DNA of 64,000 nt, from positions 62,001 through 126,000 of the forward strand of contig JAGVLK010000007.1 of NCBI GenBank assembly GCA_020049835.1, written 5' to 3'. Origin of the DNA: Candidatus Babeliales bacterium. GTDB lineage: Bacteria > Babelota > Babeliae > Babelales > Vermiphilaceae. Below, piece by piece: positions 1 to 64,000 of the stretch; within the stretch, counting starts at the first letter, position 1, and each line of letters starts with the position of its first letter. The position numbers were made by a program, and so were the translations under genes. The notes under the pieces were generated by a model that saw only the letters and a list, made by a program, of their open reading frames with translations, was not told where the DNA came from and made no database searches.

Positions 1-498
1 GCTTTGTGTGTGTCACAATCTATGCATGCAACGCTATCACTAGCGGCAATTAAAGGTGATATAGTGGCGAGGATAAATAAAAGTCCGCTTTCACACTTGA
101 GCACTATAGTGAGTGGATTTTTGATCCCATTGGTGCAGAAAAGATTAGCAAATGTAGTGCCAGATGGTGCTATTCCAGGATTGCAAACGCGCGTTAAAGA
201 TTTGGTAAATGCAGGTTTAGCATCAACAGTTGCAGCAGGTTGTGCTGTGTTACATTCACCAGAATCATTTGCTTCTCAATTTGAAAAAGCAGTACTTGGT
301 GAAGTTGGTCATCTTGGTGTTCAAGAGCTGATACAAAAATTAGGTCTTAATGATCTATTAACAAGCGATGAAAAAGATCTGTATAACAAATTCGGTGCAG
401 GCTATGTTAAGAATGCATTGTCAGTAATCGTTGCTCATGTATTGGCAGAAGTTAAGGGTCTATTTGGCTCATTCGGTTCTTCAGCACCAGCAGCGTAA
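1..498 (+). CDS. Hypothetical protein, 5' end cut by window start
   Basis: The reading frame is open from the first base and stops at 496-498, so the N-terminus is probably outside the window; an internal start at TTG 4 or ATG 22 is possible but neither has a visible ribosome site. About 165 residues are visible. They are alanine- and leucine-rich with several amphipathic or hydrophobic stretches (around residues 30-45 and 70-85) and a C-terminal tail of small residues (Gly, Ser, Ala). No family is recognised. It is followed by a clear hairpin terminator and by two exported proteins of similar size and composition, so it is probably exported too, although its signal peptide cannot be seen. 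Confidence 0.6.
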   Translation, partial: ALCVSQSMHATLSLAAIKGDIVARINKSPLSHLSTIVSGFLIPLVQKRLANVVPDGAIPGLQTRVKDLVNAGLASTVAAGCAVLHSPESFASQFEKAVLGEVGHLGVQELIQKLGLNDLLTSDEKDLYNKFGAGYVKNALSVIVAHVLAEVKGLFGSFGSSAPAA

Positions 499-541
499 GC
501 ATACTGATCTACTGAACTAATTGAGTAGTTTGAAATTATTT

Positions 542-592
542 GGCCACAAGTAATATCTTTATAAGAACATATTGCTTGTGGCCTTATTTATA
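542..592 (+). terminator. Rho-independent terminator after the first gene
   Basis: The arms GGCCACAAG (542-550) and CTTGTGGCC (575-583) pair perfectly, and the stem extends inward through AATAT/ATATT with one mismatch. A T-rich stretch follows. It lies 44 nt after the stop codon at 498. Confidence 0.75.
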
Positions 593-607
593 AAAAGGAT
601 GTAATCG

Positions 608-1165
608 ATGAAAAAAATATTATTTTTAGTTGCTCTTGGGGCATCTTCGTGCCTGCAGGCGAACGTTTTTAGCATTGATGATGGCAAAGAGGATTGCATT
701 TTGAAAAAAAATGTTAGTATTGATGGGAGTGGCTATGGCCCGGCGCGCACTGCTGCCGCATATACAGCTCTCAATTTAGGCTTAAGATATTACAATGTGC
801 GTGAAGTTGCACAAAGAAAGATAGAAGGCAGAATCTCCAATAAATATGCACAGATCACAGCCGTACATCTTACACGAGCAGGCATTGATAGTGCTACTAT
901 GTTCGCTGGCAGTTTGCTAGCTAATGGTAAAGTCACCTTCAATGCAAAAACTAGCGGCACACGTTTGGGTGCAACAACAGCGGTAAATACAGCGCTCTCG
1001 GTTGCTGAAGAATTAGCTCAAAAAAGTAGCATGACCAAATCTGTAGTTGAATCAGAAGTATATCAATCTGTTGTGCGTCCAGGTCTACAGTTTTTTGGTA
1101 CAAATTTTGTTATTAATGTATTCAATAAGGTTTGCGGTAACGGTAGTACACCTCAAAATCCATAA
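608..1165 (+). CDS. Exported hypothetical protein
   Basis: A 185-residue protein with a typical signal peptide: MKK, then a hydrophobic core to about residue 17, with likely cleavage after an Ala near residue 19. The ATG at 608 is preceded by AAGGA at about 595-599. The mature part is Ala/Thr-rich with cysteines near residues 30 and 177 that could form a disulfide, plausible because a DsbD-like protein is encoded at 51438. No family is recognised. The order of segments (a PAR motif early, a Leu-rich stretch, then a VAEEL segment) resembles the next gene, so the two may be distant paralogues; this similarity is weak and judged by eye. Confidence 0.8.
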   Translation: MKKILFLVALGASSCLQANVFSIDDGKEDCILKKNVSIDGSGYGPARTAAAYTALNLGLRYYNVREVAQRKIEGRISNKYAQITAVHLTRAGIDSATMFAGSLLANGKVTFNAKTSGTRLGATTAVNTALSVAEELAQKSSMTKSVVESEVYQSVVRPGLQFFGTNFVINVFNKVCGNGSTPQNP

Positions 1166-1197
1166 TGCAACCTGTTGACTATTCGATGTGCTAATGT

Positions 1198-1250
1198 AAG
1201 CTCGTTTATCAGTGTCTGTTTCGGCAGATGCTTATAAACGAGCTTTATTG
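1198..1250 (+). terminator. Rho-independent terminator
   Basis: The arms GCTCGTTTAT (1200-1209) and ATAAACGAGC (1234-1243) pair perfectly and are extended by A:T pairs on the outside. The sequence TTTATT follows the right arm. It lies between two exported-protein genes on the plus strand. Confidence 0.75.
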
Positions 1251-1262
1251 TTAGGATAATTT

Positions 1263-1961
1263 ATGCACATATTGCGTACTCTTGTTCTTGTTAGTTGCAT
1301 GTTCCAAAGCAGTTTGGCAATGCCGCAACTATTTAAAGATATCTGCTCAGATACCACAGAAATTGCCTATCCTGCGCGTTATGGGGTTGCATCTTTTTGG
1401 CTTGCGCAATTGCATCGACCGGTAATAGCACATTGTGTGCAGGATAAAGAAACCGGCGACAAAGTTAAAGTTGCATCATGGTCTCTACATCGCATTGCAG
1501 ATCTGGTTGTCCCGATCTATTTAACAGGTAAATCTTTTAATGATAATCCTGGTACGATTGCTTTTCGTTCAGGCAATATTGTTGCTGAAGAGCTATCATT
1601 GTATGGATTAAAGAACTATATTGGGCCGGGTGAATATACCTTTGCCGATAGCAAGATAAAGGTGCGTAAAGTTGCAGCTGCGCGCATTTGGCATAAAGGG
1701 TTATTTAAAACAATAGACAAAGCGATTGCAACAAACGGTAATGTTGTGCAATCGGTTAAATCCGGTATACGAGCAAGTGCCGCAGAGGCTGTCTATATTG
1801 GTGTAACGCAGGTTGTGCATGCTCTTGCACCGTCGCCGATGCATGACTATGTTCAGATGATATTGCCGGAAAATGCATACATACATTCTAATGTACAAAA
1901 TCTAGTCAAAATGGCGATTACATCGGTGGCCTCAGCGATGCTTGCCGCATGTGTAATATAA
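1263..1961 (+). CDS. Exported hypothetical protein
   Basis: 232 residues with a signal peptide (hydrophobic residues about 4-19, cleavage likely after SLA near residue 19). The ATG at 1263 follows TTAGGATAATTT, a reasonable ribosome site. The mature protein carries a PARYG motif and a VAEEL segment that also occur, in the same order, in the preceding gene. A hydrophobic C-terminal end (last about 20 residues, Ala/Val/Ile) may form a membrane anchor. No known domain is recognised. Its neighbours are also exported proteins of unknown function, which suggests a block of envelope or host-interface proteins. Confidence 0.8.
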   Translation: MHILRTLVLVSCMFQSSLAMPQLFKDICSDTTEIAYPARYGVASFWLAQLHRPVIAHCVQDKETGDKVKVASWSLHRIADLVVPIYLTGKSFNDNPGTIAFRSGNIVAEELSLYGLKNYIGPGEYTFADSKIKVRKVAAARIWHKGLFKTIDKAIATNGNVVQSVKSGIRASAAEAVYIGVTQVVHALAPSPMHDYVQMILPENAYIHSNVQNLVKMAITSVASAMLAACVI

Positions 1962-2066
1962 AAAGCTGTTTTGACATTTTTTACGATTTGCCTCAAAAAC
2001 CAACTTTCAGCAAAAAAAAATGATGCGCGAAAACGTTGATTAGTTCAATGATATGAACCAATTTTT

Positions 2067-2127
2067 GCAAAGTGACGGCGCTACCGTCATAAATCCATGC
2101 AAAATGACGGTAGCGCCGTCACTTTGC
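2067..2127. repeat. Nested palindrome with 24-bp perfect arms
   Basis: The left arm at 2067-2090 and the right arm at 2104-2127 are exact reverse complements over 24 bases, with a 13-nt spacer. Each arm is itself a small hairpin, TGACGG-5 nt-CCGTCA. The right arm contains the TGA stop codon (complement of 2119-2121) of the minus-strand gene. Neither strand has a T run directly after the hairpin, so it does not look like a normal intrinsic terminator; it could be a REP-like element. Confidence 0.85.
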
Positions 2128-2778
2128 CAAATTGTGCGCTGGCACAGGTTTCACAGGATGGGCTACAATCCAATATACGCATGCGCTCAATAGCGCTGCA
2201 AAAAAGCACCACACAGAAATAAGGTGCGTATAATAAAAGAAATGGCTTACCGCATATGAGATGGCAATAAGTACTGCAAAGAATCGTATTGCTATGCGTG
2301 ATGCAACCAATCCTGCACCAACTGTACACACGAGATAAATACAGTCACAAAACATACGAGTTGGATAATTAATATCGAGTGCATAATACAGATGACATCC
2401 AACTACGCTTGCAGATGCACCTACAATTAATACATAGCCATACAATGTACTGCCAAAAGAAATACCAAGTCCACTTAAAACTGCAAGTATATGTTTGCGT
2501 TGTGCATCTGTTTCCATTTCGTATAATGAAAATGGTAACAATGCAGGCCACAAGAAAAAAGCAAAAAATAAAAAAATATACGGCATGCTAGAGGCCAGTA
2601 ATGTGTAGTCGTTAGCAAGAGCTATCCAGAGAATACCTTCGCTTGCTTGTTGAATGGCAAACAGCAAAGGTATTGCTGCAAAATAACGTGAGCCTTGTGT
2701 GCTTTTGCGCATGGATGCAATACCAATAACGCTCAAACATCCTGCGGCAATAAAGCTTGCGCTTGCTGAAAAACACAT
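2119..2778 (-). CDS. DUF6629-like integral membrane protein
   Basis: 219 residues from the start chosen here, with about seven predicted membrane segments. The N-terminus MCFSASASF is the signature of the DUF6629 family of small bacterial membrane proteins of unknown function. I chose ATG 2778 because AGGAG (complement of 2785-2789) lies 6 nt upstream; a longer frame to 2835 adds an unlikely Ile-run. Conserved polar residues early in the chain (the CFSA region and the QQASEG segment) fit the family. The stop codon lies inside the nested palindrome at 2104-2127. Function unknown; no signal of operon structure. Confidence 0.75.
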   Translation of the reverse strand: MCFSASASFIAAGCLSVIGIASMRKSTQGSRYFAAIPLLFAIQQASEGILWIALANDYTLLASSMPYIFLFFAFFLWPALLPFSLYEMETDAQRKHILAVLSGLGISFGSTLYGYVLIVGASASVVGCHLYYALDINYPTRMFCDCIYLVCTVGAGLVASRIAIRFFAVLIAISYAVSHFFYYTHLISVWCFFAALLSACVYWIVAHPVKPVPAHNLAK

Positions 2779-2840
2779 ATACATCTCCTTTATAATGATA
2801 ATTATTATGCGGATAAAGCGTAAAACAAGTGACATCTATA

Positions 2841-2868
2841 TTGCAATAATCCATACTTATATTACACT
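2841..2868 (+). promoter_or_regulatory. Probable sigma70-type promoter
   Basis: TTGCAA (2841-2846), a 16-nt spacer and TACACT (2863-2868) lie about 55 nt upstream of the ATG at 2923. The TACACT -10 form recurs ahead of other genes in this window. Confidence 0.5.
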
Positions 2869-2922
2869 TACACAACATAACGGAAACATATTTGTTTTTT
2901 GTGTTTAGATATAAGGTTTTTT

Positions 2923-4251
2923 ATGCAGTATGTAGCGCTATTACTTCTTGTGTTATCGATGCAGCATCTATGTGCAATGGATATGCATACTATGCAATCG
3001 GCATTACGCAATAGCGCACAGTTTGCACAGCAGGCAGCACGTAATATGTCGCCCGAAGCTCTTGCTGCTATACGACAAAGTAGTTCTTCTGTGCTTCCGC
3101 ATTCAGCATTAGCTTCTGCTATACGATTTGCAGCAATTAGACATGCCGCGTCTATGGGGCTGCAACAAGAAGCAAGATTTGAGCATACAATGTGGGGCGG
3201 CGCAAAAACTGGATTGTATTATTCGGGAAAAGGCTTGTATTACGGAGGTGAAGCTCTCCTGAAAGTTATTGCTCATATGGGAAAAGTTGTATTGGCTTGG
3301 GCAAGTGCAGGGTTACTTTCTTTAGTAGGATTGGGTGGAATTGTTGCAGGTGGTGTTTTTTTATATAAAGGCGTAGGTCGCCGATTAGGGAATATAGAAA
3401 CAACGCAGCAAACGCATGGGCAGCAATTAACAGCAATTCTAACTACACAGGGTCAACACGGTGAAACATTGAGTGTTTTAGCGAATGGACAGCAAGAGCA
3501 AAGAGAGCAATTAAATACAATCGCTCGTACGCAAACTGATCACACAGTATCATTAGGAGTTTTAACGAAGGGGCAGCAGGAGCAGAGAGAAAAATTTGAC
3601 GATTTTGAGCAAGCATTGGACAATGTGGCAAGTGATCTTGGTGCGGTGAATCAAAATCTAAATGATTTTAGGCAAGAAACGGGAAAGGAATTTAGTGGAA
3701 TGAACGAATTCATAGCAACGGCTTTAGAAAAAATAGAAGCACTGGAAGGTCAGTTAAATGATCTAGGAGTTGCACATAGTGAACAAAATAAAGAGCATCT
3801 ACGAGAGCTCACCCAATTGCGTAATGAAGTTTCGTCAGGAAATGCTAATGCAATTGACAGAATAAAAGAACTTGAATCTGCTATTCGAGTAGCGGGTGAA
3901 ACTATGCAAACGGAACTGACTCAACTAAAAGCTCTTGCCAATAAAAATCAAACCGAACTTTTGGTCGCAATTGAAAGACGACAATTAATGCCCGCATCAT
4001 CCTCGCAAGCGCCACTTCTTATAAAAGAAGTTTCGCCGCCGCGAGGTCGTTCACCAGTGCCGAGTGGTATACAAAATCATACGCGTCGTTCGCAATCGCC
4101 GACTGCGAAATTACCAAAGACAGATTCTTCATATATTGATCTACCATTTGGTAAAAATGACTACATGAAGGCGCTTAATGAACATGGCTCTTTATTTCCT
4201 AGGCATAAGGGTAGTAGCAGTCGCTTATTAGGAATTACCCATCAAGGCTAA
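2923..4251 (+). CDS. Exported or membrane-anchored coiled-coil protein
   Basis: 442 residues. An N-terminal signal peptide (about 1-18) is followed by an Ala/Gln-rich segment. A strong hydrophobic stretch near residues 124-148 (rich in Gly, Leu, Val, Ala) should be a membrane anchor. Residues about 155-360 form a long heptad-like coiled coil rich in Gln, Glu and Leu, with two imperfect copies of a unit containing GQQEQRE. The C-terminal tail is Ser/Pro/Arg-rich. The ATG at 2923 has AAGG at 2912-2915 upstream and gives a clean signal peptide; a longer frame from 2899 does not. No family is assigned; a structural, scaffolding or host-interaction role is possible but not shown. Confidence 0.75.
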   Translation: MQYVALLLLVLSMQHLCAMDMHTMQSALRNSAQFAQQAARNMSPEALAAIRQSSSSVLPHSALASAIRFAAIRHAASMGLQQEARFEHTMWGGAKTGLYYSGKGLYYGGEALLKVIAHMGKVVLAWASAGLLSLVGLGGIVAGGVFLYKGVGRRLGNIETTQQTHGQQLTAILTTQGQHGETLSVLANGQQEQREQLNTIARTQTDHTVSLGVLTKGQQEQREKFDDFEQALDNVASDLGAVNQNLNDFRQETGKEFSGMNEFIATALEKIEALEGQLNDLGVAHSEQNKEHLRELTQLRNEVSSGNANAIDRIKELESAIRVAGETMQTELTQLKALANKNQTELLVAIERRQLMPASSSQAPLLIKEVSPPRGRSPVPSGIQNHTRRSQSPTAKLPKTDSSYIDLPFGKNDYMKALNEHGSLFPRHKGSSSRLLGITHQG

Positions 4252-4368
4252 AATAAGCCTTATTACCGCTCTGCAATCCCCAGCGGTTGTACTCTGCGCA
4301 AAAAAGCGCTATTCTAAACATATAATCATAAGGGTGGAGTAGGAACAAACTTTTACCATAAGGCATAT

Positions 4369-5049
4369 ATGTATATTAAAAGAATCGCACTCTTTATATT
4401 GTTATTGGCATTGTTGGCAGCTGTCTATTATTACACCCCTCTATATGACTATCTGCAATTTTCTAATATAAAAGAGCAGAGTACCGCGCTTAAATACTAT
4501 GTTGATCAACATTTTTTCCTCTCTTTATCCTTTTATGCACTTATCTTTACCGGAATGATATTGTTGTCACTGCCGGCATCGATTATCCTTACCTTATTAG
4601 GTGGGTATCTTTTTGGTGTACTGCCAACGACTATTGCAGCGACATGGGCCGTTACGTTGGGGGCTACGCTTTCCTATGTAATTTACCGTTGGTTTTTGCA
4701 GGATCTGGCACGCACGAAATACCAAGCGCGCGCGCAGAAATTTGAGCAATCGATGCAAAAGTACGGCATAAGTTACCTATTAATGCTGCATTTTTCCGGG
4801 CTATTTCCCTATGCGATGATTAATATTCTTGCCGCATGTGCCCGAGTGCCGATTAGCAAAGTTGCGCTTACCACAGCAATTGGTTTTATTCCCCAAGGAT
4901 TTATTTACGCTTTTGCCGGCAAAAAGCTTGCAACCATTGAGCAGGTGAGTGATATCTTTACGCCCCAGGTGGTGCTGACATTTGTACTGTTAATGGTACT
5001 TGCATGTGTTCCGATGCTTATTAAGCGCTTAAAAAATCATTACGCATAA
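4369..5049 (+). CDS. TVP38/TMEM64-family (VTT domain) membrane protein
   Basis: 226 residues with about five or six membrane segments. The central part contains the family hallmarks: a segment starting with LSLPASI, a re-entrant GGYLFG motif near residue 80, and the later pattern FSGLFPYAMINILAA (about 143-157). These belong to the VTT (formerly SNARE-associated) domain found in DedA and TVP38/TMEM64 proteins, which are linked to lipid scrambling or transport and membrane homeostasis. A TATAAT box lies at 4321-4326 but I see no matching -35. The substrate is unknown. Confidence 0.85.
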   Translation: MYIKRIALFILLLALLAAVYYYTPLYDYLQFSNIKEQSTALKYYVDQHFFLSLSFYALIFTGMILLSLPASIILTLLGGYLFGVLPTTIAATWAVTLGATLSYVIYRWFLQDLARTKYQARAQKFEQSMQKYGISYLLMLHFSGLFPYAMINILAACARVPISKVALTTAIGFIPQGFIYAFAGKKLATIEQVSDIFTPQVVLTFVLLMVLACVPMLIKRLKNHYA

Positions 5050-5145
5050 TGAGTTCTTTTTTTACTCCCAGTTAAGTTGCAAATTGATCCTCATGAAGTA
5101 TACTTATGGGTGTTTACTATACCCCAAGTCTTTAAGGATAGAACT

Positions 5146-5751
5146 ATGAAGAGCATCATGTTAACTTTGTCATTATTCGTTTGCAGTACCGTATTACACG
5201 TGCATGCAGGTGATGTTGGGCCTTCTACGCCCTCATCATCAGTTGTGAATACTCAAACGCCACCAAGCGTATCAACTACAACTCCAGAAGCGTCCCCCAA
5301 ACAAGCCGGTTTTTTTGCATATCTAACACAACTAACCTTTAAAAAAGCATTTGCATTGGTAGCCGGTGCCGGTATTATTACTGCCGCATTGTATAAGTTG
5401 TATGAATTTTGTACTGCAGATGAGCAACAAAAAAATCTCAATGCGGAAGAGCAGGAGACACTTACGTTAACCGATCGGCAACGCGAGCTCATTGATGATT
5501 TTGCAGCAGCAGTAGATGCATGTGATTTAGTTACCATTCAGGCATTTGATTTTGAAGAGTTCCCGATTGATATCATGTTGTTATTGCATTGGGCTAGAAT
5601 GGATGTTCTTGCAGTTCATGAACAACAAGCGGATCAAGAAGCAATCCAAATGTATCGTCACTCGATGGCGTTAGCATTGCGCGGACTTGCACATCCGGAT
5701 GATATGCCTGCACAAGCGGCAACTAAAGATCTTGCTCTCGAGTGTGCGTAA
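5146..5751 (+). CDS. Exported hypothetical protein with central hydrophobic segment
   Basis: 201 residues from ATG 5146, which has AAGGA at 5134-5138 upstream and starts a good signal peptide (about 1-20). A Ser/Thr/Pro-rich linker follows (about 22-50). A hydrophobic segment (about 66-82, Ala/Gly/Ile-rich) may be a membrane anchor, and the rest is an acidic helical domain. No family is recognised. It ends 4 nt before the Fe-S scaffold gene, so the two could be co-transcribed, but nothing in the protein suggests an Fe-S role. Confidence 0.75.
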   Translation: MKSIMLTLSLFVCSTVLHVHAGDVGPSTPSSSVVNTQTPPSVSTTTPEASPKQAGFFAYLTQLTFKKAFALVAGAGIITAALYKLYEFCTADEQQKNLNAEEQETLTLTDRQRELIDDFAAAVDACDLVTIQAFDFEEFPIDIMLLLHWARMDVLAVHEQQADQEAIQMYRHSMALALRGLAHPDDMPAQAATKDLALECA

Positions 5752-5755
5752 ATAA

Positions 5756-6118
5756 ATGCAGATGTATCATGAACTTCTTATGGATCATTACCATAACCCG
5801 AGACATCATGGTGCAGTAGCACAACCGAGTTTTAGTACCGGCCAATATAATCCGTCATGCGGTGATGCTATTGCACTTACCGGTATCATTGCAAATGGTG
5901 TATTAACTGATATCGCATTCCAAGGTAAAGGATGTGTGATCAGTCAAGCTGCAGCATCTATGCTGTGCGCATATGCTATTGGTAAACCGGTAACAGAACT
6001 AGCGGAGTTAGATGCAGATTTTATGCTCAAGTTAATTGGTATTCCACTCGGGCCTACTCGTTTGCGTTGTGCATTGCTGGTGCTCTATGCACTTAAACAG
6101 GCTATTGGAGAATCATAA
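5756..6118 (+). CDS. sufU: SufU-type iron-sulfur cluster scaffold
   Basis: 120 residues of the IscU/SufU/NifU-N fold, which builds nascent Fe-S clusters and passes them to apoproteins. Three cluster- or zinc-binding cysteines are present: Cys35 with Asp37 in NPSCGD, Cys60 in GKGCVIS and Cys105 in RLRCALL. The GxGCxIS form is that of SufU rather than IscU. The protein is shorter than usual SufU (about 145 residues) because the region between Cys60 and Cys105 lacks the typical insertion. No cysteine desulfurase lies next to it. The next gene starts 2 nt after its stop, so the two are probably co-transcribed. An internal ATG at 5762 is an alternative start. Confidence 0.88.
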   Translation: MQMYHELLMDHYHNPRHHGAVAQPSFSTGQYNPSCGDAIALTGIIANGVLTDIAFQGKGCVISQAAASMLCAYAIGKPVTELAELDADFMLKLIGIPLGPTRLRCALLVLYALKQAIGES

Positions 6119-6119
6119 T

Positions 6120-7244
6120 ATGTTGCATCATGCTAAAGTTATGCACGCATTAACCGAGCTTCAAGCGGATCTATTTGCTGACACACAGGTGGAATATAAT
6201 CTTGCAAAGCAAGCGTGGCAGAAACTTGCGCGCGATGAACTGTTCCAGCTTAAAGCGCAGGCAATTAATTCGCCATGGTTAATTCCGCACTGGCAGGGTG
6301 CCGTTGATGCGGCAATTCCGGTAACTCCATACAAAGAGCCCTATCGCATTATTTCGGTTGATGGTTCACAAATATATCCCGATCGCCATCAAGGTACCAG
6401 CTGTTATCTCATCAACATTGGCACGGTTGATATTATTTATGGCGGTGCCTATCCGGTTCGTCTTGATGCACAACCATATCTGTTTTCCGGCCGCACGGAA
6501 GAAGAAGCGGAAGATAATCCGGTGGATCTGGTAAATGCCAAACGGCAAGAATTAGAATTTAGTACAGGTTTGCAGCTGTGTGCCGAACAGAAGACGCCAA
6601 TATTTACGGGCAAACATCTGTTTGTGTGCGATGGCTCACTTATTTTCTGGCATCTTAACAATGCAAGTGAAACGTTAAAAACTACCTACATGGCTCGTTA
6701 CCTTGAGCTTATGCGGCAATTTTTTGTGCAAGGTTCTGCATATGTTGGTTATATTAGCATGCCCAAAAGCAAAGAGCTCGTGAATCTTATTCGTATTCAG
6801 CTGTGCAACTTTCAACTTGAAGGGTGCACCGAGCATAAAGTTATGGATCAGATTGTCGATAGTACTGTGGCATCATTCTTTTTGTTCCCCGGCAGTCGCA
6901 CTACCTTATTTAAAAGTAATGCCTCTATTTTAAAAGAATATCCACTTGAGCTTGCTATCTACTTTTTTTATATGGATGTGGGTGATGAAATTGCACGTGT
7001 TGAGCTTCCGGCGTGGATTGCATGCGATGAACAAGCGGTAAATGCAATTGCTGCAATACTCTATGATCAAGCACAAAAAGGTTCCGGGTATCCCATAGCA
7101 ATTGCTGAAGCACATGAACAGGCAGTTGTCAAAGGTCCTGACCGTGATTTTTTTTACCAATTGGTTACAAAATTGGCTATAGATCACAAGCGACATATTG
7201 CAATATCGCAAAAATCTGCACGCAAGCGCATGATTGGCGTATAG
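6120..7244 (+). CDS. NurA-domain nuclease
   Basis: 374 residues. The NurA domain is an RNase H-like 5'-3' nuclease that usually works with the HerA translocase in DNA end resection. The hallmark first motif is VDGS at Asp81-Ser83; a second DGS lies at 171-173, and a C-terminal ISQKSAR segment (about 360) fits the last family motif. Start ATG 6120 has GGAG at 6107-6110 and overlaps nothing; a longer frame begins inside sufU. No HerA gene is in the window. Known NurA proteins are commonest in archaea but also occur in scattered bacterial phyla. Confidence 0.8.
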   Translation: MLHHAKVMHALTELQADLFADTQVEYNLAKQAWQKLARDELFQLKAQAINSPWLIPHWQGAVDAAIPVTPYKEPYRIISVDGSQIYPDRHQGTSCYLINIGTVDIIYGGAYPVRLDAQPYLFSGRTEEEAEDNPVDLVNAKRQELEFSTGLQLCAEQKTPIFTGKHLFVCDGSLIFWHLNNASETLKTTYMARYLELMRQFFVQGSAYVGYISMPKSKELVNLIRIQLCNFQLEGCTEHKVMDQIVDSTVASFFLFPGSRTTLFKSNASILKEYPLELAIYFFYMDVGDEIARVELPAWIACDEQAVNAIAAILYDQAQKGSGYPIAIAEAHEQAVVKGPDRDFFYQLVTKLAIDHKRHIAISQKSARKRMIGV

Positions 7245-7269
7245 CACTGTCCATATCCCCTACTTGTTG

Positions 7270-7297
7270 TTTACAATGCTAATTTTTTCGCTACACT
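7270..7297 (+). promoter_or_regulatory. Probable promoter of the small secreted-protein trio
   Basis: TTTACA (7270-7275), a 16-nt spacer and TACACT (7292-7297), about 40 nt upstream of ATG 7339. It could drive all three small genes that follow. Confidence 0.5.
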
Positions 7298-7338
7298 CAG
7301 TCTACAGATATATTATTAATGCCCCAGAGGAGTTCATT

Positions 7339-7659
7339 ATGAACAGATATAACATTATGTTGTTAGCAAGCACATTTACATGTGGTTTGTTATATGCAGG
7401 AGAAGCTCCAAAGGATGTAGTAGAGCAAGAAGCAGCAAAAATGGCAGCAACTATACAAGTATTATCGAGTCCAACACGTCTTGTTACGCCACAGGCATCG
7501 CCAAAACGGAATTCCTATTCAGGGTTGCCTACCGGTTGCGTAGTAATGGAACGTCAGGAATCGGGATCGGTTCATCGTTACAGTGCATCATATTCATCAT
7601 CATCGTCACACCCATATTGGGCAGATTTTCCTGGTGCCGGTTATAATCCCAAGAGATAA
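7339..7659 (+). CDS. Small secreted protein, paralogue 1 of 3
   Basis: 106 residues. The signal peptide has the form MNxYxI..ASTFxCGLLxA, shared with the next two genes; cleavage is likely after residue 20. The mature peptide is short, low in hydrophobic residues, and rich in Ser, Pro and Thr, with a Ser/Tyr-rich stretch around residues 80-92. ATG 7339 has GAGGAG at 7327-7332. It lies 11 nt upstream of paralogue 2. No known family; the conserved leader with a diverged mature part suggests a fast-evolving exported peptide. Confidence 0.75.
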   Translation: MNRYNIMLLASTFTCGLLYAGEAPKDVVEQEAAKMAATIQVLSSPTRLVTPQASPKRNSYSGLPTGCVVMERQESGSVHRYSASYSSSSSHPYWADFPGAGYNPKR

Positions 7660-7670
7660 ATAGGAACTTT

Positions 7671-7958
7671 ATGAATACATATATCATTATATTTGTTGCA
7701 AGCACATTTGCATGTGGATTGTTACACGCGGCTGATACTACCGAACGGAAGGTAGTAGCAGAATCAGCAACTGAACAGATCGTTGCACCAAAAGTAGCAG
7801 CGGTAATTATGAAATCTAAAGAAACGACAACTCAATTTAGATCATCGCACGGTGGGCCGGTTGCGTACCATTCTGCTGCAAATTTGCCAACATATGGTAA
7901 GCCAGGATTTGAAGATTTACTTCCAGGTTGTGGCGACCTTAGCCGCTACTTTGGATGA
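7671..7958 (+). CDS. Small secreted protein, paralogue 2 of 3
   Basis: 95 residues, with a signal peptide (about 1-21) almost identical in pattern to its neighbours (ASTFACGLLHA). The mature part is about 74 residues, begins with a charged Ala/Glu/Val stretch and ends in a Gly/Leu-rich tail containing a single Cys. The ribosome site is AGGAA at 7662-7666, upstream of ATG 7671. It is almost certainly a tandem duplicate of genes 7339 and 8022. Function unknown. Confidence 0.75.
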   Translation: MNTYIIIFVASTFACGLLHAADTTERKVVAESATEQIVAPKVAAVIMKSKETTTQFRSSHGGPVAYHSAANLPTYGKPGFEDLLPGCGDLSRYFG

Positions 7959-8021
7959 ATGTCGGTATGCGAGATTGATATATTTAAGAATTAACAAAAA
8001 CAGATTTTACGGGAATGTTTT

Positions 8022-8324
8022 ATGAATACGCATAGCATTATATTAGTTGCAGGCACATTTGTATGTGGATTGTTACATGCAGCAGATACACATCAAGCGT
8101 CGGTTGCGCAGGCAGTAGAACAGGTAACAATAGTAGAAAAAACAGCCGCAGTAGTTGCAGTTGTGAGCCCGATCAGATCGTCACGTAGCACGAGCACCCC
8201 TCCACGTTCAGTAACTCCTCCAATGGGTGGCCAAACACATAAAAGATTTGGTTCGTATCCTGGTCGCGGTGGTTCAGGGTCTCAACGCTTTCCAGTGCCA
8301 TTTCCCTATACTGACCTACACTAA
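8022..8324 (+). CDS. Small secreted protein, paralogue 3 of 3
   Basis: 100 residues, with a signal peptide of the shared type (AGTFVCGLLHA, about 1-21). The mature part begins with a Val/Ala/Gln-rich segment and continues into a basic Ser/Thr/Pro/Arg-rich and then Gly-rich tail. A weak ribosome site (ACGGGA) lies upstream of ATG 8022. The leader is nearly the same as in gene 7671, while the mature sequence differs strongly. The gene is followed by a bidirectional terminator shared with dnaJ. Confidence 0.75.
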   Translation: MNTHSIILVAGTFVCGLLHAADTHQASVAQAVEQVTIVEKTAAVVAVVSPIRSSRSTSTPPRSVTPPMGGQTHKRFGSYPGRGGSGSQRFPVPFPYTDLH

Positions 8325-8340
8325 GCAGCACTATATATGT

Positions 8341-8387
8341 AGAACAAAAAAAAGAGCTTCGATTTCCGAAGCTCTTTTTTTTGTTCT
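8341..8387. terminator. Bidirectional terminator between converging genes
   Basis: A perfect 21-bp inverted repeat, 8341-8361 and 8367-8387, with a 5-nt loop. The GC core GAGCTTCG/CGAAGCTC is flanked by eight As on one side and eight Ts on the other, so it can end transcripts from both the plus-strand trio and minus-strand dnaJ. Confidence 0.92.
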
Positions 8388-8407
8388 ATTTCAATGTTGT
8401 ATAAATA

Positions 8408-9544
8408 TTATCCCAAAAACTTTTTGAAAAAACTAGCAATGCTGCTGCCATCTTGCGTTTCGTTGCCGATCAAATCAGCATAGGTGACAAGTGCATCTTT
8501 TGCTTCTGTGCTTAATTTCTTGGGAATATGGCAACGGGTAATAATGATTAAATTACCGCGGGTGTTGCCACGTAATGCAGAAAATCCTTTGCCGGGAATA
8601 ACGATGCGTTCACCAACCGCGCATCCTTTAGGGATCTTAACGGCAAGTTTTGTTTCATCGATGTTCTCAATTTCAATCTGCGCACCGAATACCAATTGTG
8701 GATAGGTGAGCATCACTGAGCATTCAATATCATCGCCGACACGGGTAAAATTTTTGTCCGGAGCGATATGAATCTTAAGATACAGATCACCGGAAGAGCC
8801 GCCATATATGCCGGCATCACCTTTACCGCTGATACGTAGTTCAGCATTATCATAAATTCCTTGTGGAATGGTTACACTAAATTTAGCAAAGGTTTTTTCA
8901 CGGCAGCGACCATTACAGGTTGGGCATGGTGAGGTGATAATAAACCCTTGTCCTTGGCAAGCATCGCAGGTTTGCTGATACACAAAAAAGCCTTGGCGCA
9001 GGTTAATCTGACCCTGTCCATTACATTTTGTACATGATTGTGGCTTGGTGCCTTCTTTTGCGCCGCTTCCTTTGCAGGTGTTGCAGGTGGCAAAATGGTA
9101 ATAACTGATCTCTTTTTTGGTACCCAAATAAGATTCTTTAAGGCTGATAGTTATCTCTTTGCTCAGATCGTGGCCGCGCATAGGTTGTGGCCCTTTTTTG
9201 CGGGCGCTGCGTTGCTGCTGGCCGCCAAAAATATCACCAAAGATATCCCCAAATGCGCCAAAGATATCATCCATATTCATGTTGCTACCCTGATGACCAC
9301 CGCCCATGCTGTTCATATTTTCATAGCCGGCATGGCCCATCTGGTCATATTGGTGACGCTTATTTTCATCAGAAAGTACTTCATAGGCTTGGGCAGCCTC
9401 TTTAAACTTCTCTTCTGCCTCTTTATTGTCCGGGTTGCGATCGGGATGGTATTTGAGCGCCATAGTGCGATACGCTTTTTTAATCTCATCTGCTGTAGCG
9501 CTCTTTGCAACGCCAAGCACGTCGTAGTAGTTTTTTGTGCTCAT
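8408..9544 (-). CDS. dnaJ: Chaperone DnaJ (Hsp40)
   Basis: 378 residues, full length for the family. The J domain (1-70) has the HPD triad at 33-35, which stimulates DnaK ATPase. It is followed by a Gly/Phe-rich linker with GDIFG repeats and a zinc domain with four CxxCxG-type motifs ([32 protein letters not shown]). The last motif has Cys in place of the final Gly. Two beta-barrel substrate-binding domains follow. I chose ATG 9544 because GGAAGAA lies just upstream; an ATG five codons earlier lacks a site. dnaK is not in the window. Confidence 0.96.
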
Positions 9545-9565
9545 ATGTTCTTCCAACATGTCTAA

Positions 9566-9600
9566 AAAAATGCTGCTATACTCTTGATAAAGTATAGCAG
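9566..9600 (-). terminator. Hairpin upstream of dnaJ (minus strand)
   Basis: The arms 9573-9581 and 9592-9600 (CTGCTATAC/GTATAGCAG) pair perfectly over a 10-nt loop. Read on the minus strand, it is followed by CATTTTTTT, so it most likely ends the epimerase transcript. A 9-10-9 inverted repeat upstream of dnaJ also resembles a heat-shock operator in geometry, but it does not match the CIRCE sequence. Confidence 0.6.
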
Positions 9601-9635
9601 ATTCTTAACATTTTGTCATAGAGCAAAATTGAGTA

Positions 9636-10622
9636 CTATGCACAAGAGGCCAATTGCCTAAATTTATCGCAGATAGCCGTGGTGTGCATAACATCTCCAG
9701 CGCGCGCAGGGGCAAACCGTGGTTCATGCGTGTACCCGGGGTACAGTACTTTAAGCTGGTCAAATAGTTCAAGCAGATTTATGCTGGTGCCGGTGGCGAT
9801 ATTAAACACCTGTCCGCGCAGCTGCTCATCGGCCAGGTACCCCACCAGCACATTAGCATATGCCACCTGTTCAACCGGTATATAATCACGCGTTTGCATG
9901 CCGTCGCCAAAGATTGTAACCGGCTCATTCTTACTCATACAATCTTTAAACTTAGCCACCACAGCGGCGTACTGTGCATGTGGGTTTTGACGTGCGCCGT
10001 ACACATTAAAGTAGCGCAAAGAAACGGCATCTATACCGTAATTAAGTGCGTATTGACGTAGCATCAGCTCACCCATATATTTGGAAAAGCCATAGGGTGA
10101 AAGTGGATTGCAGGGAGTTTCTTCGCTGCAGGGTTGCTCAGTTGCACCATATACCGATGATGAGGATGAAAATACAATCCGTTTGCAGCCGGTTATGCGC
10201 ATGGCCTCCAGCAGATTAAAGGTGCCATCAATATTAATTACATGACAAATAATCGGGTCAGCAACGGAACCGGGAACTGAAGTATATGCGGCCAGATGAA
10301 AAACAACATCAATGTCTTGCAGTGCACGTATGCAGGTAGTTTTATCGGTGATACTACCTTCAATAAGGGCAACTTTATCGGCAACGGCAGCAATATTAGC
10401 ATATGAACCGGTAGAAAGATCATCAAGGATGGTCACTTGTGCACCAAGATCAACCAGCTTTTCCACAATATGTGAGCCGATAAAACCACATCCGCCGGTC
10501 ACCAGAGCTCGTTTGTTATGATACCATGCGCGCATATTACTCTCCTGAGTGCTATAAAGATTAAATGTAGTTATTGCAACACCAATGCATAGTAATGCGG
10601 TGCGCTTAAGTTTGCTGTTCAT
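9636..10622 (-). CDS. NAD-dependent sugar-nucleotide epimerase (SDR family)
   Basis: 328 residues from ATG 10622, or 299 from ATG 10535. The extended SDR fold is clear: the NAD-binding glycine motif TGGCGFIGSH, the catalytic SSSSVYG serine region, and the YGFSK Tyr-x3-Lys pair. It probably interconverts UDP-hexoses (GalE or WbpP/Gne-like C4 epimerase) for surface polysaccharide. Both starts have strong ribosome sites: AGGAG 7 nt before 10622 and AGGAGAG just before 10535. The longer form adds a hydrophobic N-terminal segment (about residues 9-24) that could anchor it in the membrane. Its start overlaps the stop of the upstream FAD protein by 17 nt, so they form an operon. Confidence 0.85.
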   Translation of the reverse strand: MNSKLKRTALLCIGVAITTFNLYSTQESNMRAWYHNKRALVTGGCGFIGSHIVEKLVDLGAQVTILDDLSTGSYANIAAVADKVALIEGSITDKTTCIRALQDIDVVFHLAAYTSVPGSVADPIICHVINIDGTFNLLEAMRITGCKRIVFSSSSSVYGATEQPCSEETPCNPLSPYGFSKYMGELMLRQYALNYGIDAVSLRYFNVYGARQNPHAQYAAVVAKFKDCMSKNEPVTIFGDGMQTRDYIPVEQVAYANVLVGYLADEQLRGQVFNIATGTSINLLELFDQLKVLYPGYTHEPRFAPARAGDVMHTTAICDKFRQLASCA

Positions 10623-11982
10623 GTATTCGCTCCTGATACGATAAAGGATTTATAGTTACCGTTTCATAATATCTGCGTGCAGGTTGAATGCACAAGATAT
10701 CAGCTATCTGTTTACCATCAAGCAGCGTCTCTTGCATGCTACAATATTTCCACGCGCCATAGCGCCCTATGCTGTGAATATTGTCCTGCGCAAGCGTTTG
10801 TAGTAAACGTGTTAAATGCTTTTCACGCCAAAAATTATAAATTACATAGGCATGGCTGATATCGAGTACTTTTTGTGTAGCAATTTCATGATCATCAATA
10901 GCACAGAGCTGCTGCACCTGTTTAATTGAACGCGCAACAATTGCATCTTTACGTGCCGCGCTCATATTCATATACGCAATTTCACCATAGAGTGAACTGC
11001 ATCCTGGCGGCGTCATGCTGGTGGCAAAATTAGAGGTAAACCCGATACGATAAAACGGAAACTCTTTTTCTGCAAAATAGATCCAATGCTTATCAGAAAC
11101 ATTCGGTCGATTAATACCGAGATTAAAATTAAGCACACTATTACACATGAGGTTGTTCTGCGCCGCACTAAATGAGCGGTTGCTTGGTGTTTCGAGCATG
11201 GCAAGCATCCGGTCAAGCGGCAGCGTAGTAACAAGCTTATCATATGGTTGGCGATGACCATTAGCAAAGGTGACGATACGTGCTTTGCTATCGATAGCGA
11301 CTACCTCATGCTGGTAGTTAATCGGTTGATGTAATTTTCTTGCCAGAGCTGCAACCCAAGAGACAATGCCACCCTGTTTGGGGTAAAAAAATTGTGCATT
11401 ATATCCTACCGATGGTGCCGGAGCAGGATACATAGTACCTTCAATAATCGCCTCTAGTGATGTTTGTGGCACAAAGCGCCCTGTCCAACTGGCAGTAATT
11501 TTATTAAGATCGTGTGCAAATATTTTGCGCTGATAGGGGAGAAAAAAATGACGCGCAAAACCGGCGCCAAACTGTTTGTGCACCCAATCGACAAATGTTT
11601 TTGGTGAGCGTATGTGTGTTGCACGCTTAATGTAACCGGCAATGCAATCGGCAATAACTTCGGTGGGCAGGCCATGCAAATGCATCTGAAATGGATAGGG
11701 AGTATATTGTTGATGCGAATAGATATAGGAGCGCCGATGAATTACATTAAACTGGTCAAAGCCCACCACGCGTGCAATAAGATCATGAAAATAGGGATCA
11801 TTAATATGCAGCAAATGACCGGTGTAATCGAAGGTAAAACCATCTTGCTGTATCGAGCCGCACAAACCGCCAATGGAATTCTCTTTTTCAAACAGCTGAT
11901 AATCAAAGAACCCTTTTTGTTCTAAATGATATGCTGCTGATATACCGGCAAGTCCGCCACCTAAAATTACAATACGTGCCAT
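10606..11982 (-). CDS. FAD-dependent amine oxidase-like (protoporphyrinogen oxidase/UGM-like) protein
   Basis: 458 residues. The N-terminal Rossmann motif GGGLAGISAAYHLE (about 8-21) followed by FEKENSIGGLCG is the FAD-binding signature of NAD(P)-binding Rossmann/amine oxidase proteins, including protoporphyrinogen oxidases, phytoene desaturases and UDP-galactopyranose mutases. A C-terminal GRYGAWKYCSM segment fits the second FAD contact. Because it overlaps a sugar-nucleotide epimerase gene, a role in surface polysaccharide precursor synthesis is more likely than heme synthesis; this is inference. Start ATG 11982 is preceded by AGGAGAG. Confidence 0.82.
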   Translation of the reverse strand: MARIVILGGGLAGISAAYHLEQKGFFDYQLFEKENSIGGLCGSIQQDGFTFDYTGHLLHINDPYFHDLIARVVGFDQFNVIHRRSYIYSHQQYTPYPFQMHLHGLPTEVIADCIAGYIKRATHIRSPKTFVDWVHKQFGAGFARHFFLPYQRKIFAHDLNKITASWTGRFVPQTSLEAIIEGTMYPAPAPSVGYNAQFFYPKQGGIVSWVAALARKLHQPINYQHEVVAIDSKARIVTFANGHRQPYDKLVTTLPLDRMLAMLETPSNRSFSAAQNNLMCNSVLNFNLGINRPNVSDKHWIYFAEKEFPFYRIGFTSNFATSMTPPGCSSLYGEIAYMNMSAARKDAIVARSIKQVQQLCAIDDHEIATQKVLDISHAYVIYNFWREKHLTRLLQTLAQDNIHSIGRYGAWKYCSMQETLLDGKQIADILCIQPARRYYETVTINPLSYQERIHEQQT

Positions 11983-12024
11983 ATACTGCTCTCCTTTTTT
12001 GGGTGAAAGCTTGGAAACTAGTTT

Positions 12025-12657
12025 TTAGCGTCGTGAAGAGCGTCCGGGCATCATTGGTTGCTGTTGCTGCTGTGCTTGCGCCATCGCTGCTTCCATCATT
12101 ACCATAACTATAGCCTCAGCAATATTTCTTTGCTCAGCACGTGTGGATCCGGCATATTGTGCAAACATAATGATAGGTGCTAGTATAACTTCGCTTTTAT
12201 CTTGATCGGAAGCTTTAAGGGATTGTAAAGCTTCTTGTACTGGTGCAGCATTGTTCATTATTGTCATAGCATTATTGAGAACAATATTAAGCATTTGCTG
12301 TGATTCTTCTTGCATTGATTCAATAGATAATGGTTTTTGTGCATTTATCTGATCTGCTTCATGAAGTTCTTTTTGTGTTTTGGTTCCGGCATCTTGCATT
12401 GCCTTGCCGAATGCTTCTATCTGACTACACCATGATCCATTTCGCTGAGGCCCGACACACATTTTTTTAAGTGTATTACCGTTAGATACATGATCCCAAA
12501 TAGTTGTAGAAGAGGAAATTTTACCATTGCTGCGTGATGATGGCAAAAGTAGATCATCGCCACTTAATGCTGGAAATTGTGCAGAACGTCTGGGTACTTG
12601 ATGTGCACATGCTGATGCTACCATAAGTAAGGTAAGTGAAAGTTGTTTGAAATGCAT
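12025..12657 (-). CDS. Exported hypothetical protein
   Basis: 210 residues with a signal peptide (about 1-18, hydrophobic LTLLMVASA core). The cysteine at about residue 17 sits in VASAC, which could be a weak lipobox, but simple cleavage after ACA is as likely. The mature part contains two close cysteines (about 67 and 77), a helical Met/Asn-rich region, and a C-terminal Ala/Gln-rich stretch with five Gln in a row ending in a basic tail. No family is recognised. It shares the strand with the FAD protein and the TonB-like gene but is separated from each by short gaps. Confidence 0.75.
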   Translation of the reverse strand: MHFKQLSLTLLMVASACAHQVPRRSAQFPALSGDDLLLPSSRSNGKISSSTTIWDHVSNGNTLKKMCVGPQRNGSWCSQIEAFGKAMQDAGTKTQKELHEADQINAQKPLSIESMQEESQQMLNIVLNNAMTIMNNAAPVQEALQSLKASDQDKSEVILAPIIMFAQYAGSTRAEQRNIAEAIVMVMMEAAMAQAQQQQQPMMPGRSSRR

Positions 12658-12757
12658 AGATGGATCCTTGAGTATGATTGTTATTTAATGGCTCAGTTGT
12701 TGTAAAGCACATGATGTTCTTAAGGATACAGTATACGCAATTTTAACTATTTTAAAA

Positions 12758-13597
12758 CTATTGGTAACTCAATGAATAGCTATGCACACCCGCTTCTCCC
12801 TTGATAAAGAGCGGAAAGCTAAAGCTTTTGGTTGCTGCAGTAACAGAATTAGGCAGTGGCGGGAATAGACCTGCTTGTTGTGCGCGGCTGATAATCAGAC
12901 GCTCAATGAGGCGGACTTCAGTCATATGTTGTGGGTATAACAATGCGATATCACGTAATTTGCCCTCTTTGTCGATGGTAACCACTAGCTGTGTTTGTAC
13001 TTGCACCGGACGCGAAAGATGTACGCTATTATCTTCAGCCAAAAATGATTGTTTAATGATATGCCATATTTTACTCGTGTACATTTGCAATGAAAGTTGC
13101 CGAATATCATTAACTGCCGGTCGATTGTGTCCGGCTTCTTGTTGCATACTCTTCAAAAAGCCTTGGGTAAGTTCAATTAGTTTGGTGCGATCATGATTGG
13201 TTGTTTTTTGGCGTGCGGGCAGCGGACGAATGGCGCGCTTCGGTTGTGCCGGTCGTGGTGCAGGGCCATCGTGTGCTTGCTCGGGTGGCAAATGTGCAGC
13301 AGTTTGTGCTTGTGGTTCATCCTGCTCTGCTGGTGTTGGCAGCTGTTCGCGTGTAGTTATTTCATCAGATGGCGGCTCATGCTGAAAGGTTACCGTTGCT
13401 TGGTTCTGGCCGGCTGAAAGGAGCTGTTGTGCCAAATAAACATCATCTTCAAGTGGCTGTTGCATAGGCGTAGGTGCCGTTATAAAATGCTGGTGCAAGA
13501 GTAAACGCATACATATCAGATGTATAAGTATGGCAATGACAATAATGATAACGAGTCGTTTGGATGAAGGGTTAAAATACAGCTGTTGTTCTATCAT
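12758..13597 (-). CDS. TonB/TolA-like energy transducer
   Basis: 279 residues. A short cytoplasmic N-terminus is followed by one membrane anchor (about 14-34, Ile/Val/Leu-rich). A long Pro/Gln/Ala-rich spacer (about 40-135) should span the periplasm. The C-terminal domain (about 165-279) contains the pattern VVTIDKEGKL and a later SRAQQAG segment, as in TonB/TolA C-terminal domains. It probably couples the proton-driven motor encoded at 54632-55752 to the outer membrane. In many bacteria the motor and transducer genes are adjacent; here they are 41 kb apart. TolA rather than TonB is possible. Confidence 0.75.
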   Translation of the reverse strand: MIEQQLYFNPSSKRLVIIIVIAILIHLICMRLLLHQHFITAPTPMQQPLEDDVYLAQQLLSAGQNQATVTFQHEPPSDEITTREQLPTPAEQDEPQAQTAAHLPPEQAHDGPAPRPAQPKRAIRPLPARQKTTNHDRTKLIELTQGFLKSMQQEAGHNRPAVNDIRQLSLQMYTSKIWHIIKQSFLAEDNSVHLSRPVQVQTQLVVTIDKEGKLRDIALLYPQHMTEVRLIERLIISRAQQAGLFPPLPNSVTAATKSFSFPLFIKGEAGVHSYSLSYQ

Positions 13598-13641
13598 TAT
13601 TAGGCTCCTTTTTTATTTTTGCCTATTGTCAGTCTAAGCTA

Positions 13642-14637
13642 TTAAGACCCCTCTTTGATAGTAGTTGTTGTCTGTATAAAAAGAGAGTTCTTTTCTTTTT
13701 TGATCTGCCATTGTGGAGTTAACGCGTGTGTGCCGCCATGTGGGTGCATAATAAAGCGTATAAGTTCATCTAAAAATCCTTGGCTTACCGGAAAGGGTAG
13801 TTGTTCGCGCACCAGCCAATATACCAGTAGGCGATACTGCATTACTTTATCCATTGCGCGCATAACCGCAAGGTTTAAGCGATAGGTACCATCCGGTTGC
13901 AGGGTGGCAAAATCATTAAATAGTGTGATGGTGAATTTTTCAAGAAACTGCTCCGTTTCTTGTAGTTGTTCAAGTGTCTTGGCAAAATTTTTCTGCCAGC
14001 GTGGATCTATTTCTTGCAATAACGGCATAAGGTTATTGCGCAAACGATTGCGCAAATAAACATCGCAAGCATTGGTAGGATCAATCACATAGGCATAGTT
14101 GTGCGCATCCAAAAAGGCGACAATATCCTTTTTGTCGATTGCAAGCAACGGGCGAATATAGATGCCGCTGTGCGGCCGCATGCTGCATAATCCGGTCAAA
14201 CTCGCTCCACGCATAAGACGAATAAAAAAAGTTTCTTGTTGATCATCATGATGATGCGCAAGTGCAACGCTGTGTGCATTATACGTTGTTGTCAGCTGTT
14301 CAAAAAAGATGCGTCGTGCAATGCGCCCCATCTCTTCCGTCTTTGCAACAGGGGATGGTGATCCCGGCAGTGCTGATAGCTTTTGCATAACAAGCGTAAT
14401 TCCCAAACGTGCACAAAGTTGCTCACAAAAGCGTGCATCATCAACCGATGTTGTGCGCCATTCATGATCTAAATGCGCAGCAATAAGCGTAAGATTATAC
14501 GTTTTTTGCAAATGCACCAGATAATGGAGCAGAAAAACGGAATCAGGTCCGCCTGAAAGAGCTATAATAATGGTTTGGTTTGCTGCGATGAGTGCATGGT
14601 TCTGCACATATGCATCGAGCGTTTGGTAAAGGTTCAT
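13642..14637 (-). CDS. tilS: tRNA(Ile)-lysidine synthetase
   Basis: 331 residues. TilS modifies C34 of the CAU-anticodon tRNA-Ile to lysidine, using ATP and lysine, so that it reads AUA. The PP-loop ATP-binding motif SGGPDS is at 28-33. The HLDHEWR region, the AHHHDDQQET motif (about 157) and the RNRLRNNLMP segment (about 243) are family signatures. It lies 45 nt downstream-facing from the TonB-like gene on the same strand. The C-terminal domain is short compared with E. coli TilS (432 residues) but similar to compact versions in other bacteria. Confidence 0.95.
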   Translation of the reverse strand: MNLYQTLDAYVQNHALIAANQTIIIALSGGPDSVFLLHYLVHLQKTYNLTLIAAHLDHEWRTTSVDDARFCEQLCARLGITLVMQKLSALPGSPSPVAKTEEMGRIARRIFFEQLTTTYNAHSVALAHHHDDQQETFFIRLMRGASLTGLCSMRPHSGIYIRPLLAIDKKDIVAFLDAHNYAYVIDPTNACDVYLRNRLRNNLMPLLQEIDPRWQKNFAKTLEQLQETEQFLEKFTITLFNDFATLQPDGTYRLNLAVMRAMDKVMQYRLLVYWLVREQLPFPVSQGFLDELIRFIMHPHGGTHALTPQWQIKKEKNSLFIQTTTTIKEGS

Positions 14638-14655
14638 ACATCACAAGTAACGGGG

Positions 14656-14732
14656 GAGTGTTGTTAGTTGAACATAGCGTACATATTTTAAGAACATGAT
14701 TCTTAATCTACTTAGCGATCTAACAACACTCA
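14656..14732. repeat. Nested inverted repeats between gyrB and tilS
   Basis: The outer arms GAGTGTTGTTAG (14656-14667) and CTAACAACACTC (14721-14732) are perfect complements. Inside them, TTAAGAA (14688-14694) pairs with TTCTTAA (14701-14707). No T run follows on the minus strand, so this is not a standard terminator; it could be a processing site or operator in the gyrB-tilS transcript. Confidence 0.7.
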
Positions 14733-14774
14733 CCTGAAAAATCTGTTGATCAACACATAATTGCTGGCAGTATA

Positions 14775-17228
<2,454 letters not shown>

Positions 17229-17355
17229 TCAAAAATGGATTGCTATCAGTTTAAAAAAGAGATGAACCGTTTTTCAACTATCTCATCTTCAGCTATTATA
17301 AAGTATACCCCAACTATCTTTTTTTTCTACCTGCATACAACTTGAAAGGATTAAT

Positions 17356-17838
17356 ATGTCATCGCCGGACATACGCCAACATGATACTACCTATATGCGC
17401 GCTGCACTCAAGCAGGCAGAGCGTGCTGCTCAACTTGATGAAGTTCCGGTCGGCGCCGTTATTGTTGATGCTACCGGTGCCATTATTGCGCGTGGGTATA
17501 ATCTTACTGAAAAACGCTCAACGCAATGTGCGCACGCGGAAATGCAGGCATTAGTAAAGGCGGGTAAAAAGCTGGGCGATTGGCGGCTGCTCGGCTGTTG
17601 GATCTACGTTACTCTGCAGCCATGTGCTATGTGTATGCAGGCGATCGTGCTGCATCGTTTGGCAGGTGTTGTGTATGGCGCTTCATCCCCTTTATTTGGA
17701 TTTGATCTTGACAAAGAGGTGGCAGATCGGCTATACAAGAAGGATGTTATTTGCATAGTTGCCGGGGTTATGCAAGAAGAGGCGAGTATGTTACTTAAAA
17801 AATTTTTTAAAGCGAAAAGGTTGACGCATGTCACATGA
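17356..17838 (+). CDS. tadA: tRNA-specific adenosine deaminase
   Basis: 160 residues. TadA converts A34 of tRNA-Arg(ACG) to inosine. The zinc-dependent deaminase signature is complete: His60 and the proton-shuttling Glu62 in HAE, and Cys90/Cys93 in PCAMC. The residue before the PCAMC motif is Gln (TLQPC) instead of the more usual Glu. AAAGGA lies 8 nt before ATG 17356. Its 3' end overlaps the next gene by 11 nt, so the two are translated from one transcript. Confidence 0.94.
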   Translation: MSSPDIRQHDTTYMRAALKQAERAAQLDEVPVGAVIVDATGAIIARGYNLTEKRSTQCAHAEMQALVKAGKKLGDWRLLGCWIYVTLQPCAMCMQAIVLHRLAGVVYGASSPLFGFDLDKEVADRLYKKDVICIVAGVMQEEASMLLKKFFKAKRLTHVT

Positions 17839-18190
17839 AGGAATGTCTGCACAAAAATTGGCTCAAATTAAGAGCGAACTGGAAGAGCGCAGGCAAGAGC
17901 TTGAACAAGAAATGACAGGGTTATATCAAGAGAAGTTTTCAGATGATCAGGTACAAGATGTTGCTGACCAGGCATTGTCTTCCACCATGGAGAGTCTTAA
18001 AGCATCTATTCATGATAGCAAAAACACCGAATTTAAACGTATTTCGCGTGCATTAGAAATGATCGATGAAGGCACCTACGGCATTTGCGCAGATTGCCAA
18101 AAGCCGATTACCGAACGCCGTCTTGAATATTATCCTGACGCTACGCGCTGCTTGGTATGCCAAGAAGCGTATGAAGAGCAAGGCGCCTAA
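17828..18190 (+). CDS. TraR/DksA-family C4 zinc finger protein
   Basis: 120 residues. A charged N-terminal coiled-coil hairpin (about 8-75, rich in Glu, Gln and Lys) is followed by a four-cysteine zinc finger, CxxC-x17-CxxC, with CADC and CLVC. This is the DksA/TraR architecture; members bind the secondary channel of RNA polymerase and tune rRNA and stress transcription. The tip of the coiled coil has DD (FSDDQVQDVADQA), resembling the DksA Asp-x2-Asp tip, so true DksA activity is possible. It overlaps tadA by 11 nt. Confidence 0.85.
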   Translation: MSHEGMSAQKLAQIKSELEERRQELEQEMTGLYQEKFSDDQVQDVADQALSSTMESLKASIHDSKNTEFKRISRALEMIDEGTYGICADCQKPITERRLEYYPDATRCLVCQEAYEEQGA

Positions 18191-18218
18191 AAAGGGGCAA
18201 TAATTTTTGCCCTTTTGT
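18190..18218 (+). terminator. Rho-independent terminator
   Basis: AAAAGGGGCAA and TTGCCCTTTT pair with one bulged G, directly after the DksA-like stop codon, and run into TTTTGTTA. Confidence 0.7.
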
Positions 18219-18264
18219 TAAAATCTGGTATCATGATCAGCAGTAGTAACGTTACTGCCTATAA

Positions 18265-18339
18265 GCCGATGTAGCTCAGTGGTAGAGCAATTGATTCGTA
18301 ATCAATAGGCCGTCGGTTCAAGTCCGATCATCGGCTCCA
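18265..18339 (+). tRNA. tRNA-Thr(CGU)
   Basis: The full cloverleaf can be drawn: acceptor GCCGATG/CATCGGC, D arm GCTC/GAGC, anticodon arm ATTGA-TTCGTAA-TCAAT with anticodon CGT, and T arm GTCGG-TTCAAGT-CCGAT. Discriminator T and an encoded CCA end at 18339. It reads the ACG codon. Confidence 0.93.
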
Positions 18340-18378
18340 GTACAGCATAGATACATATTTTATTAAAAAGGTTGAAAT

Positions 18379-18984
18379 ATGATTTCAAAAATTACAAAAA
18401 GAATATTTTTGGTGATGGCTTGTTGTGCTACGTATAATGCCCAAGGTGCATTGACACCAAGCTCACAAGAGAGCGGTCGGGAGTTTTTGGCGACTGGCGG
18501 AGGACTTCTATTGGCGACTTGCATTGGGATGTATAATCAACAAAATATAAGAAGTACTTTTGGCCATCTTTTATCGCCGGCACCAGTACCAGAGGGAACT
18601 GAGGCACGCAACATTGTGTCAGTAGGAAGAATGGTAGCGGCTAATGAAACTATATATCGTGGGTTGCGCCGCAATCCTCTTCATGTCGACGTAGCAAATG
18701 ATGTATGGAATGGTGCACAGGCTTTTACAGGCGTTATTGCTTTAAAAGTGGCTTTAAATGGTATCCAAGGTAAATCTTGGCATGATGGCGTTAAACCGTT
18801 CTTTTACTCCGCCGCTTCGGCAGGCTTTGGATATTCATGGCTTAAATATTTGCCACGCTTTTTTACAAACTATGTAACAAATGCTGAAACGTATGCGTTT
18901 GGCGGTCTATCCATATTCACACTTGCTTATCTTGGGGCAAAAATTGCATTTAAGAAGCGGGGTTGCATACCATTAGATCTATAA
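18379..18984 (+). CDS. Exported hypothetical protein with hydrophobic segments
   Basis: 201 residues. The N-terminus is basic (KITKR) followed by a short hydrophobic core and a likely cleavage after QGA near residue 25. Three further hydrophobic stretches (about 38-52, 118-130, 172-188) suggest membrane association. A few aromatic-rich patches lie around residues 130-165. No family is recognised. AAAGG lies upstream of ATG 18379. It stands alone between tRNA-Thr and rpsI. Confidence 0.72.
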   Translation: MISKITKRIFLVMACCATYNAQGALTPSSQESGREFLATGGGLLLATCIGMYNQQNIRSTFGHLLSPAPVPEGTEARNIVSVGRMVAANETIYRGLRRNPLHVDVANDVWNGAQAFTGVIALKVALNGIQGKSWHDGVKPFFYSAASAGFGYSWLKYLPRFFTNYVTNAETYAFGGLSIFTLAYLGAKIAFKKRGCIPLDL

Positions 18985-19094
18985 TGGCATATTCAGGCTG
19001 GTTGAGCCGGATATAACGAGGATTGACATTTTCCCATAGTTCTTTAAACTGGTAAGTAAAATTGTATATTTTGTACGAAGGTTAACTATTTATT

Positions 19095-19520
19095 ATGATA
19101 AAAGCACAAGCAAAAAAACAGTCTAAGGGTGGAAATCCATTGGCTCACGGTGTTGGTCGTCGCAAATCCTCAGTAGCACGTGCATGGTTACGTTCTGGCA
19201 AGGGTGATGTTACGGTAAACGGTCGTGACTACAAACAATATTTTGACACTGACGTTGCACGTTCAGAAGCTTACCAATCTATGAAGGTGGTACCAAAGGG
19301 TGTGCATTATGATGTGCAAATAAATGTGTATGGTGGTGGGCTACAATCTCAGGCTGGCGCAATTAAACTTGCTATCGCTCGTGCCTTTGTTGAGCAAAAT
19401 GTAGAACTTAAACCGGTACTGCGTGAGCATGGTCTTTTAACCGTTGATTCTCGCATTAAAGAACGTAAAAAATACGGTCAACGCGGCGCACGACGCAAAT
19501 TCCAGTTCGTTAAGCGTTAA
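19095..19520 (+). CDS. rpsI: 30S ribosomal protein S9 (uS9)
   Basis: 141 residues. S9 binds the 16S rRNA head, and its basic C-terminal tail reaches the P-site tRNA. The family motif GVGRRKSSVARAWL (about 19-32), the GGGLQSQAGAIKLAIARA segment, and the C-terminal KKYGQRGARRKFQFVKR with the conserved final K-R are all present. In most bacteria rplM lies directly upstream; here the upstream gene is an exported hypothetical protein. Confidence 0.97.
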   Translation: MIKAQAKKQSKGGNPLAHGVGRRKSSVARAWLRSGKGDVTVNGRDYKQYFDTDVARSEAYQSMKVVPKGVHYDVQINVYGGGLQSQAGAIKLAIARAFVEQNVELKPVLREHGLLTVDSRIKERKKYGQRGARRKFQFVKR

Positions 19521-19560
19521 TCGCATTGGCCAGATAAATTTTGGCAAGGTTTTAAAACGT

Positions 19561-19598
19561 CAGCTCGTATATGCCCATATACGAGCTGATTTTTTTTT
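19561..19598 (+). terminator. Rho-independent terminator of rpsI
   Basis: The perfect arms CAGCTCGTATATG (19561-19573) and CATATACGAGCTG (19576-19588) are followed by A and nine Ts. Confidence 0.93.
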
Positions 19599-19641
19599 GG
19601 TAGTATGTGACGTATTATAGCATTGTAAGCTTATAGCTAAT

Positions 19642-19794
19642 AATCATCCTGAGCTTGCCTGTCCGCCGTAGTATGACACGTAGGCTGGATCGAAGGATCT
19701 ACCGTTAAAAATATAATTATATAGAATCTATAGGGAAGGTCCTTCGACCCGGACGTCGCCAAGGCTATGTCGGGCAGGCATGCTCAGGATGATT
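19642..19794. repeat. MITE-like imperfect palindrome, about 153 bp
   Basis: The terminal arms at 19642-19665 and 19771-19794 pair at 22 of 24 positions; their outer 13 bases (AATCATCCTGAGC) are a perfect match. A second inner pair around GGATCGAAGGATC and GGTCCTTCGACCC gives a nearly continuous fold. The module GTCGCC-GGCTATG-CGGGCAGG inside it is shared with other repeats of this window. No coding capacity. Confidence 0.85.
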
Positions 19795-19910
19795 GAGTTT
19801 AAGCTCAAGACGATGAAATGTATGACTTGAATGCAAATATTGGAGATCGCTCCAGAATAAAAAAAGGCGGAGCTTGCTCCAGAAGTAAACTAGTAGTATT
19901 GGAGAAAAAA

Positions 19911-21755
19911 ATGTGTAGTGTAGTAGGCTATGTTGGCAAAAATTTCAGCCGATCCTTTGTAATCGAAGGTCTTTCTCGTCTTGAATATCGTGGGTACGAT
20001 TCTTCCGGTTTTGCCTGTCTGGATTGGCAAACACAGGCGATGCGCTTTGTAAAAGCAGAAGGGCAGTTAACCAACCTCATGGCGCATCATGATTTTCAGT
20101 CACTTGATGGGCATATCGCCATTGGCCATACACGTTGGTCCACTCATGGCAAAGCAACCTTACTTAATGCGCATCCACATGTAGATTGCAAGCAACGTAT
20201 TTCCGTGGTGCATAATGGCATTATAGAAAATCATACACAGCTGCGTAATGAGCTTCAGCACCATGGTCATCATTTCTATTCAGAAACTGATACTGAAGTG
20301 ATTGCGCATATGCTTGAGCATGCATTTGAACATGAACTGACCGATCTTGATGCAGCGTGTGCGGTGGTGCAGCAGCTGCAGGGTGCCTATGCATTTATAG
20401 CATTAACGCAAGATCGCCCCGATTATATGTTGTTGGTGCGCAAGCGCTCACCATTGTGCATAGGGCTTGGCACTGATGAAATGTTTATTGCCTCCGATAC
20501 CTTTGCATTTGCAGATAAAACCAATCGTGTGCTCTTTATGCCGGATGAAAGTTTTGCATTTGTAAGCGCAGGTGAAATTCGGCTCTATGATTTTGCCGGC
20601 AACCGTCTTGAGTTGCATCATCAAATGATAGACACTATCTGGGCAGAACATACCAAGCAAGGGCATGAACATTACATGCTCAAAGAGATTTATGAGCAAA
20701 AAAAAGGTATTCATGCAACGGTACGTTACCTGCAATCATTAGGTGAAAAAATCTGGCATACATTGGGCATATCGGTAGACGAAGTGCGCGCATTACAAAA
20801 AGTTATGCTCCTGGGATGCGGTACGTCTTGGCATGCAGCACGCATTGGGCAGTTCTTTTTTGAATATGTTGCGCAGCTGCCAACGCAAGCACATCTTGCA
20901 TCGGAAATGCGGCACATGCCCTATTTCCATGCGGCACACACATTATTGGTTGCGATTTCCCAATCGGGTGAAACCGCAGATACATTAGAGGCTATGCGGC
21001 AATTAAGTGACCAGCAACTTGCTATGGTTGCATTGAGCAACGTTGCATCCAGCACGATGGTGCGCGAAGCTGATGGCGTACTGTTAACGCAAGCGGGCCC
21101 TGAAGTTGCTGTAGCATCTACCAAAGCATTCTCCACACAACTTTCTGCACTTTATTGGTTGGCGCATCGTATTGCGCTTGAACAAGGATACATTACTGCC
21201 GCACAGATGGAACAGGCAGAAGAGGATCTTTTGCGTGCAGCAGAACAGCTTGAGCAAAATATCGATCTGTATAAGCATGAAATAGATCAACAGCTGGCTG
21301 CATATTACGCGCAGTTTAATAAATTTATTTTTTTAGGGCGCCACATTGGCTATCCATTTGCATTAGAGGCTGCGCTTAAATTAAAAGAGATTACCTACAT
21401 ATGTGCACAATCATATCCGGCAGGTGAATTAAAACATGGTCCACTAGCGTTGGTTGATGCACAAACACCCGTGTGCATATTTTCATCAATGGATGAACAG
21501 ATTTACCAAAAATTATTAGCAAATGTGCAAGAAGCAAAAGCACGCGGTGGGCATATTATTGCGTTTGCTTTTCATGGCCAGGATGAGCTGTGCAAACTAG
21601 CAGATACGCTGTTTATGTTGCCCAAAACACAACTATTGCTGGAGCCGTTAGTAATGACTGGGCTGATGCAATATTTTGCTTATGCAATTGCAAAGAAGTT
21701 AGGACGAGAAATTGATCGCCCACGCAATTTAGCAAAATCGGTAACGGTGGAATAA
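19911..21755 (+). CDS. glmS: Glutamine-fructose-6-phosphate aminotransferase
   Basis: 614 residues. GlmS makes glucosamine-6-phosphate from fructose-6-phosphate and glutamine, the first step towards UDP-GlcNAc for peptidoglycan and LPS. The N-terminal glutaminase domain starts with the catalytic Cys2 (MCSVVGYVG). The first SIS domain has GCGTSWHAARIG and SQSGETADT; the second SIS domain follows, ending in the typical LAKSVTVE tail. ATG 19911 has GGAG at 19900-19903; a longer frame from 19818 would remove the N-terminal catalytic cysteine. No glmS ribozyme was recognised in the leader. Confidence 0.97.
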   Translation: MCSVVGYVGKNFSRSFVIEGLSRLEYRGYDSSGFACLDWQTQAMRFVKAEGQLTNLMAHHDFQSLDGHIAIGHTRWSTHGKATLLNAHPHVDCKQRISVVHNGIIENHTQLRNELQHHGHHFYSETDTEVIAHMLEHAFEHELTDLDAACAVVQQLQGAYAFIALTQDRPDYMLLVRKRSPLCIGLGTDEMFIASDTFAFADKTNRVLFMPDESFAFVSAGEIRLYDFAGNRLELHHQMIDTIWAEHTKQGHEHYMLKEIYEQKKGIHATVRYLQSLGEKIWHTLGISVDEVRALQKVMLLGCGTSWHAARIGQFFFEYVAQLPTQAHLASEMRHMPYFHAAHTLLVAISQSGETADTLEAMRQLSDQQLAMVALSNVASSTMVREADGVLLTQAGPEVAVASTKAFSTQLSALYWLAHRIALEQGYITAAQMEQAEEDLLRAAEQLEQNIDLYKHEIDQQLAAYYAQFNKFIFLGRHIGYPFALEAALKLKEITYICAQSYPAGELKHGPLALVDAQTPVCIFSSMDEQIYQKLLANVQEAKARGGHIIAFAFHGQDELCKLADTLFMLPKTQLLLEPLVMTGLMQYFAYAIAKKLGREIDRPRNLAKSVTVE

Positions 21756-21762
21756 TTTGCGG

Positions 21763-22065
21763 CTACTTTTGCAGTGCAAGCAACTGTTGGAGTTTGGTTT
21801 CGGCATCTTTGAGCTCATCGGCGAAATGTTTCTCTTCACTCTCTAAGGTGCCGTACATCCATTCTGCAGTGCCAAACATTTTCTGAAAAAAATTCTGGTT
21901 TTCGTATTGCGCTTTTAATTCCGCGCGCTCGTTTTGTACGCGCTTCAATTCAGAACGTAGTCGCGCGATATCTTCTTGTGCGTGCTGAATTTTATCAGAA
22001 CTGCTGGCCGCTTGAATTGCCAATGTTGCAAGCATAAGCAGTGCAATAACTATTATTTTCTTCAT
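21763..22065 (-). CDS. Small exported coiled-coil protein
   Basis: 100 residues. A signal peptide (about 1-19) is followed by a highly charged helical region of heptad type (about 23-98) with a short interruption at FFQKMFGTAEWMYG. It could be a small periplasmic chaperone-like or spacer protein, but no family is recognised. It converges on glmS with a 7-nt gap, and no separate terminator is visible between them. AGAGAGGAT lies upstream of ATG 22065 on the minus strand. Confidence 0.75.
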   Translation of the reverse strand: MKKIIVIALLMLATLAIQAASSSDKIQHAQEDIARLRSELKRVQNERAELKAQYENQNFFQKMFGTAEWMYGTLESEEKHFADELKDAETKLQQLLALQK

Positions 22066-22209
22066 ACGGTATCCTCTCTTAAAAACCTTTATATTACCAT
22101 AATATTAAATCGGGGTGCCAAAAGTCAATAATTCTATGATTGTTTTTTTACATGTTGTCGTTACACTGTATCTAACATTATGGTATATAAGTTGAGCAAA
22201 GGAATTAGA

Positions 22210-22968
22210 ATGTTATATCGTCTGTTATTTTTCGTATTCATGTGCATCAACATGTGCTCTGCTGCATCCAGCAGTGGTGAGACAGTAATGCCGTCTCAAG
22301 AAAGTTTACAAAAATCATTGCAAGAGTTTACAAAAGAGAAGTTGCTAGGTACTGTTGATGTCTGCGGTCCAGTTTCTAAAATGCGTACTTCAATAATTAG
22401 AGATGCTGATGTCATTCCGGGTCGTCAAGCTATCGAATTAACCATAGCAATTGTAACGCATCTAGACCCTGAAATTGCAGATATCTTTGCAGAGCAAGCA
22501 TTGGAAGATGATGATTTTGCGGCGCAAGTGTGGTACAAAAAAGCAATACCTGAAGCCGCTCGTAAAATTATAGAGGCAGGCAAATCAGCAGATGTTGTAG
22601 AATTGCCGGAATTAATTGCATTGATTAAGATTGTGCGGGACAATGGCCACAATTGGCCGTACTATTCTGTGCAGGTAAAACGACCATTTCAAGATATCTT
22701 TTCAGATGTTTCTGCAATCGGTTCACGTCCTGAGCTCGATTTGTTGAATATAAGTAACAAAAGAATCAAGCATTTTTCCCGTTTGCCGGAAATTGCCCAT
22801 TGCCTGAAATACGAACAGTATGATCTTGTGCAAACCTGGTGGCGCAATCAGTTGTGTGAGCGTGGGCAGATTGGTATACGGATTAATTACCGACAAATTC
22901 AAGATATATGGTGCGAGCTGTTTGCTCCTGCAGTAATGGAGCGAATCAAACGTCGTGCAAGCTTTTAA
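22210..22968 (+). CDS. Exported protein, tandem family A, member 1
   Basis: 252 residues, signal peptide about 1-20. ATG 22210 has AAAGGA upstream; the frame could start at 22180 but that spoils the signal peptide. It shares an ordered set of motifs with the next three genes: (I/L)VxHxDxxxADIF near the middle, a LIALIxI segment equivalent to LLASITL, a WPxY segment, a DLL segment, and a C-terminal WWRNQL...GIRINY. No known domain is recognised. The four genes lie head to tail with short gaps and probably form one transcript. Confidence 0.78.
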   Translation: MLYRLLFFVFMCINMCSAASSSGETVMPSQESLQKSLQEFTKEKLLGTVDVCGPVSKMRTSIIRDADVIPGRQAIELTIAIVTHLDPEIADIFAEQALEDDDFAAQVWYKKAIPEAARKIIEAGKSADVVELPELIALIKIVRDNGHNWPYYSVQVKRPFQDIFSDVSAIGSRPELDLLNISNKRIKHFSRLPEIAHCLKYEQYDLVQTWWRNQLCERGQIGIRINYRQIQDIWCELFAPAVMERIKRRASF

Positions 22969-22996
22969 TATAACATCTTAGTCAGGAGATTTATCC

Positions 22997-23719
22997 ATGT
23001 TATATCGTACATTGTGTATAGCTACTTTTTTGCATCTTATCTGTTTAGGTGCAGCCGATCCGTGCTCAATTATTGAGATTGCAGAACCATTACGTCAGGC
23101 AATTGAAGTGGTACTATTGCCGCGCGTTGTCGATGAACCTCTCGTTAGGCAAACAAGAGCTACGTGTGATCCAATTACGGGGGTGATATCCGTTACTGCG
23201 ACGTTGATTGTGCATGCGGATGTGGATGAAGCTGATATCTTTAGAAAACATGTTGCAGGGCTGGGAACGGGGCCAGGAACTCTTATAGTTGCTCCTTGGA
23301 GGCAACGAGCATACGCTGAAATCCGCAATTCCCGAACTGAAGATCGTCGACATGCGTCAATTTCGCCCACATTATTAGCATCAATTACACTAACGCACGA
23401 TAGTTCGCTCAGCTGGCCGGAATACCTAATCTGTATGGAAACAGCGAAGGAAAAAACATTTCATTACTCGCTACACACTGCTAGTGGCACACAACCTAAA
23501 CGAGATCTTATGAGCATATGGTGTCTTGGTGGATTTGAGCGTTTTGCCGCGCATCCTGATCCTGCTATATCCAAGCGTATTACCGAAGGTGATCCGGTTA
23601 CTGAAAAATGGTGGCGAGACTTTTTGCGCGTGCGTAAAGCAATTGGTATCAAGTTTAATTACGAGGTAGTGCAGCGTACATATGAACAGGTGTCTGCTGC
23701 ACTCTTGCATCACGAATAG
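22997..23719 (+). CDS. Exported protein, tandem family A, member 2
   Basis: 240 residues, signal peptide about 1-20, with AGGAG at 22984-22988. The family motifs are clearest here: LIVHADVDEADIF, PWRQRAYAEI, LLASITLT, WPEYLI, RDLMSIW and WWRDFLRVRKAIGIKFNY. The N-terminal signal (MLYR start) matches that of member 1, pointing to recent duplication. It lies 28 nt after member 1 and 13 nt before member 3. The mature protein has several cysteines. Function unknown; export and family expansion fit an envelope or host-facing role, which is inference. Confidence 0.78.
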   Translation: MLYRTLCIATFLHLICLGAADPCSIIEIAEPLRQAIEVVLLPRVVDEPLVRQTRATCDPITGVISVTATLIVHADVDEADIFRKHVAGLGTGPGTLIVAPWRQRAYAEIRNSRTEDRRHASISPTLLASITLTHDSSLSWPEYLICMETAKEKTFHYSLHTASGTQPKRDLMSIWCLGGFERFAAHPDPAISKRITEGDPVTEKWWRDFLRVRKAIGIKFNYEVVQRTYEQVSAALLHHE

Positions 23720-23732
23720 AAGGATTTTTCAC

Positions 23733-24461
23733 ATGGTACATCGTTTATTATTATTTGCGGTTGTTTCGCATCTTACTTGTTCGGCTGCCGCCGCAGCTGA
23801 TGGTGATGATATGCCACTATCGTTGTGGCAGAAAGCTAATCTGCATAAAGCGATTCAAATTATAAACTTACCGGGTGTGCTTACTATGCCAATGGTTACT
23901 AAGAGCAAGCTCATATGGAATTCAGCGGAGCGTACACTTATGGTGAGAACTGCATTGGTAGTGCATTCGGACAATAAAGTTGCAGATATCTTTGCAGGTC
24001 ATGTGGTAGCTGCACCTGATTTTTTATTCACTCCTTGGCGAAAGCAAGCGTGTAGTGAAATTATGAGTATGCAGAACTCAAATAATGCTCAAGTAGAACA
24101 ACAGGAAGATGCAATGAGGCCAACGGTATTGGCTTCAATTACGCTCAAACGTACGCAAGATGATGCTTGGCCGCGCTATCTCATTTATACTGAAAGTCTA
24201 CGACGCATATCGCGAATGGCATTCACAGAACATGACGAACAGCCAACCATAGATCTGTTGTGTATAACGCCGACAGGAGCAGCATGCCTTTCCAATTTAC
24301 CAACGCTTAAAGTGTTGATTATGAATGGTGAGCTTGAAAAGGCAGAGCTGTCGTGGATTAATACCATGCTCGTAAGAAAACAACTGGGTATAAAGATCGA
24401 TTATACAGTTTTAAATGAAGCTTATAATGATCTATTTTTAGCACCCTCGGTGCAGGAATAG
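23733..24461 (+). CDS. Exported protein, tandem family A, member 3
   Basis: 242 residues from ATG 23733, preceded by AAGGA at 23721-23725; a longer frame from 23682 overlaps member 2 and has no signal peptide. The signal peptide covers about 1-22. The family motifs are LVVHSDNKVADIF, PWRKQACSEI, VLASITLKR, WPRYLIY, IDLLCI and the C-terminal LGIKIDY. It is closest to member 2 by eye. No enzymatic signature is seen. Confidence 0.78.
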   Translation: MVHRLLLFAVVSHLTCSAAAAADGDDMPLSLWQKANLHKAIQIINLPGVLTMPMVTKSKLIWNSAERTLMVRTALVVHSDNKVADIFAGHVVAAPDFLFTPWRKQACSEIMSMQNSNNAQVEQQEDAMRPTVLASITLKRTQDDAWPRYLIYTESLRRISRMAFTEHDEQPTIDLLCITPTGAACLSNLPTLKVLIMNGELEKAELSWINTMLVRKQLGIKIDYTVLNEAYNDLFLAPSVQE

Positions 24462-24507
24462 TAATTGAATAAAAAGAATATTAACAACGGTTTTTGAAAG
24501 ATAATAT

Positions 24508-25080
24508 ATGTACGCAATGCAAAAGATCTGTTTATTCATGTTACTACCGGTTTTGCATGCAGGTGCCGCAAGTAGCAGTCGTGAGCAATCTGCAACTGAC
24601 CAAACAAATGAGGTAATTCGTGTTGTTGTTCCAGAAGCGCTTGGCCTATCTGCCGTTGCGGTAACAAATAGTACGTCTTTGCAAAGGGGTATACAGATTT
24701 GTGCAGGAGTTGCCCTGCATGCAGATGCAAGAGTCGCTCGTATACATGCTGTAAGTCAACTAAACCAAACACGTACAGTTTCATCCAAAGATAAATCAGC
24801 ATTATTAGCAGGATTAATTACACTTACTGGACAATCTGGAAAGATTGATGGCTTTATATTCATGGGTAGGAAATCTGGCGTGACAATTGATCCATTTATA
24901 GCATCTGATACTGATATCATGTTTGTTGCGTTAGGGCATCATGAAGCACGTAGTAACAATCCAAGGGATCTTTACACATACTTTAAAGAAGAAGCTGCAT
25001 GGCGTGATTTTCTGAACAAAAATCGTTGTGCGGGCATTGCATTTGATTTAAAGCTCTTTAATTCTTTACTTCCTGCATAA
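24508..25080 (+). CDS. Exported protein, tandem family A, member 4 (shorter)
   Basis: 190 residues, signal peptide about 1-21. It keeps ALHADARVARI (equivalent to IVHAD...ADIF), LLAGLITLT and the C-terminal WRDFLNK...GIAFDL, but is about 50 residues shorter than the others and lacks the PWRxxAxxEI segment, so it is a diverged or trimmed member. Its 3' end overlaps the 3' end of the converging ctpA-like gene by 23 nt, and no terminator lies between them. Confidence 0.75.
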   Translation: MYAMQKICLFMLLPVLHAGAASSSREQSATDQTNEVIRVVVPEALGLSAVAVTNSTSLQRGIQICAGVALHADARVARIHAVSQLNQTRTVSSKDKSALLAGLITLTGQSGKIDGFIFMGRKSGVTIDPFIASDTDIMFVALGHHEARSNNPRDLYTYFKEEAAWRDFLNKNRCAGIAFDLKLFNSLLPA

Positions 25081-26554
25081 CCAACGGTCCATCTTCGCAA
25101 AAGAGCTTTTTCAAATATGTTTTTGTTTTTGCGCGCGTGTTCACCTTTTCCGGTGAGCAGGTATGTGCAACATCAAGTATGTTAATGAGCATGAGTGCAG
25201 CTTTAAACTGATTGTCCTGCTCAAGCGCCTCTTTGCCACGTTCAGCCCATTTTTTGTGCTTAGATGATTCTTTTTTTGCTTGTTCTTGTTCTTTTTCCGT
25301 TTCGGTATGCTTTTTGCTCAATTCAGTAGTAATATAATTTTGCTGTGCACTTTCTCTGCCATGCGATTTGGTGAACCATTTCATATGTTCAGTTTGCACC
25401 AGCATGCGCTCAACGACAAAATCCGGTTCAATACCAATTGCCTGAATCGATATATCACCCGGTAGATAGTAAAGCGCAGTGGTCAGTTTAACTGCGCAGT
25501 TATTGCTTACCGGAATAATCTCTTGCACTGAGCCTTTGCCAAAGGTGCGCGTGCCAACCAAAAAGGCTTTTTCATGCAGCTGCAGGCAGCCGGCTAAAAT
25601 TTCTCCCGCCGATGCGGTGTAGTTATTAATTAAAATAAAAATGGGTAATTTGTTGTTTACAATCGGTTCACGTTGCGTGCGATAATCATGCAGCTTTTTG
25701 TCACCCGTACCTTTTGTTTGTACTACCAAACTGTTTGCCGGTACAAACATACCAACAATATCAATTGCAGCTTCCAGTAGCCCACCGGAGTTATTGCGTA
25801 AATCTAAAATTAACCCTTTATAGGGATGATGATGCGATTTTTTCAACAACGATTCAATTTGCGCCATTGCATTGGTGGTAAAGGTATTGAGTGCAACGTA
25901 ATAGATTTGTTGCTCAGGCAAATAAAAGCAAAGTGAATTTTGCTCTTTAATGGTATCACGCGTGATGGTTAAACTAATAAGATCAGGGAATTTTTCGCGT
26001 AAAATTTTAATATCAACGGTGGTTCCCGGTTTGCCTTTTAGTTTTGCAGTAGCTTCATCAGTTGTCATACCTTCTAGAAGATTGCCATCAATTTCTACAA
26101 TTTTATCAAGTGGCAATACGCCTGCGGTTTCAGCAGGGCCACCCGGTACAATATCAATGATGGTGAGCGAGCTATCTTTAGTTTGACGTGTATTATCAAT
26201 AACAATACCAATGCCGCCAAAGCTACCGGATGTTAAGCGCACAATCTCTTGGTACGATTTAGGGGACAAAAAACTGGAATGTGGATCAGTGCAAGATACA
26301 AATGCATTGAGCATTTCAATATAACAGTTATCGATTTTTTCATCATCCGCCTGCCCGCAACTGACCTGAACATGCCGCTGACCGGTGAGGCTTACCACTT
26401 CAGCATTAACGCGTGACCAGGTAAATGCCTTTTCTGCATAGGAAGATACCGGTGTATTGCAAAAAGCAGCTTGATTTGGTTGTTTGTTTGGCGCACATAT
26501 GGCGAATGTGTAGGTTATAGTCGCGAGAAAAAAAACATTCAGATACTGATTCAT
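25058..26554 (-). CDS. C-terminal processing protease, S41 family
   Basis: 498 residues. CtpA/Prc-type serine proteases cut exported proteins near their C-termini in the periplasm. A signal peptide (about 1-20) is followed by an N-terminal region with DPHSSFL. A PDZ domain spans about 110-195 (SGSFGGIGIVI, GPAETAGV, GDKIVEIDG-like LDKIVEIDG). The S41 core has LDLRNNSGG, the catalytic Ser315 in NYTASAGE and Lys340 in TFGKGS. A Lys/Glu-rich helical tail (about 400-445) follows and may mediate oligomer contacts. It converges with the family A array. Confidence 0.93.
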   Translation of the reverse strand: MNQYLNVFFLATITYTFAICAPNKQPNQAAFCNTPVSSYAEKAFTWSRVNAEVVSLTGQRHVQVSCGQADDEKIDNCYIEMLNAFVSCTDPHSSFLSPKSYQEIVRLTSGSFGGIGIVIDNTRQTKDSSLTIIDIVPGGPAETAGVLPLDKIVEIDGNLLEGMTTDEATAKLKGKPGTTVDIKILREKFPDLISLTITRDTIKEQNSLCFYLPEQQIYYVALNTFTTNAMAQIESLLKKSHHHPYKGLILDLRNNSGGLLEAAIDIVGMFVPANSLVVQTKGTGDKKLHDYRTQREPIVNNKLPIFILINNYTASAGEILAGCLQLHEKAFLVGTRTFGKGSVQEIIPVSNNCAVKLTTALYYLPGDISIQAIGIEPDFVVERMLVQTEHMKWFTKSHGRESAQQNYITTELSKKHTETEKEQEQAKKESSKHKKWAERGKEALEQDNQFKAALMLINILDVAHTCSPEKVNTRAKTKTYLKKLFCEDGPLVMQEVKN

Positions 26555-26680
26555 TGTGCATCCCCTATGTACTACGGTTATGTTTGGCTAACTATTTACT
26601 TGTACCTCTGTTATACCGTATTTTAAATACGAAAAGGAACGTTTTGCTCGTTGAGCGTTTATTTGCGGTGGAGGATAGCG

Positions 26681-26983
26681 ATGATTGTTATTGATATACG
26701 GTATATGGTCTCTCGTCTGGCATTTACCTTAGAAATTATTATATTTGCAGCGATCTATTTGTGTGGTTCCGATGGATTTGCACAGCTCAAGCAACTTAAA
26801 ACCGACTGCATGCAATTGAATGAAGCGATCGTTTGCAAACAGCGCGAAGTTGAACAGGTTGAACAACGTATCATCGCCTGGAACGTGCATCCTTTTTATA
26901 AAGAAAAAATGGCGCGCGAACAGCTGCAAATGAGCCATGATGGAGATATTATCTACTTCATTCTACATCGCAACGAAGCTTAG
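26681..26983 (+). CDS. FtsB/DivIC-like septum formation protein
   Basis: 100 residues from ATG 26681, preceded by GGAGGAT. A short N-terminus, one membrane segment (about 10-30), a coiled coil (about 35-65, with repeated Glu, Gln and Val) and a C-terminal segment YKEKMAREQLQM...GDIIYFI match the FtsB/DivIC fold, which forms the divisome FtsQLB complex. In these proteins the residues after the coiled coil typically read AREKL...PGE.v. Here the motif has HDGDII. A start at 26651 (TTG) is less likely. Sequence identity in this family is low, so confidence is moderate. Confidence 0.72.
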   Translation: MIVIDIRYMVSRLAFTLEIIIFAAIYLCGSDGFAQLKQLKTDCMQLNEAIVCKQREVEQVEQRIIAWNVHPFYKEKMAREQLQMSHDGDIIYFILHRNEA

Positions 26984-27011
26984 TTATTAACCACTTAGAG
27001 TAAAATGCATG

Positions 27012-27052
27012 TAGAATGCCCTTCGAAGCTCTGCAAGAGCGTAGTAGGGTAG
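27012..27052. repeat. Dispersed short palindromic repeat, copy 1
   Basis: Its reverse complement reads CTACCCTACTACGC, then an insert, then GCTTCGAAGGG and ATTCTA. It matches 37769-37805 in that order. It lies between the converging genes ftsB-like and 27110-27499. Confidence 0.75.
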
Positions 27053-27109
27053 AGTATTGCTAAGAAGAATTTCGCGCGCGACACATCAGACTTTAGGCGG
27101 ATGCGCGCT

Positions 27110-27499
27110 TCACCGAACCTGCCAAACAGGTACAGGCATAAAGAGATAGCGATATTCTCGTTGCTGTTGCGGCGTTGCGATACTGCGTAATAACTCAAAT
27201 ATGGCCAAAAGCGTCATCGCATCTCTGCCACCTCTATGATACGCTTCTTGGTGCGTATGCTCTTGTGCTGCACAATGGCGCGTAAGTGCACCAAATGCGT
27301 GGCCTAAAATAGCAAAAGGGCCTTGAAAGTTACAGAGCAATGCTGCCGCCCAAAAACCAAGATGATAGATGGTGGCATCTTTGATACCTTCAAGATACGC
27401 GGTGGTAATATAAGGGTTTGGTTTGTAGGTAGTTGCTTGCGTTGTTGTAGTTGCAACTGCACAACAGGTGATAAGTATCAACATTAATCTGTGTAACAT
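27110..27499 (-). CDS. Small exported hypothetical protein
   Basis: 129 residues, signal peptide about 1-22 (LILITCCAVA core, then a Thr-rich segment). The mature part has a hydrophobic stretch (about 48-70: YHLGFWAAALLCNFQGPFAI) that may be a membrane anchor or a buried helix, and a His-rich patch (about 73-90). No family is recognised. It is convergent with the FtsB-like gene and divergent from exported family B. The C-terminal end lies near the short repeat at 27012-27052 but does not overlap it. Confidence 0.68.
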   Translation of the reverse strand: MLHRLMLILITCCAVATTTTQATTYKPNPYITTAYLEGIKDATIYHLGFWAAALLCNFQGPFAILGHAFGALTRHCAAQEHTHQEAYHRGGRDAMTLLAIFELLRSIATPQQQREYRYLFMPVPVWQVR

Positions 27500-27656
27500 T
27501 GTGTAATCCTTTACAATAATTATTTATTATGCAGCGTATCATAGCATGCAGTGGTTAGCAATTGCTTGCATAAGCTTTGACAAAAATATAGATTTATATA
27601 ACATAAAATTAATAACATTACTCCATATCTTACCTACGAATATGTATGAGAAATCA

Positions 27657-29081
27657 ATGAAACATTTTAATACTGGTGCGCTGTCGATGCTCATCGCTCT
27701 ATTGGGCACAACTCTATGCCATGCAGCAGCAGGAGAACCTATAAAATATACTGACAATGTCGTGGGCTATCGTTTCAAGGAGAATATATCATATACGCTT
27801 GTGCAGTTAGAACCTAAGGCACCATATGAATGTTCTGAATTAACGGAAGAAGAAGCTAAGGAATGGTTTCCACCAAGGCCTGAAGTGGTTACATATGCCC
27901 ATTATGATGATTGGGATAGTCACGTAGATAATTTTTTTGGCGGGCCATTTCAAGCTAAAGCCAAGTGCGATACGGACAACGCTCAGGAGATGATGAAGCG
28001 TGATTATGATTGGTTTGTGAAGTTTGATAGCGAGCGAAAAGCGGATAATCCTTGGGAATGTATGGTTGTACCGGTATCTCTTGAGCAAAATCTCATAGTT
28101 GCGGATAATAGACTTTCTATGCAAGATCCCAATCTGGGGCAAGGGCTTGAAGCACAACGAAAAGAACTTACCAAACGCAGGGTTGCTAAGATTGAGCTAT
28201 ATCGTATTGGTCTATTTGCTGAAATTAAAGGCAGGGAGCGTTGCCCTACCATAGGTTGTCAGTTCATCAAGGTGGAAACTCATTCAGGATTGCCGTATAT
28301 TCTTGTCAATGCTGAACCAGTAGAAGCATGGGAAAAGCTTGATGTTCTCGAACAACGCCATGTAATCCCTGAACCATTGGGCGATGATCCAGCGGGTGAA
28401 TTTTATGATGCCTATATTAAAAATCCTCAAAAAGCTTTAACGGACGATTATGTGAATGCGGACCATGTATTGAATCGCTATATAGATATTTTTTACCGAT
28501 CGAATGTAACTGTAGGTGTTGTCGCTGTTCCGGTTGTAGTGACGGCACTTCAACGTCTTCTGACAAAGCGAAAATCACGACTTCTTGTGCTAGGCATTAC
28601 CGATTTTGTGCGTGAAGGGATAGTGCAGAATCTTGCAAACCTTCGCATGAAAAAAGATATGGATTTTTTTAATACGCTCTGTGAGTTGCAAAATGCTCGT
28701 GGTGCTGTGCCAGTGCAAGCAATTGTACAAATACCTACCGTAGAAAACATTGCACCGACCACCAAAACCACAAACAGATTACCACGCGTGGGAGGATTTT
28801 TTGCGGGATTAGGATGGGCGGGATCCGTTTGGTTTGCTATCTATCTTTTGCGCACATGCCAGGATGGCGTACGCATAGCAAGCGGTTGTGCTTCAGCTGC
28901 TGCAGGTATGGCATTTATGTTTGCGCGACATAAACTTGCAAACGAAGGTATTAATCACAAATTTTGGCGTGGCGTGCGCGATGGTGCAGGTGTTGGTGCA
29001 GTGCTTGGCGGTGGATTGTTTGCTGCACATGATACACCTGCAGTTCAAAAATTATTCGCAATGGCGGCGCGTAATAATTGA
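27657..29081 (+). CDS. Exported protein, tandem family B, member 1
   Basis: 474 residues from ATG 27657, signal peptide about 1-23 with CHAAA cleavage region. Domains by comparison with its neighbours: an N-terminal unit with PYECSELT, WFPPRP, FFGGPF and RDYDWF; a middle unit with YRIGLFAEI, cysteine pair CPTIGCQF and RHVIPE; and a C-terminal hydrophobic unit (about 385-470) with FFAGLGWAG, AFMFAR and AHDTPAVQKL. The hydrophobic C-terminus has two or three possible membrane helices. Function unknown. The leader GAAATCAATGAAACATTTT is repeated before member 2. Confidence 0.8.
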   Translation: MKHFNTGALSMLIALLGTTLCHAAAGEPIKYTDNVVGYRFKENISYTLVQLEPKAPYECSELTEEEAKEWFPPRPEVVTYAHYDDWDSHVDNFFGGPFQAKAKCDTDNAQEMMKRDYDWFVKFDSERKADNPWECMVVPVSLEQNLIVADNRLSMQDPNLGQGLEAQRKELTKRRVAKIELYRIGLFAEIKGRERCPTIGCQFIKVETHSGLPYILVNAEPVEAWEKLDVLEQRHVIPEPLGDDPAGEFYDAYIKNPQKALTDDYVNADHVLNRYIDIFYRSNVTVGVVAVPVVVTALQRLLTKRKSRLLVLGITDFVREGIVQNLANLRMKKDMDFFNTLCELQNARGAVPVQAIVQIPTVENIAPTTKTTNRLPRVGGFFAGLGWAGSVWFAIYLLRTCQDGVRIASGCASAAAGMAFMFARHKLANEGINHKFWRGVRDGAGVGAVLGGGLFAAHDTPAVQKLFAMAARNN

Positions 29082-29113
29082 TATAGAAACATAGTATAGG
29101 TTGTACGAAATCA

Positions 29114-30619
29114 ATGAAACATTTTACTACCGCTGCTCTATCGATGCTTATCGCTCTATTGGGCACACCATTGTGCCATGCAGCAGCAGAAGAACCTCTG
29201 CAATATTCAAAGTTGAATGGTGTTTATGATATCAATGGCTACCGCTACAATCTTTGGAAGCCGAAGTTTAAACAGCCATATGAATGTTCTGAATTAACTG
29301 TTGAAGAGGATCGATCATGGTTTCCACCAAGGCCGAAAGTGGTTGATTTGGATCACTACGAGCAATGGGAGCATCATGTAACTACAGTTTTTGGTGGGCC
29401 ATTTCATGCGCCAGCAGAATGTGACACATCTAATGCTTTAGCGATGCTGAATCGTGATTATGCTTGGTTTATACAACGTAATCCGCAGTTGGGAACTTGG
29501 GCCAGCGAGTGCGATAATCTTCTTGATGTGCCAATATCACTCCAGCAAAATCTTAGAAACGATGGTAACTTCCTGTTAATGCATTTACCGCAATATGGGC
29601 CGGCTCTGCAAGAAACGAAAAAAAGATTTACCGCGTCACGAGTCAATAAAATCGATCAATATCGTATTGGTCTGCTTGCTGAAATTAACGGTAGAAGGCT
29701 TTGCCAGCGAATAAATTGCAGGTTTATGAGTGTGGAAACTTATTTAGGATTACCGTATATTCATGTCGTGGCTGAACCGCAAAAGGCTTGGGAAAACGTT
29801 GATGTGCCTGAAGAGCGCCATGTGATTCCTGAATCGTTGGACAAGAATAGTATGCTTGCATATTTTGACACATATGTTGTTGAAAACCAACATGTGCAAG
29901 CAGTTGATTATGAACGAGCAAGAGAAACATTAGATCGTTATAGAGAAATAGCGAGTACATTTCAAGTAAGAATAGATACTGTTACTAGTCCTGTACATAC
30001 AGTTATTATTCCTGTAATAGTTGCTGCAATAAGTCGCCTCGTTACGGCTCAGTCAGGTCAATTAACTTTGTCCACTGATACTGACTCAGTGCTTAATGCA
30101 ATTGCAGGGCATCCTGCAAATATTCGCCGGCAAAAAGATTTTAATTTTTTTCGCCTGCAACTGCAGAATGCTCACATTGTTCCTCGTTCCATGCAGGGCA
30201 ATAGGGTTGCAATTAGACCAGCGCCAGAGGACGAGCAACCAATTCCTTCATCGACACAAATGACTGCAACTGCAAATAGAGCTATTCGCGCTCACATGCA
30301 AACAAGCCCTTCAACATTCTATAATGTATTGTATCCATCTTGGTGGGGTGGATTTTTTGCCGGCCTCAGCTGGACTGGATTGACGTGGGCAGCGTTTTTT
30401 CATTTGACCCCATATCTTCGCTCACGCCATGAGAGTATAGTTACAGCCGCATGTATGATTCATACACTTACGGCATGTATGCCATACTTATATGCGCATC
30501 GTAAGGTTGCGCAATCAGATAGTAATCATATTTCTTCAGACGGCATATGTAATGGAGCTCATATAGGTATGATTATGGGTCTAGGAATAAATGTCGCGAG
30601 CATAAGAGAGGCCTCGTAG
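29114..30619 (+). CDS. Exported protein, tandem family B, member 2
   Basis: 501 residues, with a signal peptide nearly the same as in member 1 (MKHFxTxALSMLIALLGT). The N-terminal and middle units are well conserved: PYECSELT, WFPPRP, VFGGPF, RDYAWF, YRIGLLAEI, CQRINCRF, RHVIPE. The C-terminal hydrophobic unit keeps GGFFAGLSW but diverges after it and lacks AHDTPAVQKL, with a longer linker before it. It follows member 1 by 32 nt, without a terminator. Confidence 0.8.
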   Translation: MKHFTTAALSMLIALLGTPLCHAAAEEPLQYSKLNGVYDINGYRYNLWKPKFKQPYECSELTVEEDRSWFPPRPKVVDLDHYEQWEHHVTTVFGGPFHAPAECDTSNALAMLNRDYAWFIQRNPQLGTWASECDNLLDVPISLQQNLRNDGNFLLMHLPQYGPALQETKKRFTASRVNKIDQYRIGLLAEINGRRLCQRINCRFMSVETYLGLPYIHVVAEPQKAWENVDVPEERHVIPESLDKNSMLAYFDTYVVENQHVQAVDYERARETLDRYREIASTFQVRIDTVTSPVHTVIIPVIVAAISRLVTAQSGQLTLSTDTDSVLNAIAGHPANIRRQKDFNFFRLQLQNAHIVPRSMQGNRVAIRPAPEDEQPIPSSTQMTATANRAIRAHMQTSPSTFYNVLYPSWWGGFFAGLSWTGLTWAAFFHLTPYLRSRHESIVTAACMIHTLTACMPYLYAHRKVAQSDSNHISSDGICNGAHIGMIMGLGINVASIREAS

Positions 30620-30671
30620 CTAAAGTTAGTTGCATTGATAGCGCACACGAAGTAATGTTTAATAGGAAATC

Positions 30672-31826
30672 ATGAAACAGATTAATGGAATTAAGATCGT
30701 AGCTTTGACCGCGCTCATGGTAGGTTGTAATCTATTTGCAGCAGCAAAATCGAGAAATGAAGAATATCAAACACGCTGTGAAAAATATGGGTGCACATTT
30801 GCCCGGTACAATGATCATTATTCATTTATACAAGCAAATCGGCTTCCGCAGCATGATTGGGAAAAGCCTGAGGCGCCAGAAAAGCGGCATATAGAATTTA
30901 TACAAAATCAGTTTATACCATTTTGTAATACGACAAGTAATCTCACTGAAATTTCAAATTTTATTCTATCTCATGAAGGGAAATTTCCTGTAATAAGATT
31001 TATTTCGCAACAACCTATAGTAACAGTTGAAGATCAAGATCATGCACATCAAGTATTGGCCGATAGTGCTCGGATATTTAAAGAATCAAAAAAATTTGGT
31101 TGTCCAATTGTGGTTGACGAAGTATCGCTCAATCTTCATGAATCTAGTACAAATGTAGAGCTCACAAAACCTGATGGCGGGCTAGTTGAAAGCATTATTT
31201 CCAAATTAGCTAAGATTCGTGCACAAAAGGATAGCGATTTTGGTTCTATATTGCGGCATATAGCTCTTGTACGAGTTGGCACTAGTGAAGGTGCATCGGT
31301 GAGATGTATCAAATTTAGAGATGCATGCATTAGACTATTTGACAATGGATATGTGAGACCAAGCTCATTACCCTCAGCGGCACCTCCAGTATATACAGAT
31401 GAAACGATGGCAAGCAATGAAGATGATGATTCTGAGGGCAACTCATCACGGCATGATGGCATGATTGCTGAAATAATACCAGAGCAAGGACAGTTGCCAC
31501 GCGTACGTAGAACAGTTGATCCATGGTGGTGGAGCAGCGGTTTTTTTTCTGGGGCAGGACTTTCATTACTTGCAGGATTAAGAGCTTATGCTTCGCTCCC
31601 GAGCGATAATGGCGGACGTGTAGCAAGTGGATTTTCTGCTGCAGCGGCATTCATTGCATTTATGTTTGCGCGGTATAATCTTGCACAATGTGAAAACGGT
31701 GATGATTATTGGCAGGGCATGCAGTATGGTGCAGCTGCCGGTGGGGCGCTCGGCGCTGGATTGTTGCTCGCCCATGATACGCCTGCAGTGCAAAAGTTAC
31801 TGGCGATGACAGCACGAATGAGCTGA
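30672..31826 (+). CDS. Exported protein, tandem family B, member 3 (shorter)
   Basis: 384 residues, signal peptide about 1-24 of different sequence from members 1 and 2. It lacks the PYECSELT N-terminal unit but keeps the middle unit (CEKYGCTF, DWEKPEAPEKRHI) and the complete C-terminal unit (FFSGAGLSL, GRVASGFSAAAAF, AFMFARYNLA, AHDTPAVQKLLAM). The C-terminal unit is closer to member 1 than member 2 is, so segments have been exchanged or lost independently. Charged and Ser-rich linker at about 240-265. Function unknown. Confidence 0.78.
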   Translation: MKQINGIKIVALTALMVGCNLFAAAKSRNEEYQTRCEKYGCTFARYNDHYSFIQANRLPQHDWEKPEAPEKRHIEFIQNQFIPFCNTTSNLTEISNFILSHEGKFPVIRFISQQPIVTVEDQDHAHQVLADSARIFKESKKFGCPIVVDEVSLNLHESSTNVELTKPDGGLVESIISKLAKIRAQKDSDFGSILRHIALVRVGTSEGASVRCIKFRDACIRLFDNGYVRPSSLPSAAPPVYTDETMASNEDDDSEGNSSRHDGMIAEIIPEQGQLPRVRRTVDPWWWSSGFFSGAGLSLLAGLRAYASLPSDNGGRVASGFSAAAAFIAFMFARYNLAQCENGDDYWQGMQYGAAAGGALGAGLLLAHDTPAVQKLLAMTARMS

Positions 31827-31845
31827 TATATCGTTTGTGGTATCA

Positions 31846-31874
31846 TTGCATTACGCACTCCATTTTTTTATACT
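31846..31874 (+). promoter_or_regulatory. Probable promoter of the superoxide dismutase gene
   Basis: TTGCAT (31846-31851), a 17-nt spacer and TATACT (31869-31874), about 43 nt before ATG 31917. Confidence 0.6.
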
Positions 31875-31916
31875 GACAGCAACTTGTACACCTTTTTAAA
31901 ATATGGAGTTCTTGGA

Positions 31917-32522
31917 ATGCCATTTGAACTTAAACCCTTGCCGTATGCTTTTGACGCACTTGAACCCTACATTGATGCTAAAACAATGGAGATTCATCAT
32001 GACAAGCATCATGCAGCGTATGTAAACAATCTGAATGCAGCGCTTGCACAACATCCGGAATATCAAAGCTGGTCACTAGAAAAACTGGCAACTGCATACG
32101 ATCAACTTCCTGCTGACATTGCACAAAAAGTGCGTAACAATGCCGGTGGTGATAGCAACCATACCTTTTTCTGGCAACTCATGGGTCCAAAGGGTGGTGG
32201 TTTACCGCATGACAAAATGCTTGCTGCGATCAAGAAAGAGTTTACCAATTTCGAGACCTTTCAAGCACAGTTTAATGAGGCGGCAAAGACGGTATTTGGC
32301 AGTGGTTGGGCATGGTTATGCCGAGATAAAGAAGGGCGCTTGCGCATTACAACAACGCCAAATCAGGATTCGCCTTTAAAACAGGATATGCATCCTATAC
32401 TTGGCCTTGACGTATGGGAGCATGCATATTATCTTAAGTACCAAAATCGGCGCCCTGATTATATTCAAGCGTGGTGGCACGTGATTAATTGGGGTTTTGT
32501 TGAAGATTGTCTAGAGTTGTAG
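31917..32522 (+). CDS. sodB: Superoxide dismutase, Fe/Mn family
   Basis: 201 residues. The enzyme turns superoxide into oxygen and hydrogen peroxide. Metal ligands are visible: His27 in the [12 protein letters not shown] segment, the second His in SNHTFFW, and Asp and His in [11 protein letters not shown]. The [17 protein letters not shown]-terminus is typical. ATG 31917 has GGAG at 31905-31908; a longer frame from 31884 adds a non-homologous tail. Iron versus manganese use cannot be told securely from sequence alone, so the symbol is tentative. In an intracellular bacterium it should protect from host oxidants. Confidence 0.93.
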
Positions 32523-32570
32523 TTTTTTATATTTTTTGTTTTTTCTTATACATCAATTTTTTATATATAT

Positions 32571-33340
32571 TTTCTTTTTGCGCCTGCCGCGCGGGCGTCA
32601 AGGAGGTGTCTTGTCACACCTCCTTAACAATCCTGGACACAAAAGGGGCACCTTTTGAATCCCTACGCTCCAACTCAGGCCTCACGCATGAAGCATGCGT
32701 TCATGCCTTGCGGTTCCGCTAATACGGTCCGCAACAACTTACAATTTACACTTTTAGTCAATCGATCTTCGTTAGCAACTTAACACTATCTCTTGATGAG
32801 CGCTTTATCATAAAAGGGGGAACTTTTTATCCTTCCAGCAGAGACTGGAAGGACAGTGATTGTTATCGGATTATTCGGGATTCCAGCTAGAAACATGCAA
32901 ACCCTTTGCGGGTACTAGCTCCTGTCCGCCGGAGCTTTATGCGAAGGCTGGATCGGCCAGCTGAACTGCTACCTGATTTTTACATTATTACGATCTACAG
33001 TTGTAAGCGACATGCCCAAAGTTAAATATCATTGGTTTGTATAGTACAGCAACTAGCACTGTAAGAATTTGCGTACACTTGCTTAAAAGGTAATGTTAGA
33101 ACGCTGACGAAGATCGGTTGATTAACATTGCAGGTGGCAAGTAATTGCGGACCGTATTGAGCACAACCAAAGGCATTCCAGCCGTCGCCTTTGGCTATGG
33201 CGGACAGGGATCGCATGCTTCATGCGTGAGGCCTGATTTTGTGCGTGGGTTTCAAAAGGTCCTCCTTTTGTGCCCGGGGTTGCCAGGGGAGGGTGGCAAA
33301 ACCCTCCCTTGGTGCCCGCGCGGCTAGCGCAAAAAGAGAA
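32571..33340. mobile_element. Hairpin-array element, copy 1 (about 750 bp, non-coding)
   Basis: It is bounded by CTTTTTGCGC (left) and GCGCAAAAAG (right), which are inverted. Inside lie, in both arms, CCGCGCGGGC-type ends, a 9-10 bp hairpin, CAAAAGG-N4-CCTTTTG, CGCATG-3 nt-CATGCG, and a module with GGCTATGGCGG. The right arm repeats the left in reverse. Copy 2 at 53243-53995 matches its reverse complement, including the middle segment (CAGCTGAACTGCTACCTGA). No convincing gene is present, so it would be non-autonomous. It fills the interval between sod and lysS. Confidence 0.8.
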
Positions 33341-33428
33341 AAACAAGAGAAAAATAGATAAAAAAATTAAATCAGTTAAACTAAAAAAAGATCATATAAA
33401 CCCTTAAAAGAACTTAAAAAGATCTTCC

Positions 33429-34904
33429 ATGATAGAGACAAAACATGCCGAAGGCACCTCCGAGCATCAGTTACGTATCCAAAAAGTAGAAAAATTAGCC
33501 GCATTAGGCATTTCAGCATGGCCGGCGGTAAAACCGGTTAATGCCACCTGCCAACAGGTACATGATGAATTTAAAGATGAACAAACATCGCCTAATTATG
33601 AAGTTTCAGGCCGTATTTTAACGATGCGTGAGCATGGCAAAACGATGTTTGCAACCATTCAAGATCGTAGCGGCCGCTTGCAGGTATATTTAAAAAAAGA
33701 TGACCTTGGCGAGCAACTGTTTCAGTTCATTGTAGATTACATCGATATTGGTGATATCGTATGGGTTAAAGGAACTTCATTCCGAACCAAAACCGGTGAA
33801 GTTACTTTAAAAGCGGAAGATCTGAGCTTACAAAGTAAATGTTTATATCCATTGCCGGAAAAGTTTCATGGGCTTGCTGATGTTGAGACAAAATATCGTC
33901 AGCGCTACCTTGATTTGATTTCTGATCTGGATACCCGTAAACGCTTTCACATTCGTTCAAACATACTGCGTTATATGCGTGATTTTTATGATGAGCATGA
34001 GTTTATCGAAGTAGAAACTCCTATGTTGCATCCAATTCCCGGTGGTGCAGCAGCAAAACCGTTTGTTACGCGCCATAATGCCTTAGATATGGAACTGTAT
34101 CTACGTATTGCACCTGAGCTTTATTTAAAGCGCTTGGTGGTGGGTGGGTTTGAACGCGTGTATGAAATTAACCGTAATTTCCGCAACGAAGGTGTATCAA
34201 CACGCCATAATCCTGAATTTACCATGGTGGAATGTTACATCGCTTATAAAGATTATCAATGGATGATGACCTTTATTGAGCAGCTTATCCAATTTATTAT
34301 TAAAAAATCAGGCTTAAACTTACAGATACCATTTGGCGAGCAGACCATTGATTTTAGCCATTTCAATCGCATCAGCATGAAAGATGCCGTGATCAAGTAT
34401 GCTGAGATTCCAGCACAACGACTTGATAATGATATCGATGCAGTTTTAAAAGAGCATAAGCTTGTTCCTGCTAATAAAAATGCTTCCTGGGGTGAAAAAC
34501 TGTTGGTACTGTTTGAAGAAATCGTTGAGAAAAAACTTATTCAGCCTACGTTTGTTATCGATTACCCGATTGAAATTTCACCGCTTTCAAAACGTGATGC
34601 TAATAATCCTGAAATCGCAGCCCGTTTTGAGTTGTTTATTGCGGGTATGGAAATTGCCAATGGTTTTAATGAGCTTAATGATCCGTTCGATCAAGCGGCA
34701 CGCTTTCATGAGCAGGCGCAAGCGCGTGCTTCCGGCGATGCAGAAGCACATTACTATGACGCGGATTTTATTTTAGCGCTCGAATATGGCTTGCCGCCTA
34801 CTGTTGGTGCAGGTATCGGAATCGATCGTTTGACTATGTTGCTTTCTAACACTTTATCTATTAAAGATGTGATACTCTTTCCTACCTTAAAGCGTAAAGA
34901 GTAA
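33429..34904 (+). CDS. lysS: Lysyl-tRNA synthetase, class II
   Basis: 491 residues. It charges tRNA-Lys. The N-terminal OB-fold anticodon-binding domain (about 55-145) is followed by the class II core. Motif 2 (FERVYEINRNFRNEGVSTRHNPEF, about 236-259) and motif 3 (GAGIGIDRL near residue 465) are clear. The METPMLHPIPGGAAAKPF segment (VETPMLH) is the class IIb motif 1 area. The stop codon lies 4 nt before recJ, so lysS, recJ and cmk form an operon. Confidence 0.97.
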   Translation: MIETKHAEGTSEHQLRIQKVEKLAALGISAWPAVKPVNATCQQVHDEFKDEQTSPNYEVSGRILTMREHGKTMFATIQDRSGRLQVYLKKDDLGEQLFQFIVDYIDIGDIVWVKGTSFRTKTGEVTLKAEDLSLQSKCLYPLPEKFHGLADVETKYRQRYLDLISDLDTRKRFHIRSNILRYMRDFYDEHEFIEVETPMLHPIPGGAAAKPFVTRHNALDMELYLRIAPELYLKRLVVGGFERVYEINRNFRNEGVSTRHNPEFTMVECYIAYKDYQWMMTFIEQLIQFIIKKSGLNLQIPFGEQTIDFSHFNRISMKDAVIKYAEIPAQRLDNDIDAVLKEHKLVPANKNASWGEKLLVLFEEIVEKKLIQPTFVIDYPIEISPLSKRDANNPEIAARFELFIAGMEIANGFNELNDPFDQAARFHEQAQARASGDAEAHYYDADFILALEYGLPPTVGAGIGIDRLTMLLSNTLSIKDVILFPTLKRKE

Positions 34905-34908
34905 CTTG

Positions 34909-36645
34909 GTGAGCACGCAGACGCTTCAAGGTGCTAAATATCTGTGGCAAGTTCCGCAGGATGATCGTGCACGTATGCTCGATATTGCACACAAATACAG
35001 TATTTCTTTCCCGGTGGCCCAAACGCTTATTGAGCGTGGTTATACAACACCGCAAGCGATTGATGCATTCCTGTTTACATCACTTGAGCGTGATGTTGCA
35101 CATGCTTCGCGCATGAAGGATGCTGATCGTGCCGTTGACCGCCTATTGTTTGCAATAGAACATGGCCAAAAAATACTTATTTGCGGGGATTATGATGTTG
35201 ATGGTGTCACCTCATCATCAGTTATGCTTACCTGCATGTTACCGCTTGGCGCGCAGATTAATTTCTTTTTACCTCATCGGGTAAAAGATGGGTATGGTCT
35301 TTCGGTTAAAACGGTAGAGCGCGCTGCTGCAAATGGCTACAAACTATTAATTACCGTGGATAATGGTATTACTGCATTTGATGCTGCCAATCGTGCACGT
35401 GAGCTGGGTATCGATCTGATTATTACCGATCACCACAGACCACATGATCATGTTCCTGATGCATTTGCCATTGTTAACCCCAACCAAAATGATTGTCCCT
35501 ATCCGTTTAAAACATTAGCCGGTGTTGGCGTGGCGTTCAAACTTATGGCATTGCTCTATGAACGCAAAGGGCTTACGTTACCGGAAAAAGTGTATGAGCT
35601 GTTGATGCTTGGCACGGTTGCGGACGTGGTGCCATTGCAGGGGGAAAATCGGTATTGGGTGCGCCATGGTTTAAGTTACGTTAACCGTGTAGAAAGTTAT
35701 GCCTTTAAGATTCTTAAACAAAATGGCAAAGTAACTAAATCGGTTATGAGTTCTATGGATATCGGTTTTTCTATCGCGCCGCAAATTAACGCATTAGGTC
35801 GTCTGGAAGATGCGCGTGATGCAGTTAAGTTTCTCATCGGTTCCAATTATAGCGAAACAGAAAAAGTCGGGCGCATTCTACTTGAACTCAATGAAGCGCG
35901 CAAGCAAGTTGAGCGGGATATCAGTACGCAAGTCATGAAACAGATTGAAGATGGCACCATCGATCTTTCACGAGAAAATATTATTATGGCTGCAAGCAAT
36001 GCATGGCCGCCGGGTGTTATTGGGTTAGTAGCATCACGTTTAGTTTCCACCTACGGCAAACCGACGTTACTGTTTCATTTAAGCAAAGATGGTTTAGCAA
36101 AAGGTTCATGCCGCTCAATTCCGGAATTTAATATGTTCGATGCGCTCGTGGAAAATAGTGCGCTCATGAAAAATTTTGGTGGTCATAGTCAAGCTGCAGG
36201 GTTAGCGCTGCCGGTAACATCGTTAAGTACACTCAAAGCAAATTTGGAAGCGCGCATTGCACGCATATGTTCGCCGCAAGATCTTAAACTTAAACTAAAA
36301 CTTGATGCTCAGGCAACGTTGCCTGATGTTAATCATAAATTAATCAGCGACATGCACCATCTTGAACCGTTCGGTAATGAAAATCGTCAGCCAGCTTTTT
36401 ATTTTAAAGATCTGGTTATGGTGCAGCAACCGCAACTACTTAAAGGCGCACATGTTAAATGTATGCTGTTTGCCGATGGGGTCGTAAAGCCTATTATCTT
36501 CTTTAATCGACCGGAGTTATATGTGGCGCTGCAAGAGCATGGCGATAAACCGTTACATGTAGCAGCAAATATTAGTGAAAATCATTGGAATGGTAAAGTG
36601 TCGGTAGAACTTTCAGGAATTGATATAGCATTACCATGCGAGTAA
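34909..36645 (+). CDS. recJ: Single-stranded-DNA-specific exonuclease RecJ
   Basis: 578 residues from GTG 34909 (a TTG one codon earlier is possible). RecJ is a 5'-3' exonuclease of the DHH family used in recombination and mismatch repair. Visible motifs: CGDYDVDGVTSSS, the TVDNGI segment, the DHH box in ITDHHRPHD, the TVADVVPL region, and the DHHA1 domain with GGHSQAAGLAL. A C-terminal OB-fold-like region follows. Spacing to lysS is 4 nt; its 3' end may overlap the cmk start region, since one possible cmk start is upstream of the recJ stop. Confidence 0.95.
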   Translation: MSTQTLQGAKYLWQVPQDDRARMLDIAHKYSISFPVAQTLIERGYTTPQAIDAFLFTSLERDVAHASRMKDADRAVDRLLFAIEHGQKILICGDYDVDGVTSSSVMLTCMLPLGAQINFFLPHRVKDGYGLSVKTVERAAANGYKLLITVDNGITAFDAANRARELGIDLIITDHHRPHDHVPDAFAIVNPNQNDCPYPFKTLAGVGVAFKLMALLYERKGLTLPEKVYELLMLGTVADVVPLQGENRYWVRHGLSYVNRVESYAFKILKQNGKVTKSVMSSMDIGFSIAPQINALGRLEDARDAVKFLIGSNYSETEKVGRILLELNEARKQVERDISTQVMKQIEDGTIDLSRENIIMAASNAWPPGVIGLVASRLVSTYGKPTLLFHLSKDGLAKGSCRSIPEFNMFDALVENSALMKNFGGHSQAAGLALPVTSLSTLKANLEARIARICSPQDLKLKLKLDAQATLPDVNHKLISDMHHLEPFGNENRQPAFYFKDLVMVQQPQLLKGAHVKCMLFADGVVKPIIFFNRPELYVALQEHGDKPLHVAANISENHWNGKVSVELSGIDIALPCE

Positions 36646-36650
36646 AAACT

Positions 36651-37322
36651 ATGCAGATTATAACAATCGATGGTCCGGTAGCAAGTGGCAAATCAACTAT
36701 TGCACGTGCACTTGCACATAGTTTGGGCTTTTATTATCTTTACTCGGGATTGTGGTATCGCGCATTGGCCTATGTGTGGTTGCGTGAACATACAGTCGCA
36801 CAGATGAACGATGCAGACGTGATGCATTGGATGGCGCAGGCAACCTTGCAAGGAGTTGCGTATAGCGTGGATGCAGATGGTGCAGATCATATGCGTTTAG
36901 ATGGCGTTGATATTACTTCTGAACTGCATACAGCTACCGTTGATGAAGCGGCATCACGTTTAAGTACCTTTATGCCGGTGCGCGCATGGATTAATAATAA
37001 AATGCATCAACTTGCGCATGAGCGTAATATTGTAGCTGACGGTCGCGATATGGGTTCTGATGTGTTTCCTCATGCATCGTTAAAAATTTTTCTTACTGCA
37101 GACATGAGCGTGCGTGCAGAACGTTGGCGTGGCAAGCAGCGCAAGCAGGGCAACATCTATACATTAGAGCAAGCATGTGAACGCATTAAAGAGCGTGATG
37201 ATCGTGATGCCGGTCGTGCACTTGCACCATTGCGCATTCCTGCCGATGCGCATGTAATCTATAACAATGGTAATGATCCGCATGCCGTAGTGCAAGAACT
37301 ACGCAAGCTCTTTACTTTGTAA
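36651..37322 (+). CDS. cmk: Cytidylate kinase
   Basis: 223 residues from ATG 36651 (an in-frame ATG at 36636 overlaps recJ). It phosphorylates CMP and dCMP. The P-loop is in TIDGPVASGKST near the N-terminus, and the CMP-binding region contains LYSGLWYRALAY; GRDMGSDVFPHA and the RxxxRDxxDAGR-type lid segment (KERDDRDAGRALAP) are also present. The usual LYRA form reads WYRA here. In many genomes cmk is next to rpsA; here it ends the lysS-recJ operon. Confidence 0.93.
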   Translation: MQIITIDGPVASGKSTIARALAHSLGFYYLYSGLWYRALAYVWLREHTVAQMNDADVMHWMAQATLQGVAYSVDADGADHMRLDGVDITSELHTATVDEAASRLSTFMPVRAWINNKMHQLAHERNIVADGRDMGSDVFPHASLKIFLTADMSVRAERWRGKQRKQGNIYTLEQACERIKERDDRDAGRALAPLRIPADAHVIYNNGNDPHAVVQELRKLFTL

Positions 37323-37376
37323 TAGTACCTTCGCTACACTCAATAAAAATTGGTGTCGCCTAAAAATGGGGGTAGT

Positions 37377-37766
37377 ATGCACAAAGCAAATATTATAGTT
37401 CATATACTTATGGGTTCAATACCATTCTTGCTCTCTGCTGCAGCACCAAAAACTATTGTGGTACATGGAGCGTCCGGCGTGCAACCGGTATATGGTGCAC
37501 TGTATTACGTGCAATCACATTCAGCGCAACGTGTTGGTCTTATTAAATTGCTCGATCGTGAACAGACATTTAATCTGCCGGTGGTGACCAGTAAATCACA
37601 ACGATTTCTTATTGTTTCGCATAAACCAAGTTTATTAAAAGAGGTCTTTACGCAGCCATTTGCTACGCCGGGTGTTCTGTTGATTCCTGTACCGACGATG
37701 CTGCAGAATGAACAACCACCCATTACGTTAGATGCTGCGCAGCTTGAAGCATTGAGTGTACATTGA
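37377..37766 (+). CDS. Small exported hypothetical protein
   Basis: 129 residues from ATG 37377, preceded by GGGGGTAGT. Signal peptide about 1-23 (LMGSIPFLLSAAA). The mature part is beta-rich by eye, with no cysteine and a run of Val/Ile/Thr. No family is recognised. A promoter candidate with the -10 TACACT at 37335-37340 lies upstream. The short repeat at 37769-37859 starts directly after the stop codon. Confidence 0.7.
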   Translation: MHKANIIVHILMGSIPFLLSAAAPKTIVVHGASGVQPVYGALYYVQSHSAQRVGLIKLLDREQTFNLPVVTSKSQRFLIVSHKPSLLKEVFTQPFATPGVLLIPVPTMLQNEQPPITLDAAQLEALSVH

Positions 37767-37768
37767 CA

Positions 37769-37859
37769 CTACCCTACTACGCCAAGGCTTCGAAGGGTTA
37801 TTCTACTCGCAATTTATCACCAGAGTTTAAAATCATAGGGTTCTTTTGCGAAGTAGAAT
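37769..37859. repeat. Dispersed short palindromic repeat, copy 2
   Basis: The block 37769-37805 matches the reverse complement of 27012-27052. It is followed by an inverted pair, ATTCTACTCGCAA (37800-37812) and TTGCGAAGTAGAAT (37846-37859). It lies directly after the small exported gene's stop codon. Confidence 0.75.
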
Positions 37860-37860
37860 A

Positions 37861-37887
37861 AAAAATCCCCGCTGATGAAAGCGGGGA
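37861..37887 (-). terminator. Minus-strand terminator of gene 37916-38965
   Basis: TCCCCGCT/AGCGGGGA (37866-37873, 37880-37887) with a 6-nt loop, followed on the minus strand by TTTTT. The same hairpin design recurs at 39128-39156. Confidence 0.82.
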
Positions 37888-37915
37888 GTACTATTTCTGT
37901 TATTTTTTTTTATTT

Positions 37916-38965
37916 TTATGCAGCTGGATGTTGTGCGACTGGGAATGCTTGCGCAGCGTTAACACTTTGATGTTGTTTATATGCAAGCCATCCCATGCGT
38001 GCCAAAAGGGTACTACCGCTGATTAACGCAGCTGCTTTGACAAATCTTGATGATGCAAAGATCTCTTTGTGTTGTGCCAATAGTGTATAGAGTAGATAGC
38101 TGAGTTGACCGAATGCCATACCACGACTAATTGAAGTAGGTATGGGTACTACAGAGCTCATTATGCTGGCGGCTGGTGTAAGTAGGTTGATAATACCAGT
38201 TTTATCGCTTTCATCCCATAGAGCCTCAGTATAATTGTTGTTAGCCCGTTCTAATGCGCGAAATATGGTTATCTTTAGGTTGTCGCCAAATGCCATTCTG
38301 GGCCAAAGAGTTTCCTGCAGTGCGAAATGAGAAGATCCTATAATAGCAAGGGGAATGAGCATTTTAGTCAAAGTAGATGGGCTTTGGTAAATAATGGGTA
38401 AAGCATCGTATTCGTCAGAGGGTAACGTTGAACGTAAGTAAGGTAGCATGCTGTGTTCCATAAAAACATTGTATGCATATGCGCTTATAGCTGCACCAGC
38501 GGCACCGCCGGCAACCGTGTAACCCTGTTCCTCAATTAATCTACTACTTGAGCAATTAGGTATGGCTCGATAGGTTTTAAACGAATTTATCAAAATCGTA
38601 TTAAAAGCGCCTTTTGCAAATGCGGCTGAGGTTTTTTCTGTAATTTTTGTGTAGTCAGCGCCGTTTTTAGTTGCATGCGTAGTATTTGTAAAAAAAGATG
38701 TACCTATATGCATGAAGGTATCGACAATATCATTGGTTTCCCATCGGATATCTGTAGCATATTTGATGCCATTGCCACCGCGACTATCAATAAGCTTGGG
38801 AACCAAGAATCCGGCAGCAATACCGCTTGCAAACTGTATATCTTGAGCGATATGTCTTATAAGTGGGCGTTCATTGTTTATTAGATTTAGTTCAGCGGCA
38901 GCTGGATATAATGCGCTTTGCGTACATATTAAACTGAGTAAAAGTATATATATACGTGATTTCAT
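37916..38965 (-). CDS. Exported, partly hydrophobic hypothetical protein
   Basis: 349 residues, signal peptide about 1-23 (ILLLSLICTQSA core). Several later stretches (about 48-60, 157-172, 203-214, 260-275, 313-326) are hydrophobic and Ala/Gly-rich, so the mature protein may insert in the membrane. There are few cysteines (residue about 138). No family is recognised. AGGATTAAAGT lies upstream of ATG 38965 on the minus strand. Codon use looks like its neighbours. Confidence 0.75.
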   Translation of the reverse strand: MKSRIYILLLSLICTQSALYPAAAELNLINNERPLIRHIAQDIQFASGIAAGFLVPKLIDSRGGNGIKYATDIRWETNDIVDTFMHIGTSFFTNTTHATKNGADYTKITEKTSAAFAKGAFNTILINSFKTYRAIPNCSSSRLIEEQGYTVAGGAAGAAISAYAYNVFMEHSMLPYLRSTLPSDEYDALPIIYQSPSTLTKMLIPLAIIGSSHFALQETLWPRMAFGDNLKITIFRALERANNNYTEALWDESDKTGIINLLTPAASIMSSVVPIPTSISRGMAFGQLSYLLYTLLAQHKEIFASSRFVKAAALISGSTLLARMGWLAYKQHQSVNAAQAFPVAQHPAA

Positions 38966-39127
38966 ACTTTAATCCTCCAAAACAATGAAAAACGGCTAAA
39001 AAACTTATTATCTTACCTCTTAATATATACGAAATAATTAATATGTCAAGAATTCACAATTAGCCCTATATATCGGGATAATTGGCTCTTTTTGCATGAT
39101 TATGCCCTTTGGGTCGGAAATTTGAGC

Positions 39128-39156
39128 AAAAAAATCCCCGCCGATGAAGGCGGGGA
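39128..39156 (-). terminator. Minus-strand terminator of the small lipoprotein gene
   Basis: TCCCCGCC/GGCGGGGA (39135-39142, 39149-39156), loop GATGAA, followed on the minus strand by seven Ts. It lies 30 nt beyond the stop codon of gene 39187-39357. Confidence 0.85.
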
Positions 39157-39186
39157 ACCCAAAATCACATTCGTGATAAAACAGAT

Positions 39187-39357
39187 TTAGATCTTGCTGT
39201 TGTTTACAGACATATCTTCAACTGTTGCATCCATTGCATCAACCATCTGCTCAGTTTTGTGGTTGCGATGTTTTTTGCTGGTCGGTTTGTTGTTTTTGCA
39301 TGAAGGCAAAAAAGCAACCATGGCACAGGTAAATGTTAAAAGAAACAGCTTGTTCAT
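39187..39357 (-). CDS. Small lipoprotein-like peptide (56 aa)
   Basis: 56 residues. MNK is followed by a hydrophobic core and the lipobox-like FLPSC, so Cys20 could be lipidated. The mature part is polar, with a basic half (KNNKPTSKKHRNHK) and an acidic end (VDAMDATVEDM). CCGGAG lies 6 nt before ATG 39357 on the minus strand, and a strong terminator follows the stop, so the gene has all signals of a real unit despite its size. It may be an entericidin-like or envelope-stress peptide, but no family is recognised. Confidence 0.75.
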   Translation of the reverse strand: MNKLFLLTFTCAMVAFLPSCKNNKPTSKKHRNHKTEQMVDAMDATVEDMSVNNSKI

Positions 39358-39443
39358 TATGATCTCCGGAGGTTTTGATTAAACAGGTTATACGCGACTT
39401 TTCCCTTTAGTTATACCTGCTTTTATTCTACAATGCAAGAATG

Positions 39444-41870
39444 CTATGCAGACGACCCTTTGGTTTTCTTAACCGCTTTCTTTTGCGCTGCTTTTTTAAA
39501 CGAAGCAATAGTAAACGCTTCAGCAATAACTTCATCCATCGTACTTACAAAGACCAACTTCAAGTTATCAAGTGGTGTATCTTTAAGAATCTCTTGGATG
39601 TCATCATAATTTTCCTGCGGCAACAGCACCGTAGTAATATCATGCTGTTTTGCAGCAAGTAACTTTTCTTTAAGACCACCGACAGAAAGCACACGCCCTT
39701 GCAGGGTAATTTCACCCGTCATTGCCAAGTTCGGTTTAGTTGATTTTTCCGTTAATGCGGAAATCAATGCCGCGCACATAGTAATACCGGCAGAAGGGCC
39801 ATCTTTTGGCGTTGCGCCTTCAGGAATATGCAAATGCAGATCGCGCGTGCTATAAAATGATTTTGGCAAACCAAGTTCTGCGCTGCGTGAGCGAATATAA
39901 CTTAAAGCAGCATGCGCTGATTCTTGCATCACTTCACCAAGTTGCCCGGTAAGTGTTAAACCACCTTTACCTGAAAGCACGGAAGCTTCAATTTCCAGCA
40001 CGTCACCACCAAACTCTGTCCATGCAAGACCGGTTACCAGACCGATGCGATCTTTACGGCTATTCAAACTTGTTTTTCTGAACTTAGAATAACCTAACCA
40101 CTCTTGTATAAGTTCAGGAGTTACGGTTACTGAACGCGTAGCTTCATCTTTAAGAAGCAGTTGAATTCCTTTACGCATTAATTTTGCAATAATACGCTCA
40201 AGTTGACGTACGCCCGCTTCTTTGGTGTATTCATTAATGATCTTTTCAAGCAAAGGATCGGGTAGTTTAAATTGGCGAGCTGACAATCCATACTCTTTAA
40301 GATTTTTAGGGATCAAGAACTTGCGTGCAATCTCTTTTTTCTCCGGTTCTGTATAACCGGATAAGGTGATGATTTCCATACGGTCAAACAGTGGATACGG
40401 AATGCCATCCATCATGTTTGCAGTTGCGATAAACATCACTTTAGAAAGATCATAACCAACATCAAGGAAATGATCATAAAATTGCTTGTTTTGTTGCGGA
40501 TCAAGCACTTCTAACAATGCTGATGCAGGGTCACCTTGCATATCGCGCGCCATTTTATCGATTTCATCAAGCAATATAACCGGATTAAGGGTTTTGGCTT
40601 TTTTCATTGCTTGGATAATTTTACCCGGTAAAGCACCGATATAGGTACGGCGGTGGCCTCTAATTTCCGCTTCATCTTTAATGCCGCCTAATGAAATGCG
40701 TACAAATTCACGCCCGGTACTTTGAGCGATTGCTTGCGCAAGTGATGTTTTACCAACACCGGGAGGGCCCACAAGGCATATAACCGGTGAACGTTCAAGA
40801 TTTTTGGAAAACTTTTTGGCAGCCAAGAATTCAATAATACGATCTTTTGCTTTATGCAGACCTGCATGATTTTCATTCAAGATGCGCTCAGCTTGTTCTA
40901 AGCTAATAGTATCTTTGCTGGTTTTGCTCCATGGCAATGATAAGATCCAATCGATATAAGTACGACTTACCACAGCTTCAGAAGACATTGGTGGCATCTG
41001 CTCCAAGCGACGGAGCTCTTTTTCCACCTTTTCTTTAGCTTCAGCTGAAAGACCGGCTTTTTTAGCTTTTTCATACAGCTCATTAATTTCTGAAGATTGA
41101 TCTTCGCGCCCCAGTTCCTTTTGGATAGCTTTCATTTGTTCGGTCAAATAGTATTCACGCTGGCTTTTTTCCACCTGTGTTTGTACTTGACTGGTAATTT
41201 TTTGCTCAACATCCAAGAAGGCGATTTCGCGCTTTAAGAAGTTACACAGCTTGAGCATACGTTTTTTTAAGTTAGCTAATATAACGATGTCTTGGCGCTC
41301 TGCAATAGTTAAATTGAGGTGCATAGCGATGGTATCGCTGATAAAATCCATGTCTTGAACGGTTTTTACCCGTGCAACCAGATCGGTAGGCATTTTATCG
41401 TGCAGGCGTGCATAATCAAGATAGAGCTTTTTTAGCTGTTTCCAGATAGCCTGTGCTTCGAGTTCATTTTTGATTGCGGGTGTCGGAATGTCTTTGTAAT
41501 AGACATTCAGGAATGTAGGCTCGGTTTCATCAGTTTTTTCAATAACTGCGCGGCACAACCCTTCAGCTAATATCTGTAGTGAGCCATTTTCCATGCGCGT
41601 AACCTGTAAAACAACAGCACGCGTACCACCCGGGTATACATCCTGAACGGTCGGACTTTCCACCTCGGCGTTTTTTTGCGTAGATATAAATACCATGCGA
41701 TTAGCCTTTAAAGCGGCTTCAACAGCACGGATAGATGATGCTCTGCCTACAATAATGGGGGTAATGCTTTTAGGCAAAAGCACAACATTTTTAAGGGGCA
41801 ATAATGGCAATGTAGGGGGTAATTCAGCATTAATTGCCTGTTCTATTGTGTATTCGTGGCTTTCAACCAT
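39444..41870 (-). CDS. lon: ATP-dependent protease Lon
   Basis: 808 residues, full length for bacterial LonA. It degrades misfolded and regulatory proteins in the cytosol. The N-terminal substrate-binding domain (about 20-220) has LPLLPLKNVVLLPK. The AAA module has Walker A GPPGVGKT (368-375) and Walker B ILLDEIDK. The protease domain carries the Ser-Lys dyad, Ser693 in PKDGPSAG and Lys736 in GGLKEK. The C-terminus ends in a Lys/Ala-rich tail. An AGTATA/TATACT box lies upstream but no clear -35 or heat-shock operator is seen. Confidence 0.97.
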   Translation of the reverse strand: MVESHEYTIEQAINAELPPTLPLLPLKNVVLLPKSITPIIVGRASSIRAVEAALKANRMVFISTQKNAEVESPTVQDVYPGGTRAVVLQVTRMENGSLQILAEGLCRAVIEKTDETEPTFLNVYYKDIPTPAIKNELEAQAIWKQLKKLYLDYARLHDKMPTDLVARVKTVQDMDFISDTIAMHLNLTIAERQDIVILANLKKRMLKLCNFLKREIAFLDVEQKITSQVQTQVEKSQREYYLTEQMKAIQKELGREDQSSEINELYEKAKKAGLSAEAKEKVEKELRRLEQMPPMSSEAVVSRTYIDWILSLPWSKTSKDTISLEQAERILNENHAGLHKAKDRIIEFLAAKKFSKNLERSPVICLVGPPGVGKTSLAQAIAQSTGREFVRISLGGIKDEAEIRGHRRTYIGALPGKIIQAMKKAKTLNPVILLDEIDKMARDMQGDPASALLEVLDPQQNKQFYDHFLDVGYDLSKVMFIATANMMDGIPYPLFDRMEIITLSGYTEPEKKEIARKFLIPKNLKEYGLSARQFKLPDPLLEKIINEYTKEAGVRQLERIIAKLMRKGIQLLLKDEATRSVTVTPELIQEWLGYSKFRKTSLNSRKDRIGLVTGLAWTEFGGDVLEIEASVLSGKGGLTLTGQLGEVMQESAHAALSYIRSRSAELGLPKSFYSTRDLHLHIPEGATPKDGPSAGITMCAALISALTEKSTKPNLAMTGEITLQGRVLSVGGLKEKLLAAKQHDITTVLLPQENYDDIQEILKDTPLDNLKLVFVSTMDEVIAEAFTIASFKKAAQKKAVKKTKGSSA

Positions 41871-42056
41871 ATAGGATCCTCACTGAGCATGCGATGGAAT
41901 GTTACTCTTTAACTACTGTACCAGTATAGCATTTTTTTGGCGGTTGCGCATCCCCCCGGGGACTAAAACCATAAAGAGGCAGCCTAACTCTATTATCCCA
42001 TTAAAACACTTCTATTTGAATTATTTGATTAAAATGTCATTTATTGCAAGCTTTTT

Positions 42057-42085
42057 TTTACAAGCGGGGTAACCTGTGCTACAAT
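42057..42085 (+). promoter_or_regulatory. Probable promoter of the nucleotide translocase gene
   Basis: TTTACA (42057-42062), a 17-nt spacer and TACAAT (42080-42085), about 95 nt upstream of ATG 42180. The 308-nt gap 41871-42179 otherwise holds the lon upstream region, a run of eight Ts at 42052-42059 and no gene. Confidence 0.6.
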
Positions 42086-42179
42086 AATTCTGGTAGTAAC
42101 CGAGAGTTCGCTAGAACCAACAGTTGAAATGAAGCGATTCGGATGTAACTTTTAATTCATTATGATAGGGATTGATGTT

Positions 42180-43619
42180 ATGGAGTCACATGTTTCAACC
42201 GCGCTTGATACCCATGAAGTCGTAGAGCGTTACGAGCGTAAAAAGTTTATTCTACTTGGTGTCACCTTCTTTTTTGTGATAGCCGCTTATACCATTGTCC
42301 AAGCACTTAAAGATTCCATATTTGCGCATATCGTAGGTGCCCAGTTCGTTAATGAAGCTCGTTATGGCTCCATGTTGGTGCTCACCAGCGCAATCCTTAT
42401 TTACTCTCGTCTGGTTGATTCCTTGCGACGCTACTATCTTCTCTGTCTATATGCATTAGTTTATGCGGTAGGCTGCTTAGTGTTCGCCTATTACTTTGCA
42501 GACCCCCTTATCGGTATCGCTAATGAACAGGCTGATTATTCGCGTTGGTTTGGCTGGCTTTTCTACTTTTTTTCTGAAGGCTTTTCTCCGTTTGTGGTCA
42601 GTGTTTTCTGGGCGTTTGTAAACTCTATCAGCAGCCCACAAAATGCTAAAAAAAGATATGGTAACATTACTGCCTGCTCAAAAGTAGGTGGAGTGCTGAG
42701 TGCTTCATTGTGCCTTGGCATTTTGAGCCTTAAAAATGTGATGGGCCAAGCATACTTTTCAGATATAGTCGCTCACCAATTATTGCTCGTTTTCGCTGCT
42801 TTCTTTTTGTGTGCGATCCCTTGTTCAATTGTGTACCTAATGTACTCGGTGCCCGGACGTTTTTTGCATGGTTATGAGGCTGCATACAAAGCGGAAAAGG
42901 CACGTAAGGAACAGGGTAAAACTAAAACCGGTGTGCTTGAAGGTATCAGGCTTTTGGTTAAATATCCCTATGTAATGGGTATTTTTGGTATGGTGTTTTT
43001 CTATGAAGTCACCATGGTGGTTATCAGTTACTTACGTCTGGTAGTAGCAAAAGAATGCTCAAATAGTATCTCCGATGTTACCAGCTTCCTGTTATATAAC
43101 GTGCTGCTAACTCATGCGGTTGGCTTTGTAATATCCTATTTCGGTACCCGTTCACTCCTGCAAAAGCTTGGCGAACGTCTCTGCTTATTGCTGATCCCAC
43201 TTACCATTGGGGTGGTGCTGACGCTCTTTATGTTCCAGAGCGCAAACCCAACATTAGTGGTATTTGCCTATGTGATGTTAAAGTCGGTAAATTATGCCTT
43301 TAGCTGGCCGGTCCGTGAAGGGTTATATATCCCAACGGTCAAAGCTATTAAATTTAAATCGAAATCTTGGATCGATGCATTCGGTTCAAAATTTGCAAAA
43401 TCTTCAGGTGCAACCTTTAATCTGTTTGCTCGCTGGCTTGGTCCGGCGCTCTTTGTCCCGGCGCATGGCTTGTTCTTTGTGACCGTAATTGGGTTCTGGA
43501 CAGCAACGGCATGGCTCTTGGGCAAGCGCTTTGAGGATCTGGTAAAGCATAACTCCGTTGTGGGATATGAAGAGGATGGCGATGAGCATGATGGCAAGGA
43601 AGCAGTGACGCCAAAATAG
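42180..43619 (+). CDS. Nucleotide translocase, NTT (ATP/ADP antiporter) family
   Basis: 479 residues with about twelve membrane segments. The NTT family, known from Chlamydiae, Rickettsiales and plastids, exchanges host ATP for bacterial ADP or imports other nucleotides. Family features visible: the charged N-terminus before the first helix (ERKKFILLG), KDSIFAHIVGA after it, the RYGNITACSKVGG region, the PYVMGIFGMVFFYE segment, and the AYVMLKSVNYAFSWPVREGLYIPT segment, which matches the conserved late region of NTT proteins. ATG 42180 is preferred over 42162 because AGGG is 10 nt upstream. Exact substrate cannot be told from sequence alone. This gene is the best evidence of an intracellular lifestyle. 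Confidence 0.92.
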   Translation: MESHVSTALDTHEVVERYERKKFILLGVTFFFVIAAYTIVQALKDSIFAHIVGAQFVNEARYGSMLVLTSAILIYSRLVDSLRRYYLLCLYALVYAVGCLVFAYYFADPLIGIANEQADYSRWFGWLFYFFSEGFSPFVVSVFWAFVNSISSPQNAKKRYGNITACSKVGGVLSASLCLGILSLKNVMGQAYFSDIVAHQLLLVFAAFFLCAIPCSIVYLMYSVPGRFLHGYEAAYKAEKARKEQGKTKTGVLEGIRLLVKYPYVMGIFGMVFFYEVTMVVISYLRLVVAKECSNSISDVTSFLLYNVLLTHAVGFVISYFGTRSLLQKLGERLCLLLIPLTIGVVLTLFMFQSANPTLVVFAYVMLKSVNYAFSWPVREGLYIPTVKAIKFKSKSWIDAFGSKFAKSSGATFNLFARWLGPALFVPAHGLFFVTVIGFWTATAWLLGKRFEDLVKHNSVVGYEEDGDEHDGKEAVTPK

Positions 43620-43630
43620 CTGCATTTACC

Positions 43631-43658
43631 TTGTGTTTGATAGAGATTTTGGTACAAT
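43631..43658 (+). promoter_or_regulatory. Probable rpsB promoter
   Basis: TTGTGT (43631-43636), a 16-nt spacer and TACAAT (43653-43658). A 120-nt leader separates it from ATG 43779; the leader could carry an S2 autoregulatory structure, but I could not recognise one. Confidence 0.5.
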
Positions 43659-43778
43659 TAAGACTATTGATATTCGTATAAACACTTGTTTTTTTGCTCA
43701 GGGTGGCCTCTTGATGCGTCAAAAAAGCGCATACAAAGCCTAAAAAAACAACGGGTCGTAACCCTCAAGGAAAATTGT

Positions 43779-44672
43779 ATGATTTCATTGGAGAAACTGT
43801 TTTCAGCCGGCGTTCATTTTGGTCATCAAAAAAAACGTTGGTGCCCTAAAATGGCATGCTATATCTGGGGCCACAAGAACAATATTCATTTAATTGATAT
43901 TGCAAAAACGGCGCAGCAACTTGAACGCGCATCACAATTTTTAAAGCAACTTGCAGCTGATGGCAAGACTATTTTGTGGGTTGGTACTAAAAAACCGGCA
44001 CAAGATATTATCAAGACTACCGGTACTGAACTTGATATGCCATACGTTAACCATCGTTGGATTGGTGGTACGTTGAGCAACTTCCCACAAGTTAAAAAGT
44101 CAGTAACCAAATATTTGCACTTTAACGATGTTATTGAAAAAGCAGATAAGCATGCTCATTACACTAAAAAAGAGATGAGCACCATGACTAAATCTGCAGA
44201 AAAATTAGGCCGTAACGTTTCAGGTATCGTTGATTTAACCTGGCCGGTAGGCGCATTGGTTGTTGTTGACGTTATCAAAGAAGCTTCTGCAATTCGTGAA
44301 GCAGCTTCTATGGGTGTGCCGGTGGTAGCACTTGTTGACACCAACGCAGATCCTAGCTTGATTACCTATGTAATTCCAAGCAACGATGATTCGCCTCGTG
44401 CAATCAAAGTTATTGTTGATTACTTAGCGCAAGCTGCAAAAGCGGGTGCTGTTGAATTTGAACAGCTTAAAGCTGATCAAAAGCAACAACGTGAAGCGCA
44501 GCGTGCAATGAAAGTAAAAGAAGAAATACAGCCTGATCTAGCGCGTATTCTTGATGAATCTGATGAAGAAGAGTCAGGTAAAAAGGCTAGTCCAAAAGGT
44601 GCTGAAAAGCGCGCGCCAAGAAGACCTATGACACGCACAAGCGGTCCTAAGCGTTCTGGCGGCAGCAAATAA
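43779..44672 (+). CDS. rpsB: 30S ribosomal protein S2 (uS2)
   Basis: 297 residues. The S2 core (about 1-230) has LFSAGVHFGHQ, RWNPKM-like RWCPKM, the HRWIGGTLSNF motif, and the C-terminal IPSNDDSPRAIKVI. A charged Lys/Glu/Pro-rich C-terminal tail of about 60 residues (235-297) extends beyond the E. coli protein (241 residues). AAGGAAAA lies before ATG 43779; a frame from 43686 exists but has no homologous sequence. tsf, its usual neighbour, is absent; tRNA-Ser follows. Confidence 0.96.
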   Translation: MISLEKLFSAGVHFGHQKKRWCPKMACYIWGHKNNIHLIDIAKTAQQLERASQFLKQLAADGKTILWVGTKKPAQDIIKTTGTELDMPYVNHRWIGGTLSNFPQVKKSVTKYLHFNDVIEKADKHAHYTKKEMSTMTKSAEKLGRNVSGIVDLTWPVGALVVVDVIKEASAIREAASMGVPVVALVDTNADPSLITYVIPSNDDSPRAIKVIVDYLAQAAKAGAVEFEQLKADQKQQREAQRAMKVKEEIQPDLARILDESDEEESGKKASPKGAEKRAPRRPMTRTSGPKRSGGSK

Positions 44673-44713
44673 GTTGAAATCACGCCGAAGCACGCAGTGC
44701 GAAGGCGGAAAAC

Positions 44714-44805
44714 GGAGAGGTGTCTGAGTGGTTGAAAGAGCATGATTGGAAATCATGTATGCTTCGAAAGAGGTATCGAGGGTTCGAATCCCTCTCTCTC
44801 CACCA
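44714..44805 (+). tRNA. tRNA-Ser(GGA)
   Basis: Class II tRNA with a long variable arm. Acceptor GGAGAGG/TCTCTCC, anticodon arm CATGA-TTGGAAA-TCATG with anticodon GGA, and T arm GAGGG-TTCGAAT-CCCTC. Discriminator A and encoded CCA end at 44805. Confidence 0.95.
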
Positions 44806-44844
44806 AGAGCTTTTGACGTTATCGAGTTGAAATATAATAGGTTT

Positions 44845-44936
44845 GGGAAGGAGCGTATAAAAACTATGCCCGTTAATCTGTCAGGTCCGGAAGGAAGCAG
44901 CAGCATGGGATTCGGTTTTGTATAGGCTCCTTTCCT
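44845..44936 (+). ncRNA. ffs: 4.5S-type signal recognition particle RNA
   Basis: The conserved domain IV tip (GTCAGGTCCGGAAGGAAGCA, 44880-44899) is present, with the asymmetric and symmetric internal loops that bind the Ffh protein. The outer ends GGGAAGGAGCGTATA and TATAGGCTCCTTTCC pair to close a single long hairpin of about 92 nt. A TATAAT box is at 44833-44838. tRNA-Ser upstream and dnaX downstream match an order known from Firmicutes. Confidence 0.93.
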
Positions 44937-45027
44937 ATATTTAATAAAAATGCTTCGCCTCATCGGTATTGCCCGCTGTGAGTTTTCAAAAAATGAGGTT
45001 TGGCATAGTTGGGTATTGGTACATTAG

Positions 45028-46791
45028 ATGAATATAGTTGATACACTTAATCTCGCTCGCAAATGGCGCTCGAAGAATTTTGATCAGATAATTGGTCAAG
45101 ATCTTGTCGTCCGTATGCTTAAAAATTCGCTGTATCGCGAGCATTTTTTCCCTGTGTATCTTTTTTCCGGCCAACGTGGCTGTGGTAAAACAACCACTGC
45201 ACGTGTATTTGCCGGAGCGATTAATTGCCAATCATTACCACAATTTCGCCAGCAACCGCAAGCGGCATTGTTGCCATGTCTTACTTGCGCATCATGTATT
45301 GCTATGCGTGAGGGCAAACATCCCGATTTTATAGAAATTGACGCTGCTTCACACACCGGTGTTGATAATGTGCGCAACATTATCGATGCAGCAGCACTGT
45401 TGCCTATCATGGGAAACAAAAAGATTTATCTTATTGATGAAGCGCATATGCTCAGCAAAGCGGCATTTAATGCGTTCTTAAAAATTCTTGAAGAGCCACC
45501 GGCAACAGCACTCTTTATTTTAGCAACAACCGATCCTGAAAAGATTATAGATACGGTTCGTTCACGCTGTTTCCAGTTGTTCTTTAAACCGATTGCAGCA
45601 CCTACCTTAATAGATCATTTGGTTGCTGTATGTGAACGTGAACAGATAGATTACGATGCTGCAGGTCTTGCACTTATTGTACAAGAAACTGAAGGTTCTG
45701 CGCGTGATGCGCTGAACACGCTTGAGCGCGTGCGTTTTTCTGCGGCTAAAGTTGATCGGCCGGCAGTAGCACATCTATTAGGGCATGTAGAGGATGCTTA
45801 CTTTGTAACACTTTTGGCAACTATTTTGTCTCGTGATGTGCATAAACTGTTAGCACATGTACATAAATTAGATCGCACCGTATGTTCAGCTACGTTTGTT
45901 TGGACTCATTTTGTAAAATTATTGCATACGGCAATTCGCTACAAGCATGGCGTACACGTTGATGCATTCCAGCAAGTGTTGCCGGAAATCGAGCGCGTGA
46001 TACGTAATGTCACCTGGAAAGATCTCTATCTGTTGCTTGAGCTATGCTACAAGCAAGAAGCAGTTTTTCTGCAAGCAAGCGATCAGTTTGCTTATTTAGA
46101 GATGTTGTTTTTACAATTGTGCACGGGCATTGTAGGCTCTGACACCGATAGTGATAAAAATTCCGGCGCTGCATCTGCATTAGAAGCAACAGCCGTACCG
46201 GTAGCGGAATTTGTGCAAGAAGATGAAGAACAAGATGATGTAGTGATGGATGATCTGCGCAGCGATGCAGCCAGTTTGTGGCAACGTTGTGTGCATGACA
46301 TTGCATCATTGAACGATCCGGTTTTACTTTCTTTGTATAAGCAATCATACTTTGCATCATTTGACGCTGCATCAGGTGTATTAACCGTTGAGTTTGAAAA
46401 AAGAATGCTCTTTTTTAAAGACAAGCTTGATGAAACGCGTCAGCTATGGCAACCAATTATACAGCAATGGTTTGGCAGCAAAGTGATGCTCATGGCGGAA
46501 TTTACCCGTATGGCAGGTGGAGCGGAAGCTCCGAAAGTAACCAACGTGGTACATCCGGCACCTACAACTGTGCCTAAACCGGTTACACAAGCGCCAAAGG
46601 CACCTACACAACGTCAAGGCGCAATGGCATATGCCAACCGCGATCGTAGTGCCACTAATAAAAAACAGCAATCACTCTATGAACAAAAATTTACTCTTAC
46701 CGCACCCGAGCAGTGGCAAAAAACAGCAATGATTTTGCACTATTTCCCCGGCACGCTGTACGAAATACAGGAACAACCACATCATGGCTAA
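45028..46791 (+). CDS. dnaX: DNA polymerase III subunits gamma/tau
   Basis: 587 residues. This is the AAA+ clamp-loader ATPase. The Walker A is GQRGCGKTT (about 48-56), followed by the four-cysteine zinc module (C-L-T-C-A-S-C pattern about residues 86-92), the DEAH-like LIDEAHMLS, and the SRC arginine-finger motif in VRSRCFQ. Domain III (about 230-380) and a Pro/Ala/Thr-rich tau-type linker follow, with a C-terminal domain. It overlaps der by 8 nt. I see no frameshift signal for a separate gamma form. Confidence 0.95.
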   Translation: MNIVDTLNLARKWRSKNFDQIIGQDLVVRMLKNSLYREHFFPVYLFSGQRGCGKTTTARVFAGAINCQSLPQFRQQPQAALLPCLTCASCIAMREGKHPDFIEIDAASHTGVDNVRNIIDAAALLPIMGNKKIYLIDEAHMLSKAAFNAFLKILEEPPATALFILATTDPEKIIDTVRSRCFQLFFKPIAAPTLIDHLVAVCEREQIDYDAAGLALIVQETEGSARDALNTLERVRFSAAKVDRPAVAHLLGHVEDAYFVTLLATILSRDVHKLLAHVHKLDRTVCSATFVWTHFVKLLHTAIRYKHGVHVDAFQQVLPEIERVIRNVTWKDLYLLLELCYKQEAVFLQASDQFAYLEMLFLQLCTGIVGSDTDSDKNSGAASALEATAVPVAEFVQEDEEQDDVVMDDLRSDAASLWQRCVHDIASLNDPVLLSLYKQSYFASFDAASGVLTVEFEKRMLFFKDKLDETRQLWQPIIQQWFGSKVMLMAEFTRMAGGAEAPKVTNVVHPAPTTVPKPVTQAPKAPTQRQGAMAYANRDRSATNKKQQSLYEQKFTLTAPEQWQKTAMILHYFPGTLYEIQEQPHHG

Positions 46792-48097
46792 ATTACCACG
46801 CGTTGTATTAGTTGGGCGTACCAACGTCGGCAAATCTACTCTTTTTAATCGTTTAGCACCGGAAGTCAAAAGCATTGCGCTTGATGAACCGGGAGTTACG
46901 CGTGACTTTATCGAAGATACCGTAACGTGGGAAGATGCCAGCTTTAGGCTTATTGATACGGGTGGTTTGCAGCAGCAGAAAAAGCAAACGGATAGATTGT
47001 ATTCACAAGTTTCTGCCATTATTTACGATCAAGTGCGTCAAGCGGATGTGATTGTGTTTGTGGTTGATGGCACCGTTGGTGCATTACCGGAAGAGTTTCA
47101 GTTTGCTAAATTTTTGCATACGTTGGACAAACCGGTTATCGTCGCGGTTAACAAATTTGATGTTAAAGATGTGCACGACACACAACATGATTTTGATCGT
47201 CTAGGTTTTTATCCCGTGCAACCAATTTCTGCACAACATGGTATTAACGTCGCTGAATTACTTGAGCTTATTATCGATCAACTACCAAAAGTAATACATG
47301 CAGAAGAAGCATCTGAAGCATTAAAAGTTGCTATCATCGGCAAGCCCAATGTAGGTAAATCATCGTTGCTGAATGCTTTGCTCAAACAAGAACGTGCCAT
47401 TGTTTCGGATATTCCGGGTACCACGCGTGAGCCGATTACCGAACGAGTAACCTTTTATCAAGAAGATATTTCGTTTACCGATACTCCGGGTGTGCGCAGA
47501 AAGCGTGGCGTAACGGAAGATCTTGAACAGCTCATGGTAAAGCGTACCATGCAATCGCTCAAAGAGGCGGATATCATATTGCTTATGGTGGATGCATCCA
47601 TGGGGGAAATTGCAGATCAAGAGCTTAAACTTGCATTCTATGCATTTGAACAACATAAAGCGCTTATTGTTCTGTTTAATAAACAGGACATCGTTGAGGA
47701 AGAGGCGCAAGCGAATTTAACTTTTCAGCTTGAGCCCTATGCACATCTGTTTAATAAGCTCGTGACCATGAATATCTCATGTGCAACGGGTAAAAATATC
47801 GGTAAGCTATTACAACTTATTAAAGATATTTCTGATCGTTATCATCTGCGCATTTCCGATGCAGATCTTACCATTCTCTTTAGAGACGCACTGTGTGAGC
47901 GCGAACTGTTCTATCAAGGCAATCGTCTGGTAGTGCAACGTGCAAAACAGATTAAATCTGCGCCTATGACCATTGTGATGTATGTGAACGATCCTTTGTG
48001 GTTCGGGCCATCACAACTTAACTACTTTGAGAATGTATTGCGCCGTGCATATGATCTTAAAGGCGTGCCGGTCAAATTTATTGTGCGCAAGCGCTAA
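46784..48097 (+). CDS. der: GTPase Der (EngA)
   Basis: 437 residues. Der is a ribosome-assembly GTPase with two G domains. G1 motifs are GRTNVGKST (about 9-17) and GKPNVGKSS (about 186-194); DTGG and DTPG G3 motifs and NKxD-type motifs (NKFD, NKQD) follow in each domain. The KH-like C-terminal domain is present (KGVPVKFIVRKR end). The length is typical. The start codon overlaps the dnaX stop region (8 nt), so translation is probably coupled. Confidence 0.97.
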   Translation: MAKLPRVVLVGRTNVGKSTLFNRLAPEVKSIALDEPGVTRDFIEDTVTWEDASFRLIDTGGLQQQKKQTDRLYSQVSAIIYDQVRQADVIVFVVDGTVGALPEEFQFAKFLHTLDKPVIVAVNKFDVKDVHDTQHDFDRLGFYPVQPISAQHGINVAELLELIIDQLPKVIHAEEASEALKVAIIGKPNVGKSSLLNALLKQERAIVSDIPGTTREPITERVTFYQEDISFTDTPGVRRKRGVTEDLEQLMVKRTMQSLKEADIILLMVDASMGEIADQELKLAFYAFEQHKALIVLFNKQDIVEEEAQANLTFQLEPYAHLFNKLVTMNISCATGKNIGKLLQLIKDISDRYHLRISDADLTILFRDALCERELFYQGNRLVVQRAKQIKSAPMTIVMYVNDPLWFGPSQLNYFENVLRRAYDLKGVPVKFIVRKR

Positions 48098-48187
48098 TGC
48101 TCATCCCTTTATTGTATTTTTATAACCTCTGTGCTATCGTCTTGCCTAGGAATATATTTTAATCTTTTATTCTGAAGGATGAAGATG

Positions 48188-48877
48188 ATGAAGAAATCTT
48201 TAAATTGCATGCTATTGCTCAGCATGGGATGTGCATATGCGGCTGCCGATAAGCAATCTGGTCCTGTGACTATTATTGCGCAAAAACCGGCTGCAGCGTT
48301 AAATACTATGATACATACAGGTCTTGGGAGGTTGCCAGAGGATGCACGTAAGAGTGATATGGGTTTAATCTACGTAGCAATTGACGAAAGTCCGTACGGA
48401 ATAAATTCATTGTGGGAAGATCCTGCTGTCGTTGCACAGGCACAAGAATATAATGGTTTTATAACTGCTAACCCGGTAGTGCAGCAATTAACAGCTGCTG
48501 TAACTACACTTGTGCAGAATAATGCATCGCCGCTCAAATGTGCTGCTGCATTGGGTGCACTGGGCATAAAATATAGTCTTATGCAGGCAAAAATAACAAA
48601 AAAAGCTATTCCTGGTATTGTGTTCCCAATAGTTGGTACGGTAGACAACACTATAGAAAGCAATGTTCATCTTCAGCTCATGCCGGAACAACAAATGCTG
48701 TATAAAGCTGCGCAACTTTCCATGGCACTTAATGTTGCTACACAATATGGGTTGGTTCCAACTGTCGCTGATGATGTGTGGCATCAAGAGCAGGCAGTGC
48801 CATCTGCGAGTACTTCATCGTCCCCAGGGCAACGTCGAGCGGTCGATAAACAATATCATGGCTGTGAATTGATATAA
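48188..48877 (+). CDS. Exported hypothetical protein
   Basis: 229 residues from ATG 48188 (ATG 48185 or 48179 are possible); AAGGA lies 8 nt upstream. Signal peptide about 1-18 (LNCMLLLSMGCAYA). The mature part is Ala/Val/Gln-rich, with one cysteine in the middle and one near the C-terminus, and ends in a Ser/Pro-rich then polar tail. No family is recognised. It converges on the CCA-adding enzyme gene. Confidence 0.72.
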   Translation: MKKSLNCMLLLSMGCAYAAADKQSGPVTIIAQKPAAALNTMIHTGLGRLPEDARKSDMGLIYVAIDESPYGINSLWEDPAVVAQAQEYNGFITANPVVQQLTAAVTTLVQNNASPLKCAAALGALGIKYSLMQAKITKKAIPGIVFPIVGTVDNTIESNVHLQLMPEQQMLYKAAQLSMALNVATQYGLVPTVADDVWHQEQAVPSASTSSSPGQRRAVDKQYHGCELI

Positions 48878-48917
48878 ATTAAATTGATTCAAAATTATTC
48901 TAAGCGCTCATAGGCAA

Positions 48918-50366
48918 TTAAGCCGGTGAGCGCTTTATCTGTTCTTGTACCTGCTCTATTGCTTTTTCTTTCAGCTCCTGCGGATCACGTATGCCTTCCA
49001 GCTGCAGATTATAGGCAATATTTACCGCATCACTTACTACTGGTCCGGGTGCAAAATGATCAAGAAAATCTTTTCCCGTTAACAGTGGTTGCTCAGGTGC
49101 ATAGCGCACACCGGCAGCTTCAGCGCGTTCAAGAAAGGTAATTACCGTCGGCATTTGTCCTTCAAGCGGTTTGTTGCCAATGGGATTGCGTCCGCGTGCA
49201 TCCGCTTGGCACAGCAATGCCAGCATATTTACATCCAAAGTAGGCCAGAGTTTATGTGCAAGACGTTTGTATGCGGCAGCAGAAGAATCTTGTGCTACCA
49301 GCTGCACCGGTTGCATATGATGTAAAATAAGTTTGCTTACGCGATCGATAAGCTCTTTGTGCGTCGTAATGCGTGCAAGCAGTGTGCGCACCAATTTTGC
49401 ACCAACTTCAGCATGTCCATAACTATGGATGCCGCGTTCATCTGCAAAGGTGGTGGTAACTTTGCCAATATCATGGCACAATGCCGCATACAGAATAATT
49501 AAACGATCATCTGCGTTTGCAATAGGCAACTGTGCTGCAGCATCAACTGCCTGCATAGAATGCTCAAATACATCACCTTCCGGGTGCCATTTAATGTCCT
49601 GTTCAACGCCAATTGTTGCAGCCAGTTCCGGCATAATTTCTTGCAGGCGCCCGATTGTACGTAACCAGCGTATGCCCAATGATGGTGCTGCGCTGAGCAT
49701 TAACATCTTTTTAAATTCCTGCTCAATGCGCTCGCGTGAAAGATCTTTAATAACCATCTGCTTGCACACGGCATTCAATCCATCATCCGGTTGCATGTTA
49801 AAGCGCGCAATGAACTGCATGACACGAAAAAATCGCAACGGATCTTGCACAAAAAAATTGGCATCAGGTGTGCGTAGAATGTTCTGGTTAATGTCATCAA
49901 GTCCATTAAATGGATCGATTAAGGTAGTATCATGCAGATCGATTGCCATTGCATTCATGGTTAAATCACGACGCATGAGTGCTTGCTCAATCGACATTTG
50001 TGGATCGTAGGCCACCAGTGGTTTTCTGCCGGCGCTATCTTTGCGCGGTAATGTCCAATCAACTGCTAAGCCATGCACTTTAATGACACCAAACGATTTG
50101 CCGCATAGATCAACATATCCATATGGTTGCAATAGATCTGATAACTGTTCAAATGTGCATCCATGAACTTCAATATCGATATCTAATATGGGTTGTTGCA
50201 AAATAATGTCACGTACTGCACCGCCAACAAGATATGCACGGTAGTCATGCTGTGCGCATGCTGCAAGTATAGGGGTAAGATATGGATGCGCATGATAGAT
50301 TTCATGCAATGCTTTTTGAATTATCTCTTTATTTTGTTTACACTTCATAATGTCGTGACCAACCAT
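48918..50366 (-). CDS. tRNA nucleotidyltransferase / poly(A) polymerase family, with HD domain
   Basis: 482 residues. The N-terminal nucleotidyltransferase has YLVGGAVRD and LDIDIEV (the catalytic Asp pair), then RRDLTMNAMAI. An HD phosphohydrolase domain follows, with HSMQAVDAA and CHDIGKV. The architecture fits the CCA-adding enzyme with an HD domain or a class I poly(A) polymerase. Because all three tRNAs in the window already encode CCA, a repair or poly(A) role is possible. ATG 50348 is an alternative start; neither has a strong ribosome site. Confidence 0.88.
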   Translation of the reverse strand: MVGHDIMKCKQNKEIIQKALHEIYHAHPYLTPILAACAQHDYRAYLVGGAVRDIILQQPILDIDIEVHGCTFEQLSDLLQPYGYVDLCGKSFGVIKVHGLAVDWTLPRKDSAGRKPLVAYDPQMSIEQALMRRDLTMNAMAIDLHDTTLIDPFNGLDDINQNILRTPDANFFVQDPLRFFRVMQFIARFNMQPDDGLNAVCKQMVIKDLSRERIEQEFKKMLMLSAAPSLGIRWLRTIGRLQEIMPELAATIGVEQDIKWHPEGDVFEHSMQAVDAAAQLPIANADDRLIILYAALCHDIGKVTTTFADERGIHSYGHAEVGAKLVRTLLARITTHKELIDRVSKLILHHMQPVQLVAQDSSAAAYKRLAHKLWPTLDVNMLALLCQADARGRNPIGNKPLEGQMPTVITFLERAEAAGVRYAPEQPLLTGKDFLDHFAPGPVVSDAVNIAYNLQLEGIRDPQELKEKAIEQVQEQIKRSPA

Positions 50367-50387
50367 ATTTGTGTTAAAGGATTTGCT

Positions 50388-51311
50388 ATGCAGAATTACC
50401 GTTCTCTTGCCATTTTACTCTCTTGTGTACTGTTTGTACATCAAACGGCTACCGACTCGATAGATTCCGTGCGTTCTTTTTTTGGTGGCAAACCTTATCA
50501 AGAAGTTATTGAAAAAGATTATGTGCTGGATCAAACAGGATTAATCGCGATACAAAATATCGAAGGTTCCATCACCGTTAAGCCGGGGCTAGACAAACGT
50601 ACACTCGCATTGCGTGCAACTAAGCATGCAAACAATCAAGAGCATTTAGAGCATATGCATGTTATTGAAGAAGAGGTAAGTTCTGCAAAATTAGCATTGC
50701 GTTCTGCATACGATTATGAAAAAGTTAAAGGACATATCGATTATGCGCTGACGGTACCCGAATCGGTTTCATTACGTTTAAGCACACAAACGGGCACGAT
50801 ACATATTATCGGCGTTAAAGGTACCATTACGGTTACCACTGCGCGTGGTGATATCACGATCATTTCACCAGAAGGTCCGGTGCATGCAACCATAACACAA
50901 CAGGGTGATATTGTGATTATTGATCCTAAAAAGCCGGTGCAAGCAAGTACGCACAAAGGTGCGCTCTATATTAATGACAGTCAATCTGATGTAATTGGCA
51001 AGACACAACAAGGGCCGCTGTATCTGCAAGCAAAACAGGTACCGGCGCAGACAAAAATTTCGTTAGCTAATCATCGTGGTGATATTAAATTAAAACTACC
51101 AAAACAGGTGGAGACGGAATTTTTTGCGACAACTGAGCGTGGCATTATTACCAGTCAGCAAACGGTAAGTGTCATGGAACATCAAGCACAACTAGATCAA
51201 GAGTATTGGGGTTCAGTGAAAAAGAATATTCGTGGCAAATTGGGCAAGAATCCGCAAGCGCGTATTGAGCTGCAATGTAAACAGGGAAATATTAGAATTG
51301 AAGAGCGATAA
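50388..51311 (+). CDS. Exported DUF4097-like beta-helix protein
   Basis: 307 residues from ATG 50388, preceded by AAAGGATTTG; frames starting further upstream run inside the opposite gene. Signal peptide about 1-19. The body (about 50-280) consists of short repeated strands with patterns such as TGTIHIIGVKG, ARGDITI, QQGDIVI, HKGALYI and HRGDIKL. These match the DUF4097/adhesin-like beta-helix family, in which each turn carries a G-D or G-x-I pair. Such proteins occur in envelope stress operons. Divergent from the nucleotidyltransferase by 21 nt. Confidence 0.8.
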   Translation: MQNYRSLAILLSCVLFVHQTATDSIDSVRSFFGGKPYQEVIEKDYVLDQTGLIAIQNIEGSITVKPGLDKRTLALRATKHANNQEHLEHMHVIEEEVSSAKLALRSAYDYEKVKGHIDYALTVPESVSLRLSTQTGTIHIIGVKGTITVTTARGDITIISPEGPVHATITQQGDIVIIDPKKPVQASTHKGALYINDSQSDVIGKTQQGPLYLQAKQVPAQTKISLANHRGDIKLKLPKQVETEFFATTERGIITSQQTVSVMEHQAQLDQEYWGSVKKNIRGKLGKNPQARIELQCKQGNIRIEER

Positions 51312-51319
51312 GAGATATC

Positions 51320-51395
51320 TGGTGGAGCTGACCGGGGTCGAACCGGTGGCCTCATGAATGCCATCCATGCGCTCTACCAACTGAGCTACAGCCCC
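51320..51395 (-). tRNA. tRNA-Ala(GGC)
   Basis: On the minus strand the cloverleaf is complete: acceptor GGGGCTG/CAGCTCC with the G3:U70 pair that marks alanine tRNAs, D arm GCTC/GAGC, anticodon loop ATGGCAT with anticodon GGC, and T arm CCGG-TTCGACC-CCGG. Discriminator A and encoded CCA are present. Confidence 0.95.
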
Positions 51396-51437
51396 AGATA
51401 TAGATGTAAGTATATACCATTTTAGCGAGATAGACAA

Positions 51438-53207
51438 ATGAACAGAAGTAGATTTTTTGTACTGTTAGTAGGATTTTCATTTTTGAATGTGCGTTGCCAG
51501 GAGCCGATTACGCATCAGCTCCAGTGGGATGCAGATGGTAAGCATGGTGTGTTGACCGTTGCATTTGCCATGGACGCAGATGATGCATTGTACAAAGAGT
51601 ACACCCATGTGGTGTGCGATCATGAGCATGTACAGCTGGGTGATTGTCAAACTGATGCCGAAGCGGTCATGATATATGATCCTATTTTTAAAGAGAACAA
51701 AGCTGCCTATTTTAATACCGTGACCATGCAGGTACCTGTGCAGGTGATGCAACCGATTGAACAGGCGCATGTACGTTTTACCTATTATACAAAATCTATC
51801 GGGCGCATACAGGAGCATAATGTAACTATGGTGCCACCAACGCATGCAATCGTACTTGAATCGGTACAAACGGCAGTGGATGCTGAGGCTGAAATTGAAC
51901 ATGCAACGGAAGATGGTTTTGTTATGGATGAGACAACGTACGATGAAGGTGAGTCATTGTACTGTACTTTGTCACATGTAATTGAGGATACCAGTACCGT
52001 TTGGTTACGGTTATTGTTGGTGTTCTTGCTTGGTATGTTGTTGAGTTTAACGCCTTGCATTTATCCGATGATTCCTATCACCGTGGGGATTTTGCAAGGG
52101 CAAGGCACTGCATCATTTGGTAAAAATCTATTTGTAAGTTTGTGTTATACTGCCGGTGTTGCAACTACATTTGCTTGCATGGGTTTATTCGCTGCCTATA
52201 CCGGAAGCCTCTTTGGCACGGCGTTGCAGCATCCTTTGTTTGTGCTCGGGCTCGTGTTGTTGTTAGCCTATTTTGCCGGTTCTATGGTGGGATTATATGA
52301 TATGTATATTCCCCGATTTCTGCAGCCTTCAAATTCTACTGCGCGCGGTGGATCGCCCGTGGCAGCGTTTATTTTTGGTGCATTAAGTGGCACCATTGCA
52401 TCGCCATGTGTTTCTCCCGGCTTGGCGCTCGTGCTTGGTATGGTTGCAAAATTAGGCAATCCGCTCTATGGATTTATGCTGTTGTTTGCATTCGGTACCG
52501 GTTTAAGTATGCCGTTACTTATTATCGGCACATTCTCCGGATCACTTAATTTGTTACCAAAAGCCGGCATGTGGATGGTGGAGATTAAACGCTTTTTTGG
52601 TTTTGTGATGTTTGGTATGTGCATACATTTTCTTTCCCCTATACTTTCAGGATTTGTTACGGCGTTATTGTTCACCGCATTATTTGCTGTAGTAGGACTG
52701 TACTATCTGTATGTTGGTAGCAAAAACAGAACATTGGGCATGCGCATGCTCGCCTCCGGTATAGGATGCGTTCTTATTGCAATTGCGGTTATGTCTGCGT
52801 ATGTTGCAGTGCGTGCATTGTATTATCCTGAGCGTTGTGCTGTTGTGGGCATCTGGACAACAGATTATCAATGCGCGATTAACCAAGCGCGCCATGAGCA
52901 TAAGAAGCTGCTTATTAAAGTGGAAGCGCCATGCTGTTCATTGTGTCGTGTGATTAATACAAAATTCTTTGCGCAAGAGTCGGTACAAGAGATTTTGCAA
53001 CAGCATTATGTTGCGCTTGTGGTTGATGGTAGTGATACCAGTAACCCGGATATTAAAGGTTTGATTGAGCGTTATGCTGTTATCGGTTTTCCGACGGTGA
53101 TTATTGTTGATGCAGATGATTTAAGCATGTTGCAAAAATGGACTGGTGATGTGCATAAATTTTCGCTCAAAGAGTTTGAGATGCAATTATTGAAGTTTGT
53201 TTTGTAA
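51438..53207 (+). CDS. dsbD: Thiol:disulfide interchange protein, DsbD family
   Basis: 589 residues. DsbD passes electrons from cytosolic thioredoxin through the membrane to periplasmic partners. A signal peptide (about 1-20), an N-terminal periplasmic domain with paired cysteines, then eight membrane helices (about 190-450) carrying the redox cysteines in TPCIYPM and SPCVSPG, and a C-terminal thioredoxin-like domain (about 475-589) with a CxxC site in CCSLC and cis-Pro in GFPTVI. It would supply reducing power for the many cysteine-containing exported proteins encoded nearby. Confidence 0.93.
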   Translation: MNRSRFFVLLVGFSFLNVRCQEPITHQLQWDADGKHGVLTVAFAMDADDALYKEYTHVVCDHEHVQLGDCQTDAEAVMIYDPIFKENKAAYFNTVTMQVPVQVMQPIEQAHVRFTYYTKSIGRIQEHNVTMVPPTHAIVLESVQTAVDAEAEIEHATEDGFVMDETTYDEGESLYCTLSHVIEDTSTVWLRLLLVFLLGMLLSLTPCIYPMIPITVGILQGQGTASFGKNLFVSLCYTAGVATTFACMGLFAAYTGSLFGTALQHPLFVLGLVLLLAYFAGSMVGLYDMYIPRFLQPSNSTARGGSPVAAFIFGALSGTIASPCVSPGLALVLGMVAKLGNPLYGFMLLFAFGTGLSMPLLIIGTFSGSLNLLPKAGMWMVEIKRFFGFVMFGMCIHFLSPILSGFVTALLFTALFAVVGLYYLYVGSKNRTLGMRMLASGIGCVLIAIAVMSAYVAVRALYYPERCAVVGIWTTDYQCAINQARHEHKKLLIKVEAPCCSLCRVINTKFFAQESVQEILQQHYVALVVDGSDTSNPDIKGLIERYAVIGFPTVIIVDADDLSMLQKWTGDVHKFSLKEFEMQLLKFVL

Positions 53208-53242
53208 TTTTTTTATATTTACTTTTCTTTATATTTTTTCTT

Positions 53243-53995
53243 ATGCGCCTGCCGCGCGGGCGTCAAGGAGGTGCCTTGTCGCACCTCCTTAACAATCCTA
53301 GACACAAAAGGAGGGCCTTTTGAATCCCACGCTTCCACTCAGGCCTCACGCATGCAGCATGCGATCCCTGTCCGCCATAGCCAAAGGCGACGGCTGGAAT
53401 GCCTTGCGGGTCCGCTAATATGGTCCGCAATAACTTGCCACCTGCAATGCTCATCAACCGATCTTCGATAGCGTTCTAACATTTCCTTTTAAGCAAGCAT
53501 ACGCAGGTTCTAGAGCTGGTTGTGCGCAACTTCTTAGAATTATTTTGTTAAAGTCAGGTAGCAGTTCAGCTGGCCGTAGCTAACCCTGCAAGGGTTTGCG
53601 TGTGCCTAGCTGGTGTTCGTAGCGGGAAAAAAGAGGTTTTAAAAGGAGAAATCTTCTCCTTTTATGATAAAGCGCTCATCAAGAGATAGTGTTAAGTTGC
53701 TAACGAAGATCGATTGGCTAAAAGTGTAAATTGTAAGTTATTGCAGACCTTATTAGCTGATTCGCAAGGCATTCCAGCCGTCGCCTTTGGCTATGGCGGA
53801 CAGGGATCGCATGCTTCATGCGTGAGGCCTGAGTTGAAGCGTAGGGATTCAAAAGGTCCTCCTTTTGTGTCTCGGATTATTAAGGGCGTTGACCCAGGCT
53901 TCGCACAAGGCTACGCCGGGCAGGCTAAGAACGCCCTTAATGCCCGCGCGGCCCGCCGTCGCTCTTCGAGCTTTGTCGAGGCACGGCAGGCGCAT
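53243..53995. mobile_element. Hairpin-array element, copy 2 (about 750 bp, inverted)
   Basis: The ends TATGCGCCTGCCG and GGCAGGCGCATA are inverted. The element matches copy 1 at 32571-33340 in reverse orientation: the middle of copy 2 (GTCAGGTAGCAGTTCAGCTG) is the complement of the copy 1 middle. Each arm shows the string of small hairpins, including CAAAAGG-N4-CCTTTTG and CGCATG-3 nt-CATGCG. It fills the 847-nt interval between dsbD and the hibernation-factor gene. No transposase or other gene is present. Confidence 0.8.
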
Positions 53996-54035
53996 AAAAA
54001 AATATATAGAGAAAAATGAATTAAGAAGTTAAATA

Positions 54036-54063
54036 AAAAAGTAGTGAGGATACGCTAATCCTC
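54036..54063 (-). terminator. Terminator overlapping the hibernation-factor stop codon
   Basis: GAGGAT (54046-54051) and ATCCTC (54058-54063) pair over a 6-nt loop. On the minus strand it runs into ACTACTTTTTT. Confidence 0.5.
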
Positions 54064-54492
54064 AAAATCCTCTTCTTCATCATCAAACTCAAAATCAAAA
54101 TCTTCATCCTCAAACTCTTCTTCCTCTTCCTCATCACTTTCATGACGTCCACCAAATTCACCGGTTTCGCTTGTTTTTACGCGCTCTTTGCGTGCATCAA
54201 CTTGTTTTCGTTTTTCTTCATGCAACAAACGAACCATGACATCAATAACATGATCTAATTCTTTATAAAATTCTGGACCTTCATGATGTGTAATTAAATC
54301 ATAATGCGGTGAACGTATATGCAGTTCCACCCGATTGTGGCCATGATTTTTGGAAGCTTCCAATATAAGATCGATTGTTACCGGATCACGTTCATGAGAG
54401 ATAATATCAAACACTTTGCGCATGGCATCATGTGCATAATTTTCAATAGAAGCGACCGGTTCCATATGTCTAAAAACGACACGCATATTCAT
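54055..54492 (-). CDS. Ribosome hibernation factor (HPF/RaiA family) with acidic tail
   Basis: 145 residues. The N-terminal domain (about 1-100) has the beta-alpha-beta-beta-beta-alpha pattern of HPF/YfiA (RaiA), including an initial MRVVFRHM strand and the DPVTIDLILEASKNHGHNRVELHI region, and would sit on the small ribosomal subunit in inactive ribosomes. The long C-terminal domain of long HPF is missing; instead there is a tail of about 35 residues made almost only of Asp, Glu and Phe. GGAG lies before ATG 54492. The tail is unusual for the family. Confidence 0.78.
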   Translation of the reverse strand: MNMRVVFRHMEPVASIENYAHDAMRKVFDIISHERDPVTIDLILEASKNHGHNRVELHIRSPHYDLITHHEGPEFYKELDHVIDVMVRLLHEEKRKQVDARKERVKTSETGEFGGRHESDEEEEEEFEDEDFDFEFDDEEEDFED

Positions 54493-54631
54493 GTATTTTC
54501 TCCGTTTGTTAAAAGTTATAGTTTCATAGGTACCTTAGCATATTGTTTGTGCGTATAGCATCAGATGGTTTCCTGAACCTAGATATTTTGTTAAGCTGCC
54601 AATACAAAGCGTTACAAAAAAAGGAGCGATA

Positions 54632-55327
54632 ATGCTACATACATTCTTTTCAGGACCACTCTGGCAACTCATTTATCAAGCTGATGGCGCAACAAAAATG
54701 GTGCTTGGCACACTGCTGTGCATGTCGATACTGTGTTGGTCATTATTTATCTATAAATATCTGCTGTTACGTTCAACCAAGCAGCATATGAATCAGCTGC
54801 TTACGTATATGCGCATGATGAGTACGATGGAGGATCTTGCGCTGATAGGGGATAAATACCGCCATACACTTGCCGGTTATGTGTTAACCACCACATTGCA
54901 ATCATTTAAAGCACTTGTTGAACTCAAACGTCAGCAGGGTGATATCGGTAAATTAGGTATCGCACATTGGGAACGATTACAAGACAGTATGTACCACGCA
55001 ATTGATGAAACACTCTGTGCGCAAGAGAGTGGTCTTTGGGTGCTTTCAACCTCTGCAGCGGCAGCAACGTTGCTCGGGTTATTTGGCACCGTGTGGGGAC
55101 TCGTGCATGCATTTATGAGCATTAGTGAAAAACAGGCTGCCGATATTGCTACCGTAGCACCCGGTATTGCAGAAGCATTAATTACCACCCTTGCAGGGCT
55201 GATGGTTGCTATTCCGGCGCTCGTGATGTTCAATTATCTTTCACGCCAACTTGCACGTGCAGAACAGCAGCTGCATACGCTTGCACAAGGGTTTAACCGT
55301 ATTATACAGATTATGTTTGTTTATTAA
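54632..55327 (+). CDS. tolQ: MotA/TolQ/ExbB proton channel family protein
   Basis: 231 residues with three membrane helices (about 22-42, 136-158, 178-198). TolQ/ExbB form the proton channel that, with TolR/ExbD, drives TolA or TonB. The late region has the family signature (SAAAATLLGLFGTVWGLVHAF and APGIAEALITTLAGLMVAIPAL). AAAGGAGCG lies before ATG 54632. It is followed 14 nt later by the TolR/ExbD gene. The partner TonB/TolA-like gene is at 12758-13597. TolQ versus ExbB cannot be decided here. Confidence 0.9.
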   Translation: MLHTFFSGPLWQLIYQADGATKMVLGTLLCMSILCWSLFIYKYLLLRSTKQHMNQLLTYMRMMSTMEDLALIGDKYRHTLAGYVLTTTLQSFKALVELKRQQGDIGKLGIAHWERLQDSMYHAIDETLCAQESGLWVLSTSAAAATLLGLFGTVWGLVHAFMSISEKQAADIATVAPGIAEALITTLAGLMVAIPALVMFNYLSRQLARAEQQLHTLAQGFNRIIQIMFVY

Positions 55328-55341
55328 TCAAAGGATTACCC

Positions 55342-55752
55342 ATGCGCCATCGCAGAGGAAGGAAAAAGCGCAACATGCTTTTTGAGGTGCCGCTCACTCC
55401 CTTGATAGATACAGCATTGACGTTACTGATTATTTTCATGATCGCTTCTCCTATGATGCACAATGCTATTCGGGTTAATTTACCCCAAGGCAAAGCAAAA
55501 GAGGATGGAGTGTCATCGCAGCCGATCGTGGTATATATCGACAAACAGGAAAAGATCTACCTTAATGATACGGCCATAGGGTTGCAGGAGATGCTGGCAC
55601 AATTAACACCCGAGCTCTTGGAGCGCTCTGAAGGGGCAGTGTATGTTAAGGCAGATCAAGAGGTGCATTACGGTAAAGTGATTCAAGTAGTTGATGCTCT
55701 GAAGGTTACCGGCGGGGTAAGATCGGTGGGTTTGAGCACAAAACGAGCCTAA
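55342..55752 (+). CDS. tolR: TolR/ExbD family protein
   Basis: 136 residues. A short basic cytoplasmic N-terminus is followed by a single membrane helix (about 17-38) bearing the functional Asp23 in PLIDTALTLLIIFM, and then a periplasmic domain with the PIVVYIDKQEKIYLN strand pair. This is the usual TolR/ExbD layout and length. It is translated from the same transcript as the TolQ-like gene (gap 14 nt). Confidence 0.9.
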   Translation: MRHRRGRKKRNMLFEVPLTPLIDTALTLLIIFMIASPMMHNAIRVNLPQGKAKEDGVSSQPIVVYIDKQEKIYLNDTAIGLQEMLAQLTPELLERSEGAVYVKADQEVHYGKVIQVVDALKVTGGVRSVGLSTKRA

Positions 55753-55765
55753 TTGAGCACACTAT

Positions 55766-55794
55766 TAGACAGTTTTTATGCTTTCTTTTATACT
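55766..55794 (+). promoter_or_regulatory. Probable promoter of the double-AAA ftsH
   Basis: TAGACA (55766-55771), a 17-nt spacer and TATACT (55789-55794), about 55 nt before ATG 55849. It would let ftsH be transcribed separately from tolQR. Confidence 0.6.
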
Positions 55795-55848
55795 AAAGGG
55801 GTGAAGTAACCTTTTACTAACCTTGTTAAACAAACATATGGATTGTAT

Positions 55849-58482
55849 ATGAAAAAAACAGATAAAAACGGTTTTTATTTCTCAGGATATAAAAATCTCC
55901 TTCTTGCAGCAGTCATTATCCTCGTTTCAGTATCATTTTTAACCACCTTAGACTATTCATCCAGAATTGAGGATATCAACTACAGCAAATTTACCCGTTT
56001 AGTAGCTGATCAAAAAGTCAAAAAGCTTTATGTAGTCGGCCAAGAGGCACAAGGGATATTGCAAGACGATACCCATTTTGCTGTCCGCTTGCCCGAAGGC
56101 ACCAATTGGAAAGATCTGGTTCAAGATTCTTCTATCGATGTCACCTTTGGTGCAGCAAGCAGCCAATCATCCTATTGGTTTATTTTCTCCTTCTTGTCGT
56201 TTTTGATAGCATTGCTCGTTGCATGGTATTTCTTGCGCCAATCACGTGGCTCCAATAATAACAGCGGTGGCCCGAATATCTTTAATATGGGCAAAAGCCG
56301 TGCACGCCTGTTTATGCCATCTACCATTCAGATTAAATTCAGCGATGTTGCCGGTGCCTATGATGCCAAACATGAGCTGCAGAATGTGATTAACTACCTC
56401 AAGCACCCTGAAAAATATCGACGTATTGGCGCTAAAATGTCACGCGGTATTTTATTAGTGGGTGAGCCGGGTAATGGTAAAACATTGCTTGCAAAGGCGG
56501 TTGCCGGTGAAGCTAACGTGCCATTCTTTTCTATTACCGGATCAGATTTTATTGAAGTGTTTGTTGGCGTTGGCGCAGCTCGTGTACGCGATCTGTTTGC
56601 CCAAGCGCGTAAACATGCACCATGCATAATATTTATCGATGAAATCGATGCAATCGGCCGCACACGCGGCAGTGGCATCGGTGGTGGCCATGACGAACGC
56701 GAGCAAACGTTAAATCAGTTGCTTACTGAAATGGATGGTTTTGCAACGACCGGTGGCAATGTTATTGTACTTGCCGCAACTAATATGCCGGAAGTGCTGG
56801 ATAAAGCATTATTGCGCCCGGGACGTTTTGATAGCCGTATCGATGTGCCATACCCGGATGAAGTTGCACGTCATATGATTTTAAAGATGCATGCAAAAAC
56901 ACTTAAACTAGCTGAAGATATCGATTTAGAACAGCTGGCAAAAGATACTGCAGGCTTTAGCGGTGCAGAAATTGCCGATTTAATGAATAAAGCAGCCGTA
57001 CAGGCGGCACGCAATAACCAAGACATTGTTACAAATGATGATATTCGCGCTGCAAAACATATTATTGTTACTTCGCAAAAGGCGATTAAACCGGCGCTTA
57101 CGGGTGAATCGAGCCTGGCGCGTATGTACAAACCGGCGCAGATAAAAACTACGTTTGCTTCAGTTGCAGGGCTTGATAACGCTAAAGAAGAGTTGCAGGA
57201 TATCGTTAATTTCCTTAAAGATCCGGTTACCTTTAGCCGCCTTGGAGCACAAATTAGCAAAGGTGTGTTGATGGTCGGTGAGCCGGGTAATGGTAAAACA
57301 TTATTAGCCCGTGCTATGGCCGGAGAAGCAAACTGCCCATTCTTTAGCATTAGTGGTTCTGAATTTATTCAAAAATATGTAGGTGTTGGTGCTTCACGTG
57401 TACGTGATCTGTTTGCACAAGCACGTAAACACAAACCATGTATTATATTTATCGATGAAATTGACAGCATTGGTGGCCATCGCCGGGATGAAAGTCCAGA
57501 GCAAAGCCAAACATTAAACCAATTGCTTACCGAACTTGATGGTTTTGATACCAAAGAAGAGGCGATTATTATTATTGGTGCAACCAACCGTCCTGATACC
57601 TTAGATAAAGCGCTCTTGCGCCCCGGTCGTTTTGATCGGCAAGTACAGGTACCAAGCCCATTGCTTAAAGATCGCCTTAAGATTTTACAGCTGCATGCAA
57701 AAGATTTCAAAATCGACCCATCAGTGGATCTTGAACGCATTGCACGTGGCACCCCAGGATTTTCCGGCGCAGATTTAAAGAACATTATTAATGAAGCTGC
57801 CGTTATTGCAACCAAGAATCCTGAGCAAGAATCTATCACTATGGCGGAGTTTGAAGAAGCGCGTGATAAGATTATGGTGGGTAAAACTACCAAGAGCATG
57901 GATCGCACGCCGGAAGAGCTCAAAGAGACAGCATATCATGAAGCTGGCCATGCCTTGATGCGTGTATTGCAGCCAGAACTTGCTATGCCATTGCATAAAG
58001 TGACCATTTTGGCTCGTGGCGATGCTCTGGGTATTGCCTGGGCATTACCCGAAGCGGATCAATTAGGGCGCTCAAAAGATGAAATGCTTGCTGAAATTCG
58101 TGTTGCTATGGGTGGCAGAGCGGCAGAAGAGCTGGTATTTGGCAAACAGCTGACCGGTGCGCATAGCGATCTTAAGAATGCTACGCATAAAGCACAGGAA
58201 ATGGTGCGTTATCATGGTATGGATAGCGATTTAGGTCCGGTGGTGTATGATGTAACCCATCGCCATAGCTATTCGCAAAAAACAGCTGAAATGATCGATT
58301 TGGCCGTGAAAAACATTGTGCAATCGGCGCTTGATCAGGTTAAAAAGGCATTGCAAGATAACCGTGATAAGCTTGATCGCTTGGCCAATGCGCTTTTAGA
58401 GCATGAAACACTTGATGCAGTAGAGGTTTATGAGCTTTTGGGTATGCCGGCTCGCCAAGATAAGCGGTTTGTGCAAAGCTAA
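55849..58482 (+). CDS. ftsH: FtsH-family membrane protease with two AAA modules
   Basis: 877 residues, about 230 longer than ordinary FtsH (about 610-650). The N-terminus is normal: a membrane helix (about 14-33), a periplasmic domain and a second helix (about 120-140). Then come two complete AAA modules in a row. Module 1: Walker A GEPGNGKT (205-212), Walker B IIFIDEID (260-267), LLRPGRFD arginine finger, pore FVG. Module 2: Walker A 477-484, Walker B 532-539, LLRPGRFD, pore YVG. The M41 protease domain has zinc motif HEAGH (697-701) and the later ligand region [12 protein letters not shown]. Both modules look active. ATG 55849 is preferred over the TTG two codons earlier. The second module is joined directly to the protease, as in normal FtsH; the first is the extra copy or the two are a tandem duplication. 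Confidence 0.95.
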
Positions 58483-58564
58483 GATTATGCCTGAGGGGCA
58501 ATCCCCTGTAGACATTTAGCCCCATTTGCCCTAGAATGAACATATACTTTATGTGTCAGACAAG

Positions 58565-58592
58565 TTGAAAAAAAAGCTATATTTAGTACACT
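58565..58592 (+). promoter_or_regulatory. Probable rpmB-rpsT promoter
   Basis: TTGAAA (58565-58570), a 16-nt spacer and TACACT (58587-58592), about 57 nt before ATG 58649. Confidence 0.5.
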
Positions 58593-58648
58593 TATTACTG
58601 ATATATCAAATTTAGCTATGATTATTGTAGTGAAAGGAATCCTGCCCA

Positions 58649-58852
58649 ATGGCACGAATATGCACCATATGTGGTAAGCGACCACAAGTCGCCAATTTAG
58701 TAAGTCATGCAAACAACAAGGTAAAACGTTGGGTTTTCCCTAACGTGCATACTATGCGTTTCACGCTCTCTTGCAGCAATGATGGCAGGGTGCACCGCGG
58801 TAAAGTATGTACTAAGTGTGTAAAAGCAAAAAAAGTTAGCAAAGTCGTTTAA
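58649..58852 (+). CDS. rpmB: 50S ribosomal protein L28 (bL28)
   Basis: 67 residues. The RxCxxCGKRPQVANLVSHANNK-type N-terminus and KVCTKCVK near the C-terminus form a zinc ribbon (CxxC and CxxC pairs), marking a C+ (zinc-binding) L28. Basic throughout. AAAGGAAT lies upstream of ATG 58649. Followed 20 nt later by rpsT, so both are translated from one message. Confidence 0.95.
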   Translation: MARICTICGKRPQVANLVSHANNKVKRWVFPNVHTMRFTLSCSNDGRVHRGKVCTKCVKAKKVSKVV

Positions 58853-58872
58853 TCTAGATATAGGTAACAACA

Positions 58873-59148
58873 ATGGCAAATATAAAGTCGGCAAAAAAAG
58901 CGATGCGTCAAGCAGAAGTGCGTCGCAAGCAGAATCTAGCGCGTAGAACTGCGCTTAAGACTGCAGCAAAAAAGGTAAAATTAGCCTTGGAAGTAAACCA
59001 AGATGTTGATGCAGCTAAAGCATTATTGCGCGAAGCAGAAGCAAAATTCGCTCGTGCAAAATCAAAAGGGCTTATCCATGCAAATACTGCAGCCCGCAAA
59101 ATTAGTCGCTTAGCAAAGCGTGTAGCAGCGTCTGAAAAGAACGCCTAA
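58873..59148 (+). CDS. rpsT: 30S ribosomal protein S20 (bS20)
   Basis: 91 residues, a single long three-helix, Ala/Lys-rich protein that binds 16S rRNA. MANIKSAKKAMRQ at the N-terminus and the KGLIHANTAARKISRLAKRV C-terminal motif are the family signatures. It pairs with rpmB here, which is not the usual order in E. coli. Confidence 0.96.
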   Translation: MANIKSAKKAMRQAEVRRKQNLARRTALKTAAKKVKLALEVNQDVDAAKALLREAEAKFARAKSKGLIHANTAARKISRLAKRVAASEKNA

Positions 59149-59185
59149 CCTACTACGCTCATGGAACATGAGCTACGAAGGTCAG

Positions 59186-59230
59186 GGCCTACTTCGTCTC
59201 GGCATAGCCTTTGTGCGTCGCCGGACAAGG
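59186..59230. repeat. Dispersed repeat, inverted copy of 59712-59758
   Basis: GGCCTACTTCGTCTCGGCAT... is nearly identical over about 45 nt to the reverse complement of 59712-59758, with the shared core TCTCGGCATAGCC and GCGTCGCCGGAC. Confidence 0.8.
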
Positions 59231-59248
59231 TCTTACAATGCAATTTGT

Positions 59249-59276
59249 CCCCGGTACAAAAAGACTGGGGTTTTTT
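59249..59276 (+). terminator. Rho-independent terminator after rpsT
   Basis: CCCCGGT (59249-59255) and ACTGGGG (59264-59270) pair with one mismatch, followed by six Ts. Confidence 0.75.
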
Positions 59277-59344
59277 GCTATCTATATCCAAAATCGATCT
59301 AAGCGTATGTAAAATTCTCATTTATTATGTTTATTGATCACTCA

Positions 59345-59504
59345 TTTTGTCATCCTCCCAGCCGTCGCCTTACGGCTATGGCGGGCAAGCTGCTTGCGGG
59401 GATCCAGTGTTAAATTAATAAAATCTAATCATCGTAGCTCTTTGATAAAAATACTAAAATATAATTCAGGCAATACTGGATCCCCGCAAGCGAGGATGAC
59501 AAAA
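59345..59504. repeat. MITE-like element with 13-bp terminal inverted repeats
   Basis: The ends TTTTGTCATCCTC (59345-59357) and GAGGATGACAAAA (59492-59504) are exact complements. Inside, CTTGCGGGGATCCAGT (59393-59408) pairs exactly with 59475-59490. The left half carries an extra module with GTCGCC and GGCTATGGCGGGC. The core resembles the GCGGGGATCCAG palindromes dispersed in many bacterial genomes. No coding capacity. Confidence 0.85.
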
Positions 59505-59594
59505 CGAGAGCAATATTTATAATAAGCTTCTAGACAAGCATTCTCTGTTGTTGCTTAGGTCGAGTTCGCGTTATTTATATCTAACCCTAAGCAT

Positions 59595-59623
59595 TTGACA
59601 TATCCCCTGTTTATCAATAATCT
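59595..59623 (+). promoter_or_regulatory. Possible promoter of the deacetylase gene
   Basis: A perfect TTGACA (59595-59600), a 17-nt spacer and a poor TAATCT (59618-59623). Its transcript would carry the repeat 59712-59758 in the leader. Confidence 0.35.
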
Positions 59624-59711
59624 GAGTAATAATTAGTATATTATGTTTATTCTATTCGCTTGCGCATAAAGCAGCCCTGCGACGAAGTCCTTTGTAGCCA
59701 GAGGCGTAGTA

Positions 59712-59758
59712 GGAAGTCCGGCGACGCCCAAAGGGCTATGCCGAGACGTAGTAGGGCC
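59712..59758. repeat. Dispersed repeat just upstream of the deacetylase gene
   Basis: It contains GTCCGGCGACGC and GGCTATGCCGAGACGTAGTAGG, the inverted match of 59186-59230. It ends 18 nt before ATG 59777, so it is probably part of the mRNA leader; the reading frame upstream of 59777 is an accident of the repeat. Confidence 0.8.
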
Positions 59759-59776
59759 GTTACAGAGGTATTCAAT

Positions 59777-60847
59777 ATGAAATTACTATATCATCTCATG
59801 CTGGTAAGCTCGCTACTCGTGCAATGCACAGAGTATGCGGGTATCGACAAAAAAAACCTGGCAAAAGTTCCCGATAATTTTCGACTCCCCATTGTGTATA
59901 ATGCCGATTATGCTATGGGCCCATTCGGGACCACAACACTCTTAAAATTTGTTCATCCGTTTGACGTAGCCAAAGCATCCAAGGTTGCAGCTCATTTGCA
60001 CCGTGCGTACTGGGGACTTGCAAATGTGCCGGCAGAAACTACGCATAAAGAGCTTTTAGAAGTTCATACCCCGGAATATATTGCTTTATTAGAAAATCAC
60101 ACTGCCGCCGCCGTCGCTAAAATTGTAGAAATTCCGCCATTGGCAAAATTACCCAATTGGTTGGTAGATCGCTATGTGCTCGCTCCCATGCGCAGACAGA
60201 CAGCAGGTACGTTGCTTGCTGCACAATTGGCGCTTAAGCATGGTTGGGCAATTAATTTAGGTGGTGGTTTTCACCATGCAAAACCGGGCAGTGGTGAAGG
60301 ATTTTGCGTATATGGTGATATTCAGCTTGCAGCAAAACGTTATCTTGATGCACATCCAATGCACAAAGTAATGATTATCGATCTTGATGCTCATCGTGGC
60401 AACGGGCATGCACAAGCGTTTATTAATGAACCGCGCGTAACGATATTTGATGTGTATGGTGGCAATAACTACCCACAACAAGACCTTGAGCTGTGCCAGC
60501 GCATCGATTTTAATTTCCCGCTTGATATCGGACCAGGTACCTGCATTGATGATGCGGTGTATCTTGGTTTATTGCAACGCTCACTCGCGCAGGCAATAGA
60601 AGCGGCAAAGCCTGATTTTATTATCTATAACGCCGGAACCGATATTTTAATTGGTGACCGTCTTGGTGGCATGAAAGTTTCAGCACAAGGTATTATCAAG
60701 CGTGATGCAATGGTATTTCATGAAGCGCTCACACGTTCGATTCCTGTTGTGATGCTCTTGTCTGGCGGCTATACTGATGAAAGCAATGAAGTTATTTCTG
60801 CATCGATTGATAATTTGCTGGTGTTGACTGGCAAAGCACAGGCTTAA
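59777..60847 (+). CDS. Exported histone deacetylase-family hydrolase (HDAC11/class IV-like)
   Basis: 356 residues from ATG 59777, preceded by AGAGG. A signal peptide (about 1-20, LYHLMLVSSLLVQC core) precedes an intact deacetylase domain: catalytic His166-His167 in GGGFHHA, zinc ligands Asp204 and His206 in LDAHRG and Asp289 in NAGTD, and Tyr332 in SGGYT. The order and spacing resemble class IV HDACs. Bacterial relatives usually act on acetylated small amines or proteins in the cytosol; here the signal peptide points to the periplasm or secretion. A host target would be inference. Confidence 0.85.
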   Translation: MKLLYHLMLVSSLLVQCTEYAGIDKKNLAKVPDNFRLPIVYNADYAMGPFGTTTLLKFVHPFDVAKASKVAAHLHRAYWGLANVPAETTHKELLEVHTPEYIALLENHTAAAVAKIVEIPPLAKLPNWLVDRYVLAPMRRQTAGTLLAAQLALKHGWAINLGGGFHHAKPGSGEGFCVYGDIQLAAKRYLDAHPMHKVMIIDLDAHRGNGHAQAFINEPRVTIFDVYGGNNYPQQDLELCQRIDFNFPLDIGPGTCIDDAVYLGLLQRSLAQAIEAAKPDFIIYNAGTDILIGDRLGGMKVSAQGIIKRDAMVFHEALTRSIPVVMLLSGGYTDESNEVISASIDNLLVLTGKAQA

Positions 60848-60864
60848 AAATGGCCAAACTATAA

Positions 60865-60892
60865 TTGACCTCATTGTATGATCGTGTATGCT
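60865..60892 (+). promoter_or_regulatory. Probable promoter of gene 60934
   Basis: TTGACC (60865-60870), a 16-nt spacer and TATGCT (60887-60892), about 42 nt before ATG 60934. Confidence 0.55.
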
Positions 60893-60933
60893 AATGGCGT
60901 ATTTTAATCCATATTTATACGCCGAGGTAGTTC

Positions 60934-61617
60934 ATGAAAAACATTCTGATAGGTATGACATTATTGATGGTAGCTGAAGCTAACGCAGCACATCTTATGC
61001 AAGCTGCGCGTACATCCACAAAAATGCCCATAGTGCATCTTGCTCGCTTGTATAGTTATAGTAATGCGCCGACAAAGAATCTGAGCATTATGGCTAGCCA
61101 AGAGCCTATTGGCAATGATTGGAATGCATATGCTCAAATTGGTTGGGATGATGTATTGAGTCATCCGGAGGGTAGGGTACTAGCAAAAAATAAAGTGCGT
61201 TTATTTGATGCGCTGATACGCAACAAAAAAGCGATGGTACCTGCACGTAGTTTTGATGAATGTCCTGCTGCGCTCTATGGTGGGTCTGGCGGTGCACTCT
61301 TTGGATTTTGGCTTGCATTAGAATTTGCAACATTAGAAGCGACCATTGCACCCCTTGTGTGTGCATTGATAGGAGTTAAATTGGCATGTGTGCGTGATAC
61401 ATTTAAACGTAGAAGCGCTTATGTTCATCATCTAGCGAACGTAAAAAAACCGTATAAACTGTATGCTGAGCATTGGGTTACAGCTCAAGATATTCAGAGC
61501 GAATTAAAAGAAGGATTCTTAGATCCAATTGATGGGGTTATAACTCAACGCCTGCCAGTAGTGGTGCTGAATGATTTGACTGAGGAGAGCAAACGCATGG
61601 CGCGTATTCAAATGTAA
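60934..61617 (+). CDS. Exported hypothetical protein
   Basis: 227 residues, signal peptide about 1-18 (LIGMTLLMVAEANA). A hydrophobic stretch near residues 116-152 (GGSGGALFGFWLALEF, then APLVCALIGVKLAC) may form one or two membrane helices or a buried core. The rest is polar and helical. No family is recognised. GAGGTAG lies upstream of ATG 60934. It sits in a block of exported proteins and is followed by a bidirectional terminator. Confidence 0.75.
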   Translation: MKNILIGMTLLMVAEANAAHLMQAARTSTKMPIVHLARLYSYSNAPTKNLSIMASQEPIGNDWNAYAQIGWDDVLSHPEGRVLAKNKVRLFDALIRNKKAMVPARSFDECPAALYGGSGGALFGFWLALEFATLEATIAPLVCALIGVKLACVRDTFKRRSAYVHHLANVKKPYKLYAEHWVTAQDIQSELKEGFLDPIDGVITQRLPVVVLNDLTEESKRMARIQM

Positions 61618-61638
61618 CGGTAGAAATTATTAGTATAT

Positions 61639-61676
61639 AAAAAAAATCCCAGGTTTTAACGCCTGGGATTTTTTTA
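61639..61676. terminator. Bidirectional terminator
   Basis: AAAAAAATCCCAGG and CCTGGGATTTTTTT pair perfectly around an 8-nt loop, serving the converging genes 60934 and 61690. Confidence 0.92.
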
Positions 61677-61689
61677 TAAATAAACAACT

Positions 61690-62121
61690 TTAATTTGTTT
61701 TACCATTAACAGAATTTAAAAACTCTTGTAACTTCTTTTCATTCTCAGTACAAATACTATTGGTGGCTATTTTGCAATATCTTGCACAAGAGCAGAGCAG
61801 GTGTCTGTTAACTAATGGTAACAACTGTGCGTGATCACTTACCGAGAGTTGCTCATAATTTTCAACAAGTTCACGTGCTACCTCATTTACACGGTCTTCA
61901 TGATATTCATGTAACCCTGGGAATGTAGATGCTTCGAAGCATGCTTCATATGTTCTAAAAAATCTATCGCTGCTGCTATCAAACTCTTCCGGACTGTTAA
62001 GTATTCTTTGACAGCTTGCATACCATACAAGGTTGCCTTTTTCTCCAGTCAAAAAGAAGGCAGCTTGCATTGAGCTTACACACGTTACTGCTACCGCGAT
62101 CAACATTGATATTTTCTTCAT
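61690..62121 (-). CDS. Small exported cysteine-rich hypothetical protein
   Basis: 143 residues from ATG 62121, preceded by AAAGGATATTTTC; the frame extends to 62157 but without a site. Signal peptide about 1-20 (ISMLIAVAVTCVSS). The mature part contains six cysteines (about residues 37, 61, 109, 111, 115 and 122), the last four close together, so disulfides are likely. No family is recognised. The high cysteine content fits the presence of a DsbD-like protein. Confidence 0.75.
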   Translation of the reverse strand: MKKISMLIAVAVTCVSSMQAAFFLTGEKGNLVWYASCQRILNSPEEFDSSSDRFFRTYEACFEASTFPGLHEYHEDRVNEVARELVENYEQLSVSDHAQLLPLVNRHLLCSCARYCKIATNSICTENEKKLQEFLNSVNGKTN

Positions 62122-62471
62122 GAAAATATCCTTTCGTTTGAAAACATTAATATACAACTACTATCTCTGATTTTATATAAACATAAAAATTTGTCAATAA
62201 AAGAATGTGCTTGATAGCTTAAATTTGGGGTTTTAGGGTAGAACACGACTAATTTATGGTTAAATTTGCTTAAATTTAAGCTATAACGAACGATTACTGT
62301 TGACATAAGGGGTGGCGTGGATTGATTATAAAGGTTTATTGTTTACGTGGCGTTTTACCCAAATTCCACATCATATTTCTCTAAACCATTGAAAATAATT
62401 ACAAATATAAATTATACTGTAAATAAAGAGCATATTATTGATATAAGTTATGAATAATACGGGAGATTCTC
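62122..62471. other. AT-rich intergenic region with a 14-bp palindrome
   Basis: A 350-nt gap without a gene between divergent exported-protein genes. It holds GCTTAAATTTAAGC (62268-62281), a perfect palindrome that could be an operator. I see no RNA gene and no reliable promoter pair. Confidence 0.5.
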
Positions 62472-63161
62472 ATGAAAAAGTTTACAATAAATCGATTGCT
62501 AGCCGCATTAGCAACAAGTCTATGCGCAATGCTGGTAGTATTTCAGTTAAATGGTGCAAGTATAGGTGCATTGCGTACTCTAGGGCAGCAAGCAGGCCGC
62601 GTAACGCGTGTCTATTTTTCGCCAAGCAGACCAACTTTTGCAGGTTCACCTCGCTTTTATACCGGAACTACCGGTTTAGGTGGCAGATTTAGCTCATTTG
62701 AACCGATTACAGCTGCGGACGTCCGTGCTGCTTTACCGGCATTACCAACAGCGGCAGAAATGCGCTCACGTTTTGGACAACTACCGCAAGAAGCTTGGCA
62801 AGCAGCTCGTGAAACATTCAGATCACCGGTACAAACTCCACAGGGCCCTGGATACGGGCGAGCGGCTATAAATGAGCTGTCACGCTTGTATAATGATCAA
62901 ATTCGCAAGGATGAAAAAGTTCTTACCGATATGTATCGTAAACAGGATACGCTGCGCGGGCAATTGTTACGTGCACAAGAAGCGTTGCAGAATATCGATT
63001 CAGCAAGAACAACCGGTTCAGCATGGAATACATACGCTGATCTATCTGTACAAGTAGACCGGGCGCAACGGGCATTTACCGAACATAATAAGAAAATGGT
63101 AGCGCAGGCAGAACTGATACAAGCACTCAAAAAGAAACGTTTTGAATTACAACAAAAATAG
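62472..63161 (+). CDS. Exported hypothetical protein
   Basis: 229 residues, signal peptide about 1-29 (basic MKKFTINR, then LLAALATSLCAMLVVF). The mature N-terminal half is Gly/Arg/Phe/Pro-rich and probably flexible (SPSRPTFAGSPRFYTG); the C-terminal half (about 140-229) is a charged coiled-coil-like helix region with repeated Gln, Lys, Arg and Glu. GGGAG lies upstream of ATG 62472. The next gene has the same type of signal and a similar Arg-rich start, so they may be related. Confidence 0.75.
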   Translation: MKKFTINRLLAALATSLCAMLVVFQLNGASIGALRTLGQQAGRVTRVYFSPSRPTFAGSPRFYTGTTGLGGRFSSFEPITAADVRAALPALPTAAEMRSRFGQLPQEAWQAARETFRSPVQTPQGPGYGRAAINELSRLYNDQIRKDEKVLTDMYRKQDTLRGQLLRAQEALQNIDSARTTGSAWNTYADLSVQVDRAQRAFTEHNKKMVAQAELIQALKKKRFELQQK

Positions 63162-63190
63162 TGCACGAAATGCATCATGAAGAGGTGACT

Positions 63191-64000
63191 ATGAAAAGCA
63201 TGCGTTTGTTATTTCTAACATTATCTATCGCACAGCTTAATGCTGCAGCTATGAGTGGCGCATTGCGCAGAGGTTTGTCGCAATCGACCGCATTACGTGG
63301 GTCTTCGGCGATGCCAACATTTACCCCATCGGCTGCAACGTTATCAATTCCAACCGGATCGTTGCTGCAACCTAAACTATTTTTATCATCACAATCATCA
63401 CAACTATATATGGGCCCTACCATGCGCTTATATGGCCAATCAACGGCGGGACATGCTGCTGGTAGTCAGCAACAAAACCGTTATTCTGCACGCCAAATTG
63501 CGGCGGTAATTCTGGGCTTAGGCGCAACTGCAAAGACATTAGCGAGCAATATTGAAGATAAAGAATTGTATAAACAGCATCAGCTTAATAAACTATATGA
63601 TACGTATGCAGCTCAATATGGCTCAATTGCGGGATTGCTCAAGCGCGAAGATGCAGTAAGAACTAAAATGTCACTTGCACGTATACCAGAGGTAGCTGCA
63701 GTTGAGTTGGCGCAACTTATTGCAACGGCGAAAGGTAGTGATGCTGTAACTATATTTACTGATCCGCAAGCAGTAGCCACCGTGAGTATGCTCGCTGCAA
63801 AGGATGCACAAGCTGAACAGATACTTGTAGATAAGTTTGCACAACTAATTCAAAACGGTACAGTGACGTGTTGTGCAAATTTTGCTCAGAGAAAACTTTT
63901 GGGCCAATTTATAGACGCGGATGTTTCCGGTGCGAACGCCTTAAAACTTGCCATTGCATTACCATGGCCAGCATCATTAGGTTCAGGTGCACAAAGTTGG
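63191..64000 (+). CDS. Exported hypothetical protein, 3' end beyond window
   Basis: At least 270 residues, open to the last base. Signal peptide about 1-20 (MKSMRLLFLTLSIAQLNAAA). The first part is Ser/Thr/Leu/Gln-rich, then a hydrophobic segment (about 102-117, QIAAVILGLGATAKTL), then an Ala-rich helical region with two adjacent cysteines (CC). GAGG lies 7 nt upstream of ATG 63191. It follows gene 62472 by 29 nt and is probably co-transcribed. No family is recognised in the visible part. Confidence 0.7.
   Translation, partial: MKSMRLLFLTLSIAQLNAAAMSGALRRGLSQSTALRGSSAMPTFTPSAATLSIPTGSLLQPKLFLSSQSSQLYMGPTMRLYGQSTAGHAAGSQQQNRYSARQIAAVILGLGATAKTLASNIEDKELYKQHQLNKLYDTYAAQYGSIAGLLKREDAVRTKMSLARIPEVAAVELAQLIATAKGSDAVTIFTDPQAVATVSMLAAKDAQAEQILVDKFAQLIQNGTVTCCANFAQRKLLGQFIDADVSGANALKLAIALPWPASLGSGAQSW

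Follow-up and report, generated by a model that had tools for sequence, protein, structure and literature searches.

Dispersed intergenic elements with inverted three-hairpin ends in a Candidatus Babeliales bacterium and in related genomes

Introduction

BIME and RIME sequences are mosaics of palindromic modules that contain further, smaller palindromes, and integron attC cassettes combine folded ends and sequence-variable stems with the carriage of genes. Bacterial MITEs are about 100-200 bp long and possess TA ends and target duplications (PMC2229807). The REP and TIR families are associated with tyrosine transposases, REPs being additionally marked by a GTAG or CGTC tag (PMC3733652), and some TIR families are double palindromes (PMC3116915, PMC3733652). 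In the phylum studied here, the genome of Babela massiliensis contains one IS4 transposase gene and neither phage nor plasmid genes (PMC4378268). The words palindrom- and intergenic are absent from the paper on this genome (PMC4378268) and from further papers on the phylum.

In this study, a stretch of 64,000 nucleotides from a Candidatus Babeliales bacterium (hereafter called the window, to which all coordinates refer unless a contig or locus is named) was analyzed together with the complete 1.44-Mb assembly and with genomes of the same phylum. An earlier note on this DNA had described two inverted hairpin-array elements of ~750 bp at 32571-33340 and 53243-53995, each with inverted arms, a GC-rich core and a unique middle.

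Results

Both elements are real. They are long imperfect palindromes of ~750-830 bp, and the inverted arms and the GC-rich core are visible in the sequence at the positions named above. Copy 1 (32540-33370, plus strand, including its flanks) is located between sodA (end at 32522) and lysS (start at 33429), copy 2 (about 53205-54021, minus strand) between the convergent genes dsbD (end at 53207) and an hpf-like gene (54055-54492, minus strand). The limits are thus wider than first given, because the T-rich flank of an element is the inverted copy of its A-rich flank, and both are found again at other copies. In copy 1, these flanks occupy 32540-32579 (T-rich, plus strand) and 33331-33370 (A-rich, plus strand), each with an approximate outer limit. 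Copy 2 resembles the reverse complement of copy 1, as the earlier note had claimed, with ~70% identity over 783 bp, and the match extends to the middle in part. The middle is not unique, since some copies have the same one (the copy on C22 shows ~80% identity along the entire element) and others have another. Folding of the 770-nt copy 1 yielded -384 kcal/mol compared to -234 kcal/mol (sd 9.7) for shuffled sequences (z = -15.5). A 101-aa ORF in copy 2 sits within the palindrome and gave no evidence of being a gene.

Each end is composed, from the outside inward, of a T-rich tract and three consecutive hairpins (H1, H2 and H3), which makes hairpin array a fitting term. A covariance model of the end (R1) matched the left end module of copy 1 at 32567-32664 (plus strand, 106.8 bits), where H1 lies at 32580-32592, H2 at 32597-32628 and H3 at 32640-32657, all on the plus strand. 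The right end module (33246-33343, minus strand, 95.4 bits) contains H3 at 33253-33270, H2 at 33283-33312 and H1 at 33318-33330, likewise on the minus strand. The two end modules of copy 2 are at 53232-53329 (plus strand, 104.2 bits) and 53843-54006 (minus strand, 78.8 bits), the second having H1 and H2 loops lengthened by small palindromes. Small palindromes that resemble REP sequences (TGTCCGCC..GGCTGGA type) are nested in copy 1 at 32921-32952 and, in its right arm only, at 33177-33208 (both plus strand). Another one was found at 59358-59387. Palindromes of this type are dispersed in this genome and in the order, where they occur nested inside elements.

The sequences of the hairpins have diverged and their pairing has been kept. 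H1 reads GCGC-CTGCC-GCGC in this genome, including the left end of copy 1, and CACGC-TCGCC-GCGTG in a relative; H3 reads CAAAAGG..CCTTTTG here and CCAACA-TGC-TGTTGG in a relative. H2 has a variable stem with a loop near TCTTGTCA. All three hairpins of the left end of copy 1 belong to the covarying positions. In the first 11 aligned ends, whose alignment was built without reference to structure, covariation amounted to 0.405 vs 0.174 after shuffling. For 68 ends, in an alignment that was fitted to the model and therefore leans towards it, covariation was 0.682 compared to 0.176 after shuffling and at most 0.161 when the partners were slid; 93.2% of the cells were paired and two-sided compensatory changes occurred at all 23 of the 23 base pairs. 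The structure of the end is maintained by compensatory change across the phylum.

The non-Watson-Crick pairs in H2 are distributed unequally. Read inward, H2 contained 36 A-C but two G-T pairs (23 vs 1 if distinct stems are counted), determined with a stem finder that scored both kinds equally. On the opposite strand, the A-C pairs become G-T or G-U. Hence, the constraint on H2 seems to act on the strand reading from the centre to the outside, at both ends of the element. No asymmetry of this kind was detected in H3 (8 vs 7) or in the long arms (G-U 106 vs A-C 89; p = 0.25, where p-values overstate the number of independent events since the ends are related by ancestry). The counts for H1 were set aside because its pairing register is ambiguous.

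A search of the whole assembly and of relatives, which the earlier note had proposed, disclosed a family. R1 matched 18 times in this genome. Since the starts of contigs C2, C8, C12 and C13 have ~97 bp of the element in common, four of these matches were assigned to two left ends, and nine elements were counted, including the two of the window. Seven of them possess both ends, and two break off close to the middle. In the copies with readable neighbours, the flanking genes vary from site to site. Arms on the same side of different copies showed an identity of 0.907, compared to 0.848 for the two arms of one copy and 0.840 for arms from opposite sides of different copies. It follows that the left arms and the right arms form two lineages that have travelled together, i.e. 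the unit has spread as a whole. Homogenisation between arms was considered as a general process and rejected, as the two arms of a copy resemble each other no more closely than do opposite-side arms of different copies. Only a nested palindrome at one site is common to both arms, in copy 2 and in the copy on C2.

At a threshold of E <= 1e-4, R1 detected the ends in 28 of 101 phylum genomes, where a plus and a minus match frequently form a pair at a distance of roughly 250-650 bp. The specificity of the model was checked in part on ~213 kb of secA, lysS and dsbD loci, which had been picked by gene and not by model. There, R1 matches below E = 0.001 were confined to this genome, the three species of genus g21 and G006, each of which had been positive in the phylum search before. 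A pattern search for the H3 motif in GTDB genomes detected the MAG contig JAKBEL010000007, which is the same sequence as contig C22 of the relative G020, and three contigs from an Oscillospiraceae MAG; a scan of viral contigs for this motif gave no match. The Oscillospiraceae MAG yielded 11 R1 matches (E <= 0.01), some as inverted pairs, with scores far below those of this genome. To judge from these similarities, the ends in Oscillospiraceae and in the phylum are likely to be related by common descent. At loci L102, L104, L105, L216 and L221 of this MAG (RGIG2819, goat omasum), which is assigned to another phylum, the ends follow the same order as here, H1, H2, H3, AATCCC.

Orthologous sites without the element exist for both window copies, as the proposed comparison of empty sites revealed. 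In 13 relatives, sodA adjoins lysS with a gap of 29-183 bp and without a credible R1 match; in this genome the gap comprises 906 bp. Similarly, in 10 relatives dsbD adjoins the hpf-like gene in convergent orientation, and R1 gave no match there. The opposite case is the 3' end of secA, which is accompanied by an element in the three species of genus g21 but not in this genome. As the relatives belong to other genera, these comparisons give presence or absence and not the insertion joint. Judged by the element-free junctions, both window copies are probably insertions rather than elements that the relatives have lost. The search for target-site duplications, which had also been suggested, was negative in five complete copies, whose flanks are of low complexity and for which there is no exact empty site to compare with. 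At the sodA-lysS junction of a further genus (G005, L244), a different inverted pair of small palindromes of the CCTTCGATAC..CTCAGGACGAACGG type was observed.

The earlier note had also raised the possibility that the two elements recombine and invert the segment from lysS to dsbD. Copies 1 and 2 are exactly identical over 59 bp in inverted and over 67 bp in direct orientation, and recombination is possible. However, the proposed inversion is not supported. In relatives, sodA usually adjoins lysS and dsbD usually adjoins the hpf-like gene, and the assembled gene order at the two elements is therefore not the product of an inversion there. The dsbD-hpf block (51438-54492) is oriented relative to lysS opposite to seven relatives (G020, G026, G010, G021, G022, G017 and G004), with breakpoints that lie elsewhere than at the two elements.

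The elements of the phylum measure between about 120 bp and 3.5 kb. At the lower extreme, a 122-bp element in G020 contains hardly more than two H1 and two H2 hairpins. Neither window copy has a gene inside, as the earlier note had stated, but this is no general property of the family, since two other copies carry genes. In the copy on C8, two tandem paralogs of 184 and 197 aa (40% identical) are located between the arms and resemble secreted proteins, a type that was judged from the look of the N-termini. The 12-bp direct repeat TTAACATTATTA is present at both borders of this two-gene insert (L083, 375-386 and 1626-1637). The 3.5-kb element of G098 encloses two tandem paralogs, likewise of secreted type, of 529 and 289 aa between inverted arms of 358 bp with 91% identity. 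None of the cargo proteins in C8 and G098 matched a Pfam family above the cut-off. Two truncated copies (C3 and C13:141745) also end near the TTAACATTATTA point.

Thirty-two elements had two assignable neighbours, 16 of them in convergent, three in divergent and 13 in same-strand contexts. The excess of convergent over divergent contexts (p = 0.004) was calculated within this set of elements. The location at gene 3' ends probably reflects selection against the disruption of promoters, or a choice of target.

Some other genes in and around the window may be mentioned. Three tandem genes for secreted-type proteins (511, 501 and 384 aa) lie directly upstream of sodA at 27546-31826. The 511- and 501-aa products have an N-terminal sequence in common, and none of the three has a Pfam match. 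FtsH usually contains one AAA domain. The FtsH-like ORF at 55843-58482 (879 aa) has two of them, preceding a single M41 peptidase domain. A gene for a transporter of the ATP/ADP type is present in this genome as well.

Discussion

It is fairly probable that the elements belong to one family of mobile elements that is dispersed over intergenic sites and, to judge from the copies examined, non-autonomous, with inverted three-hairpin ends behind a T-rich tract. The earlier note had arrived at a non-autonomous mobile element, and this proposal is supported by the copy number, the unrelated flanks of the nine copies, the element-free orthologous sites and the spread of the unit as a whole. The two gene-carrying copies and the enrichment at gene 3' ends complete this picture. 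A transposase inside the element, for which the Y1 family was searched, was not found in any copy examined. Presumably, an enzyme supplied in trans would recognise the folded ends and move or copy the entire unit, and captured genes would move along with it.

The main alternative interpretation, which we consider rather unlikely, is that the ends act as functional RNA. Transcripts reading through the element would carry the far end, read outward, so that H3, H2 and H1 come to lie near the 3' end of the transcript, where they would stabilise or process it. With one end in each orientation, both genes of a convergent pair would be served, and dispersal would be secondary. The strong fold, the covariation, the prevalence of convergent over divergent contexts and the G-U pairs of H2 on the outward strand at both ends are in accord with this idea. 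On the other hand, G-T is less destabilising than A-C in DNA too, and the asymmetry of H2 is therefore no proof of RNA. Moreover, H3 and the long arms lack this asymmetry. A classical terminator is at odds with the absence of a U-run after the outward hairpins: in both directions, the hairpins have T-tracts before and A-tracts behind them. Finally, a fixed RNA gene would not be expected to have ends up to 3.5 kb apart around genes, or to be missing from the corresponding junctions of relatives, and the usual pairing of the ends does not favour an RNA role either.

Returning to the mobile element, a much more far-reaching version of this explanation is unlikely. The family might represent a mobile cassette system of the phylum, common to at least one Oscillospiraceae genome, in which a predicted, undescribed enzyme would recognise the inverted three-hairpin ends as folded single strands, reading outward at both of them, and secreted host-interaction genes would be shuttled between intergenic sites. 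An element that is distributed phylum-wide beside gene ends, and some copies of which carry secreted-type genes, would mean that a source of variation in obligate intracellular bacteria has been overlooked. With the covariance model and the element-free sites, the family can be searched for and its mobility can be tested.

As to the kind of transposition, an origin as MITE of a DDE transposon, of the ERIC, Correia or RUP type, appears improbable. Inverted ends, intergenic dispersal, strong secondary structure and a majority of copies without coding capacity would suit it well. However, no target duplication was seen, each end comprises three covarying hairpins, and the size reaches ~830 bp here and 3.5 kb elsewhere, compared to about 100-200 bp for such elements (PMC2229807). 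We regard it as highly improbable that the elements form a REP or TIR family mobilised by a Y1 transposase of the IS200/IS605 type (RAYT or TIRYT). Hairpin ends and a location at gene 3' ends are features of REP and TIR families too (PMC3733652), small REP-like palindromes are nested within the elements, 36 of the 101 phylum genomes contain Y1 genes, and in G063 REP-like palindromes flank a Y1 transposase gene (L289). Yet this genome is devoid of a Y1 gene, and none of 30 Y1 loci possesses an R1 end within up to 1.5 kb on each side. Co-occurrence of R1 and Y1 in 11 genomes, with 10 expected, does not go beyond chance. Folding of the outward strand at both ends would, in addition, involve opposite genome strands, unlike a one-strand mechanism. 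At L291, a Y1 locus flanked on either side by an H3-like motif, an autonomous relative was considered and discarded, the second motif lying just upstream of a second Y1 start. An assembly error or a simple segmental duplication, suggested by the several contigs that begin within the element, is refuted by the distribution: nine copies have differing flanks, and ends of this architecture occur in 28 genomes.

The statement of the earlier note that the family is not described under a known name agrees with the database searches: nothing credible was found in Rfam at gathering or relaxed thresholds (the best sub-threshold match in the element was mgtC_leader with 21.1 bits vs 48, E = 0.19), and plasmid and phage records contained no similar sequence. 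In general terms, the elements share with BIME and RIME the mosaic of palindromic modules but are distinguished by fixed inverted three-hairpin ends, a phylum-wide distribution and the occasional gene cargo. With integron attC cassettes they have in common the folded ends with variable stems and the carriage of genes; unlike those, they surround their cargo with a pair of inverted ends, and no array was seen. Similar to REP/REPIN-RAYT and TIR-TIRYT systems (PMC3116915, PMC3733652), they are palindromic intergenic repeats often located downstream of coding regions, but Y1 is absent from this genome and from the vicinity of R1 ends in the phylum. ERIC, Correia/NEMIS and RUP (PMC2229807) are likewise dispersed in intergenic regions, bounded by terminal inverted repeats, strongly folded and devoid of a transposase of their own. 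Those elements have TA ends and target duplications, of which no duplication was seen here, and the elements of this family depart from them in reaching 3.5 kb, compared to about 100-200 bp, in their three covarying hairpins per end and in their ability to enclose genes. This comparison did not show the family to conform in every respect to the definition of MITEs or to that of REP and TIR sequences.
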